DNA of 64,000 nucleotides from Hoeflea sp. YIM 152468. GTDB taxonomy: Bacteria > Pseudomonadota > Alphaproteobacteria > Rhizobiales > Rhizobiaceae. This document shows positions 1 to 64,000 of this stretch, piece after piece. The DNA lies in NCBI RefSeq assembly GCF_029210485.1, contig NZ_JARGET010000012.1, forward strand, positions 62,001-126,000. The letters are read 5' to 3'. The first letter of the stretch is position 1. Each line of letters opens with the position of its first letter. Position numbers and translations under genes: made by a program. Under the pieces are notes generated by a model. The model ran no database searches, was not told the origin of the DNA, and was given only the letters and a program-made list of their open reading frames with translations.

Positions 1-124
1 GCCAGGTATCAAGGGCCGGAAGCCGCTTGAGGCTGTGGCGCAGCAGGGCCCGGAACTCGTCGAAGGCTTGCAGTTCGCGGGCTTCGGGCGCGCGTGTTTC
101 ACGATCATCGAAATGACGGGTCAT
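1..124 (-). CDS. Phenylacetate-CoA ligase-like protein, 5' end only
   Basis: Only the first 41 codons are inside the window; the gene runs off the left edge. The start is the ATG at 122-124. The peptide opens MTRHFDDRETRAPEARE and continues with a helical stretch, resembling the N-terminus of the phenylacetate-CoA ligase (AMP-forming) family, where an MTxxxDxxETRDPxxRE opening is common. Such enzymes activate aryl or acyl acids to CoA thioesters in the cytosol. The fragment contains no catalytic motif, so the assignment rests on the N-terminal signature alone. It lies upstream of, and in the same direction as, nothing else visible; omp10 behind it is also on the minus strand. Confidence 0.5.
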   Translation of the reverse strand, partial: MTRHFDDRETRAPEARELQAFDEFRALLRHSLKRLPALDTW

Positions 125-148
125 GATGTGGGCCCTGTGCTTGCCTGC

Positions 149-514
149 CTAGATGCGACGCACCAAGGTGAACTGTGTATTACCGTCGTCCGTGCAATTC
201 ATTTGATTGGTTGAGGCTATGAGACAGCGAGCTTTTTTGTTTCTCTCACTCTTCATTGAAAAAAACGAAATATCGACTGTTTGTGCGTCAGTCATAATAT
301 AGTTTCCGCGGGTTAAAAGTTCGCCAGTTTGGCTGAAAACCGAGGAAAATGTACCGTTCGAAAAAGTTGAAATTGCAATGCCATCAGCACCAACCCACTG
401 TCCCTCGATGCCCTGCGGCTGCACCGGCATGGGACGTGGCGAATAGGTGGCGGACTGGCAGGCCGCCAACAAAGCGGCGAGCGCGCCAATGGCGATAATA
501 CGATGTGGTTTCAT
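149..514 (-). CDS. omp10: Outer membrane lipoprotein Omp10 family
   Basis: A 121-residue lipoprotein when started at the ATG at 512-514, which places a clean signal peptide (MKPHRIIAIGALAALLAAC) directly at the N-terminus; the frame extends 16 codons further upstream but those residues would spoil the signal. The lipobox is LAAC, with Cys about residue 19. The body has the Omp10 pattern: GIEGQWVGADGIA, a central GNYIMTDAQTV stretch and a closing MNCTDDGNTQFTLVRR segment. Brucella Omp10 is a surface-exposed outer membrane lipoprotein of poorly understood function that is conserved in Rhizobiales. The two further cysteines (near the C-terminus) match the family and may form a disulfide. Confidence 0.8.
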   Translation of the reverse strand: MKPHRIIAIGALAALLAACQSATYSPRPMPVQPQGIEGQWVGADGIAISTFSNGTFSSVFSQTGELLTRGNYIMTDAQTVDISFFSMKSERNKKARCLIASTNQMNCTDDGNTQFTLVRRI

Positions 515-649
515 GGCGCGGTATTTCCCTTGAGCCGGCATCAATAGGATTCTAACAATCAAAGAATGCAGCGCACAGGCGGCGAAAGCAAGGCGGCGAC
601 TTTCCGTTCAGCTTCCGGGCCGGTCCGGTTGTTGACCACTGTGGCAAAC

Positions 650-2101
650 CTAACGCACCAATATGTTGCGGAACTGCCAGGGATCGGTCTCGTCGATATC
701 TTCCGGAAACAGTCCGGGACGGCCTGTCAGGGGCGTCCAGTCGGTGTAGTGGCCCTCGACCGGCCCGAGATAGGGGGTCTGGATCTCAAGGCAGCGCTTG
801 TAATCGACCTCATCAGCCTCGACGATGCCGGCTTTCGGGTTCTCCAGCGCCCAGACCATGCCTGCCAGAACGGCTGAAGTCACCTGCATGCCGGTGGCAT
901 TCTGATAGCGTGCGAGGCGGCGGGTTTGCTCAAGCGACAGGCGTGATCCATACCAGTAGGCGTTCTTGTCGTGGCCGTAGAGCAGCACGCCGAGCTCGTC
1001 GAGGCCCTCGACCAGCTCATGCTCGTCAAGCACGTGCAGGACCGGTTGCTGGTTGCCGCCATTGCCGAACATTTCATGCAGCGACAGCACCGCGTCATTG
1101 GCCGGATGATAGGCGTAATGGCAGGTCGGACGATAGGTGAGGTCGCCGTCCTTGTTCCTGACGGTGAAATAGTCGGCGATCGAGATCGACTCATTGTGGG
1201 TGACGAGAAAGCCGTATTGCGGACCGGGGGTCGGGCACCAGCTCCGTACCCGGGTATTGGCACCGGGCTGCTCAAGATAGATCGCCGCCTTGCAGCCTTT
1301 CTTGTGCTTTTTGGCGTTCTTCGGCATCCAGTTCTCATGGGTGCCCCAGCCAAGTTCAGCCGGCTGCAAGCCTTCAGAGATGAAGCCCTCCACCGACCAG
1401 GTGTTCCAGAAGACATTGAGCGGCTTGGGGGCCTTGGCCAACTGGGTGTCGCGCTCGGCGATATGGATGCCCTTGACGCCAACCTTCTTCATCAGCCTGG
1501 CCCAGCCCTGGCGATCGTTGTGTTCGGGTTCCTTGAACTTGACGTTGAGATCGTTTGCGAGGTTGACCAGCGCCTGCTTGACGAACCACGACACCATGCC
1601 CGGATTGGCGCCGCAGGTGGAAACAGCCGTCGTGCCGCCAGGGTTCTTCTTCTTTTCCTGGCGAAGTGTCTCGCGCAGCGCATAATTGGTGCGCTCGGAA
1701 TTCTTCATGTCCTTGTTGAAGTAGAAACCGAGCCAGGGCTCGATGACGGTGTCGATGTAGAGAACATCCAGCTTGCGGCAGAACTTGATCAGATCCAGCG
1801 AGCCGGTATCGACCGAGAGGTTGACACAAAAACCCTGACCTTCACCTTCGGTCAAAAGCGGCCTTAACAGGTCCTTGTAGTTGTCTTTTGTGACATGGGC
1901 CTTGATATGCCTGATGCCATGCTGAGCAAGAATTTCCATGTCATGAGCATCGTCGCGCGGTTCGATGACAACCATCCGGCTCTTGTCAAACTTGAAATGG
2001 CGCTCGATCAACGGCAGCGTGCCGCGGCCGATCGATCCGAAACCGATCAGTACGATTGGGCCGGTGATGGTTCCATAGACCGGATAATCCTGCTGCGTCA
2101 T
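650..2101 (-). CDS. hss: Homospermidine synthase
   Basis: A 483-residue cytosolic enzyme that makes homospermidine from putrescine (two putrescines, or putrescine plus spermidine) by an NAD+-dependent aminobutyl transfer. The N-terminal Rossmann motif is visible as VLIGFGSIGRGTLP (about residues 17-30). Further family segments are GGTTAVSTCGANPGMVSWFVKQ, where NPGM lies in the active-site region, and the C-terminal YLGPVEGHYTDWTPL. Length matches the bacterial family (about 475-485). Homospermidine is the hallmark long polyamine of many Rhizobiales. It sits 82 bp downstream of pepF in the same direction; a shared transcript is possible but the gap is big enough for a promoter. Start ATG at 2099-2101. 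Confidence 0.95.
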   Translation of the reverse strand: MTQQDYPVYGTITGPIVLIGFGSIGRGTLPLIERHFKFDKSRMVVIEPRDDAHDMEILAQHGIRHIKAHVTKDNYKDLLRPLLTEGEGQGFCVNLSVDTGSLDLIKFCRKLDVLYIDTVIEPWLGFYFNKDMKNSERTNYALRETLRQEKKKNPGGTTAVSTCGANPGMVSWFVKQALVNLANDLNVKFKEPEHNDRQGWARLMKKVGVKGIHIAERDTQLAKAPKPLNVFWNTWSVEGFISEGLQPAELGWGTHENWMPKNAKKHKKGCKAAIYLEQPGANTRVRSWCPTPGPQYGFLVTHNESISIADYFTVRNKDGDLTYRPTCHYAYHPANDAVLSLHEMFGNGGNQQPVLHVLDEHELVEGLDELGVLLYGHDKNAYWYGSRLSLEQTRRLARYQNATGMQVTSAVLAGMVWALENPKAGIVEADEVDYKRCLEIQTPYLGPVEGHYTDWTPLTGRPGLFPEDIDETDPWQFRNILVR

Positions 2102-2183
2102 GTCGTTCGCTCCCTGGCTGCCGCTGCAGCCTTAGCGACGGCTAAATCACACTTCTCTGTTACAATAAAGCGGATTCGGTTGA

Positions 2184-4031
2184 TCAGGACTCCATCATCT
2201 CCAGCTCGTCGATCAATCCCTCGATCATCGACAGGCCCTGATTCCAGAAATCGGGATCGGATGCATCGAGGCCGAAGGGTGCCAGAAGCTCGGAATGGTG
2301 CTTGGTTCCGCCTGCCTTGAGCATGTCGAAATAGCGGTCGCGGAAGCCTTCGGGGGCTTCTTCGTAGACAGAGTAGAGCGAATTGACCAGGCAATCGCCA
2401 AAGGCGTAGGCGTAAACATAGAACGGAGAATGAATGAAATGCGGGATATAGGCCCAGAAGGTCTCGTATCCCTCGGAGAGGTTGACCGCCGGTCCAAGAC
2501 TTTCGGCCTGCACGTCAAGCCAGATGTTGCCGAGTTGATCTGACGTCAATTCGCCTTCGCGACGGGCCGTGTGCACCCGCCTTTCGAATTCGTAAAACCC
2601 GATCTGGCGCACCACGGTGTTGATCATGTCCTCCACCTTCTGGGCCAGCATCGCCTTGCGTTCGCGCCTGTCAGGGGTGCGTTCGAGCAGGGCGCGGAAG
2701 GTCAGCATTTCACCAAACACCGAGGCGGTTTCAGCCAGGGTCAGCGGTGTTGACGCCATCAAGGCGCCTTGCGCGCCGGCAAGCACCTGATGCACCCCGT
2801 GTCCAAGTTCATGTGCCAGTGTCATGACATCCCGTGGCTTGCCGAGATAATTGACCATCACATAGGGATGCACCGAAGGCACGGTGGGGTGTGCGAATGC
2901 GCCGGACATCTTGCCCGGACGGCTTGGCGCATCGATCCAGCGGTGATCGAAGAAGCGGCGGGCGATGTCTGCCATTTCCGGCGCAAAGCCGTGGTAAGCT
3001 GACAAAACAGTGTTCTTGGCTTCATCCCAGGGAATGATTTGCTGGGGGGTCTCGGGCAAAGGCGCGTTGCGATCCCAGAACTCCAGCTTTTCGAGGCCGA
3101 GCCAGCGGGCTTTCATGGCGTAATAGCGATGCGACAGCCGTGGGCACGCCTCCCGTACCGCCTGGGCAAGGGCATCAACCACCGGCCGTTCCACCCGGTT
3201 GGCCAGGTGACGGCTGTCGGCGATGTCCTCGAAACCACGCCAGCGATCGGAAATTTCCTTGTCCTTGGCCAGCGTGTTGGTGATCAGGGTGAAGATGCGC
3301 AAATTGTCCTTGAAGGTGGCGGCAAGGGCTTGGCCGGCCTTCTTCCGCTTCGCCCGGTCGGAATCCTGCAGATGGGACAGCGTCACTTCCAGCGGCAGCT
3401 CTTCCTCATCAATGGTAAACTTGAGACTGCCCATGGTCTCGTCGAACAGCCGGTTCCAGGCCGAATGTCCGGTCATGGACTTTTCATGGAACAATTGCTC
3501 GATCCTGTCTTCGAGCTGATAGGGCCGATCAAGTCTGAGGTCGTAAATCCATGGCGAATAGCGGGCAGCTTGCGGGTCGCGCTTGATGCTGTCTTCAATC
3601 AACGCGTCATCGATCCGGTTGAGCTCAAGCGCGAAAAACAGAAGATGGGCACTGCTGTCGGTTATGGCACTCTGCACATCGCCGTAGAATTTTGCAGCCG
3701 CGGGATCAGATGTGTCGGTGAAATAGGCCAGCCCGGCATAGGAGATGATCCGGCCCATCAGTTCCTCGAGTTTTTCATAAGCCTCGATTGCCGCGCCAAG
3801 CCCCTCGTCACCTTCTGCGGCTGCCGCTTCGGCAATCCGGCCTTTCCAGCGCGATTCGAAGGCTTCGGCTTCGCTTTGGGCCGCGGTCAGGTCGGATTTG
3901 AAGTCGGCTGAATCGGTCCCGCTGTAAAGGTCGGTCAGGTTCCAGGCCGGCAAATCCCCCAGCGCGGCATTGGCTCCGTTGGCTGTTGAGGGAGCGAAGA
4001 CCTTGGCGTGCTGCAATGTATTTTTCGGCAT
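2184..4031 (-). CDS. pepF: M3-family oligoendopeptidase F
   Basis: A 615-residue zinc metallopeptidase expected to cleave short peptides in the cytosol. The zinc-binding motif HELGH is seen in VMTLAHELGHGVHQ (about residue 395), followed after some 27 residues by the family Glu in TLAETASVFGE, as in gluzincins of family M3B. The N-terminal helical lid domain occupies about residues 1-200. I chose the ATG at 4029-4031 (MPKNTLQHAKV); an in-frame ATG 11 codons upstream is also possible. It is transcribed divergently from the sigma-54 regulator at 4201, with a shared 170-bp promoter region. Its stop lies 82 bp before hss. Confidence 0.92.
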   Translation of the reverse strand: MPKNTLQHAKVFAPSTANGANAALGDLPAWNLTDLYSGTDSADFKSDLTAAQSEAEAFESRWKGRIAEAAAAEGDEGLGAAIEAYEKLEELMGRIISYAGLAYFTDTSDPAAAKFYGDVQSAITDSSAHLLFFALELNRIDDALIEDSIKRDPQAARYSPWIYDLRLDRPYQLEDRIEQLFHEKSMTGHSAWNRLFDETMGSLKFTIDEEELPLEVTLSHLQDSDRAKRKKAGQALAATFKDNLRIFTLITNTLAKDKEISDRWRGFEDIADSRHLANRVERPVVDALAQAVREACPRLSHRYYAMKARWLGLEKLEFWDRNAPLPETPQQIIPWDEAKNTVLSAYHGFAPEMADIARRFFDHRWIDAPSRPGKMSGAFAHPTVPSVHPYVMVNYLGKPRDVMTLAHELGHGVHQVLAGAQGALMASTPLTLAETASVFGEMLTFRALLERTPDRRERKAMLAQKVEDMINTVVRQIGFYEFERRVHTARREGELTSDQLGNIWLDVQAESLGPAVNLSEGYETFWAYIPHFIHSPFYVYAYAFGDCLVNSLYSVYEEAPEGFRDRYFDMLKAGGTKHHSELLAPFGLDASDPDFWNQGLSMIEGLIDELEMMES

Positions 4032-4200
4032 GGTGGCATTTACTTTCAAAAACTGGATAGGCAAGGCGGCAGACCGGTTTTACGGGCATAATCGGTTAAA
4101 ATGCAATCATTTCTCGAAATTCGTTTTTCAGGCTTTGCTGCCAGAGTCATGGCATGGCGAAAGCCCCATGACCACTTCCCGGGATTGAGGAAAACGATCT

Positions 4201-5739
4201 GTGTCCAAGCTGATTTTGATTGTCGATGATGATCCGGTTCAACGCCGTCTGCTCAAGGCAGCGGCCGAGAGAGCCGGGTATGAGTCCGAATTGGTGGCGG
4301 ACGGTCGCGCCGCGCTCGACCGGATCACCGGGTCCGGGCGTCCAGTTGACGCCGTGGTGCTCGACTTGATGATGCCCGAGATGGGCGGCCTCGAAGTTCT
4401 GGAGCGGCTTTGCGCGGTGGGCAACACTACTCCGGTAGTTGTTCAGACCGGGCAGGGCGGAATCGAAACCGTGGTCAAGGCGATGCGTGCCGGAGCCTTT
4501 GATTTCGTGGTCAAGCCGGTGTCGCCGGAACGTCTGTCAGTTGCGCTTGGGAACGCGCTGAAGGTGGCGCGGATCGAGACAGGATCGGCTCCGTCACGGC
4601 GACCGTGCGGTTTCAATGGTATCGTGGCGGCAAGTCCCGCCATGGAACGGGTGATTGCGCTCGGACGCCGTTCTGCTGCGTCGATGATACCGGTGGTTCT
4701 GGAAGGTGAATCCGGGGTCGGAAAGGAAATGATTGCCCAGGCAATCCAGGCAGAAAGTTCGCGCCGTGACAAACCTTTCGTAACGGTCAATTGCGGTGCA
4801 ATTCCCGAAAATCTGGTGGAGAGCATTCTGTTCGGGCATGAGAAGGGGGCTTTCACAGGCGCCTCGGAACGCCATACCGGCAAATTCGTCGAAGCCGATG
4901 GCGGAACCCTGTTTCTCGACGAAATCGGTGATCTGCCCGCCGATGTCCAGGTCAAATTGTTGCGCGCGGTCCAATTCGGGGAAATCGAAACCGTTGGCTC
5001 CCGGATGACCAGAAAGGTGGATATCCGGCTGATTTCGGCGACCAACAAGGATCTGATCGAGGAGGTCAAGGCCGGGCGGTTCCGTGAGGATCTCTATTAC
5101 CGGCTGAATGTGTTTCCGATTCACGTGCCGGCATTGCGCAAGCGCAAGGAAGACATTCCGCAATTGGTCCGCCATTTTGCGGAACGGTTTTCAATCGTGC
5201 GTGGAGGCCAGCGTATTCGGCATATCGCGCCGGACGCCATGGCGCTGCTCACCGCCCATGATTGGCCCGGCAACATCAGAGAGCTGGAAAATGCAATCCA
5301 CAGGGCAATTGTGCTTTGCGACAGCCAGACGCTGACCAGCGATCTGTTTCCGCAGATCGCGGCGCAAATGCCGGGATACAGCTTTGAAGAGTCGGAATTT
5401 GCCTTTGAGCTTTCGGCCTCGGCGAGCACTGAGTCGGACAGGCTGTATCTGATGTCGCCGAGCATTGAGACTGAGCCGGACGCGGCGCTGGTTGCGGGTG
5501 CAGAGACAAATGTGCGGGAGGCCGGTGAAAACCGGCTGACGTTGGACGCCGTGACTCCGGAGGGAGAAGTGCGCCCACTCTCCGAAGTGGAGGAGGAGTT
5601 GATCCGATTCGCGCTCTCTTTTTATCGTGGCCAGATGAGTGAAGTGGCCCGGCGTCTCGGTATTGGCCGGTCAACGCTTTACCGCAAGCTCAAGGACTAT
5701 GCGATCAATCCGGACCATCCGGAGCGCGAAGCCGCCTAG
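4201..5739 (+). CDS. Sigma-54-dependent response regulator (NtrC family)
   Basis: 512 residues, GTG start. Domains in order: receiver domain (residues 4-115) with phosphoacceptor Asp55 in VVLDLMMPE and Lys105 in FVVKPVSP; AAA+ sigma-54 activator domain with Walker A GESGVGKE (169-176), the sigma-54-contacting GAFTGA loop (216-221) and Walker B TLFLDE (236-241); an acidic linker (about 385-460); and a Fis-type helix-turn-helix at the C-terminus (VARRLGIGRSTLYRKLKDY). All key residues are intact, so a phosphorylation-controlled activator of RpoN promoters is expected. No histidine kinase gene is adjacent, so the partner and the regulon are unknown. It is divergent from pepF and is followed by a DUF882 gene on the same strand. 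Confidence 0.93.
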   Translation: MSKLILIVDDDPVQRRLLKAAAERAGYESELVADGRAALDRITGSGRPVDAVVLDLMMPEMGGLEVLERLCAVGNTTPVVVQTGQGGIETVVKAMRAGAFDFVVKPVSPERLSVALGNALKVARIETGSAPSRRPCGFNGIVAASPAMERVIALGRRSAASMIPVVLEGESGVGKEMIAQAIQAESSRRDKPFVTVNCGAIPENLVESILFGHEKGAFTGASERHTGKFVEADGGTLFLDEIGDLPADVQVKLLRAVQFGEIETVGSRMTRKVDIRLISATNKDLIEEVKAGRFREDLYYRLNVFPIHVPALRKRKEDIPQLVRHFAERFSIVRGGQRIRHIAPDAMALLTAHDWPGNIRELENAIHRAIVLCDSQTLTSDLFPQIAAQMPGYSFEESEFAFELSASASTESDRLYLMSPSIETEPDAALVAGAETNVREAGENRLTLDAVTPEGEVRPLSEVEEELIRFALSFYRGQMSEVARRLGIGRSTLYRKLKDYAINPDHPEREAA

Positions 5740-5789
5740 TGGGACGGTTCTGCCGAATCCGAACACTCCGCACGGGTTGAACTGCTTCA

Positions 5790-5820
5790 TTCCTTGTTAA
5801 GGGATTATTCACTATAACTG
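5790..5820 (+). promoter_or_regulatory. Possible sigma-70 promoter before the DUF882 gene
   Basis: The gap after the sigma-54 regulator contains TTCCTT, a 17-bp spacer and TATAAC (about 5792-5820), a plausible housekeeping promoter for the DUF882 gene. If used, transcription would begin near 5826, which leaves open whether translation starts at the ATG at 5836, 5890 or 6001. No further structure is evident in 5740-6000. Weak call based on hexamer resemblance only. Confidence 0.3.
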
Positions 5821-6000
5821 TTCCCGCGGTGGCATATGGCAGACGTCGCCATTGTGTCACCGCATTTGAGCATCAAATGGTGTTCAATCATGTTTTTCCG
5901 GTGTTCGGGGACAGCATTGGCGATATTGAAGACAGGTTCAAATCCGATTCCGGCCTCAAGGGGCTCGCGGTTGCACGTGAGAGCGAGAGCCCGTGCCGCT

Positions 6001-7761
6001 ATGGCGGGTACGGTTCGCATTGGCCTGCTGATGATGATTGCGGTGTGCGCTGGTTTGATGGCTACGCCAGAGGCGAAGGCGGAGACGCGCTCTCTCAAGC
6101 TCTACTACATTCACACCAAGGAAAAGGCGGAAATCGTTTTCAAGCGAAACGGGCGCTATGATCAGGCAGGGCTGGCCAAGCTCAACCGGTTCTTGCGCGA
6201 CTGGCGGCGCAATGAGCCGACGAAGATGGACCCGCGGCTGTTTGACCTGGTCTGGGAAGTCTACCGCCAGGTCGGCGCGAAGGAATACATCAATGTTATT
6301 TCGGCTTACCGCTCGCCGGCCACGAACGATATGTTGCGCAGGACCCGCGGTGGCCAGGCCAAGAAAAGCCAGCACATGCTCGGCAGGGCACTGGATTTTT
6401 ATATTCCCGGCGTCAGCCTGTCGAAGCTCAGGGCCGCGGCGATGAAGGTGCAGGGCGGCGGTGTGGGATATTATCCGAAATCCGGGTCGCCGTTTGTCCA
6501 CCTTGATGTGGCAGGCGTTCGTGCCTGGCCGCGTATGAGCAGGCAGGAATTGAGCAAGATTTTCCCTGATGGAAAAACTCTTCACCTGCCGCCGGACGGC
6601 AAGCCGCTGCCCGGCTATCAGACAGCTCTGGCCGAGTACAAACGCCGTGGCGGTGCGATCGCATCGGCCCCCGGCGGCGATTCGGACAGCAGTGCGAAAC
6701 GCTCGGGCGGGTTGTTGGCCGCCTTGTTCGGCGGTGGCGACGAGGATGAAGAGCCAGAGGCAATTGCCGCAGCTCCCAAGCCTGCGCCTGCTCCACCCCA
6801 GACCGAAATTGCCGCGCTGCCCGGTGTTCTGGATGCGCCGGCGCAGGTCGCGCCGCCAGCGGACGCCGTGACGTTGCCGGTCCGGGCGCCGATTCCAGTC
6901 GCGCGTCCCGTCATCGAGCAGCCGGTGGTCCTGGCCGCACTTGCTCCGCCAGAGCCGGTGCTGCCGGCGCAGGCCGAGATCAACGCTTTTGCTGCCGCTG
7001 CTGCGAATGCCGGCGTCGAGCAGGAGCAGCCCGCAGGCATCGAACTCGCAAGTATCCGGGCGCCAATTCCGCTGTTGCTGGCCGAACGGGCTGGAGGCGC
7101 ATCGCCGGAGCCGGAGGCGGGACCAGTGGAAATGGCGGCCTTACCCGTGCCCAGTCTGATCAGGGCGCGCATGCAGACGGATGAAGTCGAGCAGCCTGCT
7201 GCAGATGTTCAGGTCGCTGAAGCGCTGATCGAACGGGCCGCCGAAACAGCTCCGGCCGGGCTTTCGCAGTCGGCGGCAGCGGCTCTTGCCGCCTTGCCGT
7301 CCGGAGATGATTTCGTTCCATTGCCGATTCGCAGGCCGGGCGACCGCGCCAGCGATCAGAAGCCGGCAGCCGCCCGGCGTGACATTGAGATGGCGTCTCT
7401 GATGCCGGTCCCGGCGCAACGCGGCGCACGCGTGGGCGCGTCGGCGAAGGCGATCTCAACCTCTCGCAGGGGGGACAGACCGACGGCAGCCGCTGTGGCG
7501 CAACAACCGCAGCGCACCTCCATTCGCACGGAGCCGAAACTGACTGAAACAATCATTTCGAAATGGGCGCTTGCGCAGGATAGCGTGCAATCCATGGCCA
7601 CACCTCCGGGAAAGGCCCGCCATTTTGTCGTCTCCCAGTTGCGGGCTGCGCCAAAGATTGTCTATGCCAGCGGCTTTGCACCTGATGGTGGCGACCTTCC
7701 GCACAGCCAGTTCTCCGGGTCTGCAGTCAATTTCATCAATGTGGCGCGGTTCGGGAACTGA
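6001..7761 (+). CDS. DUF882 (YcbK/M15-like) periplasmic protein with long Ala/Pro tail
   Basis: 586 residues from the ATG at 6001, which gives a clean Sec signal peptide (GLLMMIAVCAGLMATPEAKA). The frame is open from the ATG at 5836, and homologues vary at the N-terminus, so the start is uncertain. Residues about 30-215 form a DUF882/peptidase M15-like domain: NRFLRDWRRNEPTKMDPRL, then the metal-site signature HMLGRALDFY (His and Asp) and VHLDVAG (second His). Related E. coli YcbK (MepK) is a murein endopeptidase, so a peptidoglycan role in the periplasm is inferred. The remaining 370 residues are low-complexity, rich in Ala, Pro and Glu, with repeated A(A/P)(I/L)P and VRAPIPxARP-like blocks; they resemble a flexible spacer. 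The gene converges on gapR. Confidence 0.8.
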   Translation: MAGTVRIGLLMMIAVCAGLMATPEAKAETRSLKLYYIHTKEKAEIVFKRNGRYDQAGLAKLNRFLRDWRRNEPTKMDPRLFDLVWEVYRQVGAKEYINVISAYRSPATNDMLRRTRGGQAKKSQHMLGRALDFYIPGVSLSKLRAAAMKVQGGGVGYYPKSGSPFVHLDVAGVRAWPRMSRQELSKIFPDGKTLHLPPDGKPLPGYQTALAEYKRRGGAIASAPGGDSDSSAKRSGGLLAALFGGGDEDEEPEAIAAAPKPAPAPPQTEIAALPGVLDAPAQVAPPADAVTLPVRAPIPVARPVIEQPVVLAALAPPEPVLPAQAEINAFAAAAANAGVEQEQPAGIELASIRAPIPLLLAERAGGASPEPEAGPVEMAALPVPSLIRARMQTDEVEQPAADVQVAEALIERAAETAPAGLSQSAAAALAALPSGDDFVPLPIRRPGDRASDQKPAAARRDIEMASLMPVPAQRGARVGASAKAISTSRRGDRPTAAAVAQQPQRTSIRTEPKLTETIISKWALAQDSVQSMATPPGKARHFVVSQLRAAPKIVYASGFAPDGGDLPHSQFSGSAVNFINVARFGN

Positions 7762-7809
7762 TCCTGACGAGCTGTCATCTCGGCTCGGGTATCCCGGATC
7801 TCCGCAGGG

Positions 7810-7869
7810 ACCTCCTTCAAACGACAATGCCCGCATGACATCATGCGGGCATTGTCGTTTGAAGGAGGT
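7810..7869. repeat. 60-bp perfect palindrome (29-bp arms, 2-bp loop) between convergent genes
   Basis: Positions 7810-7838 and 7841-7869 are exact reverse complements separated by only two bases (CA at 7839-7840). It lies 48 bp after the DUF882 stop and 95 bp before the gapR stop, in a convergent intergenic region. There is no T-tract immediately outside the arms, so it is not a canonical rho-independent terminator, though as RNA it would be an extremely stable hairpin in either direction and could end or protect both 3' ends. The central part of each arm is ATGCCCGCATGA-like. Arms this long and exact suggest recent origin or strong selection. Confidence 0.95.
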
Positions 7870-7964
7870 TTCGGTGCGATTTACGCACAGCGTTCGGCCT
7901 GGGAAGGCGAGCCATGCGGGGCTTTTCGCCCGATTACGCTGCGCGCAATCCCCCAGATTCAATG

Positions 7965-8231
7965 TCAGATCGCGTCTTCCGGCTCGGGCGCCATGCCAAG
8001 CGCGTGCATGTAGGTGTCGAGAATAGCCTCCTGCTCGAGCCGGTCATTCTGGTCCTGCTTGCGGATGGCAATGATCTTGCGAAGCACCTTGGTGTCATAG
8101 CCGTTCGCTTTGGCCTCGCCATAGACATCCTTGATGTCGTCGGCGATGGTCTTCTTTTCTTCTTCAAGCCGTTCAATGCGTTCGACAATTGAACGGAGCT
8201 GGTCGCGGGCGACGGCGCCGGCATCAGACAT
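7965..8231 (-). CDS. gapR: GapR family nucleoid-associated protein (DUF2312/UPF0335)
   Basis: 88 residues, nearly all helical and charged, with no Cys or signal sequence. The opening [20 protein letters not shown] is a coiled coil, followed by the family signature [18 protein letters not shown] and [13 protein letters not shown]. In Caulobacter GapR is an essential-like nucleoid protein that clamps overtwisted DNA ahead of replication and transcription and stimulates gyrase and topoisomerase IV. The same role is inferred here. Length matches the family. It is monocistronic in appearance, converging on the DUF882 gene across the 60-bp palindrome, with FGase upstream on the same strand. Confidence 0.93.
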
Positions 8232-8347
8232 GATGACACTCCTACGTGGATGATGAAAGGTAAACTGTGTGAGGCTTCAAGTGCCCAAAGCCGGGCTTCG
8301 GGTCAAGGGTGATTGCGTGACTTGACGGGATTAATCGCACCCATACA

Positions 8348-9136
8348 TCAGGTCACCCGCGATCCGTGAAGCTGGATCTCGTGCAAATCGGGCAAGTCCG
8401 CCAGAGACGCCAGAATCGGCGTTAGCCGCGAAACCCATGTTTCGACGTCTGCCGGATATGCGATCAGATCCTGGCGAATCTCAAGCAAGGCATGGGCCAG
8501 GCCGGTCATCGAGCAATGCCTGTGCATGGTGTCGCCTCTAAGTGCCCCGTCATAGGGCTCATTGTCACCGACGATCAACTCGGGATCGGCGCTCAGCGCG
8601 TTGATGAGCGGATGAACGGCGCGCGGATCGGTGTCCCACAGGACACCGGCATGCCAAGGCCTCGCGACGCCCTTCCAGCTTGGCGTGAAGGAATGCAGGG
8701 AAATGACCAGTGGCGGCTTGCCGGACTTGCGCCAGGTCTCGGCGATGACGGACCCGACCGCATCATGGTAGGGCCGATGGTAATGGTTCAGCCGCCGCTC
8801 GCGCTCGTCGGCCGACAAGGGGTGATTTGCGGGGATCACCATTCCGTCCGACAGTTTCATGATCAATGTAGGGTCGTCTTCGCCGCGATTCGGATCAATC
8901 AACAGCCGCGAGAAGCATCCCAGAACACCCGGCACACCGAGTCGGGCGCACAGACCACGGGTTACGTCTTCAACGCCGATGTCGTAGGCTATGTGGCGGG
9001 TGAAGGCTTCGGCGGAAAGCCCCAGGTCGCCATATTCGGCGGGAAGACGGTTCATGGCGTGGTCGGCCAGGATCACGAGGGAGCGGCGCGGGTCGCCGGG
9101 GATGATTTCAAATGGCTGAAAGCCGGACATGATCAT
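8348..9136 (-). CDS. N-formylglutamate amidohydrolase family protein
   Basis: 262 residues, cytosolic. It matches the N-formylglutamate amidohydrolase (HutG/FGase) superfamily: VILADHAMNRLPAEYGDLGL near the N-terminus, FSRLLIDPNRGEDDP (substrate/metal region, about 75-90), YHRPYHDAV and ISLHSFTP. Conserved His, Asp and Arg residues of a zinc amidohydrolase site are present. In this genome context (no hut genes beside it) the substrate may not be formylglutamate; Rhizobiales carry this gene next to DUF1036 and pyruvate kinase, as here. It is divergent from those two genes. Two in-frame ATGs (9136 and 9130) can serve as start. Confidence 0.88.
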   Translation of the reverse strand: MIMSGFQPFEIIPGDPRRSLVILADHAMNRLPAEYGDLGLSAEAFTRHIAYDIGVEDVTRGLCARLGVPGVLGCFSRLLIDPNRGEDDPTLIMKLSDGMVIPANHPLSADERERRLNHYHRPYHDAVGSVIAETWRKSGKPPLVISLHSFTPSWKGVARPWHAGVLWDTDPRAVHPLINALSADPELIVGDNEPYDGALRGDTMHRHCSMTGLAHALLEIRQDLIAYPADVETWVSRLTPILASLADLPDLHEIQLHGSRVT

Positions 9137-9349
9137 GTTCTAAGCTGGGTTTAGGAGAGGGTTGCCAAGGCGGATCAATCGCACAGCCTGGCTCTTCGGG
9201 CAACCGGATGGGCCAGTTCTCTTCACCGACACCGGTTGAAGGAGTGTTCAACGGGAAGCCGTTCGACATTAGTCCGGTGTCTTTCGTTGACTTTCATGGC
9301 CCTCCGGCGCAAAAGCAAACCACACACCATGAGCGGAGACTGACCGAAA

Positions 9350-9823
9350 TTGAAGTTTCGCAAGTTGCCACCAAACTTTTTTCCATTCGCCAGAATTACT
9401 TTACTCATTCCCCTGGTGACCGGGATGCTGGCGCTCGCCGGACTCGGTGAAGCCAAAGCCGATTTTCGTGTTTGCAACGGAACGCAGTCGCTGGTTGGCG
9501 GCTCGATCGGCTACCGCACCGCGGAGGGCTGGGTGACGGAAGGCTGGTGGCAGATTCCCGCCAACTCCTGCGCGACCCTGATCGAGGGACAGCTCGGCTC
9601 GCGCTATTATTATCTATACGCGGAGGATGCCGGAGGCGGCGGCCGGTGGGCCGGTGACATAAATATGTGCGTCGCCGACAATGAATTCCGGGTCGTCGGC
9701 GTCGAAGATTGCTTCGCTCGCGGCTTCCAGCGCGTTGGATTCAAGGAATACGACACCGGGCGGCAAGGTAGCTGGATGGTCCAGCTATCGGACGCCCCTG
9801 AAGTGCCAGAAAGCCAGAACTGA
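9350..9823 (+). CDS. DUF1036 secreted protein
   Basis: 157 residues, apparently with a TTG start at 9350, since no ATG precedes the signal peptide in frame; the first in-frame ATG lies inside the signal sequence. The N-terminus is a Sec signal peptide (hydrophobic ITLLIPLVTGMLALAGLG, cleavage likely after AKA). The mature part is the DUF1036 domain: FRVCNGTQSLVGGSIGYR, EGWWQIPANSCATL, YYYLYAED and CFARGFQRVGF, with four conserved cysteines that can form disulfides in the periplasm. Function is unknown; the family is common in Rhizobiales and usually adjoins pyk. The stop TGA overlaps the pyk ATG by one base, so the two are translationally coupled. Confidence 0.85.
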   Translation: MKFRKLPPNFFPFARITLLIPLVTGMLALAGLGEAKADFRVCNGTQSLVGGSIGYRTAEGWVTEGWWQIPANSCATLIEGQLGSRYYYLYAEDAGGGGRWAGDINMCVADNEFRVVGVEDCFARGFQRVGFKEYDTGRQGSWMVQLSDAPEVPESQN

Positions 9824-11262
9824 TGAAACGCCAACGCAATGTTAAAATTCTTGCCACTCTCGGACCGGCCTCCTCTGACGAGGCGATGATCCGGAAACTG
9901 CATGAAGCGGGCGCGGATCTTTTCCGCATCAATATGAGCCATTCGACTCACGAGATGATGCGCACGCTTGTCACCCGTATCCGTGCAGTGGAAAAAGCCT
10001 GTGGCAGGCCGATCGGCATACTCGCCGATCTTCAGGGGCCGAAGTTGCGGGTGGGCAAGTTTGCCGAGGGAGCCGTGACGCTTGCGCCCGGCCAGACCTT
10101 CACCCTGGACAACCGTGACGAGCCCGGCGACGCAACGCGGGTATTTCTGCCGCATCCGGAAATCCTCGAAGCGGTTAAGCCCGGTCACCGGTTGTTGATC
10201 GATGACGGGAGATTGCAGCTGCTCGCCGTCAAATCCGACTCGTCGTCAATTACCTGCACGGTTGTCAGCGGGACAAAGATCTCGGATCGCAAGGGCGTCA
10301 GCCTGCCCGACACGACGCTCAGCGTCGGGGCGCTGACGGAAAAGGACCGGAGCGACCTTGATGCGGTGCTGGCGGTCAATGACGTCGATTGGGTGGCGCT
10401 GTCATTCATCCAGCGGCCTGAGGACCTGGCTGAAGTGCGCAAGATTGCGCGCGGCCGCGTCGGTCTGATGTCCAAAATCGAAAAGCCGCAGGCGCTCGAA
10501 TGCATTGACGAAATCATCGAGCTGTCGGATGCGCTGATGGTGGCGCGTGGCGATCTCGGCGTGGAAATGCCGATCGAGTCAGTCCCCGGCATCCAGAAGC
10601 AGTTGACCCGTGCCTGCCGCAAGGCCGGCAAGCCCGTGGTGGTGGCGACACAGATGCTGGAATCGATGATTTCGGCGCCAGTTCCGACACGCGCAGAAGT
10701 CTCGGACGTGGCCACTGCAGTGTTTGAAGGCGCTGACGCCGTGATGCTGTCAGCGGAATCAGCCGCCGGTGATTATCCGGTCGAAGCGGTCGAGACCATG
10801 GCGTCCATTGCGCGCAAGGTGGAGCGTGATCCGAACTATCCCGGGATCATTTTCTCGCAGCGTCCGCAGCCGGAAGCGACCGGTGCAGATGCAATTTCGC
10901 TGGCAGCGCGTCAGATCGCCGAGACACTCAACCTGTCGGCGATCGTTTGCTATACCTCATCGGGCAATACCGGTGTCCGTGCCGCGCGCGAACGGCCCCA
11001 GGTGCCTGTGATCGCCTTGTCTCCGGTCATTCATACTGCCCGGCGGCTTTCGGTTGTATGGGGATTGCACTGCGTGGTTACCCAGGATGCGTCCGATCTG
11101 GATGATATGGTTGATCGCGCCTGCCGTATTGCCTTTCGCGAGGGATTCGGCAAGCCGGGGGACCGGATCATCATTTCGGCCGGCGTGCCGCTTGGCACAC
11201 CGGGTTCGACCAACATGCTGCGCATCGCCTATATCGGATCCGACGGAATGAGCGGCATCTGA
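9823..11262 (+). CDS. pyk: Pyruvate kinase
   Basis: 479 residues, full length for the family. It converts phosphoenolpyruvate and ADP to pyruvate and ATP. Motifs: KILATLGPASSDE with RINMSHS (substrate/metal binding) near the N-terminus, the inserted B domain (about 70-165), the catalytic Lys in LMSKIEKPQA (about residue 216), MVARGDLGVEMP and ATQMLESMI, and a C-terminal allosteric domain ending with SAGVPLGTPGSTNMLRI. It follows DUF1036 with a 1-base overlap (TGATG), so both are cotranscribed. A strong terminator follows at 11302-11346. Confidence 0.97.
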   Translation: MKRQRNVKILATLGPASSDEAMIRKLHEAGADLFRINMSHSTHEMMRTLVTRIRAVEKACGRPIGILADLQGPKLRVGKFAEGAVTLAPGQTFTLDNRDEPGDATRVFLPHPEILEAVKPGHRLLIDDGRLQLLAVKSDSSSITCTVVSGTKISDRKGVSLPDTTLSVGALTEKDRSDLDAVLAVNDVDWVALSFIQRPEDLAEVRKIARGRVGLMSKIEKPQALECIDEIIELSDALMVARGDLGVEMPIESVPGIQKQLTRACRKAGKPVVVATQMLESMISAPVPTRAEVSDVATAVFEGADAVMLSAESAAGDYPVEAVETMASIARKVERDPNYPGIIFSQRPQPEATGADAISLAARQIAETLNLSAIVCYTSSGNTGVRAARERPQVPVIALSPVIHTARRLSVVWGLHCVVTQDASDLDDMVDRACRIAFREGFGKPGDRIIISAGVPLGTPGSTNMLRIAYIGSDGMSGI

Positions 11263-11301
11263 TACGCCGCCGATTACGGTGCCTGACATCGGACAGGTTT
11301 T

Positions 11302-11346
11302 GACGCCGCCACTTGCCTCAACCGGGACAGGTGGCGGCGTCTTTTT
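11302..11346 (+). terminator. Rho-independent terminator of pyk
   Basis: GACGCCGCCAC at 11302-11312 pairs perfectly with GTGGCGGCGTC at 11331-11341 and is followed directly by TTTTT (11342-11346). It lies 40 bp after the pyk stop and extends into the last codons of the oppositely transcribed hydrolase gene (ends 11318). The T-tract is on the plus side only. Confidence 0.9.
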
Positions 11347-12361
11347 CCAGGCCGGCTTCCGCCAGAGCGGCTGCAGCCTGCATATCGACATCAAGGCCAG
11401 CCACTTTCTCGACGGCCCGCACAGCCAGCTTCGTGGTTACATGATCAGGCTTGTGGCCGAGGTTGCGGATCCACACCAGCTCTGCTCCCTCGATGTCGCG
11501 GGCCAATCCCTCGGAATGGATATGCGCCAACACGACGGAATCACTGTCGCCAGTGATGATCACGGTCGGGGTCTTGATCTCGGTGTAGCGTGAGGCAACG
11601 CGTGTGAGGTAGGGCTTGAGATTGGCGACATCGATTGCGTTGGCGCGGAAGGTCCTGGGTCTCAGGACCAGCGCTGCCGCCGTCGCGCTCGCATAGTCGG
11701 CGGGCTTGGGATTGGGCGCGAAGACGCAGGCGGTGCCGCTTTCGATTCGCGTGAGACCGGCAGGCAGGGCGAGGGTGGCGGCAAACAAAGAGCCGAGAAT
11801 GGGCCGCTGGGTCAGGTCGTAGTACCAGGCTATGCCGCCAGGCCAGGGATGGGTCGCGGGTGCGAGAAAAACCAGTCCTGCTGTCTTGTCCGGGTGAGCA
11901 AGGGCGAAACTGGCTGCGACTGCACCGCCAAAGGAGTGCCCGACAACAATGGCGCTGGATATGCCTTTTGATTGCATGACACGGGCAATGGCGTCTGCCT
12001 GGCCGTCCGGGGTGTCGTTGTCCGGTCCGCCGCGCTCGGACCAGCCATGCCCGGGCCGGTCTACAAACAGCATCTCGGCGCGGCCCTCGAATTCAGGCCG
12101 GAACGGAGTCATTTGATCGCGCAGATTGCCGCTGGCGCCGTGGATGAACAGAAGCGGCGGCAGGTCCGCTGTGTCAGGGCGCGGCAGATGGACGGCATGC
12201 AGGCGATAGCCGCCGACATCAATCATCTCGCCGACGGCTGGATAAAGCGCTTCAATCTTTCGGGTTTTGAAACCGGTCCAGATGGCGAGACCAGCCAGCA
12301 GAAAAATCAAGGCAAGAAGCAGAAGGATCATGATGGTTCGGATCGGTCTTTGAAAAGGCAT
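11318..12361 (-). CDS. Membrane-anchored alpha/beta hydrolase
   Basis: 347 residues with one N-terminal membrane segment (IMILLLLALIFLLAGLAIW, about 9-28), so the catalytic domain is probably periplasmic and tethered. The alpha/beta hydrolase fold is clear: oxyanion region LLFIHGASGNLRDQ, nucleophile elbow GHSFGGAV (Ser about 143), acid in ITGDSDSVV, and His in NLGHKPDHV. A small cap domain rich in Ala/Pro lies between. The substrate cannot be read from sequence; lipase or esterase-like activity is a guess. It converges on pyk, sharing its 3' end with the pyk terminator, and lies 76 bp downstream of a TPR protein on the same strand. Confidence 0.85.
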   Translation of the reverse strand: MPFQRPIRTIMILLLLALIFLLAGLAIWTGFKTRKIEALYPAVGEMIDVGGYRLHAVHLPRPDTADLPPLLFIHGASGNLRDQMTPFRPEFEGRAEMLFVDRPGHGWSERGGPDNDTPDGQADAIARVMQSKGISSAIVVGHSFGGAVAASFALAHPDKTAGLVFLAPATHPWPGGIAWYYDLTQRPILGSLFAATLALPAGLTRIESGTACVFAPNPKPADYASATAAALVLRPRTFRANAIDVANLKPYLTRVASRYTEIKTPTVIITGDSDSVVLAHIHSEGLARDIEGAELVWIRNLGHKPDHVTTKLAVRAVEKVAGLDVDMQAAAALAEAGLEKDAATCPG

Positions 12362-12437
12362 GAGACATCTTTGCGGGAGAACTCTGAAACGGCGGCTGAC
12401 CCTCTGACCTGTTGACGTTCACGGGAAGCGTAAAGTT

Positions 12438-13046
12438 TCAGGTTCTGTCGCCTGCAAGCTTGTCGGCCAGTTCGCCGACCCGCTTCTGCGCCTGGCGGTT
12501 GGCCGGGTAGACTTCGAGTATTTGCTCCCAGGCCCTGAGTTCCAGTTCGTCATTTCCTGAACTCGACAGGATTGTGGCCATGCCGGCGATGGCGCCGAAA
12601 TGGCGCGGTTCCAGCGACAGGACCCGGTTGATGTCGGCCATGGATTTTGCGTGATCGCCCATCATGAAGTTGAGTGTGGCGCGTCGGTTCCAGCCTTCAG
12701 CATATTCCGGCATCAATACGACCACCTGATCGAGCAGGTCCAGCGCCAGGCTATGCTTGCGTTCGGTGATTGCCTTGTCGGCCCACTGCATCAGCAGGTT
12801 GGCAGTGGCGCTGCCCGAATCGCGCCATTTCGCCCAGATGCGCTCGCTCAGTCGCTTTGCCTTGTTTTCGTCGGGCTCGCGTTTGAGTTCTGAAAACAGA
12901 CTGTCCAGCGTCGCAGGTGGCTTCACCGAAGCTATGACCGATTCGTCGGCGTTGGCTTGGGCGATCGCCGGAAACGCGGCAAACAGGCCGCCCAGAAGGA
13001 CTGCCAGGGTCAGAATTCGGGACGTGGAAAACGAGAAATGGCGCAT
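12438..13046 (-). CDS. Exported TPR protein
   Basis: 202 residues with a Sec signal peptide (ILTLAVLLGGLFAAFPAIAQA). The mature protein holds about two to three tetratricopeptide-like repeats, the clearest being EYAEGWNRRATLNFMMGD followed by NRVLSLEPRHFGAIAG. TPRs mediate protein-protein contacts; a periplasmic scaffold is likely but the partner is unknown. It is a paralogue of the TPR protein at 43767-44345, sharing the YAEGWN-RA...EP-HFGA core and the upstream IW..W segment. It is on the minus strand between rpmJ and the hydrolase. Confidence 0.8.
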   Translation of the reverse strand: MRHFSFSTSRILTLAVLLGGLFAAFPAIAQANADESVIASVKPPATLDSLFSELKREPDENKAKRLSERIWAKWRDSGSATANLLMQWADKAITERKHSLALDLLDQVVVLMPEYAEGWNRRATLNFMMGDHAKSMADINRVLSLEPRHFGAIAGMATILSSSGNDELELRAWEQILEVYPANRQAQKRVGELADKLAGDRT

Positions 13047-13116
13047 AACGGAAAACTAGTCCGTCTGCGCCAGATATCAAATGCAAATTTCAGTGATGGC
13101 CAAGCGGCCCTCAGCT

Positions 13117-13242
13117 TCAGCCCTGACGAGCCTTGAAGCGCGGGTTCTGCTTGTTGATGATGTAAACCCGGCCCTTGCGACGAACCAGCTGGTTGTCACG
13201 GTGACGAGCTTTGAGCGCCTTAAGCGAATTTCTGATCTTCAT
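13117..13242 (-). CDS. rpmJ: 50S ribosomal protein L36, zinc-free form
   Basis: A 41-residue gene: [18 protein letters not shown], then [22 protein letters not shown]. This is the L36 pattern, with the zinc-ribbon cysteines absent and the longer YkgO-like 41-residue length usual in alphaproteobacteria. It sits in the large ribosomal subunit near the peptidyl transferase region. It stands alone, not in a ribosomal operon, 71 bp upstream of the TPR gene and 143 bp downstream of purK on the same strand. ATG at 13240-13242, stop at 13117-13119. Confidence 0.95.
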
Positions 13243-13385
13243 AGTTCTGATCCGCGTGCTATTCGGGCGACAAAGCCGCCAATTCAATCAAAAGCATGCC
13301 AGCTGGGGCGCGCTCAACGGTTGGCATGGCATGTAGACGGTTGGGAAAATCCTGTCAACTGCGGGCCGCTTTTTTCCTGTTCCGA

Positions 13386-14489
13386 TCAGCTGGGGATTGG
13401 GTGTTTGGATGGGGTGATGCGGGTGACATGGCCCATCTTGCGGCCAGGCCGGGCTTCGGACTTGCCGTAGAGATGAATGACGGCATTGGGCTCGCCCGCC
13501 AACCCGGCCACAGCGTCCACATCTTCTCCGATAAGGTTTTCCATCACGCAGTCGGAGTGGCGTTCGGGGCTGCCAAGCGGCAGGCCGACAATGGCGCGGA
13601 TATGTTGTTCAAACTGCGATATGGCGCAGGCGGCTTCCGTCCAGTGTCCGGAATTGTGAACCCGTGGCGCAATTTCGTTGACCAGCAGCCGGTGGCTGCC
13701 GCCCTCGCGAACGGCAAAGAACTCAACAGCGAAAACGCCGATATAGTCCAGATGCCCGGCGATTGCGGTGGCGATCTCCAGCGCTTCGGTCTGCGCGTTG
13801 GGCCCGAGCGTCGAGGGCACGGTTGATGTGTGAAGAATGTGGTTGCGATGCATGTTCTCGGCGATGTCAAAGGCGCGCACTTCGCCGGAAATGCCGCGCG
13901 CAGCAATCACTGAGACTTCACAGTCGAAATGGACGAAGGATTCAAGAATTGCCATCTGGCCGTTCATGGCGTCAAAGGCGATATCGGCGTCTTCGGGACG
14001 AACCAGTTTCGCCTGGCCCTTGCCGTCATAGCCCAGACGAGTGGTCTTCAGCACGGCAGGCAGCCCGGTGACGGCGATGGCGTCATCCAGGTCGGCCCGT
14101 TCAGCAACGGGCGCAAACAAGGCCGTGCCGGCACCGAGCTGACGCGCCATTGCCTTTTCAAGCAAGCGGTCCTGCGCGACTTCAAGGGCCTTTGATCCGG
14201 GTCGGACCGGCAATTGTTTTTCCAGCCAACGGACTGCATCGGCCGGCACATTTTCGAATTCGTAGGTGACGACATCGCACAGCTCGGCGAGTTGCTGCAG
14301 CGCAGCCGGGTCATCATAGCCGGCAACAATCTGCCTGGTCGCAACCTGGGCTGCCGGCGCCTGTGTGTCGGGTTCCAGAATGACGGTCTTGTAGCCAAGC
14401 TTTGCCGCAGCCATTGCCAGCATGCGGCCAAGCTGGCCGCCGCCAACAATGCCGATGACCGCGCCGGGTGCGAGAGGCTGGGCGCTCAT
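13386..14489 (-). CDS. purK: 5-(carboxyamino)imidazole ribonucleotide synthase
   Basis: 367-residue ATP-grasp enzyme of purine biosynthesis: AIR + ATP + bicarbonate to N5-CAIR. The N-terminal [22 protein letters not shown] glycine-rich segment, the ATP-grasp region with [14 protein letters not shown] (about 145-158) and the metal/nucleotide segment [16 protein letters not shown] (about 265) are all intact. Its start overlaps the purE stop by four bases (ATGA), so purE and purK are coupled and act in sequence. Length is standard. Confidence 0.97.
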
Positions 14490-14986
14490 GACTGGTCTTC
14501 CGGATAATCGGCGACCGCGTCAGTACGGGCCTGGCGCCAGGCGTCGAGCCTGTCAGCCAGTCCGGGATCGGCGAGTGCCAGCACGCTGGCGGCGAGCAAG
14601 GCCGCGTTGACCGCCCCTGCCTTTCCGATCGCGAGAGTTCCGACCGGAATGCCGGCCGGCATCTGAACGATCGACAGCAGGCTGTCCTGGCCGGACAGGG
14701 CCCGGGATTCAACCGGAACTCCAAAAACCGGCAATGGCGTGAACGCGGCAGCCATGCCGGGCAGGTGTGCCGCCCCTCCAGCGCCGGCGATGATCACCTT
14801 GAATCCCTCCGCGCGCGCCGTCTTTGCAAAGGCCACAAGGCGGTCAGGCGTGCGGTGGGCTGAAATGATGAGCGGCTGATGGCTTATCTCAAGCTCGGCC
14901 AATGTCTCGGCCGCGTGTTTCATGGTGGGCCAATCAGATTGGCTCCCCATGATCACAGCCACTTTCGGTTTTTCGGTAAAGGTCAC
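14486..14986 (-). CDS. purE: N5-carboxyaminoimidazole ribonucleotide mutase
   Basis: 166 residues from a GTG at 14984-14986, preceded by a GGAGC ribosome binding site; a longer frame begins at a TTG eight codons earlier but overlaps the ydcH-like gene. The enzyme interconverts N5-CAIR and CAIR. Signature segments: [21 protein letters not shown] (catalytic His), [14 protein letters not shown], and [22 protein letters not shown]. It is a class I PurE, as expected with a purK partner immediately downstream (4-bp overlap). Confidence 0.96.
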
Positions 14987-15002
14987 GCTCAGGCTCCGAC
15001 GG

Positions 15003-15206
15003 TCAGGCAATTATATCCGGAATAATCTGGTCTTCGATCTCGGTGATCCTGTCCTTGATCGCCAGCTTCTTCTTCTTCATTCGCTGAATACGCAATTGGT
15101 CGCATCCAGTCTGTATCATGGCATTGATTGCGACGTCGAAATCTTCGTGCTCATGCCGCAACCGCGCCACCAGCATACGTAGCTCCGCTTGTTCCTGATC
15201 TGCCAT
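15003..15206 (-). CDS. YdcH family protein (DUF465)
   Basis: 67 residues, highly charged and helical, predicted to form a coiled-coil hairpin. It has the DUF465 signature: a heptad-rich helix with [13 protein letters not shown], then [17 protein letters not shown]. Function of the family is unknown; E. coli YdcH is a small cytosolic protein of no established role. It is the first gene of a probable operon with purE (16-bp gap) and purK, and is divergent from a second DUF465 gene at 15417. Confidence 0.85.
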
Positions 15207-15416
15207 AGTTTCCCCGTTTCACGCATGCAGTCGGCGCCTGGCCAGACCTTTTTGTCATGGCGGCGCTCTACCACAGAAACAGGCGTAACGGGAAGTTATC
15301 CCTCATCAAGAAATCACCTTCGACAAACCAGTAAAGCCGTGGCACACTCTTAGGCGTCAACAAACGATTTGCACCGGTGTTCCGGCGCCGATGCATTCCA
15401 GCTAAAGGAGTCGCTT

Positions 15417-15593
15417 ATGTCGATTGATGCTCACCTTGCCACACTTGAAAGAAAGCACGGCGAATTGGAGGCCCAGCTCCGCACGGTACAAGCACAACCG
15501 TCCGTCCATGACGATATGATCGTGGATATTAAGCGCCGCAAACTCCGACTGAAGGATGAGATCAACCGTCTGCGCGGTGATACGCAACATTAA
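15417..15593 (+). CDS. YdcH family protein (DUF465)
   Basis: 58 residues from the ATG at 15417, which follows a strong AAAGGAG at suitable spacing. MSIDAHLATLERKHGELEAQ is a charged coiled-coil helix, and IKRRKLRLKDEINRLRG matches the C-terminal DUF465 helix. It is the divergent partner of the DUF465 gene at 15003-15206; the two share the 210-bp region 15207-15416. Function is unknown. It ends 28 bp before a terminator hairpin. Confidence 0.85.
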   Translation: MSIDAHLATLERKHGELEAQLRTVQAQPSVHDDMIVDIKRRKLRLKDEINRLRGDTQH

Positions 15594-15621
15594 CCAGATT
15601 TGTATGACATGAGGATGACAG

Positions 15622-15648
15622 GGCGCGGGGTATACTCCGCGCCTTTTT
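15622..15648 (+). terminator. Rho-independent terminator of the ydcH-like gene
   Basis: GGCGCGG at 15622-15628 pairs with CCGCGCC at 15637-15643 across an 8-base loop, followed by TTTTT (15644-15648). It is 28 bp downstream of the plus-strand DUF465 stop. Confidence 0.85.
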
Positions 15649-15711
15649 GACATCCGGGACAGGTGTACCGCGCGCTACGCCTGAAACGACTTTTCCATTG
15701 CGGTCAACGGG

Positions 15712-15969
15712 TCAGGACCAGAACTGGTCGACCCACAGGTTGAGGTGCATAAATCCATCGGTCCGGACTGTGTAGATCCGGCGAGTTCCCTGACTGGTGA
15801 CAGTCACCAAATTACAGTCGAGCAGCGCCTTGAGATGCTGTGAGACCGCTGGCCGGCTGATCGGCAGCCCTTTGGCAAGTTCATTGACCGTGCGCGGCTG
15901 GCGGCGCAACTCCTCCAGAAGATAGCGTCTGTTGGGGTCGGCGATGGCTTGGAAAGCATCCATGGTCAT
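15712..15969 (-). CDS. ArsR-family winged-helix regulator (short)
   Basis: 85 residues, essentially one ArsR winged helix: AIADPNRRYLLEELRRQPRTVNELAKGL, the recognition helix SRPAVSQHLKALLDCNLV and the wing VTSQGTRRIYTV. It lacks the paired metal-binding Cys or His of ArsR/SmtB sensors and ends soon after the wing (LNLWVDQFW), as in the DUF2087-free SdpR-like autorepressors that lie beside SRPBCC genes; no such partner is adjacent here. The dimer would bind DNA in the cytosol; effector and targets are unknown. The upstream 200 bp to the acyl-CoA synthetase hold no clear feature. Confidence 0.82.
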   Translation of the reverse strand: MTMDAFQAIADPNRRYLLEELRRQPRTVNELAKGLPISRPAVSQHLKALLDCNLVTVTSQGTRRIYTVRTDGFMHLNLWVDQFWS

Positions 15970-16172
15970 ATATGCACGCTAGATAAAACAAGTGAGACCG
16001 GCAAGCCCTTTGTCTTGACCGTAACCGGCGCTGCAGAGCTGCCGAACCCGTCAGTTGAAAAGTTGAACTGAGAGAACCTCTTTCTATCGCGAATGTCTTT
16101 ACATGCCGGTTCGGATGCGCAGGTTGGCTCTCATCTTACCCAGTCGGCTTGAGACTTGTTGGACCACCTTGT

Positions 16173-17822
16173 TTAGGCGCCCAGGGTCCTGGCCTGATCG
16201 CGCAGCAAGAACTTCTGGATCTTGCCAGTGGAGGTTTTGGGTATGTCGCAAAAGACAACGGTGCGCGGACATTTGAACCGGGCCAGCAATCCGCGGCAAT
16301 GCTCGATGACATCTGCTTCACTCAAAGCATGGCCGCTGCGGAGCTCAACAAAAGCGCAAGGGGTTTCACCCCATTTGTCATCAGGCCGGGCCACGACGGC
16401 CGCAGCCAGGATCCCGGGATGCTTGTAGAGAGCATCCTCGACCTCGATTGAGGAAATGTTCTCGCCGCCCGATATGATGATGTCCTTGGAGCGGTCCTTG
16501 ATCTGCAAATACCCGTCGGGGTGCATGACTCCCAGATCGCCGGAATGAAACCAGCCGCCGCGGAAGGCCTCCTTGCTGGCGGCCGGATTTTTCAGATAGC
16601 CCTTCATGACGATATTGCCCCGGAACATGACTTCGCCGATCGTCTCGCCATCGGCGGGCACATTTTGCATGGTTTCGGGATCCATCACCGCCAGATTTTC
16701 GAGTGCCGGGTAGCGCACCCCCTGGCGCGCCTTCCTGGTTGTCCGGGCAGCCCGTTCCAGCGCCGACCATTCGGCTTTCCATTCATTGACAACCGCAGGA
16801 CCGTAGGTTTCGGTCAGTCCATAAAGGTGGACCACCTCAAAGCCGGCATCGGCCATGCCGGCCAGCACTGCTTCGGGCGGTGGCGCGGCAGCTGTATTGA
16901 AGCTGACCGTGTGGGTGAATTCGGGTCTTTCATCCTCGGGCACATTGAGAAGTGTCGCCATGACCACCGGCGCACCGCAGAGATGGGTGACACCGTGGTC
17001 GGCGATGGCATCGTACATGGCTTTGGCCCGGACCCAACGCAGACAGACATGAGTGCCGCCGACAACGCCAAGCGTCCAGGGGAAGCACCAGCCGTTGCAG
17101 TGAAACATCGGCAGGCTCCAGAGATAGACCGGATGTCGACCCATGCCGGAGGCAATGACATTGGCGTATCCCATCATGGCCGCCCCCCGATGATGATACA
17201 CCACACCCTTTGGGTTGCCCGTGGTGCCGGAGGTGTAATTGAGAGACAGGGAATCCCATTCATCTTGAGGCAGGGTCCGGTCAAAATCCGGTTCCGCCGC
17301 CTGCACCCATTCGTCGTAATCCAGAGTTCCGATCCGCGCTCCTTTCGGGAAAGGCGCGTCATCGGGATAATTTGCGTCGTCATAGTCAATGACGATCGGA
17401 TCGGCTTTGGCGAGCTTGAGTGCCTCGGCGACCACGCCGGAAAATTCACGGTCAACGATCAGCAGCTTGCTGTCGGAGTGATCAAGCTGGAACGCGATCG
17501 CCTCGGCATCAAGCCGTGTGTTGATCGAATGCAGCACAGCCCCGGTCATCGGCACACCATGGTGGGCTTCAAGCATCGCCGGAGTGTTCGACAGCATCAC
17601 CGAAACCGTGTGACCCCGCGTCAGACCGAGCGCGGACAAGGCATTGGCGAGCTGTTTGGACCGCGTCAGAAAGTCCCTGTAGCTCATCCGCAAGGCGCCA
17701 TGGATGATTGCGACGTGATCCGGATGGATCAGCGCTGCGCGCTCCAGATGCGCCAGTGGCGTCAACGGCTGATAGTTGGCGGGATTGGGATCGAGATCGA
17801 TTTCGTAAGGGGTGATGCTCAC
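16173..17822 (-). CDS. AMP-forming acyl-CoA synthetase
   Basis: 549 residues of the ANL superfamily; it activates a carboxylic acid as acyl-AMP and transfers it to CoA. Motifs in order: P-loop YTSGTTGNPKGV (about 188-199), MFHCNGWCFPW, the adenine motif HLYGLTETYGP (about 324-334), the hinge aspartate in WFHSGDLGVMHPDGY, KDRSKDIIISGGENISS and the C-terminal catalytic Lys in PKTSTGKIQKFLLR. The pattern is closest to medium-chain/alkK and DmdB-like ligases (fatty acids or methylmercaptopropionate), but the substrate cannot be settled from sequence. Starts with ATG at 17822; 66 bp after the TSUP gene start region on the same strand, so it may be read with it. Confidence 0.9.
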   Translation of the reverse strand: MSITPYEIDLDPNPANYQPLTPLAHLERAALIHPDHVAIIHGALRMSYRDFLTRSKQLANALSALGLTRGHTVSVMLSNTPAMLEAHHGVPMTGAVLHSINTRLDAEAIAFQLDHSDSKLLIVDREFSGVVAEALKLAKADPIVIDYDDANYPDDAPFPKGARIGTLDYDEWVQAAEPDFDRTLPQDEWDSLSLNYTSGTTGNPKGVVYHHRGAAMMGYANVIASGMGRHPVYLWSLPMFHCNGWCFPWTLGVVGGTHVCLRWVRAKAMYDAIADHGVTHLCGAPVVMATLLNVPEDERPEFTHTVSFNTAAAPPPEAVLAGMADAGFEVVHLYGLTETYGPAVVNEWKAEWSALERAARTTRKARQGVRYPALENLAVMDPETMQNVPADGETIGEVMFRGNIVMKGYLKNPAASKEAFRGGWFHSGDLGVMHPDGYLQIKDRSKDIIISGGENISSIEVEDALYKHPGILAAAVVARPDDKWGETPCAFVELRSGHALSEADVIEHCRGLLARFKCPRTVVFCDIPKTSTGKIQKFLLRDQARTLGA

Positions 17823-17888
17823 GCGGCGGTTCCTGTTCAGTGGGACTTAATCAGTCCACCATCAAATCACCTCAACGCCCCGCTGTCA

Positions 17889-18665
17889 TCAGCCCAGGAG
17901 GTGTGAGGTTCCGTCCCAGATCAGCTTCAACGCGGCGAGCAAGACCATCGCATACATGAAAGGGTAGAATATATCAGGCTTCATCCGCCGGACGATGAAG
18001 GCGCCTGCCAGCGTTGCCACCGGCGCCAGAGGCGCCAGAGCCAGCGAAGTCGAGAGGTTTGTGACATCAAACTGTCCCAATGCGAAATAGGGCGCCAGCT
18101 TGACCGCATTGATGATAGCGAAGAACCGGACGGAGGTGCCGGTGTAGGTCTTGGGATCTTGGCGGAGCGGCAAGGTATAGATCTGGTAGGGCGGTCCGCC
18201 TGCATGCGAGACGAAGCTGGTGAAGCCCGACAATGTTCCCCACAACAGGCCCTGGGTCGGCCGATGCGGGTGTGACGTCTGCGTGTTGCCGTTGCGGGCG
18301 GTCGCCAGGATCTGCGCCAGGTATCGCCAGACAAACCACAGTGCCACAACACCGACGATGAGCTTGATCATGGCTGCGGTGACCCATGCCGCTGTCGCCC
18401 AGCCAATGGCGATGCCGATCAGGGCACCGGGCACCATGATGACCAGCGTGCGGTTGTCCTTGTGGCTGCGCCAGATCCAGAGGCTGACCGCATCCATGAC
18501 AACCAGAATTGGCAGCAGGATCGCCGCAGCCTGCACCGGAGAGATGGTCAGCGCCATCAACGGCACTCCCAGAAGCGCCATGGCACCGCCGAAGCCCCCT
18601 TTGGAGAGGCCGACCATGATCACGGCAGGAATTGCGGTGGCATAGAAGAAGGGGTCAGACATCAT
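17889..18665 (-). CDS. TSUP/TauE-SafE family permease
   Basis: 258-residue inner membrane protein with about eight hydrophobic segments. The opening PAVIMVGLSKGGFGGAMALLGVPLMALTISPVQA and the mid-protein GTLSGFTSFVSHAGGPP are the two TauE/SafE repeats characteristic of the TSUP family of anion (often sulfite or sulfonate) exporters. Substrate is unknown. Two ATGs in tandem (18665 and 18662) are possible starts. It is divergent from the ThiE-like gene (93-bp gap) and lies directly upstream of the acyl-CoA synthetase on the same strand. Confidence 0.88.
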   Translation of the reverse strand: MMSDPFFYATAIPAVIMVGLSKGGFGGAMALLGVPLMALTISPVQAAAILLPILVVMDAVSLWIWRSHKDNRTLVIMVPGALIGIAIGWATAAWVTAAMIKLIVGVVALWFVWRYLAQILATARNGNTQTSHPHRPTQGLLWGTLSGFTSFVSHAGGPPYQIYTLPLRQDPKTYTGTSVRFFAIINAVKLAPYFALGQFDVTNLSTSLALAPLAPVATLAGAFIVRRMKPDIFYPFMYAMVLLAALKLIWDGTSHLLG

Positions 18666-18757
18666 TGCAGTGGTTGATCCTTGTGCCGCGCCGGTCTATC
18701 CCGTTTGCAGCATATTGGCCATATTGGCTTTCAGCGCTGCTCCTGACAGGAATTCTC

Positions 18758-19411
18758 ATGACCAATCCAATCGATCGTTGCCGCCTTGTTCTGGTAACAC
18801 CCGATATTGCAGACGCGACCGCGCTGGCAGCTGTGACCCGGGACGCGCTGCGTGGCGGTGATGTCGCCTCTGTCATCATTCCGCAACACGATCTCGATGA
18901 GAAAAGCTTCCAGAAACGATGCGAGGCACTGATCTCTGTTGTTCAGGCGGCCGGTGCGGCAGCCCTTGTGGCTGGTGATTCCAGGGTTGCCGGGAGGGTG
19001 CGGCCGGACGGTCTGCACCTCGAAGTTGGCCCCACTGCGATGGCCGAAGCGGTGGCGCGTCACGCGCCTGGGTTGATTGTCGGCGGCGGCAATGCGCGCG
19101 AGCGCCATGCGGCGCTGTCGATCGGCGAGTCGCAACCAGATTATGTGATGTTCGGATCGATCAATGGCGACATCAAGCCGGAGCCGCACGCGAAGAACAT
19201 TGCGCTGGCGGAATGGTGGGCCGACATGATCGAGATCCCCTGTCTGGTGATGGGCGGGACGAGCATCGCCTTTGTGGAAGAAATGGCGCAAACTCGGGCG
19301 GAATTCATCGCCTTTGGCAAGGCGGTGTTTTCCGTTCCTGCCGAGGCGCCGCGGATCGTTGCTGAAATCAACGCAATGCTTGACGAAAAAGCGCCACGGT
19401 TTGATCGATAA
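18758..19411 (+). CDS. Thiamine phosphate synthase-like protein
   Basis: 217 residues from the ATG at 18758 (preceded by ACAGGAA). It has the TIM-barrel outline of ThiE/TenI: RCRLVLVTPDIAD at the N-terminus, ALVAGDSRVAGRVRPDGLHLEVG, VGGGNARERHAALSIGES and YVMFGSIN, ending FGKAVFSVPAEAP. The canonical pyrophosphate motif (GxGGI or similar) and Arg/Lys residues for HMP-PP binding look altered (VMGGTS), so it may be a paralogue that has lost ThiE activity; Rhizobiales carry such a gene upstream of a SEL1 protein and efp. Its stop TAA overlaps the next ATG by one base (TAATG), indicating coupling. Confidence 0.75.
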   Translation: MTNPIDRCRLVLVTPDIADATALAAVTRDALRGGDVASVIIPQHDLDEKSFQKRCEALISVVQAAGAAALVAGDSRVAGRVRPDGLHLEVGPTAMAEAVARHAPGLIVGGGNARERHAALSIGESQPDYVMFGSINGDIKPEPHAKNIALAEWWADMIEIPCLVMGGTSIAFVEEMAQTRAEFIAFGKAVFSVPAEAPRIVAEINAMLDEKAPRFDR

Positions 19412-20442
19412 TGAGCCGCATGCGTGACCTGAGCCCATGGAACTGCCCGCAATCCGCCGCAACCCCGCGCCGAGCACGCGGGGCTGTGTTGATGGCATTG
19501 GTCGTGATGCTGGGCAGTGGCTCCTCCCGTGCGCAAGACACAACGGATAAGAGCCTGGCACCTGTCGTTGCCAGCGAAGACGCGTCGAAAGATGCTGCAT
19601 CACCGGTTGATGCCACCGTCCGGGCCTTTGGTGCGTTTCAACGCGGCTACTATCTCACGGCCATGGAACTGGCGTTGCCGCGCGCGCAACTGGGAGATTC
19701 GGCGGCGCAGACCTTGCTGGCGGAGCTGTTTGCCGCAGGGCTTGGGGTGCCGCGCAACATGGATGATGCGGCTTTCTGGTATGGTCAGGCGGCGGAACGC
19801 GGAGACCCATCCGCCCAGTTCAAGTTTGGTGTGATGTTGCTGGAAGGCAAGCATGTGCCCGCAGACCGGGCCAGGGCCGAAGAACTGATGAAAAAGGCAG
19901 CGGATGCAGGCAATGCATTTGCCCAGTTCAACCATGCACAGATCCTGGTTTCAAAAAAACCGGGTGATACCGGTATCTTTGAAGCCTTGCCCTATTTCGA
20001 GAGATCTGCCGAACAGGGGATTGCTGACGCCCAGTACGCACTGGCCCAGATCTACAGCAACACCACCGGCATTCCGGATGAAAAGCGCGCGCGGGCCCGT
20101 GACCTGATGCAAAAGGCTGCACAAGCCGGATATGATACCGCACAGCTGGATTATGCCATCTGGCTGATCGATGGCATCGGTGGTCCCAAGGACTATGAAA
20201 ACGGTTTCCGCTGGATGCAGGTCGCGGCTATCGGCGGCAATGTGGTGGCGCAAAACCGGATGGCGGTGCTGCATATCAACGCGATCGGCACCAGCGGTGA
20301 TCCGGTGGAGGCTGGAAAATGGTATATCCTGTCCCGCCGCGCCGGGTACAATGACCGGTCACTTGATGATTTCTATCAGGGACTGACCGAGGACGAGCAA
20401 AAGCAGGCCATCGAGGCTGCCAACAAGTTCGGCAAGCGCTAA
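19411..20442 (+). CDS. Exported SEL1-repeat protein
   Basis: 343 residues with a basic N-region and hydrophobic core (GAVLMALVVMLGSGSSRAQ), a likely signal peptide. From about residue 75 it has roughly six SEL1-like repeats, e.g. GDSAAQTLLAELFAAGLGVP, GDPSAQFKFGVMLLEGKHVP and GIADAQYALAQIYSN. SEL1 repeats form solenoids for protein contacts, often in cell envelope or exopolysaccharide regulation. Function here is unknown. It overlaps the ThiE-like stop by one base and precedes efp by 120 bp. Confidence 0.85.
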   Translation: MSRMRDLSPWNCPQSAATPRRARGAVLMALVVMLGSGSSRAQDTTDKSLAPVVASEDASKDAASPVDATVRAFGAFQRGYYLTAMELALPRAQLGDSAAQTLLAELFAAGLGVPRNMDDAAFWYGQAAERGDPSAQFKFGVMLLEGKHVPADRARAEELMKKAADAGNAFAQFNHAQILVSKKPGDTGIFEALPYFERSAEQGIADAQYALAQIYSNTTGIPDEKRARARDLMQKAAQAGYDTAQLDYAIWLIDGIGGPKDYENGFRWMQVAAIGGNVVAQNRMAVLHINAIGTSGDPVEAGKWYILSRRAGYNDRSLDDFYQGLTEDEQKQAIEAANKFGKR

Positions 20443-20562
20443 TTCTGCACAATGAAGCCGTTGACACGGGGCGTAGACTTGAAAAGCTGCGCTGTTTGTG
20501 GTCTTGAGGCCGCCAAGCGGCGCCGAAAACCGGCCCGGATAAAGCTCACGCGGATTGCTCTT

Positions 20563-21126
20563 ATGAAAATCAACGGAAACGAAATTCGCCCCGGCAATGT
20601 GCTCGAGCACAATGGTGGCTTGTGGGCCGTGGTGAAAACCAATGCGGTCAAGCCCGGCAAGGGCGGCGCCTTCAACCAGGTCGAGATGAAAAATCTCATC
20701 GACGGCACCAAGCTCAATGAACGGTTTCGGGCGTCCGAGACGGTCGAACGTATCCGGCTCGACCAGAAGGAATTCCAGTTTCTCTACGAGCAGGGTGAAG
20801 CCCTGGTTTTCATGGACCTGGAAAGTTACGAGCAACTGGAACTGCAGAAGGATTTTGTTGGCGATCGCCGCGCCTTCCTGCAGGACGGCATGATGGTGAC
20901 TGTCGAACTTCATGACGAGCGCCCGATCGGCATTTCCCTGCCCGATCACGTGACCTTGGCAATCGCGGAGGCCGATCCTGTGGTCAAGGGCCAGACCGCG
21001 ACGTCGTCATACAAGCCTGCGATGCTCGAAAACGGCGTGCGCATTCTGGTGCCGCCCTTTATCTCTGCCGGCGAGCGGGTGGTTGTGGACACCAATGAGC
21101 TGACCTATTTGCGCCGCGCGGAGTAA
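20563..21126 (+). CDS. efp: Elongation factor P
   Basis: 187 residues from [15 protein letters not shown]; the open frame extends 37 codons upstream but those are not family sequence. EF-P enters stalled ribosomes at polyproline stretches and promotes peptide-bond formation. The modifiable Lys lies in the loop VKPGKGGAF (about residues 31-39). The three beta-barrel domains are complete, ending [13 protein letters not shown]. No epmA or epmB is adjacent. It is followed by suhB on the same strand (93-bp gap). Confidence 0.97.
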
Positions 21127-21219
21127 ACCGGTCGCAAGACCGTATTTCCGCTTCGAGCCCAAGACACCGGCGTATGGCAGCTTTGTCCATCACGCCGCCG
21201 ACACCAAGGAATAAGACAG

Positions 21220-22020
21220 ATGGCGCGTTCAGCCCTTCTCAACGTGATGGTTCAGTCGGCGCTCAAGGCCGGGCGCTCTCTGGCGCGCGATTTTGGCGAG
21301 GTGCAAAATCTCCAGGTCTCGCTCAAGGGACCGGCCGATTATGTCAGCCAGGCGGACCGCAAGGCGGAAACCATCATCAAGACGGAGCTGATGCGGGCGC
21401 GGCCGACCTATGGTTTCATCGGCGAGGAAAGTGAAGCGCACACCGGCACCGATGGCGCGCATCGCTGGATCGTCGATCCGCTCGATGGAACAACCAACTT
21501 TCTTCACGGCATGCCGCATTTTGCCGTTTCGATTGCGCTCGAGCGCAATGGCGAGATCGTGGCCGGGGTGGTCTACAATCCCTCGACGGACGAACTCTAC
21601 ACTGCCGAACGGGGTGGCGGGGCGTTCCTCAATGACCGCCGTTTGCGGGTTGCCGGCCGCAAGGCCTTGTCAGATGCGGTGATCGGTACCGGAGTGCCGC
21701 ATCTTGGGCGCGGCCATCACGGCAAGTTCCTGGTGGAATTGCGTCATGTCATGGGCGAGTGTGCAGGCATCCGGCGCATGGGTGCTGCGGCACTGGATCT
21801 GGCTTATGTCGCCGCGGGCCGGCTTGACGGCTTCTGGGAGAAGCCACTCGAGCCTTGGGACATGGCGGCGGGACTCATTCTTATCCGCGAAGCCGGTGGC
21901 TTTGTCTCTGATACTGCTGGCGGAACCGACATGTTCGGGACAGGCTCGGTTGCCGCGGGAAATGAATATATCCTCAAAGGGCTTCTGGAGCTTGTCCAAC
22001 GTCCTGCACCTCAGGTGTAG
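21220..22020 (+). CDS. suhB: Inositol-1-monophosphatase SuhB
   Basis: 266 residues. Metal- and substrate-site motifs are complete: IGEES (about 67-71), WIVDPLDGTTNFLHG (about 84-98) and the C-terminal WDMAAGLILIREAGG. It hydrolyses myo-inositol monophosphate; bacterial SuhB also acts in ribosomal RNA antitermination. Part of a co-directional group with efp upstream and the MotA/MotB-like pair downstream, an order seen in other Rhizobiales. ATG preceded by AAGGA. Confidence 0.95.
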   Translation: MARSALLNVMVQSALKAGRSLARDFGEVQNLQVSLKGPADYVSQADRKAETIIKTELMRARPTYGFIGEESEAHTGTDGAHRWIVDPLDGTTNFLHGMPHFAVSIALERNGEIVAGVVYNPSTDELYTAERGGGAFLNDRRLRVAGRKALSDAVIGTGVPHLGRGHHGKFLVELRHVMGECAGIRRMGAAALDLAYVAAGRLDGFWEKPLEPWDMAAGLILIREAGGFVSDTAGGTDMFGTGSVAAGNEYILKGLLELVQRPAPQV

Positions 22021-22127
22021 AGCCTCGTCATAGCCTTGTTTTGAAAGGGTGCTTTCAATTCCGCCATATTTTCGGTTAGTCTCCGCCTGACTTGATGATT
22101 TGCGACAACGGCCGGGACGGACAACGC

Positions 22128-23150
22128 ATGGCGAAACTTACATTGTCTGGATGGGGTATCTCCGAAGACGGCAGCGGTGCGGATCCGCACAAGCTTTCCA
22201 GTCCGCTGGTGTTTTTCTGGAGCATGATGATCTTTCTCATCCTCTCCGGTTTTGTCGCGGCCATCCTTTACCGGCAAATACATACCGCATTTCTTGCCAA
22301 TCCTGGCCTGAATGGGTTGATTGTCGGGGTACTCGCCGTCGGTGTGCTTCTGGTTTTCACCCATGTGCTGAGGCTGCGCCCGGAAGTTCGCTGGGTCAAT
22401 TCGCTGCGTGCAACCGGCGACGCGGAGAAGGTCGGACGCGATCCTGTGCTGCTGGCGCCGATGCGGGCGCTGATCGGCCGCCGCCAGGAAATGGCGCTTT
22501 CGACCTCGTCGTTGCGCTCGATTCTCGATTCGATCGCCACACGGCTTGATGAATCGCGTGATACGTCGCGGTATCTGATCGGCCTTCTGGTGTTTCTGGG
22601 CCTGCTCGGCACGTTCTGGGGGTTGTTGGGCACCATCGGGTCGATCAATCAGGTGATCCAGTCGCTCGATCCCGGAACCGGTGGAACTGACGATGTTCTC
22701 TCGACACTGAAAAGCGGCCTGTCGGCGCCGCTGGATGGCATGGGAACGGCTTTCTCCTCATCGCTGTTTGGCCTTGCCGGATCGCTGGTGCTCGGATTTC
22801 TCGATCTGCAGGCCGGGCGGGCGCAGAACCGGTTCTACACCGAGCTTGAAAACTGGCTGTCGACCATGACCGATCTGGATTCGGGCATGGTGATGCCGAC
22901 CGAGACAACCGGCGCAACCGAAGAAATCCGGTTGCTGACCGAGCGGATGCAGAAAATGTCCCAGGAGTCAGGGCCTACTCCGCGCACCACAGCTGCCATG
23001 GCAAGCCTTGCAGAAGGCATTCAGGGGCTGGTCAAGAACATGCGCAACGAACAGCAGATGCTGAGGGACTGGATCGAAGCCCAGCAGGCCGAATCGCGGC
23101 GTATGCGTGAGACGCTCGACAAGCTCTCCGACAAGATCGGGAAACAATAG
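22128..23150 (+). CDS. MotA/TolQ/ExbB-like membrane protein
   Basis: 340 residues from the ATG at 22128. Transmembrane segments: two near the N-terminus (FFWSMMIFLILSGFVAAIL; LNGLIVGVLAVGVLLVF) and two further ones (YLIGLLVFLGLLGTFWGLLGTIG; GMGTAFSSSLFGLAGSLVLGFL). The latter pair with LLGTFWGLLGTIG and LSAPLDGMGTAFSSSLFGL matches the ion-channel helices of the MotA/TolQ/ExbB proton channel superfamily. The C-terminal 110 residues form a cytosolic coiled coil. With the OmpA-domain protein 3 bp downstream it should form a proton-driven, peptidoglycan-anchored motor of unknown output. No flagellar or Ton partner is adjacent. Confidence 0.85.
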   Translation: MAKLTLSGWGISEDGSGADPHKLSSPLVFFWSMMIFLILSGFVAAILYRQIHTAFLANPGLNGLIVGVLAVGVLLVFTHVLRLRPEVRWVNSLRATGDAEKVGRDPVLLAPMRALIGRRQEMALSTSSLRSILDSIATRLDESRDTSRYLIGLLVFLGLLGTFWGLLGTIGSINQVIQSLDPGTGGTDDVLSTLKSGLSAPLDGMGTAFSSSLFGLAGSLVLGFLDLQAGRAQNRFYTELENWLSTMTDLDSGMVMPTETTGATEEIRLLTERMQKMSQESGPTPRTTAAMASLAEGIQGLVKNMRNEQQMLRDWIEAQQAESRRMRETLDKLSDKIGKQ

Positions 23151-23153
23151 GCC

Positions 23154-24185
23154 ATGGCGCTGGCACGCAACAGGCGGCGCGAGCGGGCGGTCGATTACTG
23201 GCCGGGTTTTGTCGATGCCCTGTCGACCCTGCTGCTGGCGATCATGTTTCTGCTCACTGTGTTCGTTCTGGCGCAGTTTTTTCTCTCGCGCGAAATTTCC
23301 GGCCGGGACGAGGTGCTCAACCGGCTTAACAGCCAGATCAATGAGCTGACCCAGCTGCTGGCGCTTGAACAATCGGGCAAGCAGGATCTTGAGGATACAC
23401 TTGCCAATTTGCAGGCCTCTTTGTCGGAATCCGAATCGGACAGGTCCCGCTTGCAGGAATTGCTGGCCAGCGGCTCGGGTGCAAGCGCTGCCGCGGAGGA
23501 GAAAATCGGCACGTTGTCGCAAACGCTGGATGCGGAGAAGAAGATATCGCAGCGGGCTCTCAACCAGGTCGATTTGCTGAACCAGCAGATTTCAGCGCTG
23601 AGAACCCAGCTTGCGGCACTTGAGGATGCGCTCGACGTTTCCGAGAGCAAGGACCGGGAAACCCAGGCCAAGATTGCCGATCTCGGACGCCGCCTGAATG
23701 TGGCTCTGGCGCAGCGGGTGCAGGAACTCAACCGCTACCGCTCGGACTTCTTCGGCCGCTTGCGGGAAATCCTGGCAAGCCGCGAGGATGTGCGGGTGGT
23801 CGGCGACCGTTTCGTGTTCCAGTCAGAAGTGCTGTTTCCCTCCGGCGGCAATGTGCTTAACCCGGCGGGCCAAGAGCAGATGAGCAAGCTCGCAGAAGCG
23901 ATCATCGAGCTCGCCCGGGAGATTCCCGACGAGATCAACTGGGTCCTGCGCGTCGATGGCCATACCGACAATGTGCCGTTGTCGGGTAACGGCCGTTATG
24001 CCGACAACTGGGAACTCTCCAGCGCACGGGCGACATCGGTGGTCAAATATCTGATCGCGGAAGGCGTGCCGGCCAACCGCCTGGTGGCGGCCGGATTTGG
24101 CGAATTCCAGCCGATTGCCGAAGGTGACAGCGATCTGGACAGAGCCACAAACCGCCGTATCGAACTCAAGCTGACCGAACGCTGA
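23154..24185 (+). CDS. MotB-like protein with OmpA peptidoglycan-binding domain
   Basis: 343 residues. One transmembrane segment near the N-terminus preceded by WPGFVDALSTLLLAIMFLL, in which Asp21 lies where MotB/ZorB carry the channel aspartate. Residues about 60-190 form a long coiled coil (Glu/Gln/Leu-rich). The C-terminal OmpA/MotB domain (about 215-343) has VLRVDGHTDNVPLSG, NWELSSARATSVVKYL and TNRRIELKLTER, which bind peptidoglycan. It starts 3 bp after the MotA-like stop. The ZorC and ZorD partners of the Zorya defence system are absent, so a housekeeping envelope role is more likely. Confidence 0.85.
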   Translation: MALARNRRRERAVDYWPGFVDALSTLLLAIMFLLTVFVLAQFFLSREISGRDEVLNRLNSQINELTQLLALEQSGKQDLEDTLANLQASLSESESDRSRLQELLASGSGASAAAEEKIGTLSQTLDAEKKISQRALNQVDLLNQQISALRTQLAALEDALDVSESKDRETQAKIADLGRRLNVALAQRVQELNRYRSDFFGRLREILASREDVRVVGDRFVFQSEVLFPSGGNVLNPAGQEQMSKLAEAIIELAREIPDEINWVLRVDGHTDNVPLSGNGRYADNWELSSARATSVVKYLIAEGVPANRLVAAGFGEFQPIAEGDSDLDRATNRRIELKLTER

Positions 24186-24191
24186 GCGGTT

Positions 24192-24980
24192 TCAGCCGGT
24201 CATGCGCGGGAGAGCCTTTCCGATCGGCACAGGGACCGCAAACGGTGCATAGTCCGCTGGTTTGAAACGCTTTGATCCGGTGACAAGAACTGCCTTGCGG
24301 ACCTCTTCGTCCAACCCCTGGATAGCGGCATCGACGGCATCAGCAATGATGTCTGATTGCCCGGCGTGGTTGCTGCCTGTTATCAGCGGCAACGCGGGTG
24401 TCTCGGGCGTTCTGGCAATGACCGCAAGGTCACCTGCCGCCGGCTCATGCCGCAAGGCCAACTGCCACGTCACCGCATCAATGGCGGCCCAGTCGGCCTC
24501 CGATCGGGCGACGGCCTGAATCGAGGCGCGATGGGATCCGGTTTGCAGGGGTGGAGGGCTGGAAACATGGCCGGTGGCGGCCAGAAGCCGGACCGGCGCT
24601 GCGAAGCCCGACTGCGAGTGCGCCATGTTGTAGGCAAAGCGCTTGTGCTCGAGCTCGGCCAAATTCTTCGGCTGGCGGTTTCTTCGTGCGACGAGAACGC
24701 TGTAGTAGTGGCCGGGCGCAGCACCGGTCAATTCGTGCGCCGGCGTTGCGACAAGCGTCGCGGTGTTCGCCAGCCGGTGCGCGTAGGGGTAGCCGCAGGT
24801 CTGGGACAGGATCAGATCAGGATCGGTCCAGAGTGCTTCCAGATCCATCCGCCGGTCAAGACTTGCCGGCGCCGCTATTCCGCGCTCTGTCAGTTGCCGA
24901 TGAATGGCCTGCCAGAGCCTGTCAGTTTCCTTGCGGATTTCCGGCCAGTCATACATCGGGAGGGAGACCGCGCCGGTCAT
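24192..24980 (-). CDS. Orphan PhnD-like periplasmic-binding-fold protein
   Basis: 262 residues from the ATG at 24978-24980; the open frame runs further upstream into the desaturase 3' end. It has the PhnD (phosphate/phosphite/phosphonate binding) fold: SLPMYDWPEIRKETDRLW, DPDLILSQTCGYPYAHRL, the YYSVLVARRN strand and a hinge KRFAYNMAHSQSGF. There is no signal peptide or lipobox and no ABC permease or ATPase gene nearby, so transport is doubtful and the protein is probably cytosolic. It follows the desaturase by 28 bp on the same strand and is likely cotranscribed. Confidence 0.78.
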   Translation of the reverse strand: MTGAVSLPMYDWPEIRKETDRLWQAIHRQLTERGIAAPASLDRRMDLEALWTDPDLILSQTCGYPYAHRLANTATLVATPAHELTGAAPGHYYSVLVARRNRQPKNLAELEHKRFAYNMAHSQSGFAAPVRLLAATGHVSSPPPLQTGSHRASIQAVARSEADWAAIDAVTWQLALRHEPAAGDLAVIARTPETPALPLITGSNHAGQSDIIADAVDAAIQGLDEEVRKAVLVTGSKRFKPADYAPFAVPVPIGKALPRMTG

Positions 24981-25008
24981 GGCGCCGTCTCCCGGTCGGC
25001 AGAACCGG

Positions 25009-25920
25009 TCACGCCCTGTTGCCCCTGCGCTTGCGTGTGGCTTCGATGGGCCAGGCAACGGGCTCCTTGGGGCGGAATCCAAAGTGGCGGAATACCTCCC
25101 AATAGCTTTCATAGCGGTAGTTGCCGTTCATCCGCAGGAACCGTGCCCTGTTCTCCCGGAAAAAGCCGGGAATACGGTACCAGGCGAGCGACGGATAGGC
25201 ATGATGCACCGAGTGGAAGTTGTTGTTCAGAAACAGCAGGCTCAGCGGCCCTCTGGTCTCGATGATCACCGAACGCTGGTTGGCTTTTTCAACGGCCTGA
25301 TGCTCGATGAAGGAGCGCACCATCAGCAGCCCCATGCCGAAATAGGCGGCGATGAAATAGGCTAGCGGAGAGAGAGCGCCATAGCGGCTGATCAACCAGA
25401 AGAGCACGGCGACAGCCATTGCGTGAACCACCCACACAGCGAGTATGTCGGCGTCACCGGCCCGAGCCCGCCTGTACTCGCTGCGGACAAACCCGATGCT
25501 GGCAAGCCCTGGTCCGATCGTGATCCGTCCGGCGAGCGTGTTGTTGGCCACCAGCAAGGCCTTGAACCCCGCGGGAACCGAGGCCCAGACTTCGCGGTCG
25601 AGGTAATAGCTCTCCGGGTCGTCATAGGGGTCGGTGATGTTTTCGTTGATGTGGTGATTAAGGTGACAGGATTTGAAGCGCAGGTAAGGCACCAGCACTC
25701 CGATTGGCGGGGCGATCAGGAGATCGTTGATTTTCTGGTTTCTGAAAGGATGACCGTGTAAGAATTCATGTTGGAGCGAGGAATGTAGCGTGATCGTCGG
25801 GATCAGGACCAGGACACGTATGATGTCCGGCAAGTCAGCCCACCCAAACGTCAGCAACAACCACACAGCATAGCAAACGGCTGCCAACAGCAGGGTCCGC
25901 CACTCCGCGTCATTCCGCAT
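25009..25920 (-). CDS. Fatty acid desaturase family protein
   Basis: 303-residue membrane enzyme. Three histidine boxes of the membrane di-iron desaturases are intact: HEFLHGH (about 51-57), HLNHH (about 86-90) and HSVHHAYP (about 239-246), with hydrophobic hairpins around them (LLLAAVCYAVWLLLTF; VVHAMAVAVLFWLI; YFIAAYFGMGLLMV). A role in adding a double bond or hydroxyl to a lipid is inferred; substrate unknown. It heads a probable two-gene operon with the PhnD-like gene. Confidence 0.9.
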   Translation of the reverse strand: MRNDAEWRTLLLAAVCYAVWLLLTFGWADLPDIIRVLVLIPTITLHSSLQHEFLHGHPFRNQKINDLLIAPPIGVLVPYLRFKSCHLNHHINENITDPYDDPESYYLDREVWASVPAGFKALLVANNTLAGRITIGPGLASIGFVRSEYRRARAGDADILAVWVVHAMAVAVLFWLISRYGALSPLAYFIAAYFGMGLLMVRSFIEHQAVEKANQRSVIIETRGPLSLLFLNNNFHSVHHAYPSLAWYRIPGFFRENRARFLRMNGNYRYESYWEVFRHFGFRPKEPVAWPIEATRKRRGNRA

Positions 25921-26057
25921 TGTGGATACACCTTCTAAATGTTCCCGTTATAGCCCGCGGACAGAGGTCCCATCCCCCGCGTGGCTTCCAGTCGAACAGC
26001 TCACAATTACCCTGATTTGAGGGGGATCACAAGAATGTTACCGATTGTCTCAAAAAA

Positions 26058-27908
26058 TTATTCGCCGGCTTTCACTTTCACCGACTGCGCATCATCGAGA
26101 GTGAGCGCCTCTGCGCCGAACTCGAACTGCAAACGCGCAAGCCGGGCGTAGAGCCCGCCGCGGGCCACCAGTTGCGCATGGCTGCCCTGTTCGACGATCT
26201 GTCCCTTGTCCATGACCAGAATGCGATCAGCGCTGAGCACGGTGGCAAGGCGGTGCGCAATAACAATTGTGGTGCGGTTGTGCATCAATCCATCAAGGGC
26301 GGTCTGGACCAGTGTCTCGTTCTCGGAATCGAGCGCCGAGGTGGCCTCATCGAGCAGAAGAATCGGCGCGTCACGCAGGATGGCGCGGGCAATCGCCACC
26401 CGCTGGCGCTGGCCGCCTGACAGGGTGATGCCGCGCTCGCCCACCGGCGTCTCATACCCCTTGTCCAGTGCCATGATGAACTCATGCGCCTGCGCTGCCT
26501 TGGCGGCGGCCTCGATCTCGGCCTGGCTCGCATCCGAGCGGCCGAAGGCGATATTGTCGCCAACGCTGCCGGCGAAGATCGTCACATCCTGAGGCACCAG
26601 CGCGATACGGGCGCGCACCTCGGCCGGATCGGCGTCGCGGACATCGACATGGTCAACGAAGACTGCGCCTTCGGTCGCATCATAAAACCGCAGGATCAGT
26701 GAAAACAGCGTGGATTTTCCAGCGCCTGACGCACCGACGACGGCAACGGTTTCGCCGGGGCGGACATGGAAACTGGTTCCGGTCAGCGCCGAGGTGTCGG
26801 GCCGGGCCGGATAGGCAAAACGCACTGCGTCGAACCGGATATCGCCGATTGCGGGCGACGGCAGGGGGGTTGGCGTCGCCGGCGCGCGGATCTCGGGCAC
26901 CTCGTCCAGCAGTTCGCTCAGCCGTTCGGCGGCGCCGGCGGCCTGGGAGAGTTCGCCCCAGACTTCCGACAGGGCGCCAAGGCTGCCCGCCGCAAACACC
27001 GAATACATCAGAAACTGTCCCAGGGTTCCGGGCGAGAGTTCTCCGACCAGCACCGACTGGGCACCGTACCACAAGACAGCCACCACGGATCCGAACGCCA
27101 TGGAGATGGCAAAACCGGTCAGAACCGAGCGCGCCAGAATCGACTTCCGCGCCGCAGTGAAGGCGGTCTCGACCGCCTCGCTGAAGCGGGTCTGGGCGCG
27201 GGCTTCGGTGTTGAACGCCTGGACCGTGCGGGTCGCGCCGATCGCCTCACCGGCGAATGTCATGGCTTCGGCCAGGCTGTCCTGGGCAATGCGCGACCGC
27301 GCTCGCACCTTGCGGCCAAAGCCTACCAGCGGAAACACGATCAGCGGGATGGCAATAAGGACCAGGCCGGAAAGCTTGGGCGAGGTGATGAACATCATCG
27401 CACCGGCGCCGATGCACAAAATGGTATTGCGCAAGGCGAGCGAAGCGGTGGCGCCGACAGTCGATTTGATCTGGGTTGTGTCTGCGGTCAGCCGCGAAAC
27501 AATTTCGCCCGAGCGGTTGGCATCGTAAAAGGCGGCGGACAGTTTCGTGACGTGGTCGAAGACGTCGCGACGGATGTCGGAGACCACCCTCTCTCCCAGG
27601 GTGATGACGAAGTAGTAGCGGCACGCCGAGGCCAGGGCCAGGATAATGGCAATCCCTGCCAGCATGGAGAAATAGGTGTTGATGAAGCCGGCATCCTGTC
27701 CAGAAAACCCATGATCGATCATCCGCCGGACAGCCAGCGGCAATGTCAGCGTGGTGACTGCTGCCAGCGACAGGAAGGCGAGAGCGCCGATGACCAGATG
27801 GGGATAGCGTCTGACATAGGGGTAAAGCCGGGTCAGCGGGCGTACCGACCGGCGCGCCGTCTTGTTTGTGTCGGATTGATCAGCCACGTCTTCTCCAGGT
27901 CTGCGCAT
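26058..27908 (-). CDS. ABC exporter, fused membrane and ATPase domains (MsbA/LmrA type)
   Basis: 616-residue half-transporter. Six-helix transmembrane domain (about 35-315), then the ATPase: Walker [10 protein letters not shown] (about 393-401), Q-loop [10 protein letters not shown], signature [14 protein letters not shown], Walker [12 protein letters not shown] and H-loop [10 protein letters not shown]. All catalytic residues are present. It works as a homodimer or heterodimer exporting lipids or drugs; the substrate cannot be assigned. In Rhizobiales the same gene lies beside rpmE and rcdA, as here. Divergent from rpmE; about 180 bp separate the starts. Confidence 0.92.
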
Positions 27909-28090
27909 TCAGCATCGATGCGGACCTGCAAAAACTGACGCGGCCCTTGTTATCAACTGAGCCTTCATGTATAGGCTCGCCATTGAATTGGGAAGTCGTT
28001 GTTCGGTCGGACATCGGCTTCATTTATGTGTTTGGCCAAAATGCCGCAAGCAAAGCTGCGCAGGGGCCTCCCAAAGGCAGGACAAAGAAG

Positions 28091-28312
28091 ATGAAGGCAA
28101 ACATCCACCCCGAGTACCACATGATCAAAGTGGTCATGACGGACGGCACAGAATACATGACCAAGTCGACCTGGGGCGCCGAAGGCGACACCATGAACCT
28201 CGAGATCGACCCCAAGTCGCATCCGGCATGGACCGGCGGCAATCAGCAGATGCTGGACCGTGGCGGCCGTCTCTCAAAGTTCAAGAAGCGTTTCGAAGGC
28301 CTCAGCCTCTAA
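28091..28312 (+). CDS. rpmE: 50S ribosomal protein L31, zinc-free form
   Basis: 73 residues: [20 protein letters not shown], then [18 protein letters not shown] and [16 protein letters not shown]. No cysteine is present, so the CxxC zinc site of the C+ form of L31 is absent, as usual for Rhizobiales L31. It occupies the central protuberance of the large subunit. Start ATG at 28091, followed by a terminator at 28341. Confidence 0.97.
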
Positions 28313-28340
28313 GACGCTGGCCCAGCGCCGAGCATCAAGA

Positions 28341-28366
28341 CCCGCCGGTTTTCGGCGGGTTTTTTG
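28341..28366 (+). terminator. Rho-independent terminator of rpmE
   Basis: CCCGCCG at 28341-28347 pairs with CGGCGGG at 28353-28359 across a short T-rich loop, followed by TTTTTT. It lies 28 bp past the rpmE stop and is typical. Confidence 0.92.
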
Positions 28367-28407
28367 TTGTCAAAGTGTCGAATGCGCCTGCCCGTGACCG
28401 CGAATGC

Positions 28408-28440
28408 AAAAAAACCCGCGGGGAGTGCCGCGGGCTTTTT
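28408..28440. terminator. Bidirectional terminator between rpmE and rcdA
   Basis: CCCGCGG at 28415-28421 pairs with CCGCGGG at 28428-28434. A run of seven A lies before the stem and CTTTTT after it, so it works as a T-tract terminator in both directions. On the minus strand it ends the rcdA transcript 37 bp after its stop; on the plus strand it backs up the rpmE terminator. Confidence 0.88.
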
Positions 28441-28470
28441 GCAATTGTGCTGGGGTGAAATGTTGCCGCG

Positions 28471-28989
28471 TCAGCGCTTGGCAAAGACTGTCTGCAGCAG
28501 ATGCTGCTGCGCCTGGACCGAGTTTTCATTGTCGGGCTTCAGGGCTGCTGCTTCCGCGGGGCGGTAGATTTCGCGATCAAGCAACGCCACCCGGTTCTGG
28601 ATGCGCAAGGAGCGCTCAACCAGATCTCTGAAGCTGTCGGGCAGATCATTCCAGCCCTGTGCCGCGCGATCGCAATTGAAGCTGTCGAGGCGGACCTTGT
28701 TTTTCTCGGCCAGAACCTGATCCCGGTTCATTTCGCCGTTGTTGACGGCGCGCTGCAGCAGCAGCCAGGACGCCATCTGCATCAGTCGCGTGGTCAGGCG
28801 CATGGATTCTGCGGCGTAGAGAACGCCAGCCAGCCGTGGCAAACCTTTCGATGCAGCCCGGCCCGGGCCATCAAGATAGTTTGCGGTCTCCTCAACAAGC
28901 CCCATACCCTCGGCGTAGAGCGCCTTGAACTGGGATGAATTTGCCATGCGATCTGCAAGGTTGACGGTGTTGAGGCTGGTTTCAGACAT
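28471..28989 (-). CDS. rcdA: RcdA family protein (DUF1465), regulator of CtrA degradation
   Basis: 172 residues from MSETSLNTVNLADRM (ATG at 28987-28989). The DUF1465 body is helical, with FKALYAEGMGLVEETANYLDG and AESMRLTTRLMQMASWLLLQRAV. In Caulobacter, RcdA is an adaptor that joins CpdR and PopA to deliver CtrA to ClpXP for proteolysis at the G1-S transition. The same job is inferred here. A perfect CtrA box (29103-29118) lies 114 bp upstream of the start, so CtrA probably controls its own degradation adaptor. Terminates at the bidirectional hairpin at 28408-28440. Confidence 0.9.
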   Translation of the reverse strand: MSETSLNTVNLADRMANSSQFKALYAEGMGLVEETANYLDGPGRAASKGLPRLAGVLYAAESMRLTTRLMQMASWLLLQRAVNNGEMNRDQVLAEKNKVRLDSFNCDRAAQGWNDLPDSFRDLVERSLRIQNRVALLDREIYRPAEAAALKPDNENSVQAQQHLLQTVFAKR

Positions 28990-29102
28990 TGGCCGAAAAT
29001 TCCTGATTGCAAAATACTGGGTAAGCGGCATTTGCTTGGCGTTTTTATCGCCGCCGAGCCTCTGTAGTCTGGCCCGAGAGCCCTGTTGCGGCAAGTTCAT
29101 TC

Positions 29103-29118
29103 TTAAGAAAGGGTTAAC
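29103..29118. promoter_or_regulatory. CtrA-binding site upstream of rcdA
   Basis: TTAAGAAAGGGTTAAC is an exact TTAA-N7-TTAAC CtrA consensus. It lies about 114 bp upstream of the rcdA start codon, where a promoter for rcdA would be. Binding by CtrA and its direction of effect are inferred from the motif and the gene beside it. Confidence 0.7.
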
Positions 29119-29271
29119 GCGGTCGGTGCGCCGCAACAGCTGACAATTCTACCGGTTTTCCTGCTGTCCGGCTCCGGTTTCTGGCTTGGTCGAGGGAATC
29201 GAATACAACGGCGCACAGCCCTGCGCTGCGCTGAAAGCCACCCTAACAGGCTCTCTCGGACAGCATCAAGA

Positions 29272-29298
29272 CAAAAAAAGAGCCGCACCAGCGGCTCT
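29272..29298 (-). terminator. Rho-independent terminator (minus strand)
   Basis: AGAGCCGC at 29279-29286 pairs with GCGGCTCT at 29291-29298 across ACCA; seven A at 29273-29279 give the T-tract on the minus strand. It ends either the DUF1192 transcript or the candidate small RNA. Confidence 0.85.
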
Positions 29299-29366
29299 CA
29301 AGAGTTTAACAGGGAGGCGTCAGACAGTGAGACACTGGGTCAGACTGTCAAATCCAGGAAACCCGG
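29272..29366 (-). ncRNA. Candidate CtrA-linked small RNA with terminator
   Basis: On the minus strand a perfect CtrA box (29392-29407) is followed by TTTACT/TACTAG as a possible -10 (about 29372-29379), then about 70 bases without a start codon plus ribosome site, then a strong hairpin (29279-29286 with 29291-29298, ACCA-type loop) and a T-tract (complement of 29273-29278). The transcript would be about 95 nt. It contains a CCUCCC segment (complement of 29317-29322 region) that resembles anti-Shine-Dalgarno motifs of Rhizobiales trans-acting RNAs. Alternative: the hairpin is just the DUF1192 terminator, 150 bp downstream of its stop. I do not recognise a named family. Confidence 0.45.
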
Positions 29367-29391
29367 ATGCCCTAGTAAAGACTTGTAAAGC

Positions 29392-29407
29392 TTAACCGAA
29401 GCTTAAC
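29392..29407. promoter_or_regulatory. Second CtrA-binding site
   Basis: TTAACCGAAGCTTAAC is an exact TTAA-N7-TTAAC motif. It lies 39 bp downstream of the DUF1192 stop and about 25 bp upstream of the inferred start of the candidate small RNA on the minus strand, so that it could control that RNA rather than a protein gene. Confidence 0.65.
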
Positions 29408-29445
29408 AAAGGAAATCTTGTTGATAACATATTGCATTGGTTGAT

Positions 29446-29637
29446 TTATTTTATCTTGAAAAATCCTTCGGCAGCACTTCGACTTGTTGTCTTGGTGGTC
29501 TTGTCTGCTTCAAGACGCTCTATTTCGGCACGTAATACGGCGATTCGCTCCTCGAGCTCTCCGGCTGACAGGAATGTCAGGTCGGATCCGATCTCGTGGA
29601 GCTTTTCTGGTTTCGGGCGCTCATCATCTGCGAACAT
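29446..29637 (-). CDS. DUF1192 family small protein
   Basis: 63 residues from the ATG at 29635-29637 (MFADDERPKPEKLHEIG); the open frame extends 32 codons upstream but lacks family similarity there. The family signature is complete: SDLTFLSAGELEERIAVL followed by a short coiled coil EIERLEADK and a C-terminal SAAEGFFK motif. Function is unknown. It is divergent from the quinone oxidoreductase gene, with about 150 bp between the starts, an arrangement conserved in Rhizobiales. Confidence 0.85.
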   Translation of the reverse strand: MFADDERPKPEKLHEIGSDLTFLSAGELEERIAVLRAEIERLEADKTTKTTSRSAAEGFFKIK

Positions 29638-29791
29638 GTGGTCAACTCCCTCTTTGGCACACTGCGCAAACATGGACCTGCCAGGATCCACATCTTGGCT
29701 CATATGGCAGCTGCTGCTCTCGTCCGTCGGCATTGCCGTTAACCTAACCGGTGCCTAAGCTGTGGAAAAGCGACAGCAGGAGAGTGATTTG

Positions 29792-30772
29792 ATGCGTGCA
29801 ATTGAAATTCGTCAACCCGGTGGACCCGAGGTTCTCACCTTGACGACGCGGGAAAAGCCGGTCCCGGGCAAGGCCGAACTGCTGGTCAAGGTGGCCGCGG
29901 CCGGTGTGAACCGTCCCGATTGTCTGCAACGGCAGGGCGCCTATCCGCCGCCAGCGGGTGCCTCCGATATCCCGGGTCTGGAGATCGCCGGCGAAGTCGT
30001 GGAGATCGGATCTGAGGTGACGGCGTTCAAGCCGGGCGATGTTGTTTGCGGGCTGGTGCCCGGCGGTGGCTACGCAGAATATTGCAGCGTCGACGAAACC
30101 AACGCGCTGCCGGCTCCCAATGCACTGACCATGACAGAAGCAGCGGCCATCCCCGAAACCTTCTTTACGGTCTGGCACAATGTCTTCCAGCGCGGTGGGC
30201 TCAAGTCGGGCGAAACATTTCTGGTGCATGGCGGCACCTCGGGCATCGGCACGACCGCAATTCAGCTGGCCAAAGCTTTTGGTGCCCGTGTATTGGCCAC
30301 CGCCGGCACTGAGGCAAAATGCTCAGCCATGCGTGAATTGGGCGCCGATCTGGCGATAAACTATCGCGACAGTGATTTTGTCGCGGCGGTCAAGGATGCG
30401 ACCGATGGCAAGGGTGCGGATCTCATCCTGGATATGGTGGGTGGTGACTACATTACCCGCAATTATCAGGCGGCCGCGATCGAAGGCCGTATCGTACAGA
30501 TTGCGTTCTTGCGCGGACGCAAGGCTGAAGCCGATTTTTCTCTGTTGATGATGAAGCGGCTCACTCACACAGGTTCCACACTCAGAGCCCGGGAAATCCC
30601 TTTCAAGGCGTTGATCGCCACCGAACTGCACCGCCATGTCTGGCCGCTGCTGACGGCGCGAACCGTGCTTCCGGTGCTGGACTCGATCTTTCCGCTGGAG
30701 CAGGCATCGGCCGCCCATCAGCGGATGGAGGATGGTGAGCACATCGGCAAGATCGTTCTCGACATGAGCTGA
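29792..30772 (+). CDS. NAD(P)H-quinone oxidoreductase (zeta-crystallin/PIG3 type)
   Basis: 326 residues from the ATG at 29792, preceded by CAGGAGAG. Zinc-free medium-chain dehydrogenase: AAAGVNRPDCLQRQGAYPPP (N-terminal catalytic domain), the Rossmann fold LVHGGTSGIGTTAIQLAKAFG (about 143-163) and KGADLILDMVGGDY. It lacks the zinc-ligand Cys and His of alcohol dehydrogenases. It is expected to reduce quinones with NADPH in the cytosol. Convergent with the MFS gene (13 bp between stops). Confidence 0.9.
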   Translation: MRAIEIRQPGGPEVLTLTTREKPVPGKAELLVKVAAAGVNRPDCLQRQGAYPPPAGASDIPGLEIAGEVVEIGSEVTAFKPGDVVCGLVPGGGYAEYCSVDETNALPAPNALTMTEAAAIPETFFTVWHNVFQRGGLKSGETFLVHGGTSGIGTTAIQLAKAFGARVLATAGTEAKCSAMRELGADLAINYRDSDFVAAVKDATDGKGADLILDMVGGDYITRNYQAAAIEGRIVQIAFLRGRKAEADFSLLMMKRLTHTGSTLRAREIPFKALIATELHRHVWPLLTARTVLPVLDSIFPLEQASAAHQRMEDGEHIGKIVLDMS

Positions 30773-30785
30773 AATCCCGACACCG

Positions 30786-32024
30786 TCAGAGCTCGTGCGG
30801 GGCGCGGGGGTCGAGGTTGATCGATTCCGGAGTGGCCGCCCGGGCGGAGGGAATCGAGGCGAAATTCTCTCGTTCGTCGGCCGGTATGGCAGCCCGCATG
30901 CGGGTTCTAAACAGCGCATAGCCGGCAACACCGACATGGGACGCGGCAGTGACAGCGAACAGCAGATAGGGGTTGTAGGCCATGACTATGCCGCCGACGA
31001 GCGGACCAATAATCGTGCCCACCCCGTAAAGCAGCAGCAGGCCACCGGAGACGGTGACGAACTGATCGTTGTCAGCGTAATCGTTGGCGTGGGCAACGAT
31101 GATCGAATACAGCGTGTAGGACATCGCGCCGTAAAGCGAAATCAGCCCAAACAGAACCGATATGCCGGATGGTTTGATGATGGTGATGGCGAGGCCCGAG
31201 ATGCCGGCGGTGGCAGCGAGAGCGGCCAGTACATAGCGCCGGTCCATGCGGTCAGACATGCGCCCTGCGGGAAGTTGCATGACAGCTCCGGAAAAAATGG
31301 TGATCGACATCATGGTGGCGATGGTGAGCGCGGTCAGTTCGACATTGGCGCCGAAAACCGGCGCCAATGTGCCAAAAGCACCATTGGCGATCCCGATCAG
31401 CAGCATTGCCACGAACGAGACGGGCGAATTGCGATAGATCATCTTGAGGTCAAGCTTGACCTCTTTCAACGGCGCCGGGCTGGAGGCGTTGGATACCGCC
31501 GTGGGCAACAGCGCCAGACAATACAGAATGCCGGCAACCATGAAGAAGGTCGATTGCGAGATATCTCCGAGCGCGATGCTCATCTGGCCTGCGACAATGG
31601 CGATATAGGTAACCGTCATGTACAGCGAGAAGATCAGGCCGCGGGTCTCGTTTGTGGCGCGCTCGTTGAGCCAGCTCTCGATGATCATGAAAGCTGCCGC
31701 CAGCGAGAAGCCGGTCACGACGCGAAGCAGGATCCAGCTGATTGGGTCGACCAGCAAACCGGTCAGCAGGGCGATAATGGCAATCAATGCCGAAAACGCA
31801 GAGAAGGCGCGGACATGGCCGATGCGGCGTACCAGTCTTTGCGAGAAGATGCACCCGAGCACGAAACCGGTCGCCCAACTGGTGCCCAGCAGGCCGAGCG
31901 AGGTCGGGGAAAACCCTTCGGCGGTACCGCGCATGGGCAGCAACAGACCATGCAGACCATTGCCTGCGAGCAGGAATGCTGTGCCCAGCAGCAAGGATAC
32001 GACGGGAAGAAGATTGCTGCGCAT
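30786..32024 (-). CDS. MFS transporter
   Basis: 412 residues with about twelve membrane segments. The MFS loop 2-3 motif is seen as GCIFSQRLVRRIGHVRAFSAF, and the second-half counterpart as QLPAGRMSDRMDRRYVLA. The pattern resembles the YcaD-type carriers of unknown substrate (LLPMRGTAEGFSPTSLGLLG near the N-terminus). It converges on the quinone oxidoreductase and is divergent from the 53-residue membrane protein, with about 130 bp between starts. Confidence 0.88.
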   Translation of the reverse strand: MRSNLLPVVSLLLGTAFLLAGNGLHGLLLPMRGTAEGFSPTSLGLLGTSWATGFVLGCIFSQRLVRRIGHVRAFSAFSALIAIIALLTGLLVDPISWILLRVVTGFSLAAAFMIIESWLNERATNETRGLIFSLYMTVTYIAIVAGQMSIALGDISQSTFFMVAGILYCLALLPTAVSNASSPAPLKEVKLDLKMIYRNSPVSFVAMLLIGIANGAFGTLAPVFGANVELTALTIATMMSITIFSGAVMQLPAGRMSDRMDRRYVLAALAATAGISGLAITIIKPSGISVLFGLISLYGAMSYTLYSIIVAHANDYADNDQFVTVSGGLLLLYGVGTIIGPLVGGIVMAYNPYLLFAVTAASHVGVAGYALFRTRMRAAIPADERENFASIPSARAATPESINLDPRAPHEL

Positions 32025-32154
32025 GAGGGACCGTTGTGTGGAAAGGGTTTCAGGGACTGAAGTTTGACCGGAATCACTACTGGGACCGGGATAAGCCTAG
32101 CTGATTGATCAAGATCATGACAGGTATAAGGCCAAAGCGAAAAAGGCGCGGCGC

Positions 32155-32316
32155 ATGGCGATAAAAATACTGCTCATTCTGGTTCTGGTGGCCATGGTCC
32201 TGCACCTGATCAAGCCTTTCGGGTTGCCAGGGCTCACGCGGCGCGCCGATGTCTGGAAAATCGCTCTTATTCTGATCTTTGCAATGATGATGGCGCTGGT
32301 GCTTCGGCCAGCATGA
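32155..32316 (+). CDS. 53-residue small membrane protein
   Basis: ATG at 32155, stop at 32314. The peptide opens MAIKILLILVLVAMVLHLIK (one membrane helix), a short basic loop LTRRADVW, then a second hydrophobic helix IALILIFAMMMALVL. Two-helix hairpin proteins of this size are common in Rhizobiales; no function is known. The upstream sequence GGCGCGGCGC gives a weak ribosome site. The last 50 bp overlap the 3' end of the SGNH hydrolase gene on the opposite strand. Confidence 0.65.
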   Translation: MAIKILLILVLVAMVLHLIKPFGLPGLTRRADVWKIALILIFAMMMALVLRPA

Positions 32317-33016
32317 ACCGTGTCAGGTGCTGGGCCCAATGCCGGTAACCCAGGGCATTGGCATGAAATCCGTCAATGGCGAAGCCTTCGGGCCCTTCGA
32401 CCGGGAGCGGCTCCACCGCGGTCGCATACCGTTCGCGGCACAACTGGGCGCCCGTCGCATTGATGATGCCGACACGCAGTCCAAGGATGAATTTCAGGGT
32501 AGGTGGCAGCGCGGGGAAATCGGACATGGACACGACCGGCGACCAGAAAACCTTGGCGTCGGGCCAGCGGGCATGGGCCGCATAAAGAAGTCCGCCAAAG
32601 CCCTTCTTGAAGGCAGACCGGCTGACGAAATTCTTGGCGTCATTGGTGCCGACCGTGACAACCACATGGGTAAAGTCGCGTTCCTCGATGTTGGGGATGA
32701 CATGGTCGCGAATCTGCGCGGCAATGGCCGAATTGGCCCCGGCAATACGCCAGGACACCGCTTTGCCGCTGGCCTGGTGGAGACTCGTTGCGAGTTGTGG
32801 TCCGAGCGTGTCTTCGATCCGGCTGGCACCGACACCGGCGGCCGAAGAATCGCCTATCACCAGCAGACGGATTTCAGCCGCTCCGGTTCCAGCCTGGCCT
32901 CTCAGGCGCCCAACGGGCGGTGGAAGGCGAGGCGCAATCTTGCGGACGCCAAGACCTTTGGCGAGGGCGAGCGGCGCCAGCACCCAACTGATTGGGCCGG
33001 CAAGGAAATGGTTCAT
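32267..33016 (-). CDS. SGNH/GDSL hydrolase
   Basis: 249 residues. Block I: LLVIGDSSAAGVGAS (catalytic Ser); block III: VVTVGTNDAKN (Asn); block V: IDGFHANALGYRHWA (Asp and His). All four catalytic positions are present. An N-terminal amphipathic or hydrophobic stretch (ISWVLAPLALAKGLGV) may be a membrane anchor or uncleaved signal. A role as an esterase or acyl-deacetylase on a cell-surface substrate is likely, substrate unknown. It is followed, after a terminator region, by the aldolase gene upstream on the same strand. Confidence 0.85.
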   Translation of the reverse strand: MNHFLAGPISWVLAPLALAKGLGVRKIAPRLPPPVGRLRGQAGTGAAEIRLLVIGDSSAAGVGASRIEDTLGPQLATSLHQASGKAVSWRIAGANSAIAAQIRDHVIPNIEERDFTHVVVTVGTNDAKNFVSRSAFKKGFGGLLYAAHARWPDAKVFWSPVVSMSDFPALPPTLKFILGLRVGIINATGAQLCRERYATAVEPLPVEGPEGFAIDGFHANALGYRHWAQHLTRFMLAEAPAPSSLQRSE

Positions 33017-33071
33017 GGCGTTTATCGTCTCTCCGGGTTTGCGGCATCACCTGCTAAAAACCGGATTACCA

Positions 33072-33106
33072 TAAAAGGCAACCCGCCATGTTGCCACGGC
33101 GGGTTG
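33072..33106 (-). terminator. Rho-independent terminator of the aldolase gene
   Basis: CAACCCGCC at 33079-33087 pairs with GGCGGGTTG at 33098-33106; on the minus strand it is followed by CCTTTTAT. It lies 26 bp past the aldolase stop. Confidence 0.75.
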
Positions 33107-33132
33107 AAACAAATCCGTCTGGATGATGGCCG

Positions 33133-34026
33133 TCAGCCCGCGCGAGAAGCTTCAAAAATGCTGTCGATCGTGGTGGCAAGCATGGCATCAAAATCGGCAT
33201 CTGTCTGGTTGTGTGACAGCCCTTCGGTCAAAGCGCGCGAGAAGGAGGCGATGACTCCGCTGTTGGCGTCGAGCAGACGGTTGGCCTCGGCGCGGGAATG
33301 GCCACCCGAGAGCGCAACAACGCGCATGACGCGCGGATCGTCAACCAGCGGCTTGTAAAGATTGGTCACTGTCGGCAACGAGAGTTTCAGCATGATCTGC
33401 TGCCCGGCCGGTATGGTGTCGAGGTGCCGTCTGATCGCCTCCAAAAGCAATTGTTCCGCTTCGGCCTTGTCGGCAATCTTGATGTTGACTTCCGGTTCGA
33501 GGATCGGCATCAGGCCGTGGTCGAGAATCTGCTTGCCGATCTCGAATTGCTGGGCGACGATTGCCTCGATCCCATCCTTGTTTGCGGCATTGATGACAGA
33601 CCGCATCTTGGTGCCGAAGATGTTCTTGGCACCCGCGCGCTGCAACAGCGCATCAAGACCGCTGATTGGCTTCATCAACTGGACGCCGTTGGCGTCGTCC
33701 ATCAAGCCCTTGTCGACTTTCAGGAACGGCACGATGGAGCGCGTGTCCCAGAGATAATCGGCGGTGGGAACACCATCAATCTCGCCGTCCATGGTGCGCT
33801 CAAACAGGATGGCCCCGATGACCTTTTCGCCAGTGAAGGCAGGCGACTTGATGATGCGAGCCCGCATGGCGTGGATCAGGGCAAACATCTCCTCGTCATT
33901 GGAGTAGGCGTCTTCCGCCACGCCGTAGAGCTTGAGTGCCTTGGGTGTGGAGCCGCCCGACTGGTCGAGCGCGGCTATGAAGCCGTCCTTTTCCGCCATC
34001 TGTTGCGCCATGGTTGTGTTCATCAT
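33133..34026 (-). CDS. fda: Class I fructose-bisphosphate aldolase
   Basis: 297 residues from the ATG at 34024-34026 (a second ATG follows at once); upstream frame is not family sequence. It matches the bacterial class I (Schiff-base) aldolases: [44 protein letters not shown] in the form [17 protein letters not shown], and the Schiff-base lysine region [10 protein letters not shown]. It splits fructose-1,6-bisphosphate in glycolysis and works in reverse in gluconeogenesis. It follows pgk by 164 bp on the same strand. Confidence 0.92.
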
Positions 34027-34109
34027 GCCTAACCCCTGTATGACAGTATCTTGCGGATGCTTTAACAGATGCGGCGATGTGGAGAGAATAGGCTGGCGGC
34101 GGCTTGAAT

Positions 34110-34130
34110 CGATTGAAAAAAATTCAATCG
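34110..34130. promoter_or_regulatory. Inverted repeat upstream of the aldolase gene
   Basis: CGATTGAA (34110-34117) and TTCAATCG (34123-34130) flank five A, about 85 bp upstream of the aldolase start. The adjoining TTGAATCGATTGAA and TTCAATCGTTTGAA extend the pattern. It could be an operator for a sugar-responsive regulator, or a weak pgk terminator. No regulator gene is next to it. Confidence 0.35.
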
Positions 34131-34190
34131 TTTGAAAGGCTTGGAGAAGTGCCTCTAGGGTTAATGGGCGGGGGGCGCGCGCTGTTTTTC

Positions 34191-35387
34191 CTAGCCTTCC
34201 AGAACCTCGACGCCGGGCAGGGGCTTGCCTTCCATCCATTCAAGGAACGCGCCGCCGGCGGTGGAGACATAGCTGAAATCGTCTGTCACGCCGGCAGCGT
34301 TCAGCGCAGAGACAGTGTCGCCGCCGCCGGCAACCGAGACCAGCAACCCCTCTTCGGTGCGGCTGGCGGCATGGCGGGCGGCGGCGAGCGTGGCTGTGTC
34401 AAACGGCGGTATTTCAAACGCGCCGAGCGGGCCATTCCAGACCAGGGTGTCGGCCTTGGTGATCCAGGCCTTGACGGCTTCAACCGACTTCGGTCCCACG
34501 TCAAGCATCATTGCGTCTGCGGGAATGGCCTCGACGTCAACGGTTTCGGCGTCGGCGCCGGCCTTGAATTCGCGGGCGACGACGGCGTCCACCGGCAGCA
34601 CCAAAGTGCAGCCTGAGGCTTGGGCTTGCTGTTCGATGTCCCGGGCGGTGGCTGCCAGATCGTGCTCGCAGAGCGATTGCCCGACATCGACGCCGCGGGC
34701 GGCCAGGAATGTGTTGGCCATGCCGCCGCCGATCACCAGTGCATCGACCTGCTTGACCAGGTTCTTGAGCAAATCGATCTTGGTGGAGACCTTGGCGCCG
34801 CCGACGATGGCGACAACCGGGCGGGCGGGATTGCCGAGGCCCTTTTCAAGGGCGATCAACTCGGCCTGCATGGTGCGTCCGGCATAGGCGGGCAGAAAAT
34901 GGGCCAGTCCTTCGGTCGACGCATGGGCGCGATGGGCAGCCGAGAACGCATCATTGACATAGATGTCTCCGTTTGCGGACAGCGCCTTGGCGAAATCGGG
35001 GTCGTTTCCTTCTTCGCCCGCATGAAACCGGGTGTTTTCCAAGAGCAGAATATCACCATCGACCATCGCCTCGACGGCCTCCCGCGCCGGCTCTCCGATA
35101 CAGTCGGCGGCAAAATGGACACGGTGATCGAGTACGCTTTCGACAATGCCGGCAATGGAAGCGAGCGACATGGACGGAACCGCTTTGCCCTTGGGGCGGC
35201 CGAAATGGGCCAGCAGAATGACGCGGGCGCCCTTGCCCGACAGTTCCATGATGGTGGGCGCGACCCGTTTAATGCGGGTGGTGTCGGTAACCTTGCCATC
35301 CTTGACCGGAACATTGAGATCGACGCGCACCAGGACCCGCCTGCCGGAAAGGTCGTTCAGGTCGTCGAGTGTCTTGAAAGCGGTCAT
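34191..35387 (-). CDS. pgk: Phosphoglycerate kinase
   Basis: 398 residues, full length. Motifs: [16 protein letters not shown] (N-terminal substrate site), [26 protein letters not shown] in the form [15 protein letters not shown] (nucleotide domain), [11 protein letters not shown] and the glycine-rich [11 protein letters not shown]. Converts 1,3-bisphosphoglycerate and ADP to 3-phosphoglycerate and ATP. Lies between the K+/H+ antiporter gene and the aldolase gene; gap and tkt are a little upstream on the same strand, so most of lower glycolysis is here. Confidence 0.97.
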
Positions 35388-35499
35388 GGCGGGTTCCGTT
35401 CATCGGGTTGCTGTCCTGCGGGATTTCGGCGCGGAGATTACACCGGTTCCGATCCGACGCAAGGCGAGGAGAAGAAAAACCTGGCTCTGGCGGCGAGCT

Positions 35500-37299
35500 T
35501 CAGGTTTGGCGTTTGCGGGCGTAGTCCCTGACCATCTGAATGATCTCCCGCAAGTTCAGGAACAGCGGCAGACGGCTGACCGCTGCGACGGGTTCAAGCG
35601 AAATCCCGATCGTCTTCGCAGCGCCCTGTTCGTCGGTCTGGCGAACAATGAGGATAATACGACCGATCCTGACCCGGTCGGCATAGTCGGGCTTTCCGCC
35701 CAGGCGTTGCTCCATCAATTCGGCAATCGTCATGGATTTATCCGCATCGCTGAGCAGTCCCGGCCCGTAGGCGCGGTCGAGTTCTTCGCCGCTCCGGGAA
35801 GGGTCGATGGTGAATGTGCCGAAGAATTCGGTGTCGTTTGCGCTGACTGCGACCTTGGAGGCGAAAAGGCGGTCGAGGAGGCGGGAATACCCCGGAGCAA
35901 TGAACAGATAGACCTGATCATTTTCGCGCAGCCGTCCGGCATATTGATAGCGCATGGACTTGCCGTCGCGAATCACCAGCGAAGGCCGCGCCCAGCGGGG
36001 GATTCGTTCGCCGCGCAGGACCGGACTGTCGGCGACAACACGGTAGGCGAGAAGTTCGTGGTTGGCGGTTCCAGGCAGGTCGAGTTCAAGCTTGTCGATG
36101 GCGCCGATCTGTGGTGGCACGATCAAGCCAAGGCGGCGGGCGATCGGCTTGATTGTCCAGCCCTGGATAGCGAGCGAGACCATCACCACGATGAAGGTGG
36201 TGTTGAAGTAGAGTTGCCCGTTCTCCAGATTGCCGAGGATCGGCAGAATCGCCAGCAGGATGGAGACGGCGCCACGCAAGCCGACCCAGGCAACGAAGCC
36301 GGTCTCGCGCTGGTTCAGGTCAAATGGCAAGAGACACAGCCAGACAGCCAGGGGCCGGGCAATGAAAACCAGAAAGATCGCCAGTCCGATTGCCGGGAGC
36401 GCGATCTGCGGAAACTGCGAGGGTGTTGCAAGCAGACCAAGCACGAGAAACATGACGATCTGCGCCAGCCAGGTCATGCCTTCCTGGAAGCGCCTGATCG
36501 AGGCTTTGGACTGCATCTTCTTGTTGCCGGCATAGATGCCTGCAACATATACGGCGAGAAAGCCGCTGCCGCCAATCGCCGAGGTGTAGGCAAAGACCAG
36601 CAGGGCAAGGCTCAGCACGAAGATCGGGGCGAGGCCGCGTTCCACCGGTACACGGCGAATGATCTGCACAATCAGGACACCGCCGCCCAGACCAAGCACC
36701 AGGCCAAGGCCGATTTGCTCGACAAACAGGATCAGCAGATCCGGGCCGGCGCTCTCCAGTCCCTCGCCGCTGGCGATGATGCCGACAAGGGCAGCAGTCA
36801 GAAAGATTGCCATCGGGTCGTTGGTTCCGGATTCGACTTCCAAAGTCGAGCGGACCTTGTCCTGGATGTTGATGCCGCCGGCACGCAGCAGAAAGAAAAC
36901 CGCGGCAGCGTCTGTGGAGCCGACGATAGAGCCCAAAAGCAGGCCTTCCAGCCAGGAGAAGCCGAGCAGAAAGCGTGCCGCGAGACCGAACAGAATGGCC
37001 GTGAACAGGACACCGACTGTGGCCAGCGTCAGTGCGGGCATGGCCGCCTGCCTGAACGACTGCAACGAGGTTCCGTAACCGGAATCAAACAGAATGATCG
37101 CAAGTGCGATCGATCCGAGCATGTAGGCTGCGGAATTGTTGGAAAAGTCGATGCCGAGTCCGTCGACGCCGGCAACCAGCCCGATGAGCAGAAACAGCAG
37201 CAGCAGCGGCGCCCCGAAACGTTCCGCCAGGAGGCTTGAAAAGGCGGCAATGAGGATGAGTGACATCGATGCCAATGTCACAATGTAGAATGTGTCCAA
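35500..37299 (-). CDS. Potassium/proton antiporter, CPA1 family (NhaP2/CvrA-like)
   Basis: 599 residues from a TTG at 37297-37299 (LDTFYIVTLASMS as the first residues); an internal ATG at 37264-37266 is another option. About twelve to thirteen membrane segments with the CPA1 motifs GSIVGSTDAAAVFFLL, LEVESGTNDPMAIFL (ion-binding Asp pair) and WVGLRGAVSILLAI. The C-terminal cytosolic part holds a TrkA-C domain (about 395-475) and a transporter-associated domain (about 500-580). This arrangement is typical of NhaP2/CvrA, which exports K+ in exchange for H+. The large open frame on the opposite strand (697 codons) is a codon-bias shadow. Confidence 0.9.
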   Translation of the reverse strand: MDTFYIVTLASMSLILIAAFSSLLAERFGAPLLLLFLLIGLVAGVDGLGIDFSNNSAAYMLGSIALAIILFDSGYGTSLQSFRQAAMPALTLATVGVLFTAILFGLAARFLLGFSWLEGLLLGSIVGSTDAAAVFFLLRAGGINIQDKVRSTLEVESGTNDPMAIFLTAALVGIIASGEGLESAGPDLLILFVEQIGLGLVLGLGGGVLIVQIIRRVPVERGLAPIFVLSLALLVFAYTSAIGGSGFLAVYVAGIYAGNKKMQSKASIRRFQEGMTWLAQIVMFLVLGLLATPSQFPQIALPAIGLAIFLVFIARPLAVWLCLLPFDLNQRETGFVAWVGLRGAVSILLAILPILGNLENGQLYFNTTFIVVMVSLAIQGWTIKPIARRLGLIVPPQIGAIDKLELDLPGTANHELLAYRVVADSPVLRGERIPRWARPSLVIRDGKSMRYQYAGRLRENDQVYLFIAPGYSRLLDRLFASKVAVSANDTEFFGTFTIDPSRSGEELDRAYGPGLLSDADKSMTIAELMEQRLGGKPDYADRVRIGRIILIVRQTDEQGAAKTIGISLEPVAAVSRLPLFLNLREIIQMVRDYARKRQT

Positions 37300-37485
37300 C
37301 CGGGGTCCCTTGTCCTGATTGTCTGCAAGTCGCGCGTGTTTCGCCGAGTATGGAAGCTGGCGGCAACCTGAGCAATGTTGCGTTGTCGTAAAACGACACT
37401 GTTTTAGAAACAAGGTGGGATTTGGGCCTGTTTCCGCTTCCCCGGACAATCATTTTCTGGCGCGGTTGCCGATCTCTGGAATCAA

Positions 37486-37517
37486 CACCGCCACCATTTT
37501 TTCAAATGGTGGCGGTG
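37486..37517. terminator. Hairpin between gap and the antiporter gene
   Basis: Fourteen-base perfect arms (37486-37499 and 37504-37517) around a 4-base loop, 51 bp past the gap stop. No strong T-tract follows on the minus strand, so it may be a weak terminator or 3' stabilising structure of the gap transcript. Confidence 0.55.
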
Positions 37518-37567
37518 CAACGACGAGATATTGGTCTGAGCCGTTTACCGGCAGAATGGCAGCGGAC

Positions 37568-38578
37568 CTAAATCAGCTTGGCCATGGCGACAGCGGTGTC
37601 GCCCATGCGGTTGGAGAAGCCCCATTCATTGTCATACCAGGTCAGGATCGAGCACAAGGTGCCCTCCATCACCTTGGTCTGGTCCATGTGGAATACGGAC
37701 GAATGCGGGTTGTGGTTGAAGTCGATGGAAACATTGGGCTCGTCGGTATAGCCGAGAATGCCCTTCAACGGGCCATCAGCGGCTTCGCGGATCGCCTTGT
37801 TGATTTCCTCGACGGAGGTGGCGCGGTTGGCGATGAACTTCAGGTCAACAACCGAGACATTGGGGGTGGGGACGCGAATGGACATGCCATCGAGCTTGCC
37901 ATTGAGGTCGGGCAGGACCAGACCCACGGCCTTGGCGGCCCCGGTCGATGTCGGGATCATCGACACTGCCGCAGCGCGGCCGCGGTAGAGATCCTGGTGC
38001 ATGGTGTCGAGAGTCGGCTGGTCACCAGTGTAGGAATGGATCGTGGTCATCATGCCCTTTTCAATGCCGATGGCATTGTGCAGCACATGGGCGACGGGGG
38101 CCAGGCAGTTGGTCGTGCACGACGCGTTGGAGACAATAATGTCATCCTTGGTCAGCAAAGTGTGGTTGACGCCATAGACGATGGTCTTGTCCGCACCCGC
38201 CGAAGGAGCCGACACCAGAACCCGCTTGGCGCCGGCTTCGAGGTGAAAGGCTGCCTTGTCCTTGGCGGTGAAGATGCCTGTGCATTCCATCACGATGTCG
38301 ATGCCGAGATCGGCCCAGGGCAGGTTCTTCGGGTCGCGTTCGGCAAACACCTTGAACGAGTCGCCGCCTTCGATGCGGATGATGTCGCCGTCCACTTCAA
38401 CGGACTTGGGGAATTTGCCGTGGACTGAGTCCCAGCGCAACAGGTGGGCATTGGTTTCAACCGGACCGAGATCGTTGATCGCTACGATGTCGATATCGGT
38501 GCGACCTGATTCATAAATGGCGCGCACAACATTGCGGCCGATACGGCCAAATCCGTTGATGGCAATCTTGGTCTTCAT
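37568..38578 (-). CDS. gap: Glyceraldehyde-3-phosphate dehydrogenase
   Basis: 336 residues from [18 protein letters not shown] (ATG at 38576-38578, with GGAGG eight bases upstream). NAD-binding N-terminal fold; catalytic Cys in [14 protein letters not shown] (about 155); substrate residues in [17 protein letters not shown]. Standard glycolytic and gluconeogenic enzyme. It lies 46 bp downstream of tkt on the same strand, which indicates cotranscription. Confidence 0.97.
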
Positions 38579-38624
38579 GCTAGTCCTCCGTCCTGGGTCT
38601 GAGGGTGCCTGTACCGATCCACGA

Positions 38625-40616
38625 TCAGGCTTCATCATGTAAACGGGCTTCGACCGCGGCAACCGCTGCCTCGGCGGTGATGCCGAAATGCTCGTAGAGT
38701 TCCTTGTAGGGCGCAGATGCTCCGAACCCGGTCATGCCGACAAACAGGCCGCCCGAACCGATAAAACGATCCCATCCCTGGCGGATGCCGGCTTCGATGG
38801 CGATCTTGACCCGGGACTCTCCGATAACGGCTCTCTTGTACTCCGTCGACTGCTCTTCGAACAACTCAAAACAAGGCACAGAGACCACGCGGGTGGTGTG
38901 GCCATTCGCCTCAAGCATCTTCCGGGCTTCAAGGGCAATTTCGATTTCCGAACCGGAGGCGAAGATGGTGACTTCGGCTTCACTGACCGAAACCAGATCA
39001 TAGGCGCCGAAGGCAGAAAGATTTTCCTCGGTGAAACCGGTGCGCACAGTGGGCAGATTCTGACGTGTCAGCGCGATGCCGCTGGGACGGTTTTCCTGCT
39101 CCAGCGCAATCTGCCAGCATTCCGCGGTTTCGGCCGCGTCGGCGGGGCGGAACATCAACAGATTTGGTATGGCGCGCAGAGCCGCCATGTGTTCGACTGG
39201 CTGGTGGGTCGGTCCGTCCTCTCCCAGGCCGATGGAGTCGTGCGTCAGCACATGAATGACCCGGATGCCCATCAACGCTGCCAGACGGATCGAAGGCCGG
39301 CAGTAATCGGAGAAAATCAGAAATCCGCCGGAATAGGGAATCAGTCCGCCATGCAGCGCGATGCCGTTCATCATGGCAGCCATGCCATGTTCGCGTATGC
39401 CGTAATGGATGTAGCGTCCCGAAAAGTCATCCGGTGTTATCGCTTTGGTCTGACTGGTGCGGGTGTTGTTGGAGCCGGTCAGATCTGCTGATCCGCCAAG
39501 GGTTTCAGGCACCACGCCATTGATGACTTCCAGGGCCATTTCCGAGGCCTTGCGGGTGGCAACATTGGGCAGATCCTCAGCGAGTTGCTTTTTATAGGCA
39601 ATGATGGCGGGATCAAATCCACCGGGCAATTCGCCGCTCATCCGGCGCTCGAAGGCCATGCGGGTGCTGTTTTCTGCAGCCGCCAGCCGTGTTTCCCAGG
39701 CTTTCCGGTCCTTCACCGAGCGGAGGCCGGCCAGACGCCAGGTATCAAGAATGTCGGACGGGATGTCGAAAGGCTCTTCATTCCAGCCGAGCGCTGCGCG
39801 CGTGCCGGCGATTTCCTTGTCACCCAATGGCGAGCCGTGGGCGCCGGCGGTGCCGGACTTGTTGGGCGCGCCAAAGCCGATCACTGTCTTGGCGGCAATC
39901 AGTGTGGGCCGGTCGGATTTCTGAGCGGCTTCGATGGCCTGTGCAATGGCATCGGGATCATGGCCGTCAATGTCGAGAGTGTTCCAGCCCGATGCACCGA
40001 AGCGGGCCAGCTGATCGGTTGAATCGGTCAGCGAGACCGGGCCATCGATCGAGATCGAGTTGTTGTCCCAGAACAGAATGAGCTTGTTGAGCTTGAGGTG
40101 CCCTGCCAGAGTGATGGCTTCCTGGCTGATGCCCTCCATCAGGCAGCCGTCGCCGGCGAGCACATAGGTGTAGTGTTCGACCAGGTCGGAGCCGAACTCG
40201 GCGGCGAGCTTGCGTTCGGCAATCGCCATGCCGACCGCGTTGCCGATGCCCTGACCGAGCGGGCCGGTGGTGGTCTCGATGCCGGCTGCGTGGCCATATT
40301 CCGGATGGCCGGCAGTGGGAGAGCCCAGTTGACGGAAATTCTTGATATCCTCCAGCGAGATGTCGTCATATCCGAGCAGATAGAGCAGCGAATAGATCAG
40401 CATCGAGCCATGCCCGGCGGAGAGTACAAACCGATCACGATCCGGCCAGTCGGGCATTTTCGGGTCAAAGCTGAGATAGCGAGAAAAAAGCACCGTGGCG
40501 ATGTCGGCAGCACCCATCGGCAAGCCGGGGTGTCCGGATTTGGCTTTCTCTACAGCATCCATTGACAGAAACCGGATTGCATTTGCCATCCGGTCGTGTT
40601 TTTCGCGTGAAATCAT
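38625..40616 (-). CDS. tkt: Transketolase
   Basis: 663 residues. Thiamine pyrophosphate enzyme that moves two-carbon units between sugar phosphates. Seen: [15 protein letters not shown] (N-terminal active-site His), the TPP/Mg motif [13 protein letters not shown] with the trailing [27 protein letters not shown], and [12 protein letters not shown] near the C-terminus. Length and motifs are standard. First gene of the tkt-gap unit; the 231 bp upstream to the DUF4164 gene hold the divergent promoters. Confidence 0.97.
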
Positions 40617-40848
40617 GGTGGGTCCGCCTGGTAGCGTTCAAGTCAGGTCCGGACCATGTGTGGACCGGATCGAAGGCCGCGCACACATAGCATTTGCCCC
40701 ACGGGAGTCAATAATGGCCGAGGCTGCATACGGCTGGGGATGCGCGGTGTCGTTTTGTTGACGACGTGTTCGGCTGATGCGTAAAGTAGCGCTCACAAGT
40801 ATCGGGAATTCAAGCGATTCGGCTTGTAATCCAGATTCGGGGAAGCTG

Positions 40849-41124
40849 ATGATGCCGGCTGAAACAACAGCGAAATCTGCACTTGAAGCTCTAAACAAAG
40901 CCTTGGATCAGCTGGACAATGAAGTTGACCGGCGAGTCGAGGCGAGCCGTAATTCGACCGAAGCGGCGGCGGAACTGGACCGGATGATCGAGGATCGCTC
41001 TCGCATCGCGCTCGAACTTGACCAATCGCAGGACCGGGCCAACCGTCTGGAAGAAGCCAACCGCGAGGTGTCGCGCAGGCTGGTAACAGCCATGGAAACC
41101 ATCAGGGCGGTTCTCGACCGCTGA
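40849..41124 (+). CDS. DUF4164 coiled-coil protein
   Basis: 91 residues from the tandem ATG at 40849/40852, preceded by GGGGAAG. Almost one continuous charged coiled coil (ALEALNKALDQLDNEVDRRV ... RSRIALELDQSQDRANRLEE), with the DUF4164 pattern. In Rhizobiales this gene regularly precedes zapA, suggesting a division-related function, which is an inference. It is divergent from tkt. Confidence 0.82.
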   Translation: MMPAETTAKSALEALNKALDQLDNEVDRRVEASRNSTEAAAELDRMIEDRSRIALELDQSQDRANRLEEANREVSRRLVTAMETIRAVLDR

Positions 41125-41244
41125 GAGATATGGTCCTTGGACGGCATTATGCCCCGGCTGCGAAATTTCCGGGTTGCGAATGGTGCGGGAAACGGGTCTG
41201 GTTTGGCCGAAATGCGTCAGGGCAATTAGAACAGGATGTGTTGA

Positions 41245-41604
41245 ATGGCTCAGGTCACGGTTATCATTGACAGCAAGACCTATCGGATGGCCTGCGAGGA
41301 GGGGCAGGAAGAGCACCTGAGTGAGCTTGCTGGCCGTTTTGACCGCTATGTCGGACATCTCAAGGGACAATTTGGAGAAATCGGCGATTTGCGCATTACC
41401 GTCATGGCCGGGATCATGGTGATGGATGAGCTGCATGAGTTGCAGCGGCGGATGCGTGGAATCGAAGCCGAAGTCGAGACCCTGAAGAAAACCCGCGATA
41501 CGGCGCTGACCAAGGTCGACAAGGCCGACCAGGATCTGGCCCAGGCGTTGAGCGAGGTCACGGGCAGGATCGAGATGATCGCCGGCAAACTCGCCGGGCG
41601 CTGA
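41245..41604 (+). CDS. zapA: Cell division protein ZapA
   Basis: 119 residues. N-terminal globular part has VTVIIDSKTYRMACEEGQEE and LAGRFDRYVGHLKGQ, the ZapA signature; LRITVMAGIMVMDELHELQ leads into a C-terminal coiled coil. ZapA crosslinks FtsZ filaments at the division ring. It follows DUF4164 by 120 bp and precedes the 6S RNA, the conserved zapA-ssrS-fthC order. Confidence 0.93.
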   Translation: MAQVTVIIDSKTYRMACEEGQEEHLSELAGRFDRYVGHLKGQFGEIGDLRITVMAGIMVMDELHELQRRMRGIEAEVETLKKTRDTALTKVDKADQDLAQALSEVTGRIEMIAGKLAGR

Positions 41605-41717
41605 TCGCCGCGAGGGCGCGGTTCATTCCGATCCGCGAAATCATTATTGCATCAGATCGGCTCAAGGGACGGCTGCCTCACCTGGCGGAGATAAATCGGC
41701 GCCTAGCGATTTGCTCA

Positions 41718-41746
41718 TTGGAGTTGGGCACGCGATGACCTATATA
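41718..41746 (+). promoter_or_regulatory. Sigma-70 promoter of 6S RNA
   Basis: TTGGAG (41718-41723), a 17-bp spacer and TATATA (41741-41746), an unusually good housekeeping promoter for this GC-rich genome. The predicted transcription start is near 41752, which coincides with the 5' arm of the closing stem of the 6S RNA. Confidence 0.75.
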
Positions 41747-41751
41747 GCAGA

Positions 41752-41912
41752 AGCGATCTGCGCCTCTCGACAGGATACACTTTCCCTGGGGCCTTAATTG
41801 ATCCAAAGGGTGCTGTCCCTGACCGGACTCGTGGGTCCGGACATATGGTGCCCACCTACGTTGTAGGTTCCCAGGATCAATACATCCATCGGCTGTTGTG
41901 GATCGCGCTTTT
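41752..41912 (+). ncRNA. ssrS: 6S RNA
   Basis: A transcript of about 160 nt between zapA and the 5-formyl-THF cyclo-ligase gene, the usual 6S location. The 5' AGCGATCTGCG (from 41752) pairs with 3' GATCGC (41901-41906) plus G-U pairs, closing the molecule; CTTTTT follows as terminator. Inside, TTGATCC (41808-41814 region) can pair with GGATCAA (about 41874-41880), CCGGAC with GTCCGG form a strong hairpin, and ACCTAC-GTTG-TAGGT another. 6S RNA binds the sigma-70 RNA polymerase holoenzyme by mimicking an open promoter. I assigned it from position, promoter, length and the long rod-like fold, without a covariance search. Confidence 0.82.
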
Positions 41913-41943
41913 TCCGTTCACGGATATATGCAAGACCAGAGCC

Positions 41944-42153
41944 TTAGTCGATCAAGCCCTGTTTCATGGCCCGCGCAATTGCCTCGACCATTGTCGTGGC
42001 CATCAGCTTCGTCCGGGCGGACTGCAATTGCTGCTCGACGGATTTAGGGCAGATGCTGAAATTTTTTGCAATCATGGCAAGGGGCTTGCCTCTTGCCGCC
42101 GATTGCAGGCACACTCTTTCCGTATGGGTCAAGCGATCAGGTGGTTGAGTCAT
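41944..42153 (-). CDS. Stand-alone LuxR-type HTH protein
   Basis: 69 residues from the ATG at 42151-42153. It is nothing but a GerE/LuxR helix-turn-helix: RLTHTERVCLQSAARGKPLA, AMIAKNFSICPKSVEQQLQSA and AKTKLMA-like ARTKLMATTMVEAIARAMKQG. There is no receiver or ligand-binding domain. It is antiparallel to the 6S gene and ends 31 bp beyond its terminator. GC is lower than around it and the preceding 190 bp are AT-rich, consistent with a transferred gene. Target promoters are unknown. Confidence 0.7.
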   Translation of the reverse strand: MTQPPDRLTHTERVCLQSAARGKPLAMIAKNFSICPKSVEQQLQSARTKLMATTMVEAIARAMKQGLID

Positions 42154-42357
42154 GAATATCCGCAATTGATTTCATAGAAATTTTTTTGATTATGCCTGTT
42201 TTTTTAGGCCCAGCCGCCGGCTTGCGGCAAATGAAAATACCCAGTGTCGTATACAAACCATTTTGGACGTCCCGAATTGGGACAGGCATGGTCCTTGTTG
42301 ACGTTGCACGGGGGTCGCCTTTACTTCGGTTGCTGAAGAAACCGGGTGGAGCTGGAC

Positions 42358-42930
42358 ATGACAAGCAAATCGAGCATCCGTGCGGAGATGCTGGCGCGGC
42401 GCAATGCACTGGCGCCGGATATTCGCATCGAGATGAGCCTGGCAATGGCGGACGCGGCCGACGAGATGGCTTTCGATCCCGGAACGATCATCGCCGGGTA
42501 TCTGCCCATCAGATCCGAACCCGACCTCAGACCACTGCTGGCGCGGCTGCGTCACCGCGGTGCCCGGATCTGCCTGCCCGTGGTGCTTGATCGCGAGACC
42601 ATTGTTTTTCGCGAGCTCGTTCCTGGGGCGGAGCTGATCAGTACCGGATTTGGAACGTTGGGTCCGGGATCCGAGGCACAAGAGCTTGATCCGGACGTGC
42701 TGATGATGCCGCTGTCGGCATTCGACGCAAAGGGCAATCGGCTCGGCTACGGGGCGGGGCACTATGATCGCGCCATCGCGCGGCTTCGCGGCAAAGGCCT
42801 GTCACCCCGGCTTGTTGGTACCGCCTTCGGCTTTCAGCAAGCCGATGCAGTGCCGGCGGAACCTCATGATGTGCCGCTCCAGATGATCCTGACCGAGCAG
42901 GGCTTGCGCTCGCTTTCTCAAGGCGTATAG
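42358..42930 (+). CDS. 5-formyltetrahydrofolate cyclo-ligase
   Basis: 190 residues from the ATG at 42358, with GGAG seven bases before it; a GTG four codons earlier is in frame. ATP-dependent conversion of 5-formyl-THF to 5,10-methenyl-THF. Motifs: IAGYLPIRSEPDL, GARICLPVVL and the C-terminal GNRLGYGAGHYDRAIARL (nucleotide/folate site). It is the fthC/ygfA partner usually found after zapA and 6S RNA. It runs 7 bp into the YmdB-like gene and is likely coupled. Confidence 0.93.
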   Translation: MTSKSSIRAEMLARRNALAPDIRIEMSLAMADAADEMAFDPGTIIAGYLPIRSEPDLRPLLARLRHRGARICLPVVLDRETIVFRELVPGAELISTGFGTLGPGSEAQELDPDVLMMPLSAFDAKGNRLGYGAGHYDRAIARLRGKGLSPRLVGTAFGFQQADAVPAEPHDVPLQMILTEQGLRSLSQGV

Positions 42931-42937
42931 AGAGCCG

Positions 42938-43762
42938 ATGCGCTTGTTGTTTCTTGGAGATCTGGTCGGACGATCCGGCCGCACCGCGGTCTGGAACCGC
43001 CTTCCCGGCCTGATCCGCGATTTCAAGCTGGATTTTGTCATCGTCAATGGCGAGAACGCCGCTGGCGGCTTTGGCATCACCGAAGACATCTTTCTCGAGA
43101 CGCTGAATGCCGGCGCCGATGTGGTGACCACCGGCAATCACGTCTGGGACCAGCGCGAGGCGCTGATCTATGCTGACCGGCAGGAGCGGTTCCTGCGCCC
43201 GGCCAATTATCCCGCAGGCACGCCCGGACGGGGCTCCAATCTCTACATTGCCCGCAACGGCGCCCGGGTGCTGGTGGCCAATGTCATGGGGCGGGTGTTC
43301 ATGCATCCCGATCTCGATGACCCCTTCAGCGCCGGTGAAGCAATCCTGACTGCGTGCCCGCTTGGAGAGCAGGCTGATGCGGTGGTGTTCGATTTCCATG
43401 CCGAAGCAACCAGCGAAAAACTCTGTTTTGCGCATTTTGTCGATGGCCGCGCGAGCTTCGTTGTCGGGACCCACACCCACGTGCCGACGGCGGACGCACA
43501 GATTCTCAACGGCGGCACTGCCTATATTTCCGATGCGGGCATGTGCGGCGACTATGATTCGTCAATCGGCATGGACAAGGAAGAACCGATCAACCGGTTC
43601 GTGGCCAAGATACCGAAGGGCCGCTTCGAGGCCGCTTCCGGGCCCGCCACCATCTGCGGCGTGGCTGTCGAGATTTCAGACCGCACAGGGCTCGCGGAGA
43701 AAATCGCGCCGCTCAGGATCGGGCCAAGGCTGGCCGAGACCATGCCCGATTTCTGGAGTTGA
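42938..43762 (+). CDS. YmdB-like metallophosphoesterase (TIGR00282)
   Basis: 274 residues. Calcineurin-type motifs: FLGDLVGRSGR (metal ligand Asp), VIVNGENAAGG, TTGNHVWDQREAL, FDFHAEATSEK and VVGTHTHVPTADAQ. Members hydrolyse 2',3'-cyclic nucleotides or RNA ends; Bacillus YmdB affects cell differentiation. The gene is 7 bp after the cyclo-ligase. Convergent with the TPR gene; only 4 bp separate the stops. Confidence 0.92.
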   Translation: MRLLFLGDLVGRSGRTAVWNRLPGLIRDFKLDFVIVNGENAAGGFGITEDIFLETLNAGADVVTTGNHVWDQREALIYADRQERFLRPANYPAGTPGRGSNLYIARNGARVLVANVMGRVFMHPDLDDPFSAGEAILTACPLGEQADAVVFDFHAEATSEKLCFAHFVDGRASFVVGTHTHVPTADAQILNGGTAYISDAGMCGDYDSSIGMDKEEPINRFVAKIPKGRFEAASGPATICGVAVEISDRTGLAEKIAPLRIGPRLAETMPDFWS

Positions 43763-43766
43763 GAGC

Positions 43767-44345
43767 TTACAGGTTTTGCTGCTTGCCCTTGATCGGCGGC
43801 CGCCTGGCATCGGGATCGGGCGGCAACATGCCGCGTTCCTTTAACCACGGATGAATCGTCACCGCGCGTGACAGTGCCGCAACAGCCACTTCCGGGCGGC
43901 CCATCCGTATCAGCACATGATACATTCCCGACCAGGCGCCGAAGTGATCGGGATCGAGTTCGACCGCCCTTTCCAGGTCCGAGAGCGCGCCTTCGATGTT
44001 GTCGCGCAGAAACCGGGCAAAGGCGCGCTGGTTCCAGCCTTCGGCGTAGGACGGTGCATCGCGCACGGCGATGTCGAAGGCTTTCTCCGCGGCTTCGAAA
44101 TCATAGCTTTCGCGGCGCTTCATGCCGTGGTCGATGGCATCGCGGACTTCAGGCGTGGGCGCCTGATCGAGCCACCAGCGCCAGATGGCGTTTTCGGCGG
44201 CCCGGCCTTCGGCTTCTGTTTTTGCCGTTCTGAGCGCCTCAAACAGTGTCTCGCGGTGGTCTGCCGTGTCGGCGCGCGCCGGTGAGGCGAGAGCAGCAAG
44301 GGCGGCAACAGCGAACACGTCGACCAGGAAATCCCTGCGCTGCAT
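43767..44345 (-). CDS. Exported TPR protein
   Basis: 192 residues. N-terminal signal starting MQRRDFLVDVFAVAALAALA with cleavage near ARA; the RR pair followed by DFLV resembles a Tat signal, which is worth noting but not proven. About three TPR-like helices: YDFEAAEKAFDIAVRDAP, SYAEGWNQRAFARFLRD and EGALSDLERAVELDPDHFGA. A paralogue of the TPR protein at 12438-13046. It lies 2 bp after the MBL gene start region on the same strand and is probably cotranscribed with it. Confidence 0.82.
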   Translation of the reverse strand: MQRRDFLVDVFAVAALAALASPARADTADHRETLFEALRTAKTEAEGRAAENAIWRWWLDQAPTPEVRDAIDHGMKRRESYDFEAAEKAFDIAVRDAPSYAEGWNQRAFARFLRDNIEGALSDLERAVELDPDHFGAWSGMYHVLIRMGRPEVAVAALSRAVTIHPWLKERGMLPPDPDARRPPIKGKQQNL

Positions 44346-44347
44346 TG

Positions 44348-45184
44348 TCAGACCCCCTTCAAGATCAGGATTGTCGGTCGGCGCGGCAGAGTCCGGGCAG
44401 AGATGGTGAAGCGGTCCGCATTGACAAAATCGGTGACGAACTTGTCGCCCATCATCTCGATGAAGCGGGAGAGGGGCGCGCCGCGGCGATGCATCGGCAG
44501 AAGAATTGACGATTGCAGGCGCTGGGCAAGTCCGGTCATGGCTGTGTGGCTTAAGGTCAGGCCACCATCAACCGGCAGCATGACGATGTCGAGCCGACCG
44601 ATCTGGGCAAAATGCCGGTCTTCCAGCGGATGATGCAGGTGGCCGAGGTGGCCAATGCACAGATCGGCAACCTCGAAGATGAAGATCGAATTGCCATCAG
44701 GTTCCATGCCGTCAAAATTGCGAATGTCGGTGGTGACGTTGCGGATATAGACATCGTCAACCACCAGATCATGATCAGCCGGCGTCTGGTCAAAACTCCA
44801 GCCCCGCAACACATGCCCAATCCGCTGATCAGGTGCCAGGGTGAAGTGGGAGGAATGCGCCTTGTTCATGGTGACGACGTCGGGAACGGCCACAGTTCCG
44901 GCCCATCCGTTGAAGTCTGTGGCAATGGTCACGCCGCCGGGTGTGGTGATGACATAGCTGGAATGGCCGGCGAACATGATCTCGACCCCGGCCGCAGCGG
45001 TCGCCACCGGCTCGGCCCGCAGCGCAAGATCCGCCGGCGTCATGTTGGCGTAAGTGGCGCCGGGGAGCGCCCGGGCCACGGCCAGGCACTGGCTGAACGG
45101 GCGCTGGCCTTGCTGCGCCTGGCCAGGTGCTGCGGCGACCAGCAGGGCAGCGGCAAGAAAAAGGCAGTGTTTGATACGGGGCAT
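44348..45184 (-). CDS. Exported MBL-fold protein with altered metal motif
   Basis: 278 residues from the ATG at 45182-45184; signal peptide CLFLAAALLVAAAPGQAQ. The metallo-beta-lactamase fold is seen in VEIMFAGHSSYVITTPGGVTIATDFNGW. Where typical enzymes have HxHxDH, this protein has MNKAHSSHFT, so the first His and the Asp are replaced. Later, CIGHLGHLHHPLE and LPMHRRG supply further His. UlaG-like hydrolases are the nearest relatives. A changed metal site implies altered activity. Its start is upstream of the TPR gene (2-bp gap between its stop and the TPR start). Confidence 0.78.
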   Translation of the reverse strand: MPRIKHCLFLAAALLVAAAPGQAQQGQRPFSQCLAVARALPGATYANMTPADLALRAEPVATAAAGVEIMFAGHSSYVITTPGGVTIATDFNGWAGTVAVPDVVTMNKAHSSHFTLAPDQRIGHVLRGWSFDQTPADHDLVVDDVYIRNVTTDIRNFDGMEPDGNSIFIFEVADLCIGHLGHLHHPLEDRHFAQIGRLDIVMLPVDGGLTLSHTAMTGLAQRLQSSILLPMHRRGAPLSRFIEMMGDKFVTDFVNADRFTISARTLPRRPTILILKGV

Positions 45185-45256
45185 GAGGCAGGCTCCGTGA
45201 AACTGTTTTCCACCTTTCAAGTTTAGGGCAGTATCGCCTCAGGTAAAGGTCCGTCT

Positions 45257-45757
45257 TCAATCCGGCTCAGCTTTGGTCTGCCCCATGTCTTGTGTCATCT
45301 CCAGCCATCGCTGCTTCAGCGCGGCATAGTCGTCGGTCGGCTGGGTCTGATACTGTAACTCATCGTCCGCAATCTGGATAAATGGCTGTTTCGAGCGGGC
45401 CCAGATGTGCCCGGCAGGGATGAGCCATGAGGTGTCATCCAGCGTGCCTGCCTTGATGTTGATCTCCGGCGATCCGGCGGTTCCGTGCCAGATCCTCACG
45501 CCGCATTGGGGACAGAACCATCCCTGTCGTTGCTTGCCTGTCTCGCTCGTCCGGCTGATACGGTGCAGACCGGGCTCGACCTCGAGATCCGCGCTTCTGA
45601 AGCGGAGGCTTTCACCAAATGCCGAGGAAGTATGGCGCTGGCATTCGCTGCAATGGCACAGGTAAAACACCAGCGGCCGGCCCCGCAACCGGTAGCGGAT
45701 CAGGCCGCATTGGCAGCCTCCGGTCAGCGGCAGCGGCGGGACGATGGTTTTCTGCAT
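45257..45757 (-). CDS. GFA family zinc protein
   Basis: 166 residues from MQKTIVPPLPLTGG (ATG at 45755-45757). Glutathione-dependent formaldehyde-activating (GFA/Mss4-like) domain: GGCQCGLIRY, CHCSECQRHTSSAFG and FCPQCGVRIWHG supply the zinc cysteines. Many family members are not Gfa itself; no formaldehyde gene is adjacent. Divergent from yebC with an 80-bp gap. The frame is open 22 codons further upstream. Confidence 0.88.
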   Translation of the reverse strand: MQKTIVPPLPLTGGCQCGLIRYRLRGRPLVFYLCHCSECQRHTSSAFGESLRFRSADLEVEPGLHRISRTSETGKQRQGWFCPQCGVRIWHGTAGSPEINIKAGTLDDTSWLIPAGHIWARSKQPFIQIADDELQYQTQPTDDYAALKQRWLEMTQDMGQTKAEPD

Positions 45758-45837
45758 GGCCTGAACCTTCTGGACGAAACGCGGGAAGAACCTTATAACC
45801 CGGCAATCCAGATTCCAGAGCAAAGATCAGGGGTGTT

Positions 45838-46593
45838 ATGGCCGGCCATTCACAATTTAAAAACATCATGCATCGCAAGGGACGGCAAGATGCTGTCCGG
45901 TCGAAAATGTTTTCCAAGCTCGGACGCGAAATCACCGTCGCGGCGAAAATGGGCGCGCCTGACCCGGCCATGAATCCGAGACTGCGACTGGCGATCCAGA
46001 ATGCCAAGGCACAGTCCATGCCCAAGGACAACATCCAGCGCGCCGTCAACAAGGCGTCTGGCGGCGACAGCGAGAACTACGAGGAAGTCCGTTACGAGGG
46101 CTATGGGCCCGGTGGCGTGGCCGTCATCGTCGAGGCGTTGACCGACAATCGCAACCGCACCGCATCGAGCGTGCGTGCGGCGTTCACCAAATCCGGCGGC
46201 GCATTGGGTGAAACCGGATCGGTCGGCTTCATGTTCACACGGGTTGGCGAGATCATCTACCCGGCCGATGCCGGCGACGCCGACGCGATCATGGAAGCAG
46301 CAATCATGGCCGGGGCCGAGGATGTGACCAGCGGCGAAGAGGAGCACACCATTCTTTGCGCTTTCGAGGACATCGGCGATGTCTCCACCGCGCTTGAAGA
46401 GGCGCTTGGCGAGGCCCAATCGATCAAGGCGGTGTGGAAGCCGCAGATCACGGCGCCGGTCGACGAGGACAAGGCCCTGTCCGTGCTCAAGCTGATCGCA
46501 ACTCTCGACGACGATGATGACGTGCAGAACGTCTACGCCAATTTCGAGGTGTCTGACGAAATCATGGCGAAACTGTCGGCCTTGTCGACCTGA
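45838..46593 (+). CDS. yebC: YebC/PmpR family protein
   Basis: 251 residues. Signature N-terminus [20 protein letters not shown], then [35 protein letters not shown] and [20 protein letters not shown]. YebC proteins act in translation of proline-rich stretches in newer work and as regulators near the ruv genes in older work. Lies upstream of ruvC with a convergent LLM gene between. Confidence 0.95.
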
Positions 46594-46601
46594 TCACGAC
46601 A

Positions 46602-46623
46602 CCGCCGGTGGTTCAACCGGCGG
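46602..46623. terminator. Hairpin between yebC and the LLM gene
   Basis: CCGCCGGT (46602-46609) pairs with ACCGGCGG (46616-46623) across a 6-base loop, 9 bp past the yebC stop and 10 bp before the LLM stop. No clear T-tract in either direction; a bidirectional stop is plausible. Confidence 0.45.
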
Positions 46624-46632
46624 CTTCCGCTG

Positions 46633-47619
46633 TCAGACTGCGGCGCGCATGGCGCCAAACAAGGCGACGGATTTCAGGCGCGCTTCAATGGAATGGATCG
46701 GCATGGAGATCATGATCTCATCGGCCTCGGTCGCTGCGATGAATTCCTGCATTCTCCGCGTCGCGGTTTCCGGTCCGCCGACCACCGCATAGCGCAGGGT
46801 GTGGTCGACCGCGGTCTTTTCCATCTCGTTCCAGAAGCCATCCATGCTGTCGATCGGCCGTGGCATCTTGCCACGGGCATTGCGGCGCATGTTGACGAAG
46901 GTCTGCTGCAAGGTGGTGAAAAGATAGTCGGCCTCTGTGTCCGTATCCGCCATCACGCCCATCGTGGCGGCGATGACGTAGGGTGCGTCCAGTTGGGCCG
47001 ACGGTGTGAAATGGGTCCGGTAGATGTCGAGCGCCTGAAACAGCATGTCGGGGGCGAAATGCGAGGCGAAGGCGTAAGGAAGCCCGAGTGCTGCGGCCAG
47101 ATGGGCACTGTAGACGCTTGAGCCGAGTATCCAGATGGGAACATGCGATCCGGCGCCGGGGATGGCGATCAGCTTGGCGGGGTCGGGCTCCCCCAGCCAG
47201 TGCTGCAGTTCGCGGATGTCGTCGGGAAAGCTCTGTGCACCGGCCTCAAGATTGCGCCGCAAGGCACGGGCCGTGTTCATGTCGGTGCCCGGCGCGCGGC
47301 CGAGGCCGAGATCGACGCGCCCGGGAAACAGCGCTTCGAGCGTTCCGAACTGCTCGGCAATGACCAGCGGCGAATGGTTTGGCAGCATGATGCCGCCCGA
47401 GCCGATGCGGATGGTGCTTGTCGCATGGCCTGCCTCGGCAATCACCAGCGCGGTGGCGGCGCTGGCAATGCCTTGCATGCCGTGATGCTCGGCCAGCCAG
47501 AAGCGGGTGAAACCGGCATCTTCGGCCTGCCTGGCCATCCGGCGCGTCGCGGCGAGTGCATCGCTTGTGGTGCCGCCCTCGACGATGGGGCAGAGATCGA
47601 GAATGGAAAAGGCGGTCAT
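46633..47619 (-). CDS. LLM class flavin-dependent oxidoreductase
   Basis: 328 residues from [12 protein letters not shown] (ATG at 47617-47619). Luciferase-like monooxygenase of the MsnO8 group: [52 protein letters not shown] and [21 protein letters not shown]. Uses reduced flavin; substrate unknown. Divergent from ruvC with a 148-bp gap. Confidence 0.9.
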
Positions 47620-47767
47620 GCGGATATCTCTCAGAGCTGATCTTGATTGGCTCACATGTAGGAAGCCATCGGCTGAACGCCAAAGACTGTTTGCTGGTGC
47701 CTGTGTTTGTTTTTGTTTTGTTCACATTTTGATGGAATGGTCCACGGCATCGGGATAGGGTCTTTTC

Positions 47768-48274
47768 ATGGCGGAAGCGATTCGGATAATCGGGATAGAT
47801 CCCGGGCTCAGACACACCGGGTGGGGCGTGGTGGAGAGCCTTGGCAATTCCTTGCGGTTTGTTGCCTCCGGCACGATCAAATCCGACAGCAAGCTTGATC
47901 TCGCCTCACGGCTGAAGCAGCTTTACGACGGGCTGGAAATGGTCTTGCACGATTATCAGCCATTCGAGGCGGCGGTCGAGAATACCTTCGTCAACAAGGA
48001 CGCTAGCGCAACCTTGAAGCTCGGACAGGCGCGCGGTATCGCCATGCTGGCGCCGGCACGGGCCGGGTTGCGTGTTGGAGAATATGCCCCGAATGCAGTC
48101 AAGAAAACGGTTATTGGCGTGGGGCACGGCGACAAGAAGCAGATCCTGATGATGGTCAAGGTGCTGATGCCGAAAGCGACCTTTGACAGTGACCATGCCG
48201 CCGATGCGCTGGCAATCGCAATCTGTCACGCGCATCACCGGACATCGCCCCAATGGCGGCTGGCCGCAGAATAA
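47768..48274 (+). CDS. ruvC: Holliday junction resolvase RuvC
   Basis: 168 residues. RNase H-like endonuclease with catalytic acidic residues in [15 protein letters not shown] (Asp), [11 protein letters not shown] (Glu) and the C-terminal [15 protein letters not shown] (two Asp). Cuts four-way junctions delivered by RuvAB. First gene of ruvC-ruvA-[vapBC remnant]-ruvB; 10 bp before ruvA. Confidence 0.96.
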
Positions 48275-48284
48275 GGAGGGGTCG

Positions 48285-48902
48285 ATGATCGGAAAACTCA
48301 AAGGCAGTATTGAAGACATTGCCGACGACCATGTGCTCATTGATGTGCACGGGGTCTGTTATGTGGTTTCCTGCTCGACGCGCACATTGTCGCGGCTGGG
48401 CTCCGCCGGAGAGGCGGTCGTGCTGTTCATCGAAACCTATGTGCGCGAAGACCAGCTGAGGCTTTTCGGATTCGAGAGTGCGCTGGAGCGGGAGTGGTTC
48501 CGCCTGTTGCAGAGTGTTCAGGGGGTAGGCGCCAAGGTGGCGCTGGCGGTGCTGTCGACGTTGTCGCCCTCGGATCTGGCCAATGCAATCGCGTTGCAGG
48601 ACAAGGCAATGGTGGCGCGGTCTCCGGGCGTTGGACCGAAGGTTGCGCAGCGCATCGTCACCGAGTTGAAAAACAAGGCGCCGGCGCTGTCGGGCGACGC
48701 CGGCGGCGCCATGGGGCTCAAGCAGGAACTGGGCGAGGGGGTGGCCTCGGCACCCATTGCGGATGCGGTCTCGGCGCTGTCCAATCTTGGCTATTCGCGC
48801 GACCAGGCCGCCACTGCGGTGGCGGCGGCGATGAAGCAGGCGGGCGAGGAGGCCGATTCGGCCAAATTGATCCGGTTGGGGCTGAAAGAACTGGCGCGGT
48901 AA
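48285..48902 (+). CDS. ruvA: Holliday junction DNA helicase subunit RuvA
   Basis: 205 residues from the ATG at 48285, after AAGGAGGGG. N-terminal OB fold [20 protein letters not shown], helix-hairpin-helix motifs [18 protein letters not shown] and [19 protein letters not shown], and the C-terminal domain III ([19 protein letters not shown]) that contacts RuvB. Binds the junction as a tetramer. ruvB begins 576 bp later instead of directly after, because of the vapBC remnant. Confidence 0.96.
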
Positions 48903-48931
48903 GGAAATCCTTGTTGCGGAAGAGGTAAGGA

Positions 48932-49148
48932 ATGGGCGTCGAATCGAAGATCACCATCAAGGGCCAGACGACAACCCCGATTGAGGTGTGTAACGATCTC
49001 AAGTTCGGCGCCGAAATACCGGTCTGCGCTCGATTTCGCCGGCGTGCTTTTCCAGCCAAGCCGCGTGCCGGTTTTGGTGGAGGCGATGAATGAGGCAATC
49101 GGGAAGGTCACTTCCAATCGGTACAAGCACGCGCATGATCGGGATTGA
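48932..49148 (+). pseudogene. Decayed AbrB/VapB-type antitoxin
   Basis: The frame from the ATG at 48932 begins MGVESKITIKGQTTTPIEV, the AbrB/PrlF swapped-hairpin motif, but after residue 28 loses similarity and stops at 49093. In another frame, the segment PSRVPVLVEAMNEAIGK (to the stop at 49148) resembles the C-terminal toxin-binding tail of such antitoxins. About 15-20 codons from the middle appear lost together with a frameshift. A short 53-residue product could still be made. It precedes the toxin remnant by overlap. Confidence 0.72.
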
Positions 49149-49482
49149 CAGCAACATCATCGTCCGGCTTCTGATGCGCGATGACAAGAAGCAATTCGAT
49201 GCGGCGGGTGAGCTGGTGAAATCCAGCGACGCCGAGAGGCCGCTGTTCGTCAATCCGATGGTGATGGGCGAGACCATCTGGACGGGTTTGCTCGACACAG
49301 TGGAAATCAGGGTGCCGGAGATGTTGCAGATGAAAAACTGGGCCGAATGGCTGCATTCGCCTTATCCGGACTTGTCCGGTGCCGTCATCGCCGGGCTCAA
49401 TCGGGAGAATGGCTGCGAAAAGCCCCGGACCTCTGACAGAAAGACCGCGGCATCCGTGCCCGGCATGGAGCTGCTGGCATGA
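49135..49482 (+). pseudogene. Decayed VapC-type PIN-domain toxin
   Basis: 115 residues open, starting MIGIDSNIIVRLLMRDD, the PIN N-terminus with Asp5; Glu46 is in MVMGETIW. After this about 20 or more residues of the usual helical region are missing before PDLSGAVIAGLNRENGCE; the family DFxDA motif reads DLSGA (Gly82 in place of the Asp), and TFDRK reads TSDRK. Asp101 remains. The loss of length and of an active-site acid makes ribonuclease activity unlikely. Its stop overlaps the ruvB ATG by four bases, so the frame is still translated in phase with ruv expression. Confidence 0.7.
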
Positions 49483-50516
49483 GTGACGCCGAACGTCTGG
49501 TTTCCGCCGACAAACGCGGTGAAGACGTGGATATGACGCTGCGGCCGCAATCGCTCGACGAGTTCACCGGCCAGGCCGAGGCGCGGTCCAATCTGAAAGT
49601 CTTCATCGAAGCGGCCAAGAACCGGGGTGAGGCGCTTGATCACGTGCTGTTCGTCGGCCCTCCGGGGCTCGGCAAGACCACGCTGGCGCAGATCATGGCC
49701 AAGGAACTGGGCGTCAATTTCCGCTCCACCTCCGGTCCGGTGATCGCCAAGGCCGGCGATCTGGCCGCACTTCTGACCAATCTCGAAGACCGCGATGTGC
49801 TGTTCATCGACGAGATCCACCGACTCAGCCCGGCGGTGGAGGAGATCCTCTATCCGGCGATGGAGGATTTTCAGCTTGACCTGATCATCGGGGAGGGGCC
49901 TGCGGCGCGGTCGGTGAAGATCGATCTGTCGCGGTTCACGCTGGTGGCGGCGACGACGCGGCTCGGGCTTCTGACCAATCCGCTGCGCGACCGGTTCGGA
50001 ATTCCGGTGCGGCTGCAGTTCTACACGGTCGAGGAACTCGAGCTGATCGTGCGCCGCGGCGCCCGGATCATGGGGCTTGGCATGACCGACGAGGGCGCGC
50101 TGGAAATTGCCCGCAGGTCACGGGGCACGCCGCGCATTGCCGGGCGGCTGCTCCGCCGGGTGCGGGATTTTGCCGAAGTGGCGAAGGCCGAGGCGGTGAC
50201 CCGGATCATTGCCGATGAAGCGCTGACCCGGCTGTCGGTGGACAGCATCGGGCTGGATCAGCTCGACCGGCGCTATCTCGACATGATCGTGCGTAATTTC
50301 GGCGGCGGGCCGGTGGGGATCGAAACCATCGCAGCGGGTCTGTCAGAACCGCGTGATGCGATCGAGGACATCATCGAGCCCTTTCTCATCCAGCAGGGCT
50401 TCCTGCAGCGGACACCGCGTGGCCGGGTGCTGACGGCGCGGGCCTGGGCGCATATGGGCCTCAATCCGCCCAAGGATCTCGCCGCAACACAAGCCAGCCT
50501 GTTTGAAGAAGAGTAG
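49479..50516 (+). CDS. ruvB: Holliday junction branch-migration ATPase RuvB
   Basis: 345 residues. AAA+ motor with Walker [13 protein letters not shown] (about 64-71), Walker [11 protein letters not shown], sensor [16 protein letters not shown] and C-terminal winged helix ([17 protein letters not shown]). Forms hexamers on RuvA-bound junctions. The start overlaps the vapC-remnant stop by 4 bp. Confidence 0.97.
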
Positions 50517-50537
50517 GTGCGGGGCACCGGATTGCCC

Positions 50538-51428
50538 TCAGGTCTGAGCTTTGACCGCGAGATGCTCGAGGGTTTCTCGTAATAATGCCATGCCGCCGGG
50601 TTTCCAGCCGAGAGATCTGATCCTGTCGGTTGCCATTGCGGCCACGGCAGATTTGTCCGCAGGCAGCGGCAGCGGATGGCGGCAGCTTGTGGCGGCCTTG
50701 TAAAGCGACAGGATGTCGTGGGTGTCGGCAATCACGTCCGAGACATTGAAGGCCTTGCCTCCGACACGGGCCGGATCGGTGGCAAGCATCAGTTGCACAG
50801 CCTGGCCGACATCACGGCCATGCACTTCCGAGCCGGCACGAACCGGTATCTCGTGCCCTGCGAGATAATCGGCAAACAGGCCGTCCCATTTGTTGGGCCT
50901 GAGATCCCCGTAAACGCCGGTCAGGCGGAGGCTTGATGTGGTGAAGCCGGGCGCATTCAACGCAGCAAGCGCCTGTTCGCCCAGAAGCTTGATCTCGCCG
51001 TAGAGCGACGTGGGCCGGACTTCGAGGGGTTCAGTCAAACGGGTGCCGGATGCCACGCCGTCATAGACTGCGCGGCTTGACAGAAAAATCGCACGCTGGA
51101 CGCCCATCCGCTTTGCAGCATCAAAAAAATTGATTGTTCCAAGAAGGTTGGAACGCCGGAAGCCATCCGGATCATCGCCTTCGCCGCCACGGTATTGTCC
51201 GGGCAGGTGTTCGAATGCGGCGTGAATGAAGACGTCGACCGCGTCAAACAAGGCGTCCGGTTTCCAGTGTGGATCGAGCCGCGCGGCGCGAAAGTCGACA
51301 GGCTTGGAGAACAGGCCGCTTGCCGGTGGAGTCCGGCCGGCCACCAGCACCTCACAGCCTGCTTTTGACAAAGTCTCGACGATATAGCGCCCGACCAGGC
51401 CGGTGCCGCCGGAGACGAGCACTTTCAT
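50538..51428 (-). CDS. sqdC: Sulfolipid operon reductase/epimerase SqdC
   Basis: 296 residues from MKVLVSGGTGLVGRYIVE (ATG at 51426-51428). NAD(P)-dependent extended short-chain dehydrogenase: GGTGLVG, AIFLSSRAVYDG and the YxxxK-like active site SLYGEIKLLGEQAL. The identity as SqdC rests on its place after sqdB and sqdD, the order of the sqdBDC operon described in Rhodobacter and Sinorhizobium; the precise step of SqdC is not settled. Start overlaps the sqdD stop by 4 bp. Convergent with ruvB. Confidence 0.78.
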   Translation of the reverse strand: MKVLVSGGTGLVGRYIVETLSKAGCEVLVAGRTPPASGLFSKPVDFRAARLDPHWKPDALFDAVDVFIHAAFEHLPGQYRGGEGDDPDGFRRSNLLGTINFFDAAKRMGVQRAIFLSSRAVYDGVASGTRLTEPLEVRPTSLYGEIKLLGEQALAALNAPGFTTSSLRLTGVYGDLRPNKWDGLFADYLAGHEIPVRAGSEVHGRDVGQAVQLMLATDPARVGGKAFNVSDVIADTHDILSLYKAATSCRHPLPLPADKSAVAAMATDRIRSLGWKPGGMALLRETLEHLAVKAQT

Positions 51429-52297
51429 GGGCTGGCAATCCCGGCTGGATTGGCAAGAGATGGGATATCGGGAATGCCGGTGCCCTCGTGGAACGCGTGC
51501 CAAAGGTCGATCAGCGGCTTGAGTTCGGCCGACCTCGGATGCCCGGTTTCCCAGGGTTTTTCATACTGGTAGTGCAGCACGCCGATCTGCTTCCAGTCCC
51601 ACAGATCGGGCAGATTGAACCAGACATATTGCAGCATGTTCATGGTCACCGGCAGGCCGTGCCAGTCGGGGAAGAATGTCTGCAGGAATGTCTGGTCGGT
51701 GCGCCGCCAGAACGTGTCGGGCTGATCCAGCATCGTCATCATGGCGGCAAAGGTTTCCCCAGAGGGACGGGCGACGAACACACCGGAATTGAGCCGGTGG
51801 AAATCTTGCAAGGTCTCGTAGACATTGGGAGCGGCCGAAAACTCGGGATAGTCAAACAGCTTGTCGATGTTGCGCAACACCAGCGCATCGGCGTCGATGA
51901 AGACGCACACCTGATACTCGGTCAGTTGCCACAGCCGGAGCTTGCAGAAATTGTCGAGCGGTGAGTGAAACGCAGGTTTGCGCCCCTTGGTGAACGGGGC
52001 GGCGGCGTGAAGTCTGCCGCGCGCATGGCGCAGGTTGAAGGCGTCGGACGTGTCGAGCAGCTCGGTCCGGATCAGCCGGCAACCGAGATCGGACAGCGGC
52101 GTCAGCGCGGAAGCGTCGACACCGCCGGTGTGAAGCACGACGATATCGGCCTCTGCACCGGCGAGTCTTATCGACCGGGCAAGTGCCAAGGCACCCATGG
52201 CATAGTCGGCATTGGTGACCAGCGTGACATAGGCGCGATGACTTGCCGCGGGCCTGTTTGCCGTCAGGCCCGCCGGAACGGCGCGGGAGCTGCTCAT
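51425..52297 (-). CDS. sqdD: Sulfolipid glycosyltransferase SqdD (GT8, glycogenin-like)
   Basis: 290 residues. GT8 family: ADYAMGALALARSIR, the substrate/metal DxD motif in VCVFIDADALVLRNID, FNSGVFV-like LNSGVFVARPS and HYQYEKPWE near the C-terminus. In SqdBDC systems SqdD is the candidate sulfoquinovosyl transferase that puts sulfoquinovose on diacylglycerol. Overlaps sqdB stop (4 bp) and sqdC start (4 bp), so the three are one coupled operon. Confidence 0.82.
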   Translation of the reverse strand: MSSSRAVPAGLTANRPAASHRAYVTLVTNADYAMGALALARSIRLAGAEADIVVLHTGGVDASALTPLSDLGCRLIRTELLDTSDAFNLRHARGRLHAAAPFTKGRKPAFHSPLDNFCKLRLWQLTEYQVCVFIDADALVLRNIDKLFDYPEFSAAPNVYETLQDFHRLNSGVFVARPSGETFAAMMTMLDQPDTFWRRTDQTFLQTFFPDWHGLPVTMNMLQYVWFNLPDLWDWKQIGVLHYQYEKPWETGHPRSAELKPLIDLWHAFHEGTGIPDIPSLANPAGIASP

Positions 52298-53514
52298 GAA
52301 ACCGATTTGAGCTTCTTGCCCTCCGGATCACGGTTGATTTTCGTGGCGATGTCCTTGGTCCAGGCCGAAACCGCCGGAACACGGGTCCGGTCAACGCGGT
52401 AGGCGTATTTCCGGGCGACGTCGACGACTTCTTCGAGCAACCCTTCCTTCAGCGTGGTCGGCTCAAGCCCCAGTCCGAGGAACTTTTCATTGCGAACGAC
52501 GAGATCGTTTTCTGCAGCTTCCTTGCGCGGGTTCGGCAACCAGGCGATTTCGGCGCCAGTCATGCCGGCAATCATTTCCGCCAGATCGCGGACCCGATGG
52601 GTCTCGGTCATCTGGTTGAAGATTTCCACCTTTGAGCCGGCTGCAGGCGGGTTGTTGAGCGCAATCTCGATGCAGCGCACCGAATCCTGAATGTGGATGA
52701 AGGCGCGGGTCTGACCGCCGGTGCCATGCACGGTCAACGGATAGCCGATGGCTGCCTGAATCAGGAAACGGTTGAGCACGGTTCCGTAGTCGCCATCATA
52801 ATCGAACCGGTTGACCAGTTGTTCGTGACGCCGGGTCTGATCGGTGTGGGTGCCCCAGACAATGCCCTGATGCAGATCGGTGATGCGCAGATTGTCGTTC
52901 TTGGCGTAGAACTGGAATACGAGCTGATCGAGACATTTGGTCATATGATAGATCGAGCCGGGATTGGTCGGATACAAAATGTCCTGCTTGACCGTTTCGC
53001 CGGACATGGTTTCGATGCCGACCGGCAGATAGCCCTCGGGAATCGCCGCGCCAATGGTGGAATAGCCGTAGACGCCCATGGTTCCCAGGTGCACCAGGTG
53101 CGCATCGAGATCGATTGCGACCATGGCATTGAGCAGATTGTGGGTGGCGTTGACATTGTTGTTGACCGTGTAGTTCTTGTGCCGGTCGCTTTTCATCGAA
53201 TAGGGCGCGGCGCGCTGTTCGGCGAAATGGATGATCGCATCGGGTCGCTCTTCGGCCAGCCAGGTCTTCAGCACGTCATAATCGCGCGCCAGATCGATGA
53301 GATGAAAATGGATCTTCCGGCCGGTTTCAGCGTGCCAGATCCGGGTGCGTTCCTGAATCGAATCCATCGGGGTCAGGGACTGAACCCCCAGTTCGGTGTC
53401 GATCCAGCGCCGCGAAAGGTTGTCGACAATATGAATCTCATGCCCGGCGTTGGAGAGATGCAGAGCTGTTGGCCACCCGACGAAGCCGTCGCCACCCATA
53501 ATTGCAATCTTCAT
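52294..53514 (-). CDS. sqdB: UDP-sulfoquinovose synthase
   Basis: 406 residues. SDR-type enzyme that forms UDP-sulfoquinovose from UDP-glucose and sulfite, first committed step of SQDG synthesis. Motifs: MGGDGFVGWPTALHLSN, VDNLSRRWIDTELGVQSLTP (family hallmark), HFAEQRAAPYSMKS, and the Y-x3-K active site YHMTKCLDQL. First gene of sqdBDC, divergent from ybgC with a 126-bp shared promoter region. Sulfolipid replaces phospholipid when phosphate is scarce. Confidence 0.95.
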   Translation of the reverse strand: MKIAIMGGDGFVGWPTALHLSNAGHEIHIVDNLSRRWIDTELGVQSLTPMDSIQERTRIWHAETGRKIHFHLIDLARDYDVLKTWLAEERPDAIIHFAEQRAAPYSMKSDRHKNYTVNNNVNATHNLLNAMVAIDLDAHLVHLGTMGVYGYSTIGAAIPEGYLPVGIETMSGETVKQDILYPTNPGSIYHMTKCLDQLVFQFYAKNDNLRITDLHQGIVWGTHTDQTRRHEQLVNRFDYDGDYGTVLNRFLIQAAIGYPLTVHGTGGQTRAFIHIQDSVRCIEIALNNPPAAGSKVEIFNQMTETHRVRDLAEMIAGMTGAEIAWLPNPRKEAAENDLVVRNEKFLGLGLEPTTLKEGLLEEVVDVARKYAYRVDRTRVPAVSAWTKDIATKINRDPEGKKLKSVS

Positions 53515-53640
53515 TGATCAATCTCCTGTGCCTGCATGGTTTTAATCCTGATAGATCGGTTTTATGACAGAAACACGATTGTCTCAATTCCAACGTGGGG
53601 CTGTGGACAAATGACTTACCAGACCGGACGGGCGGGAACC

Positions 53641-54090
53641 ATGGACATATCGCTATCGGGACGGATAGACGACGGCAGTCATCATCTGACGCAACGGGTG
53701 TATTACGAGGACACGGACTTTTCCGGTTTCGTCTATCACGCGCGCTACCTGCATTTCTTCGAGCGTGGACGAACCGATTACATCCGGCTGATGGGCGTTT
53801 CCCAAGGCGCGTTGCATGCCCGGTCAGACCCTGCCGAGGTCGTGGCCTTTGTCGTCAGGCGCATGGAGATCGACTTCAGATCTCCGGCGCGGATGGATGA
53901 TGTGCTGACCATCATCACCACACCGGTGGAGGCCCGGGGCGCGCGCCTGCAGTTGCAGCAGTCCATCAAGCGTGGGGACGAGGTGCTGGCATCGGCATCG
54001 GTGACGGTCGTGGTGATCAATGGTTTCGGCCGGGCGCGGCGGCTGCCCGATACATTGCTGGCGCTTGTTGCCGGTGACAGGAACAACTGA
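53641..54090 (+). CDS. ybgC: Tol-Pal associated acyl-CoA thioesterase YbgC
   Basis: 149 residues from MDISLSGRIDDGSHHL (ATG at 53641); an ATG at 53611 is also in frame. Hotdog fold with the catalytic VYYEDTDFSGFVYHARYLHFFERGRTD (Asp). Hydrolyses short acyl-CoAs; functionally linked to Tol-Pal. Here it opens the cluster, separated from tolQ by a map gene. Divergent from sqdB. Confidence 0.92.
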   Translation: MDISLSGRIDDGSHHLTQRVYYEDTDFSGFVYHARYLHFFERGRTDYIRLMGVSQGALHARSDPAEVVAFVVRRMEIDFRSPARMDDVLTIITTPVEARGARLQLQQSIKRGDEVLASASVTVVVINGFGRARRLPDTLLALVAGDRNN

Positions 54091-54117
54091 GATTTCAAGA
54101 AGAGGGTGTTTGCGTTG

Positions 54118-54888
54118 ATGGTTTCATCGGAAAGCGATCTGGAGAAGCTCAGGCAGATCGGACGGATTTGCGCCAACGCGATCCGGGTCATGGCGGGCGC
54201 GATGGAAGCCGGCATGACAACCCGCGAGCTTGACCGGATCGGACGGCAATACCTGGAAGCCAACGGGGCCCAGTCAGCGCCTGAAACCTGCTATCAGTTT
54301 CCCGGTGCGACCTGCATCTCGATCAACGAGGAGGTCGCCCATGGCGTTCCCGGCGACCGGGTGATCGCACCGGGCGATCTGGTCAATATTGACGTGTCAG
54401 CCCTCAAGGATGGTTTTTTTGGCGATACCGGCGCCTCCTTCGGCGTCGCGCCGGTGGCACAGAAGACGGCGCGATTGCTGCGTGACGGCAAGCGGGCGCT
54501 GTCGGCTGGGCTTACTCAGGTCAGGAGCGGCGCCCGCTATGCATCCATCGGCGATGCGGTCGGCAGGTTTGCCGGCAAGAACGGCTATACGCTCATTCGC
54601 AATCTGGCCAGCCACGGGGTCGGACTGTCGCTGCACGAGGAGCCTGCAGAAATTGCCACCTGGCCCAATCGCAGCGACAGGCGCGTCATGGCCGAGGGGC
54701 AGGTCTTTACGATCGAGCGGTTTCTGTCATTGGGAGCGGTCTTGGCTGAAGACGCGGACGAGGATGACGGTGGTGGAAACTGGACGCTCTACTCCTGTCC
54801 ACGCGCACTGACAGTCCAGTTCGAACACACGGTTGTCGCCAGCCGCAATGGCCCGATCATCCTGACTTTGCCGGACAATATCGCCTGA
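54118..54888 (+). CDS. map: Type I methionine aminopeptidase
   Basis: 256 residues from the ATG at 54118. Metal ligands are all seen: Asp in VNIDVSALKDG and GDTGASFGV, His in LASHGVGLSLHEEP, Glu in FTIERFLSL and QFEHTVVA; EEVAHGVPGDRVI supplies the substrate His. Removes initiator methionine. It is an unusual neighbour, standing between ybgC and tolQ; possibly a second map copy of the genome. Usual FTIEP is FTIERF here. Confidence 0.9.
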   Translation: MVSSESDLEKLRQIGRICANAIRVMAGAMEAGMTTRELDRIGRQYLEANGAQSAPETCYQFPGATCISINEEVAHGVPGDRVIAPGDLVNIDVSALKDGFFGDTGASFGVAPVAQKTARLLRDGKRALSAGLTQVRSGARYASIGDAVGRFAGKNGYTLIRNLASHGVGLSLHEEPAEIATWPNRSDRRVMAEGQVFTIERFLSLGAVLAEDADEDDGGGNWTLYSCPRALTVQFEHTVVASRNGPIILTLPDNIA

Positions 54889-55120
54889 ATGCCGGCAAAC
54901 CGGCTTTGTGGCTGAATCCTAACCAAGCCTTAACCATAATAATCCATTACTTAAACCGTTAGGATTGCGCGCAACAGATGCGCCATCCTTTCACCAAAAT
55001 TGGCCGCGAGAAGACTAGACAAGTGAATAGGCGGCGAACGCTCACTTCTGGACTCCCGGCAAAAGTGAAGTCTTGGCCGCCCGGTAATAGAGCCGGGCGT
55101 TTGGATTCGAGGGTTATTGA
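54889..55120. promoter_or_regulatory. 232-bp upstream region of tolQRAB with a near-CtrA box
   Basis: The gap between map and tolQ contains CTAACCAAGCCTTAAC at 54919-54934, one mismatch from TTAA-N7-TTAAC, then AT-rich TAATAATCCATTACTTAAACC. A GAGGGTT precedes the tolQ start. Likely holds the main promoter of the tol operon. CtrA control is only suggested. Confidence 0.4.
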
Positions 55121-55837
55121 ATGGAACAGGTTGGACTTGCAGCAGCCAGCGAAGTGACGCTCTGGTCGCTTTTCATGCAGGCCGGGTTTGTGGTCAAGAT
55201 TGTGATGCTTGGGCTGATTGGCGCCTCGATCTGGACCTGGGCGATCGTGGCGGACAAGTGGATCTCGTTTGGCAAGTTCGGCCGGCAGCTCGACCAGTTC
55301 GAGCAGATTTTCTGGTCCGGGCAGTCGCTTGAGGAATTGTACCGCACGCTGTCGGACCGCAAGTCGACAGGAATGAGCGCGATCTTTGTTTCGGCCATGC
55401 GGGAATGGAAAAAGTCTTTCGAGCGTGGCGCAAAATCCCCGATCGGACTGCAAATGCGGATCGACAAGGCGATGGATGTGACGCTGGCGCGTGAAGCTGA
55501 CGCGCTTGAATCAAAGCTTGGTTCGCTGGCAAGCATAGGATCTGCAGCTCCGTTTATCGGTCTGTTCGGCACCGTGGTCGGCATCATGACCTCGTTTCAG
55601 GCGATTGCAGGGTCGAAGTCGACCAATCTCGCCGTCGTGGCGCCCGGCATTGCCGAAGCGCTGCTTGCCACCGCGATCGGGCTCCTTGCCGCCATTCCGG
55701 CTGTGATCGCCTACAACAAGTTCTCCGCCGACGCCGGCAAACTGTCGGCCCGGATGGAAGGTTTTACCGACGAGTTCTCCGGGATCTTGTCGCGCCAGAT
55801 CGACGAGCGTCTCAACCCGCGCGCTGCTGCGGAATAG
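55121..55837 (+). CDS. tolQ: TolQ proton-channel protein
   Basis: 238 residues, three membrane helices: FMQAGFVVKIVMLGLIGASI, APFIGLFGTVVGIMTSFQAI and GIAEALLATAIGLLAAIPAVI. Channel motifs of TolQ/ExbB are present. With TolR it forms the motor that energises TolA. 9 bp before tolR. Confidence 0.96.
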   Translation: MEQVGLAAASEVTLWSLFMQAGFVVKIVMLGLIGASIWTWAIVADKWISFGKFGRQLDQFEQIFWSGQSLEELYRTLSDRKSTGMSAIFVSAMREWKKSFERGAKSPIGLQMRIDKAMDVTLAREADALESKLGSLASIGSAAPFIGLFGTVVGIMTSFQAIAGSKSTNLAVVAPGIAEALLATAIGLLAAIPAVIAYNKFSADAGKLSARMEGFTDEFSGILSRQIDERLNPRAAAE

Positions 55838-55846
55838 GGGGCAACC

Positions 55847-56296
55847 ATGGGCATATCCAGACAAGGTGGTCGAGGCGGTTCGCGCCGTGGACGGCGTGGA
55901 AGCCACAAGCAGCTTCTGAGCGAAATCAACGTCACGCCGTTTGTCGACGTGATGCTGGTGCTGCTGATCATTTTCATGGTGGCCGCACCGCTTCTGACCG
56001 TTGGCGTGCCGATTGACCTGCCCGAAACCCAGGCCAACGCGCTCAATTCGGACACCCAGCCGATCACTGTTTCGGTGAACTCGGATGGGCAGATCTATCT
56101 GCAGGAAACCGAGATCGCCTTCGATGAAGTGGTTCCCAAGCTCGAGGCGATTGCCACGACAGGCTATGAGGAGCGGATCTATGTGCGCGGCGATACCAAT
56201 GCCGATTACGGAACCGTGATGAAGGTGATGGCGCGGATTTCCGCTGCCGGATTCAGGAACCTTGGGCTGGTCACGCTCCAGGAACAGGACAGTTGA
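55847..56296 (+). CDS. tolR: TolR
   Basis: 149 residues; basic glycine/arginine-rich head (GRGGSRRGRRGSHK), one membrane helix with the channel Asp in NVTPFVDVMLVLLIIFMV, and the periplasmic ExbD/TolR fold (VNSDGQIYLQETEIAFDEV ... YVRGDTNADYGTVMKVM). Works with TolQ. Confidence 0.96.
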   Translation: MGISRQGGRGGSRRGRRGSHKQLLSEINVTPFVDVMLVLLIIFMVAAPLLTVGVPIDLPETQANALNSDTQPITVSVNSDGQIYLQETEIAFDEVVPKLEAIATTGYEERIYVRGDTNADYGTVMKVMARISAAGFRNLGLVTLQEQDS

Positions 56297-56306
56297 CGGC
56301 GCGCTG

Positions 56307-57380
56307 ATGAAGGGAAGTCTGGCGACATCAACGGTTTTTCACGCGCTGGTGCTAGGGTTCGCGCTGTCGTCGTTTTCTGCGCCCAGAACACTGGAAGTGG
56401 CCGACGTGGAATCGTTTCCGGTCAGCATCGTGCCGATCGAGGAAATCACCCAAATCCAGCAGGGCGAGAAAACCGCGCCGATTGCCGAAAAGGCCGCGCC
56501 AATGCCGACCTCGCGGCCCGATCCGGTGGCGGATGCGGAAAATGCCGGTGACAATTCCGTCGACCTGAAGCCGGTCAAGGAAGCCAAGCCCAGCCCTAGG
56601 GAAGTCGTGTCCGAGGCGCCGCCAAAACCGGCGGAAAAGCCTGCGCCCCAGCCTGATCCTGCTCCCACGCCGCCGGCGCCCGAACCGGCCAAGGTGGCTG
56701 AACCAAAACCGGCGCCCGACCCTGCGCCAAAGCCGGCTCCGGAAAAGCCGGCAGAGCCAGCGCCGGCTCCGGTGGAAGTGGCTGCCTTGCCGGCGGAAAC
56801 CACGCCCGATCCCGTGGCGGAGGCGATCACCGAGGCCGCGCCGAGCGAGCCGGCGTTTGCGGCCTTGCCCAGCGCCGGGCCGGTGCCCGAAAGCAGACCG
56901 GAGCCGCAGAAGAGCGTTGCCAAGGCCAAAGCGTCTGAACAGGCTTCCTCGAAAGAGAGCGACTTCAATGCCGATCAGGTTGCTGCGCTGCTGAACAAGC
57001 AGGACGCTGCGGGTGGCGGAGCCAAGCGCACGACCGAAACCGCGTCGCTGGGTGGGTCGCAGACCACACGCGGAAACACGCTCAGCCAGAGCGAAATGGA
57101 TGCCCTGCGCGGCCAGATCCAGAAGTACTGGAACATCATTCCGGGCATGGCCGATGGCGGAGATGTGCGGGTGACTGTGAAGATGAGGCTTGATCTGGCC
57201 GGCAATGTCGTTGGCCAGCCAGAAGTGACGGCGACCGGCGGATCTGCAGGAACTCGCGGCACATTGGCAGGCAGCGCCCGACGCGCTGTCCTTCAGGCAC
57301 AACCTTACCAGTTGCCCAAAGAAAAATTTGATTCCTGGTCGGAAGTGATCGTGAATTTCGACCCCAGCCAGATGTTTTGA
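56307..57380 (+). CDS. tolA: TolA
   Basis: 357 residues from the ATG at 56307. Membrane anchor [18 protein letters not shown], then about 210 residues very rich in Pro, Ala, Glu and Lys, a periplasm-spanning segment, then a C-terminal domain ([20 protein letters not shown] onward, TonB/TolA fold). Links TolQR in the inner membrane to Pal/TolB at the outer membrane. Overlong repeats make start by homology hard, but the helix fixes it. Confidence 0.93.
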
Positions 57381-57427
57381 GGGCGGGGCACATGACTGTG
57401 ATAGAAATGGTGCTGAAAGGCTGCATT

Positions 57428-58741
57428 ATGAATATGATCAACCGGATTTTTGGTTTGTCGCTGGCGATGGCGGGAGCGCTCGTGTTGCTGGCTTCGACAC
57501 CGGCACGCGCCGTTGTCGAGATCGATATCAACAAGGCCAATGTCGAGCCCCTGCCGATTGCCATCACCGACTTCATCTCAAGCGACGCCGTGGGCGGGCA
57601 GATTGCTGCCGTGGTTGCGGCCGACCTCAAGCGCTCGGGCTTGTTTGCCCCGATCGACCAGGCTGCGTTTATCGAAAAAATCTCCAATCCTGATGTCGCC
57701 CCCCGGTTCGAGGATTGGCGGGTGATCAACGCCCAGGCCCTGGTCACGGGCCGTGTGGTGCGCGAAGCGGATGGCCGATTGCGGGCAGAGTTCCGTTTGT
57801 GGGACACATTTGCCAACCAGCAGCTCTCGGGGGAACAGTTCTTCACCCGTCCGGAAAACTGGCGCCGGGTGGCCCACATCATCGCCGATGCGATCTATGA
57901 GCGGCTGACCGGTGAAAAGGGCTATTTCGACAGCCGCGTGGTGTTCGTGTCCGAAAGCGGTCCGAAGATTGACCGCAAGAAACAACTGGCGATCATGGAC
58001 CAGGATGGCGCCAACATCCGCATGCTGACCAATGCCAATGACATCGTGCTGACGCCGCGGTTTTCACCAAGCCGGCAGGAAATTACCTACATGTCGTTCG
58101 AGGGAGGCCAGCCACGGGTCTATCTCCTGCAGCTTGAAACCGGTCAGCGCGAGTTGGTCGGCAATTTTCCCGGCATGACCTTTGCGCCGCGGTTTTCGCC
58201 AGACGGGCAGAAGGTGATCATGAGCCTTCAGCAGGAAGGCAACGCCAATATCTATACCTTGGATCTGCGCTCGCGCTCGACAACCCGGCTGACAAGCACG
58301 GCTGCGATCGATACCTCTCCATCCTACTCGCCCGATGGCAATCAGATCGTTTTTGAAAGCGACCGGGGCGGGCGTCAGCAGCTTTATATCATGGGCACCG
58401 ATGGCTCAAACCAACGACGTGTGTCATTTGGCGACGGTTCCTATTCAACGCCGGTCTGGTCGCCGCGTGGTGATCTGATTGCATTCACCAAGCAATCGGG
58501 TGGCAAATTCTCGATTGGGGTGATGCGCACCGACGGGTCGGGCGAACGCATCCTGACGACCGGGTTTCACAATGAAGGGCCAACCTGGGCACCCAATGGC
58601 CGGGTGCTGATGTTCTTCCGTCAACCCGCCGGCTCTGGCGGCCCGCAGATCTATTCGATCGATCTCACCGGCTACAATGAGCAACTGGTGACAACACCAA
58701 GCTATGCCTCTGACCCGGCCTGGTCTCCGCTGCTTGAATAG
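57428..58741 (+). CDS. tolB: TolB translocation protein
   Basis: 437 residues from the ATG at 57428 (AAAGG before it); frame is open a little further upstream. Signal peptide [22 protein letters not shown]-terminal domain to about 160, then a six-bladed WD40-like beta-propeller with repeated PRFSPDGQ / [18 protein letters not shown] motifs. Periplasmic; binds Pal and TolA. Confidence 0.97.
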
Positions 58742-58905
58742 CTCGATCGCAAATTGGGCTGGTTTTTGCCGTCTTCGTGCCGCATTCTGCGTCCAGACGC
58801 GGCTTGCACGCGAAAAACACAGACAAAATTAACCCTGTTTCTTCAACGCCGATTAACCGCGACCGGTTACAAAAGATCAACCAAACACTTCCAAGGAGTC
58901 CGGCC

Positions 58906-59412
58906 ATGCGCCGCATGCAAGAATTTGCCCGCACCCCGGCGATGATCGCGCTTTTCACAGCGCTCGTCCTGACCGGCTGCGCCTCAAAAAAGAACAACCT
59001 TCCCAACAACGCCGCCGATCTGGGGCTTGCTGGCAATGCGACGCCGGGGTCTCAGCAGGACTTCACCGTCAATGTCGGTGACCGGATTTTCTTCGATACC
59101 GATTCGTCGGTGGTCCGGGCCGATGCGGCGGCGACGCTTGACCGTCAGGCGCAGTGGCTCAATCAGTATCCGAACTATCAGGTCACGGTTGAGGGACATG
59201 CCGACGAACGCGGCACCCGTGAGTACAACCTTGCGCTCGGCGCTCGGCGTGCATCCTCTGCCCGTCAGTATCTCATCAATCGTGGCATCCCGGCCAACCG
59301 TATCCGCAGCATTTCCTTCGGCAAGGAGCGTCCGGTCGCAGTCTGCGATGATATCTCCTGCTGGTCGCAAAACCGTCGCGCGGTTACCGTGCTTGGCGGG
59401 GCGGGCAGCTGA
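58906..59412 (+). CDS. pal: Peptidoglycan-associated lipoprotein Pal
   Basis: 168 residues from the ATG at 58906, with AAGGAG before it. Lipoprotein signal with lipobox LTGC (Cys about 25). OmpA-like C-terminal domain: VGDRIFFDTDSSVVRADA, VEGHADERGTREYNLALGARRA and NRRAVTVLGG, which bind peptidoglycan. Anchors the outer membrane. The 164 bp after tolB include AT-rich sequence that may hold a separate promoter. Confidence 0.97.
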   Translation: MRRMQEFARTPAMIALFTALVLTGCASKKNNLPNNAADLGLAGNATPGSQQDFTVNVGDRIFFDTDSSVVRADAAATLDRQAQWLNQYPNYQVTVEGHADERGTREYNLALGARRASSARQYLINRGIPANRIRSISFGKERPVAVCDDISCWSQNRRAVTVLGGAGS

Positions 59413-59439
59413 TCAAGGTCACGCTTGTCTGATTTGAGA

Positions 59440-59466
59440 GGGCGGTCTGCGGGCCGCCTTCTTTTT
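59440..59466 (+). terminator. Terminator after pal
   Basis: GGGCGGTC pairs with GGCCGCCT (about 59440-59459, one G-U pair) with a TGCG loop, followed by TTCTTTTT. 28 bp past the pal stop. Confidence 0.78.
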
Positions 59467-59576
59467 CATTGGGTGGGCGTGTGATCATAGTTTGGCCGGT
59501 TTGTGCGTTGATTTGATACGCTGCGATGCGTTATTCCGGAGGTCGGGGCGTATGCCCGCGTAATGAGGTCAGGCTG

Positions 59577-60476
59577 ATGAAACCCATTTGCAATTTACTC
59601 GCAGCGGCGATGATGGCCGCTTTTGCCTATCCGGTGCATGCGGCACCCCTGCTTTCAGGATTTTCGCATGGCATCCTCGAGCCGCCTGCAGCAACCGGCA
59701 GCAGTCAAACCGACCGGGCGCCGGTGGTTCTGGCGCAGAGCGGAGATCCGACCTACCGGATCGGCCAACTCGAAGAGCAGGTTCGTGGACTGACTGGCCG
59801 GATCGAGGAACTCGGGTTCCAGTTGCTGCAAATGCAGGAACAGATGCGGCAGATGCAGCAGGACAACGAGTTCCGCTTCCAGGAACTTGAAAAAACCGGC
59901 AATCAGCGTGGCGATGCCGGCTCTTCGGTGCCGTCGTCAGGCGTTGAGCCGTCGTCCACGGCGTCCACATCTACCCAACAGGGGGCAGGCGCGCCCGCAA
60001 CCGATCTCGGATCAATCAAGTTCGACAAGAATGGTGATCTGATCGGCGGCATTATCGAGCCGATGGATCAGGGGAGCCAGACTGCCGCCTTGTCCTCGCC
60101 CGAGGATTTGTATCAGACTGGTTACAACCACATGCTTGCTGGAGACTACTCGCTTGCCGAGCAGGTGTTCCAGGATTACGTGACCAGTTTTCCCGAGAGC
60201 GCCCGCGCGTCCGACGCGATGTTCTGGCTCGGTGAAGCCCAGTATTCGCAAGCCAGATATCAGGAGTCTGCGAAAACCTTTCTTGATGCCCACAAACAAT
60301 ACCCTCAGGCCGACAAGGGCGCCGATTCGCTGTTGAAACTCGGAATGTCGCTGGCCAGACTCGACAACCGCGAAACCGCCTGCGCGACCTTGCGCGAAGT
60401 TCTGATCCGCTACCCTGGCGCTTCCGCGGCGGTTCGCGCCAAGGTCAGTGAAGAGCAGAAGCTGGCGAGCTGCTGA
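59577..60476 (+). CDS. cpoB: Tol-Pal system protein CpoB/YbgF
   Basis: 299 residues from the ATG at 59577. Signal peptide ICNLLAAAMMAAFAYPVHAA; coiled coil YRIGQLEEQVRGLTGRIEEL; low-complexity Ser/Gly linker; three C-terminal TPRs (DLYQTGYNHMLAGDYSLAEQ, SARASDAMFWLGEAQYSQ, ADKGADSLLKLGMSLARL). CpoB couples PBP1B activity to Tol. It has its own leader after the pal terminator. Confidence 0.93.
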   Translation: MKPICNLLAAAMMAAFAYPVHAAPLLSGFSHGILEPPAATGSSQTDRAPVVLAQSGDPTYRIGQLEEQVRGLTGRIEELGFQLLQMQEQMRQMQQDNEFRFQELEKTGNQRGDAGSSVPSSGVEPSSTASTSTQQGAGAPATDLGSIKFDKNGDLIGGIIEPMDQGSQTAALSSPEDLYQTGYNHMLAGDYSLAEQVFQDYVTSFPESARASDAMFWLGEAQYSQARYQESAKTFLDAHKQYPQADKGADSLLKLGMSLARLDNRETACATLREVLIRYPGASAAVRAKVSEEQKLASC

Positions 60477-60526
60477 TTACCCGCCGCATCCCGGGTGCTT
60501 CGGACCTGGCAGATCGGGCCGGCCAG

Positions 60527-61843
60527 ATGCCCCGAACCTTTCATGACATTCTTTCTGATTTCTATGCCGGGCTGAAGGATCGCCGTCCAATTGGCCTCGG
60601 CGTGTCCGGTGGTTCCGATTCCCTGGGATTGCTGTATGGGCTTGCCCGAATCGTCCCGCCGACACAGCTGGTTGTGCTCACGGTTGATCATGGCTTGCGC
60701 GACGGGTCCGCTGATGAAGCGCGCTGGGTCAAAGCCCGGTGCCGCCAGCTTGGCGTTCGTCACGAGACATTGCGCTGGACCGGCGATCGGCCTGTGTCGG
60801 GACTGCAGGCAGCCGCCCGGGTGGCGCGCTATCGCTTGATGGGTGCAGCTGCAGCCCGGCACGGTCTTGCAGCGGTTCTGACTGCGCACACCCGCAATGA
60901 TCAGGATGAAACACGCGCGATGCGGCGGGCGCGCAGCCCAGCAAATGATGCGCCGGGACTGGCTGGTATTCCACCGGCCACGTTGTTTGACGGGAAGATG
61001 TGGGTGTTGCGGCCCCTTCTGACCCTGCAACGGGAAGATATCCGAGACTTTTTGCGCCGGGCCGGGATCGAGTGGATTGAGGACCCGTCGAATGCCGATC
61101 CCCGATTCGAGCGGGTGCGGGTTCGCGCCATGCTCGCACAGCAGCTTCCTGCGGACGGGGATGCTGACGGTGCGCAGTTTGCTATTGCCCGCAGACGGCT
61201 CGCGGGCAGGGCCGCGGATTTCATCAGGGCCAATTGCAGCGAAACCGATGGCCTGGTCCGGATCGTATGCCGGCCAGGGGAGGATGCGGATGTGGTCGCG
61301 GCGGCGGTTGAAGCTGTGATTGATTATTGCGGCGGGGCCGGACGCCCGCTGGACCGGCGTGGCAAGGCGACGCTGGCGCGGTTCCTGGGTGGCGGATCGG
61401 GTGGCAAGGGCAGACAGGCGATCAGTGTTGGCCGCTGCTTGATCGAGCGCAATGGAAACATTCTGGCCGTCAGGCGTGAAAGCCGCGGACTTGAAGCCTT
61501 GACGCTTTCGCCCGGCCATTCAGCTGTCTGGGACGGGCGCTACCGTGTGAGAAACCTGTCCAATGTCTCGCCGCTGACGGTTTTTAACGATCGCGCAGGC
61601 GCGCATTTGCCATTGTTCCGCCGCGATGCCGAGAGAGAACACACATGCTGGACTGTGGAGAATGGAGTCGCCGGTGGTTTTGTCCAGCAAAGATTGGCCG
61701 GGCGAAGTTCACATATCTTGCCGGTTTACGAAATGCCTGTGGCCCAGTCCCTGGCGCAATTGGCCCGGTCGACCGGCTTTCCCCAGTGTCCCTGGACCGA
61801 TCTGCCGGAAATTGCCGCGTTAACCGCGATGCAAGTGCGGTGA
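60527..61843 (+). CDS. tilS: tRNA(Ile)-lysidine synthetase
   Basis: 438 residues. PP-loop ATP pyrophosphatase GLGVSGGSDSLGLLYGL (SGGSDS at about 25-30), VDHGLRDGSADEARW and the TAHTRNDQDETRAM motif. Changes C34 of tRNA-Ile(CAU) to lysidine so that it reads AUA; essential. C-terminal half more divergent, as is usual in alphaproteobacteria. Lies 50 bp after cpoB. Confidence 0.93.
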   Translation: MPRTFHDILSDFYAGLKDRRPIGLGVSGGSDSLGLLYGLARIVPPTQLVVLTVDHGLRDGSADEARWVKARCRQLGVRHETLRWTGDRPVSGLQAAARVARYRLMGAAAARHGLAAVLTAHTRNDQDETRAMRRARSPANDAPGLAGIPPATLFDGKMWVLRPLLTLQREDIRDFLRRAGIEWIEDPSNADPRFERVRVRAMLAQQLPADGDADGAQFAIARRRLAGRAADFIRANCSETDGLVRIVCRPGEDADVVAAAVEAVIDYCGGAGRPLDRRGKATLARFLGGGSGGKGRQAISVGRCLIERNGNILAVRRESRGLEALTLSPGHSAVWDGRYRVRNLSNVSPLTVFNDRAGAHLPLFRRDAEREHTCWTVENGVAGGFVQQRLAGRSSHILPVYEMPVAQSLAQLARSTGFPQCPWTDLPEIAALTAMQVR

Positions 61844-61955
61844 CAAACGACTTACGTAGCCTTGGCAAGGCCCCCTCAGGCTCCTATGTTGTAAATCAGT
61901 ATTCGAAATTCGGTATGCGCCGGTGGCAGCAGGCCTTGATCCCCCGAGGAAGAGC

Positions 61956-63893
61956 ATGAACCCCAACTTCCGCAATTTTGCCCTATGGGCAATCATCGCA
62001 CTCTTGTTGATCGCACTGTTCAACATGTTTCAAAGTCCGAATGAACGGACCGCCGGGCGTGACATCGCCTATTCCCAGTTCCTCAAGGATATTGATGCGG
62101 GCCGCGTGCGCGATGTCACTATCGTGGGCGAACGGATCTCCGGCAATTACACCGACACCGCCACCGGCTTTCAAACCTATTCGCCCGGTGATGCAGGTCT
62201 GATCCAGCGGTTGAACGAGCGCAATGTGGCGATTACGGCCAAGCCGGAAGTTGACGGCTCCAACACGCTGGTCGGTTACCTGATCTCCTGGCTGCCGATC
62301 CTGCTCATTCTGGGTGTGTGGATTTTCTTCATGCGCCAGATGCAGGGCGGTTCGCGCGGTGCCATGGGGTTTGGCAAGTCAAAAGCCAAGTTGCTGACCG
62401 AAGCGCATGGCCGTGTGACCTTTGCCGATGTGGCCGGTGTCGACGAAGCCAAGCAGGACCTCGAAGAAATTGTCGAATTCCTGCGCGATCCGCAGAAATT
62501 CCAGCGGCTGGGCGGCAAGATCCCCCGTGGCGTTTTGCTCGTGGGCCCTCCTGGTACAGGTAAGACTTTGACAGCGCGCGCTGTTGCGGGCGAAGCCAAC
62601 GTGCCGTTCTTCACGATTTCCGGTTCCGACTTTGTCGAGATGTTTGTCGGCGTCGGCGCGAGCCGGGTTCGCGACATGTTCGAGCAGGCCAAGAAAAATG
62701 CGCCCTGCATCATCTTCATTGACGAAATCGACGCTGTCGGTCGCCATCGCGGCGCCGGCCTTGGCGGAGGCAATGACGAGCGCGAACAGACGCTCAACCA
62801 GCTGCTCGTCGAAATGGATGGGTTCGAAGCCAATGAGGGTGTCATTCTGATCGCCGCGACCAACCGTCCCGACGTGCTGGACCCGGCGCTGATGCGTCCA
62901 GGCCGGTTTGACCGTCAGGTCGTTGTGCCGCTGCCGGACGTCAATGGCCGGGAGAAAATCCTCAAGGTGCATGTCCGCAACGTGCCGATGGCGCCGAATG
63001 TGGACCTGAAGGTTCTGGCGCGGGGTACTCCGGGCTTCTCCGGCGCGGACCTGATGAACCTGGTCAATGAGGGCGCCTTGCTGGCAGCACGGCGCAACAA
63101 GCGGATTGTCACCATGGCCGAATTCGAAGACGCCAAGGACAAGGTGATGATGGGGGCCGAGCGACGCTCGACCGCCATGACCCAGGAAGAAAAGAAGCTG
63201 ACTGCCTATCACGAAGCCGGTCATGCGATCGTCGCAATGCATGTCGCTGCGGCCGATCCGGTGCACAAGGCAACGATTATCCCGCGCGGACGGGCGCTTG
63301 GCATGGTCATGCAACTGCCCGAAGGCGACCGCTACTCGATGAGTTACAAGTGGATGGTGTCGCGGCTGGCGATCATGATGGGCGGCCGGGTTGCCGAAGA
63401 GCTGACTTTCGGCAAGGAAAACATCACCTCCGGCGCGTCCTCGGATATTGTCCAGGCCACGAAGCTGGCCCGTGCAATGGTGACGGAATGGGGGTTCTCC
63501 GATGAGCTGGGCCTGGTTGCCTATGGCGAGAACCAGCAGGAAGTCTTCCTTGGTCATTCGGTGGCGCAACAGAAGAATGTGTCGGAAGCAACCGCCCAGA
63601 CAATCGATAGCGAAATCCGGCGGCTGATTGATCAGGCTTACATCGAGGCACGCGAGATCCTGACCAAGCACAAGAAGGGTTTCACCGCCATCGCGGAAGG
63701 GCTTCTCGAGTATGAGACGCTGACCGGCGACGAAATCAAGGCGCTGATTCGCGGTGAAAAGCCGGCGCGCGACATCGGGGATGATACGCCGCCGACCCGT
63801 GGCACCGCTGTACCGACCGCCGGCGCCAAGAAGGGCGGAGCCGGCAAGAAGGGCGACGAGCCTGACGCAGGTCTGGAGCCGCAGCCGCAATAG
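61956..63893 (+). CDS. ftsH: ATP-dependent zinc metalloprotease FtsH
   Basis: 645 residues from the ATG at 61956, with GAGGAAGAG before it. Two membrane helices ([39 protein letters not shown]) with a periplasmic loop, AAA domain with Walker A GPPGTGKT (about 196-203), Walker [12 protein letters not shown] region [16 protein letters not shown], and zinc site HEAGH (419-423). Degrades misfolded membrane proteins and regulatory proteins. The C-terminus is Gly/Lys-rich. The usual tilS-ftsH order. Confidence 0.98.
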
Positions 63894-63930
63894 GCCGTGT
63901 GCGGTAAACCTTAATAGAAATGAGTTGTTG

Positions 63931-63955
63931 ACAGCCGCCACCGGGCGGCTGTTTT
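63931..63955 (+). terminator. Rho-independent terminator of ftsH
   Basis: ACAGCCGCC (63931-63939) pairs with GGCGGCTGT (63944-63952) across ACCG, followed by TTTGTGT. 37 bp past the ftsH stop. Confidence 0.85.
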
Positions 63956-64000
63956 GTGTATAGTGCAACGGTTTGTAACAAAACCTGATTGTAATGATGC

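Follow-up and report, generated by a model that had tools for sequence, protein, structure and literature searches.

The 64,000-nucleotide stretch of Hoeflea sp. YIM 152468 DNA analysed here (the window) encodes, on its minus strand between a DUF1192 gene and the protease adaptor gene rcdA, a small RNA that belongs to a known Rfam family, RF02356 (BjrC1505), and that in our judgement is probably a CtrA-activated, trans-acting member of this family, repressing mRNAs by an anti-Shine-Dalgarno mechanism. The RNA family is real, known and almost unstudied; what is new is its apparent association with a CtrA box and with rcdA, which is strongly supported by comparison between genomes. An earlier note on this DNA had proposed a small RNA that carries an anti-Shine-Dalgarno motif and follows a perfect CtrA box, and these parts of its reading stand; it knew of no named family at this place, but one exists, as the Rfam covariance-model search placed RF02356 here above its cut-off.

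The small RNA gene occupies about 29273-29368 (96 nt, minus strand), its 5' end being predicted at the first hairpin. In the direction of transcription, the locus consists of an exact CtrA box, TTAA-N7-TTAA (TTAAGCTTCGGTTAA, 29392-29406), whose first base lies 38 nt 5' of hairpin SL1; a predicted -10-like hexamer, TTTACT (29374-29379); SL1 itself (ATCCGG-GTTTC-CTGGAT, 29352-29368); a sequence-variable hairpin, SL2 (29324-29348), which has internal mismatches in the window copy; a core, UGACGCCUCCCUGUUAAAC (29304-29322), that includes the putative anti-Shine-Dalgarno motif CCUCCC (29312-29317); and a predicted intrinsic terminator, GAGAGCCGC-TGGT-GCGGCTCTT with a U-tract (29273-29299), of which the GC-rich hairpin (29278-29299) is followed by seven T ending at 29273. 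The perfect box, the -10-like element, the non-coding stretch with CCTCCC and the strong terminator that the earlier note had read are all present at these places, and family models agree with the neighbours that it had named: rcdA (28471-28989, minus strand; NF051867, 203.3 bits against a cut-off of 170) downstream and the DUF1192 gene (29446-29637, minus strand; PF06698, 74.1 bits) upstream, both with assumed start codons. A PIG3-type quinone oxidoreductase gene (29792-30772, plus strand; TIGR02824) lies further upstream on the opposite strand. A second perfect CtrA box (29103-29117, minus strand) precedes rcdA; the motif occurs twice in the 64 kb, against 0.02 occurrences expected, and both flank the small RNA. 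The stretch 29272-29364 (93 nt) folds better than 199 of 200 shuffled sequences (z = -3.09). A simple sigma-70 consensus scan reported no promoter on the minus strand at this locus, and relatives show a weak enrichment of TAnnnT-like sequences 26-32 nt past the box start. The small RNA looks like a discrete transcript with its own promoter and terminator.

The Rfam match to RF02356, reportedly first described by Madhugiri et al. in 2012, spans 29273-29412 on the minus strand and the full model (positions 1-140) at 50.7 bits against a cut-off of 50 (E 1.4e-6), the window copy sharing the core and terminator of the family. The sole other gathering-level Rfam match in the window is 6S RNA (RF00013, 77.3 bits; 41752-41908, plus strand), 12 kb away on the opposite strand. 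A similar arrangement is reported from Sinorhizobium meliloti in the accessible part of PMC2873474: the sequenced transcript SmelC671 (100 nt, 2986421-2986520, plus strand) lies 14 kb from 6S RNA, which is on the other strand. The RFMSmelC671 model, whose named members are S. meliloti SmelC671/sm84 and Rhizobium etli ReC71, is described in the available portion of PMC3927594 as having a conserved CUCCCUGU in a long single-stranded domain between variable hairpins and a 3' terminator, as occurring broadly in Rhizobiales with no occurrence in Liberibacter, and as ranking among the most conserved small RNA models of the order. The window RNA likewise has CUCCCUGU in a single-stranded domain between hairpins and a 3' intrinsic terminator, and is of nearly the same length. 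Because the described features and the arrangement relative to 6S RNA agree, the family is very probably that of RFMSmelC671, a likeness of description and position; the RFMSmelC671 hairpins are described in that portion as highly variable, whereas those of the window's RNA family covary. In the open-access literature without supplements, BjrC1505 appears as a list entry only and nothing links BjrC1505 or RF02356 with CtrA or rcdA, and to that extent CtrA control of the small RNA is not in print.

Homologues of the RNA align readily; alignment A1 takes in 67 diverse copies, each beginning at the first hairpin and ending with the T-run. As RNAalifold recovered no more than the terminator helix from this alignment, the three helices (SL1, SL2 and the terminator) were assigned manually. 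A 31.6-bit RF02356 match (L055) that by reading is the end of a coding gene was judged spurious and dropped before counting. With the bias that hand-named helices bring to pair counts, 89.2% of the 1434 cells of the three helices are paired, compared with 82.6% after shuffling, and 19 of the 22 helix pairs have changes on both sides, compared with 9.5. The covariation score is 0.229, against 0.123 for shuffled alignments (0 of 500 as high) and at most 0.064 when the helices are slid. Changes on both sides affect five of the six pairs of SL1 (96.1% of cells paired) and all eight pairs of SL2, which is the weakest helix by paired cells (78.3%) and to which one added single pair is paired in 51% of cells only; the terminator is paired in 99.6% of cells. 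The core UGACGCCUCCCUGUU (row positions 47-61), which joins SL2 to the terminator, has at least 90% identity at each position across the 67 sequences. Conservation beyond this strain, which the earlier note had required of its small RNA, is thus found in the form of three covarying helices and a near-invariant core, and the CCUCCC that it had singled out as an anti-Shine-Dalgarno element lies within that core. The minimum-energy fold of the window copy adds a weak five-pair hairpin (UGACG/UGUUA) that would display CCUCCC in its loop; this hairpin shows no covariation and forms no part of the structure proposed here.

The RNA is widespread. RF02356 matches at E <= 0.001 were obtained in 53 of 61 genomes (including that of the window) and 36 of 44 genera, with 46 of the 61 genomes above the cut-off, and R1, a promoter-free covariance model of the RNA alone, matches 172 of 199 genomes and 85 of 96 genera of the order (Rhizobiales/Hyphomicrobiales); the stretch is not specific to the strain. 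There is usually one copy per genome. Where genomes lacking a match were examined by way of rcdA, RcdA was found in 11 of 18. By eye, three members of the window's taxonomic family that have no RF02356 match (L447, L448 and L449) hold a diverged copy 5' of rcdA with the core TTTTCTCCCTGTTTTACC, and one genome with no R1 match (L450) holds a copy with the usual CCTCCCTGTT. A diverged core, CTCCCTGTTTTACC, is found in part of the window's taxonomic family (L053, L054, L227 and L447-L449); L053 and L054 fall short of the RF02356 cut-off, and that model misses L447-L449. No copy was visible by eye at L454 and L456, from genomes of 1.4 and 1.5 Mb, which agrees with the lack reported for Liberibacter in the accessible part of PMC3927594.

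The case for CtrA rests on the box in relatives. With 17 same-genus loci and L055 excluded beforehand, 108 order-level loci were taken, a set that does not hold strictly to one locus per genus and includes part of the 172 R1 matches. A pattern search placed 102 of them, which reduce to 95 distinct loci, 47 with an exact box, 47 with one mismatch and one (L027) with three; five of the six leftover loci were placed by coordinate, with a search between -70 and -15 relative to the start of the model, and have an exact box (two) or one mismatch (three), while the sixth, L248, lacks upstream sequence and was left out of the count. A box with at most one mismatch is thus present in 99 of 100 distinct order-level loci (49 exact), compared with control rates of 0.7% in random windows from these loci, 7.5% in mononucleotide shuffles of their upstream stretches and 12.0% in dinucleotide shuffles. 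Loci found with RF02356 are biased towards the box because that model includes it, whereas those found with R1 are unbiased: the 70 R1-fetched loci, less seven repeats of RF02356-derived ones and the cut L248, leave 62 distinct loci, every one of which carries a box with at most one mismatch. In 67 of 93 loci, the box begins 38-39 nt 5' of SL1. Seven diverged copies escaped the models. Of these, L447 and L452 carry an exact box, L455 carries one with a single mismatch at the usual distance, and L448, L449 and L450 differ from the motif at two positions but keep one half-site whole; the state of the box in L451 is ambiguous.

The contig also encodes a CtrA orthologue, some 62 kb away from the small RNA, with 86% identity to the query, which we take to be Caulobacter CtrA. 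In CtrA-activated promoters of Caulobacter, the full motif begins near -35, as described in the available portion of PMC4287350, in which the CtrA class includes rcdA and six non-coding RNAs. No link between those six RNAs and the RF02356 family was made. The window box is as described for such promoters, being exact, conserved and 38 nt before the predicted start; the perfect CtrA box of the earlier note thus lies at activator spacing, and its conservation extends over the order and to many copies outside it. The limits of this support are that the -10 region is weakly conserved, that L027 has three mismatches, and that 9 of 45 copies outside the order lack the box. Spacing and conservation together provide strong comparative grounds which suggest that CtrA controls the small RNA.

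An unlikely alternative, though the one that best survives, is that the small RNA is real and TTAA-N7-TTAA is a housekeeping element, the site of another regulator or a site of CtrA repression, with no tie to the cell cycle. About half of the boxes have one mismatch and three diverged copies retain one half-site only, as this reading would allow; in addition, EcpR1 and GspR have cell-cycle targets yet accumulate in stationary phase and, in the portions of their reports available, are not described as CtrA-driven. Against it, nearly every locus retains a box with no more than one mismatch, far above the rates of the three controls, and the start of the box near -38 is the activator position described for Caulobacter (PMC4287350, in part). 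The half-site bases are 77-99% identical and the spacer varies much more, which also argues against it, although the identity is partly by construction, the 93 loci having been preselected for at most one mismatch. As for earlier surveys, SmelC671 has no listed promoter motif in the table of a 2020 review (PMC7143759), and the CtrA scan in the S. meliloti start-site paper covered protein-coding genes only (PMC3616915).

The genes nearest the small RNA are those for RcdA, DUF1192, the quinone oxidoreductase and L31. Of 94 order-level loci, 85 have rcdA downstream in the same orientation; the quinone oxidoreductase gene was detected upstream in 60 and DUF1192 upstream in 48, the last count resting on a 63-residue query that can miss the gene; a first tally found RcdA downstream on the same strand in 172 of 196 loci, 116 of which came from a pattern scan and were often cut on one side. 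For three agrobacteria, the accessible part of PMC10469942 gives the rcdA orthologues several start sites and CtrA sites further upstream than in Caulobacter. This constancy of rcdA and these distant sites are what would be expected if the small RNA were the terminated leader of rcdA, with one CtrA promoter and occasional read-through feeding the gene, but we consider such an arrangement very improbable: the terminator is almost invariably paired and has a U-tract, rcdA has its own perfect CtrA box, no competing antiterminator is seen in the window fold, and two loci (L033 and L034) keep the small RNA where rcdA was not detected. If CtrA drives the small RNA, the CtrA and start sites assigned to agrobacterial rcdA may instead belong partly to the small RNA.

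Two further readings have next to no probability. The RNA could be a 140-nt species, as the whole-model alignment of RF02356 would have it, with a 5' end upstream of the box and the TTAA box transcribed. The Rfam model extends 44 nt further 5' in the window than the RNA proposed here, over the CtrA box and the -10 region; these first positions (about 1-45) pair poorly in the window, and the S. meliloti transcript, should it be the orthologue, has a length of 100 nt according to the available part of its report. The public RF02356 model thus seems, from its sequence coverage, to hold promoter DNA in its 5' third, and this may depress its scores: the window copy scores 83.4 bits (E 1.2e-15) with R1, in whose own alignment that copy sits, compared with 50.7 bits with RF02356. 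Nor is the hairpin credible as the terminator of a DUF1192 transcript alone with no independent RNA. DUF1192 does precede it in the same orientation, but conservation with covariation extends over SL1, SL2 and the core, a promoter-like box separates DUF1192 from the RNA, 46 of 94 loci gave no upstream DUF1192 (with the short query, which can miss it), and a transcript showing the features described has been sequenced in S. meliloti, as the accessible part of its report states.

Among other known small RNAs of alphaproteobacteria, alphaR8 (RF00519 suhB; MmgR, SisA-D) also combines a single-stranded CCUCCCU anti-Shine-Dalgarno stretch with a terminator; SisA represses through this stretch, according to the available portion of PMC12559287. 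However, the window scores 17.9 bits against the RF00519 cut-off of 41, its core (GACGCCUCCCU) differs from the alphaR8 10-mer (UUUCCUCCCU) and reads GACGCCUCCC in its place, and alphaR8 adjoins an N-formylglutamate amidohydrolase gene in most species, whereas the small RNA adjoins rcdA and DUF1192. SisA/alphaR8 was accordingly rejected as the family on score and kept as an analogy. EcpR1 and GspR, which are tied to cell-cycle control in the same order, were rejected on locus and loop sequence: EcpR1 lies beside divK-pleD and has the loop UCCGCCGCAUCU, which by reading is absent from 29273-29368, and GspR, reported from Sinorhizobium/Ensifer, lies at another locus. Agrobacterium PmaR, which is flanked by two hypothetical genes and is described as interacting through a sequence other than an anti-Shine-Dalgarno region, was rejected as well.

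We propose that phosphorylated CtrA would bind TTAA-N7-TTAA over the -35 region and activate sigma-70 transcription, so that the small RNA would be made while CtrA is active, as the adjoining rcdA probably is. In the predicted RNA of about 96-100 nt, the two 5' hairpins and the terminator would frame an exposed core, GACGCCUCCCUGUU, which would act in trans by pairing with purine-rich ribosome-binding sites and thereby block translation initiation of several mRNAs. Sequence, together with the analogy to SisA/alphaR8, suggests such anti-Shine-Dalgarno repression, and the RNA may have a cell-cycle function. Complements of the core at start sites are numerous in the genome (AGGGAGG, 51; GGGAGGC, 71), compared with 9 and 10 for the reversed controls. 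The longer sequence AACAGGGAGG has three sites in the genome, namely the RNA gene and two that lack an ATG within the next 20 bases. Duplex energy was used to rank 41 open frames taken from the first 30 loci of each pattern. The best contiguous complement at a start was one of 10 bp at a phosphatidylcholine-synthase-like gene (pcs-like, named by reading). In the 16 further same-genus loci where a start was recognised, the complement at this gene is 8-9 nt long in 3 and 4-7 nt in 13, and that at livK is 6-8 nt in same-genus loci. No conserved complement was found at the start in the ctrA 5' regions (a start being recognised in 21 of the 23 loci), and no extended complement to the core in the start regions of rcdA and DUF1192 in the window. 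Across these five genes (pcs-like, livK, ctrA, rcdA and DUF1192), there is no conserved extended complement; given the many AGGGAGG start sites, the target set may be broad and changing.

In a draw of 387 genomes from the class, R1 matches 98, and the weak matches may include unrelated RNAs. From 72 loci outside the order, 12 in which the pattern found no core with a terminator were dropped (the core being visible by eye in some, including L193 and L195), and the remainder reduce to 45 distinct copies. With a slightly wider search window, the box is present within one mismatch in 36 of these (17 exact); at least one of the four tested neighbours accompanies 29 of the 36, and rcdA lies downstream of 17. 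Among the nine boxless copies, three (L176, L309 and L321) have rcdA downstream, and the six without any tested neighbour may be another family. Multiple or tandem copies also occur outside the order, at L226 (G427:C6:79512-79798), where each tandem copy has its own exact box, and on contigs C10 and C15 of G270. A distant type with the core (A)CGTGAAGCCTCCCTG or similar, with no CtrA box and no rcdA neighbourhood, was observed at L310, L314, L317, L320 and L322, and is perhaps a related but separate small RNA family.

These observations permit a broader and more tentative proposal, for which the chances fall somewhat short of even: that the family is an ancient, near-universal member of the CtrA regulon in much of Alphaproteobacteria, providing a cell-cycle-timed post-transcriptional arm beside rcdA that would repress a shifting set of mRNAs with GGGAGG sites, some far-upstream start sites and CtrA boxes of rcdA being in fact its promoter. 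If RFMSmelC671 is the same family, an RNA already among the most conserved small RNA models of its order (PMC3927594, in the part available) is otherwise only listed in the papers found. If CtrA drives the small RNA, a conserved RNA output belongs to the CtrA circuit, one left out by scans restricted to coding genes, for instance that in S. meliloti (PMC3616915), and the comparisons suggest that this RNA is a general, overlooked cell-cycle output in these bacteria.
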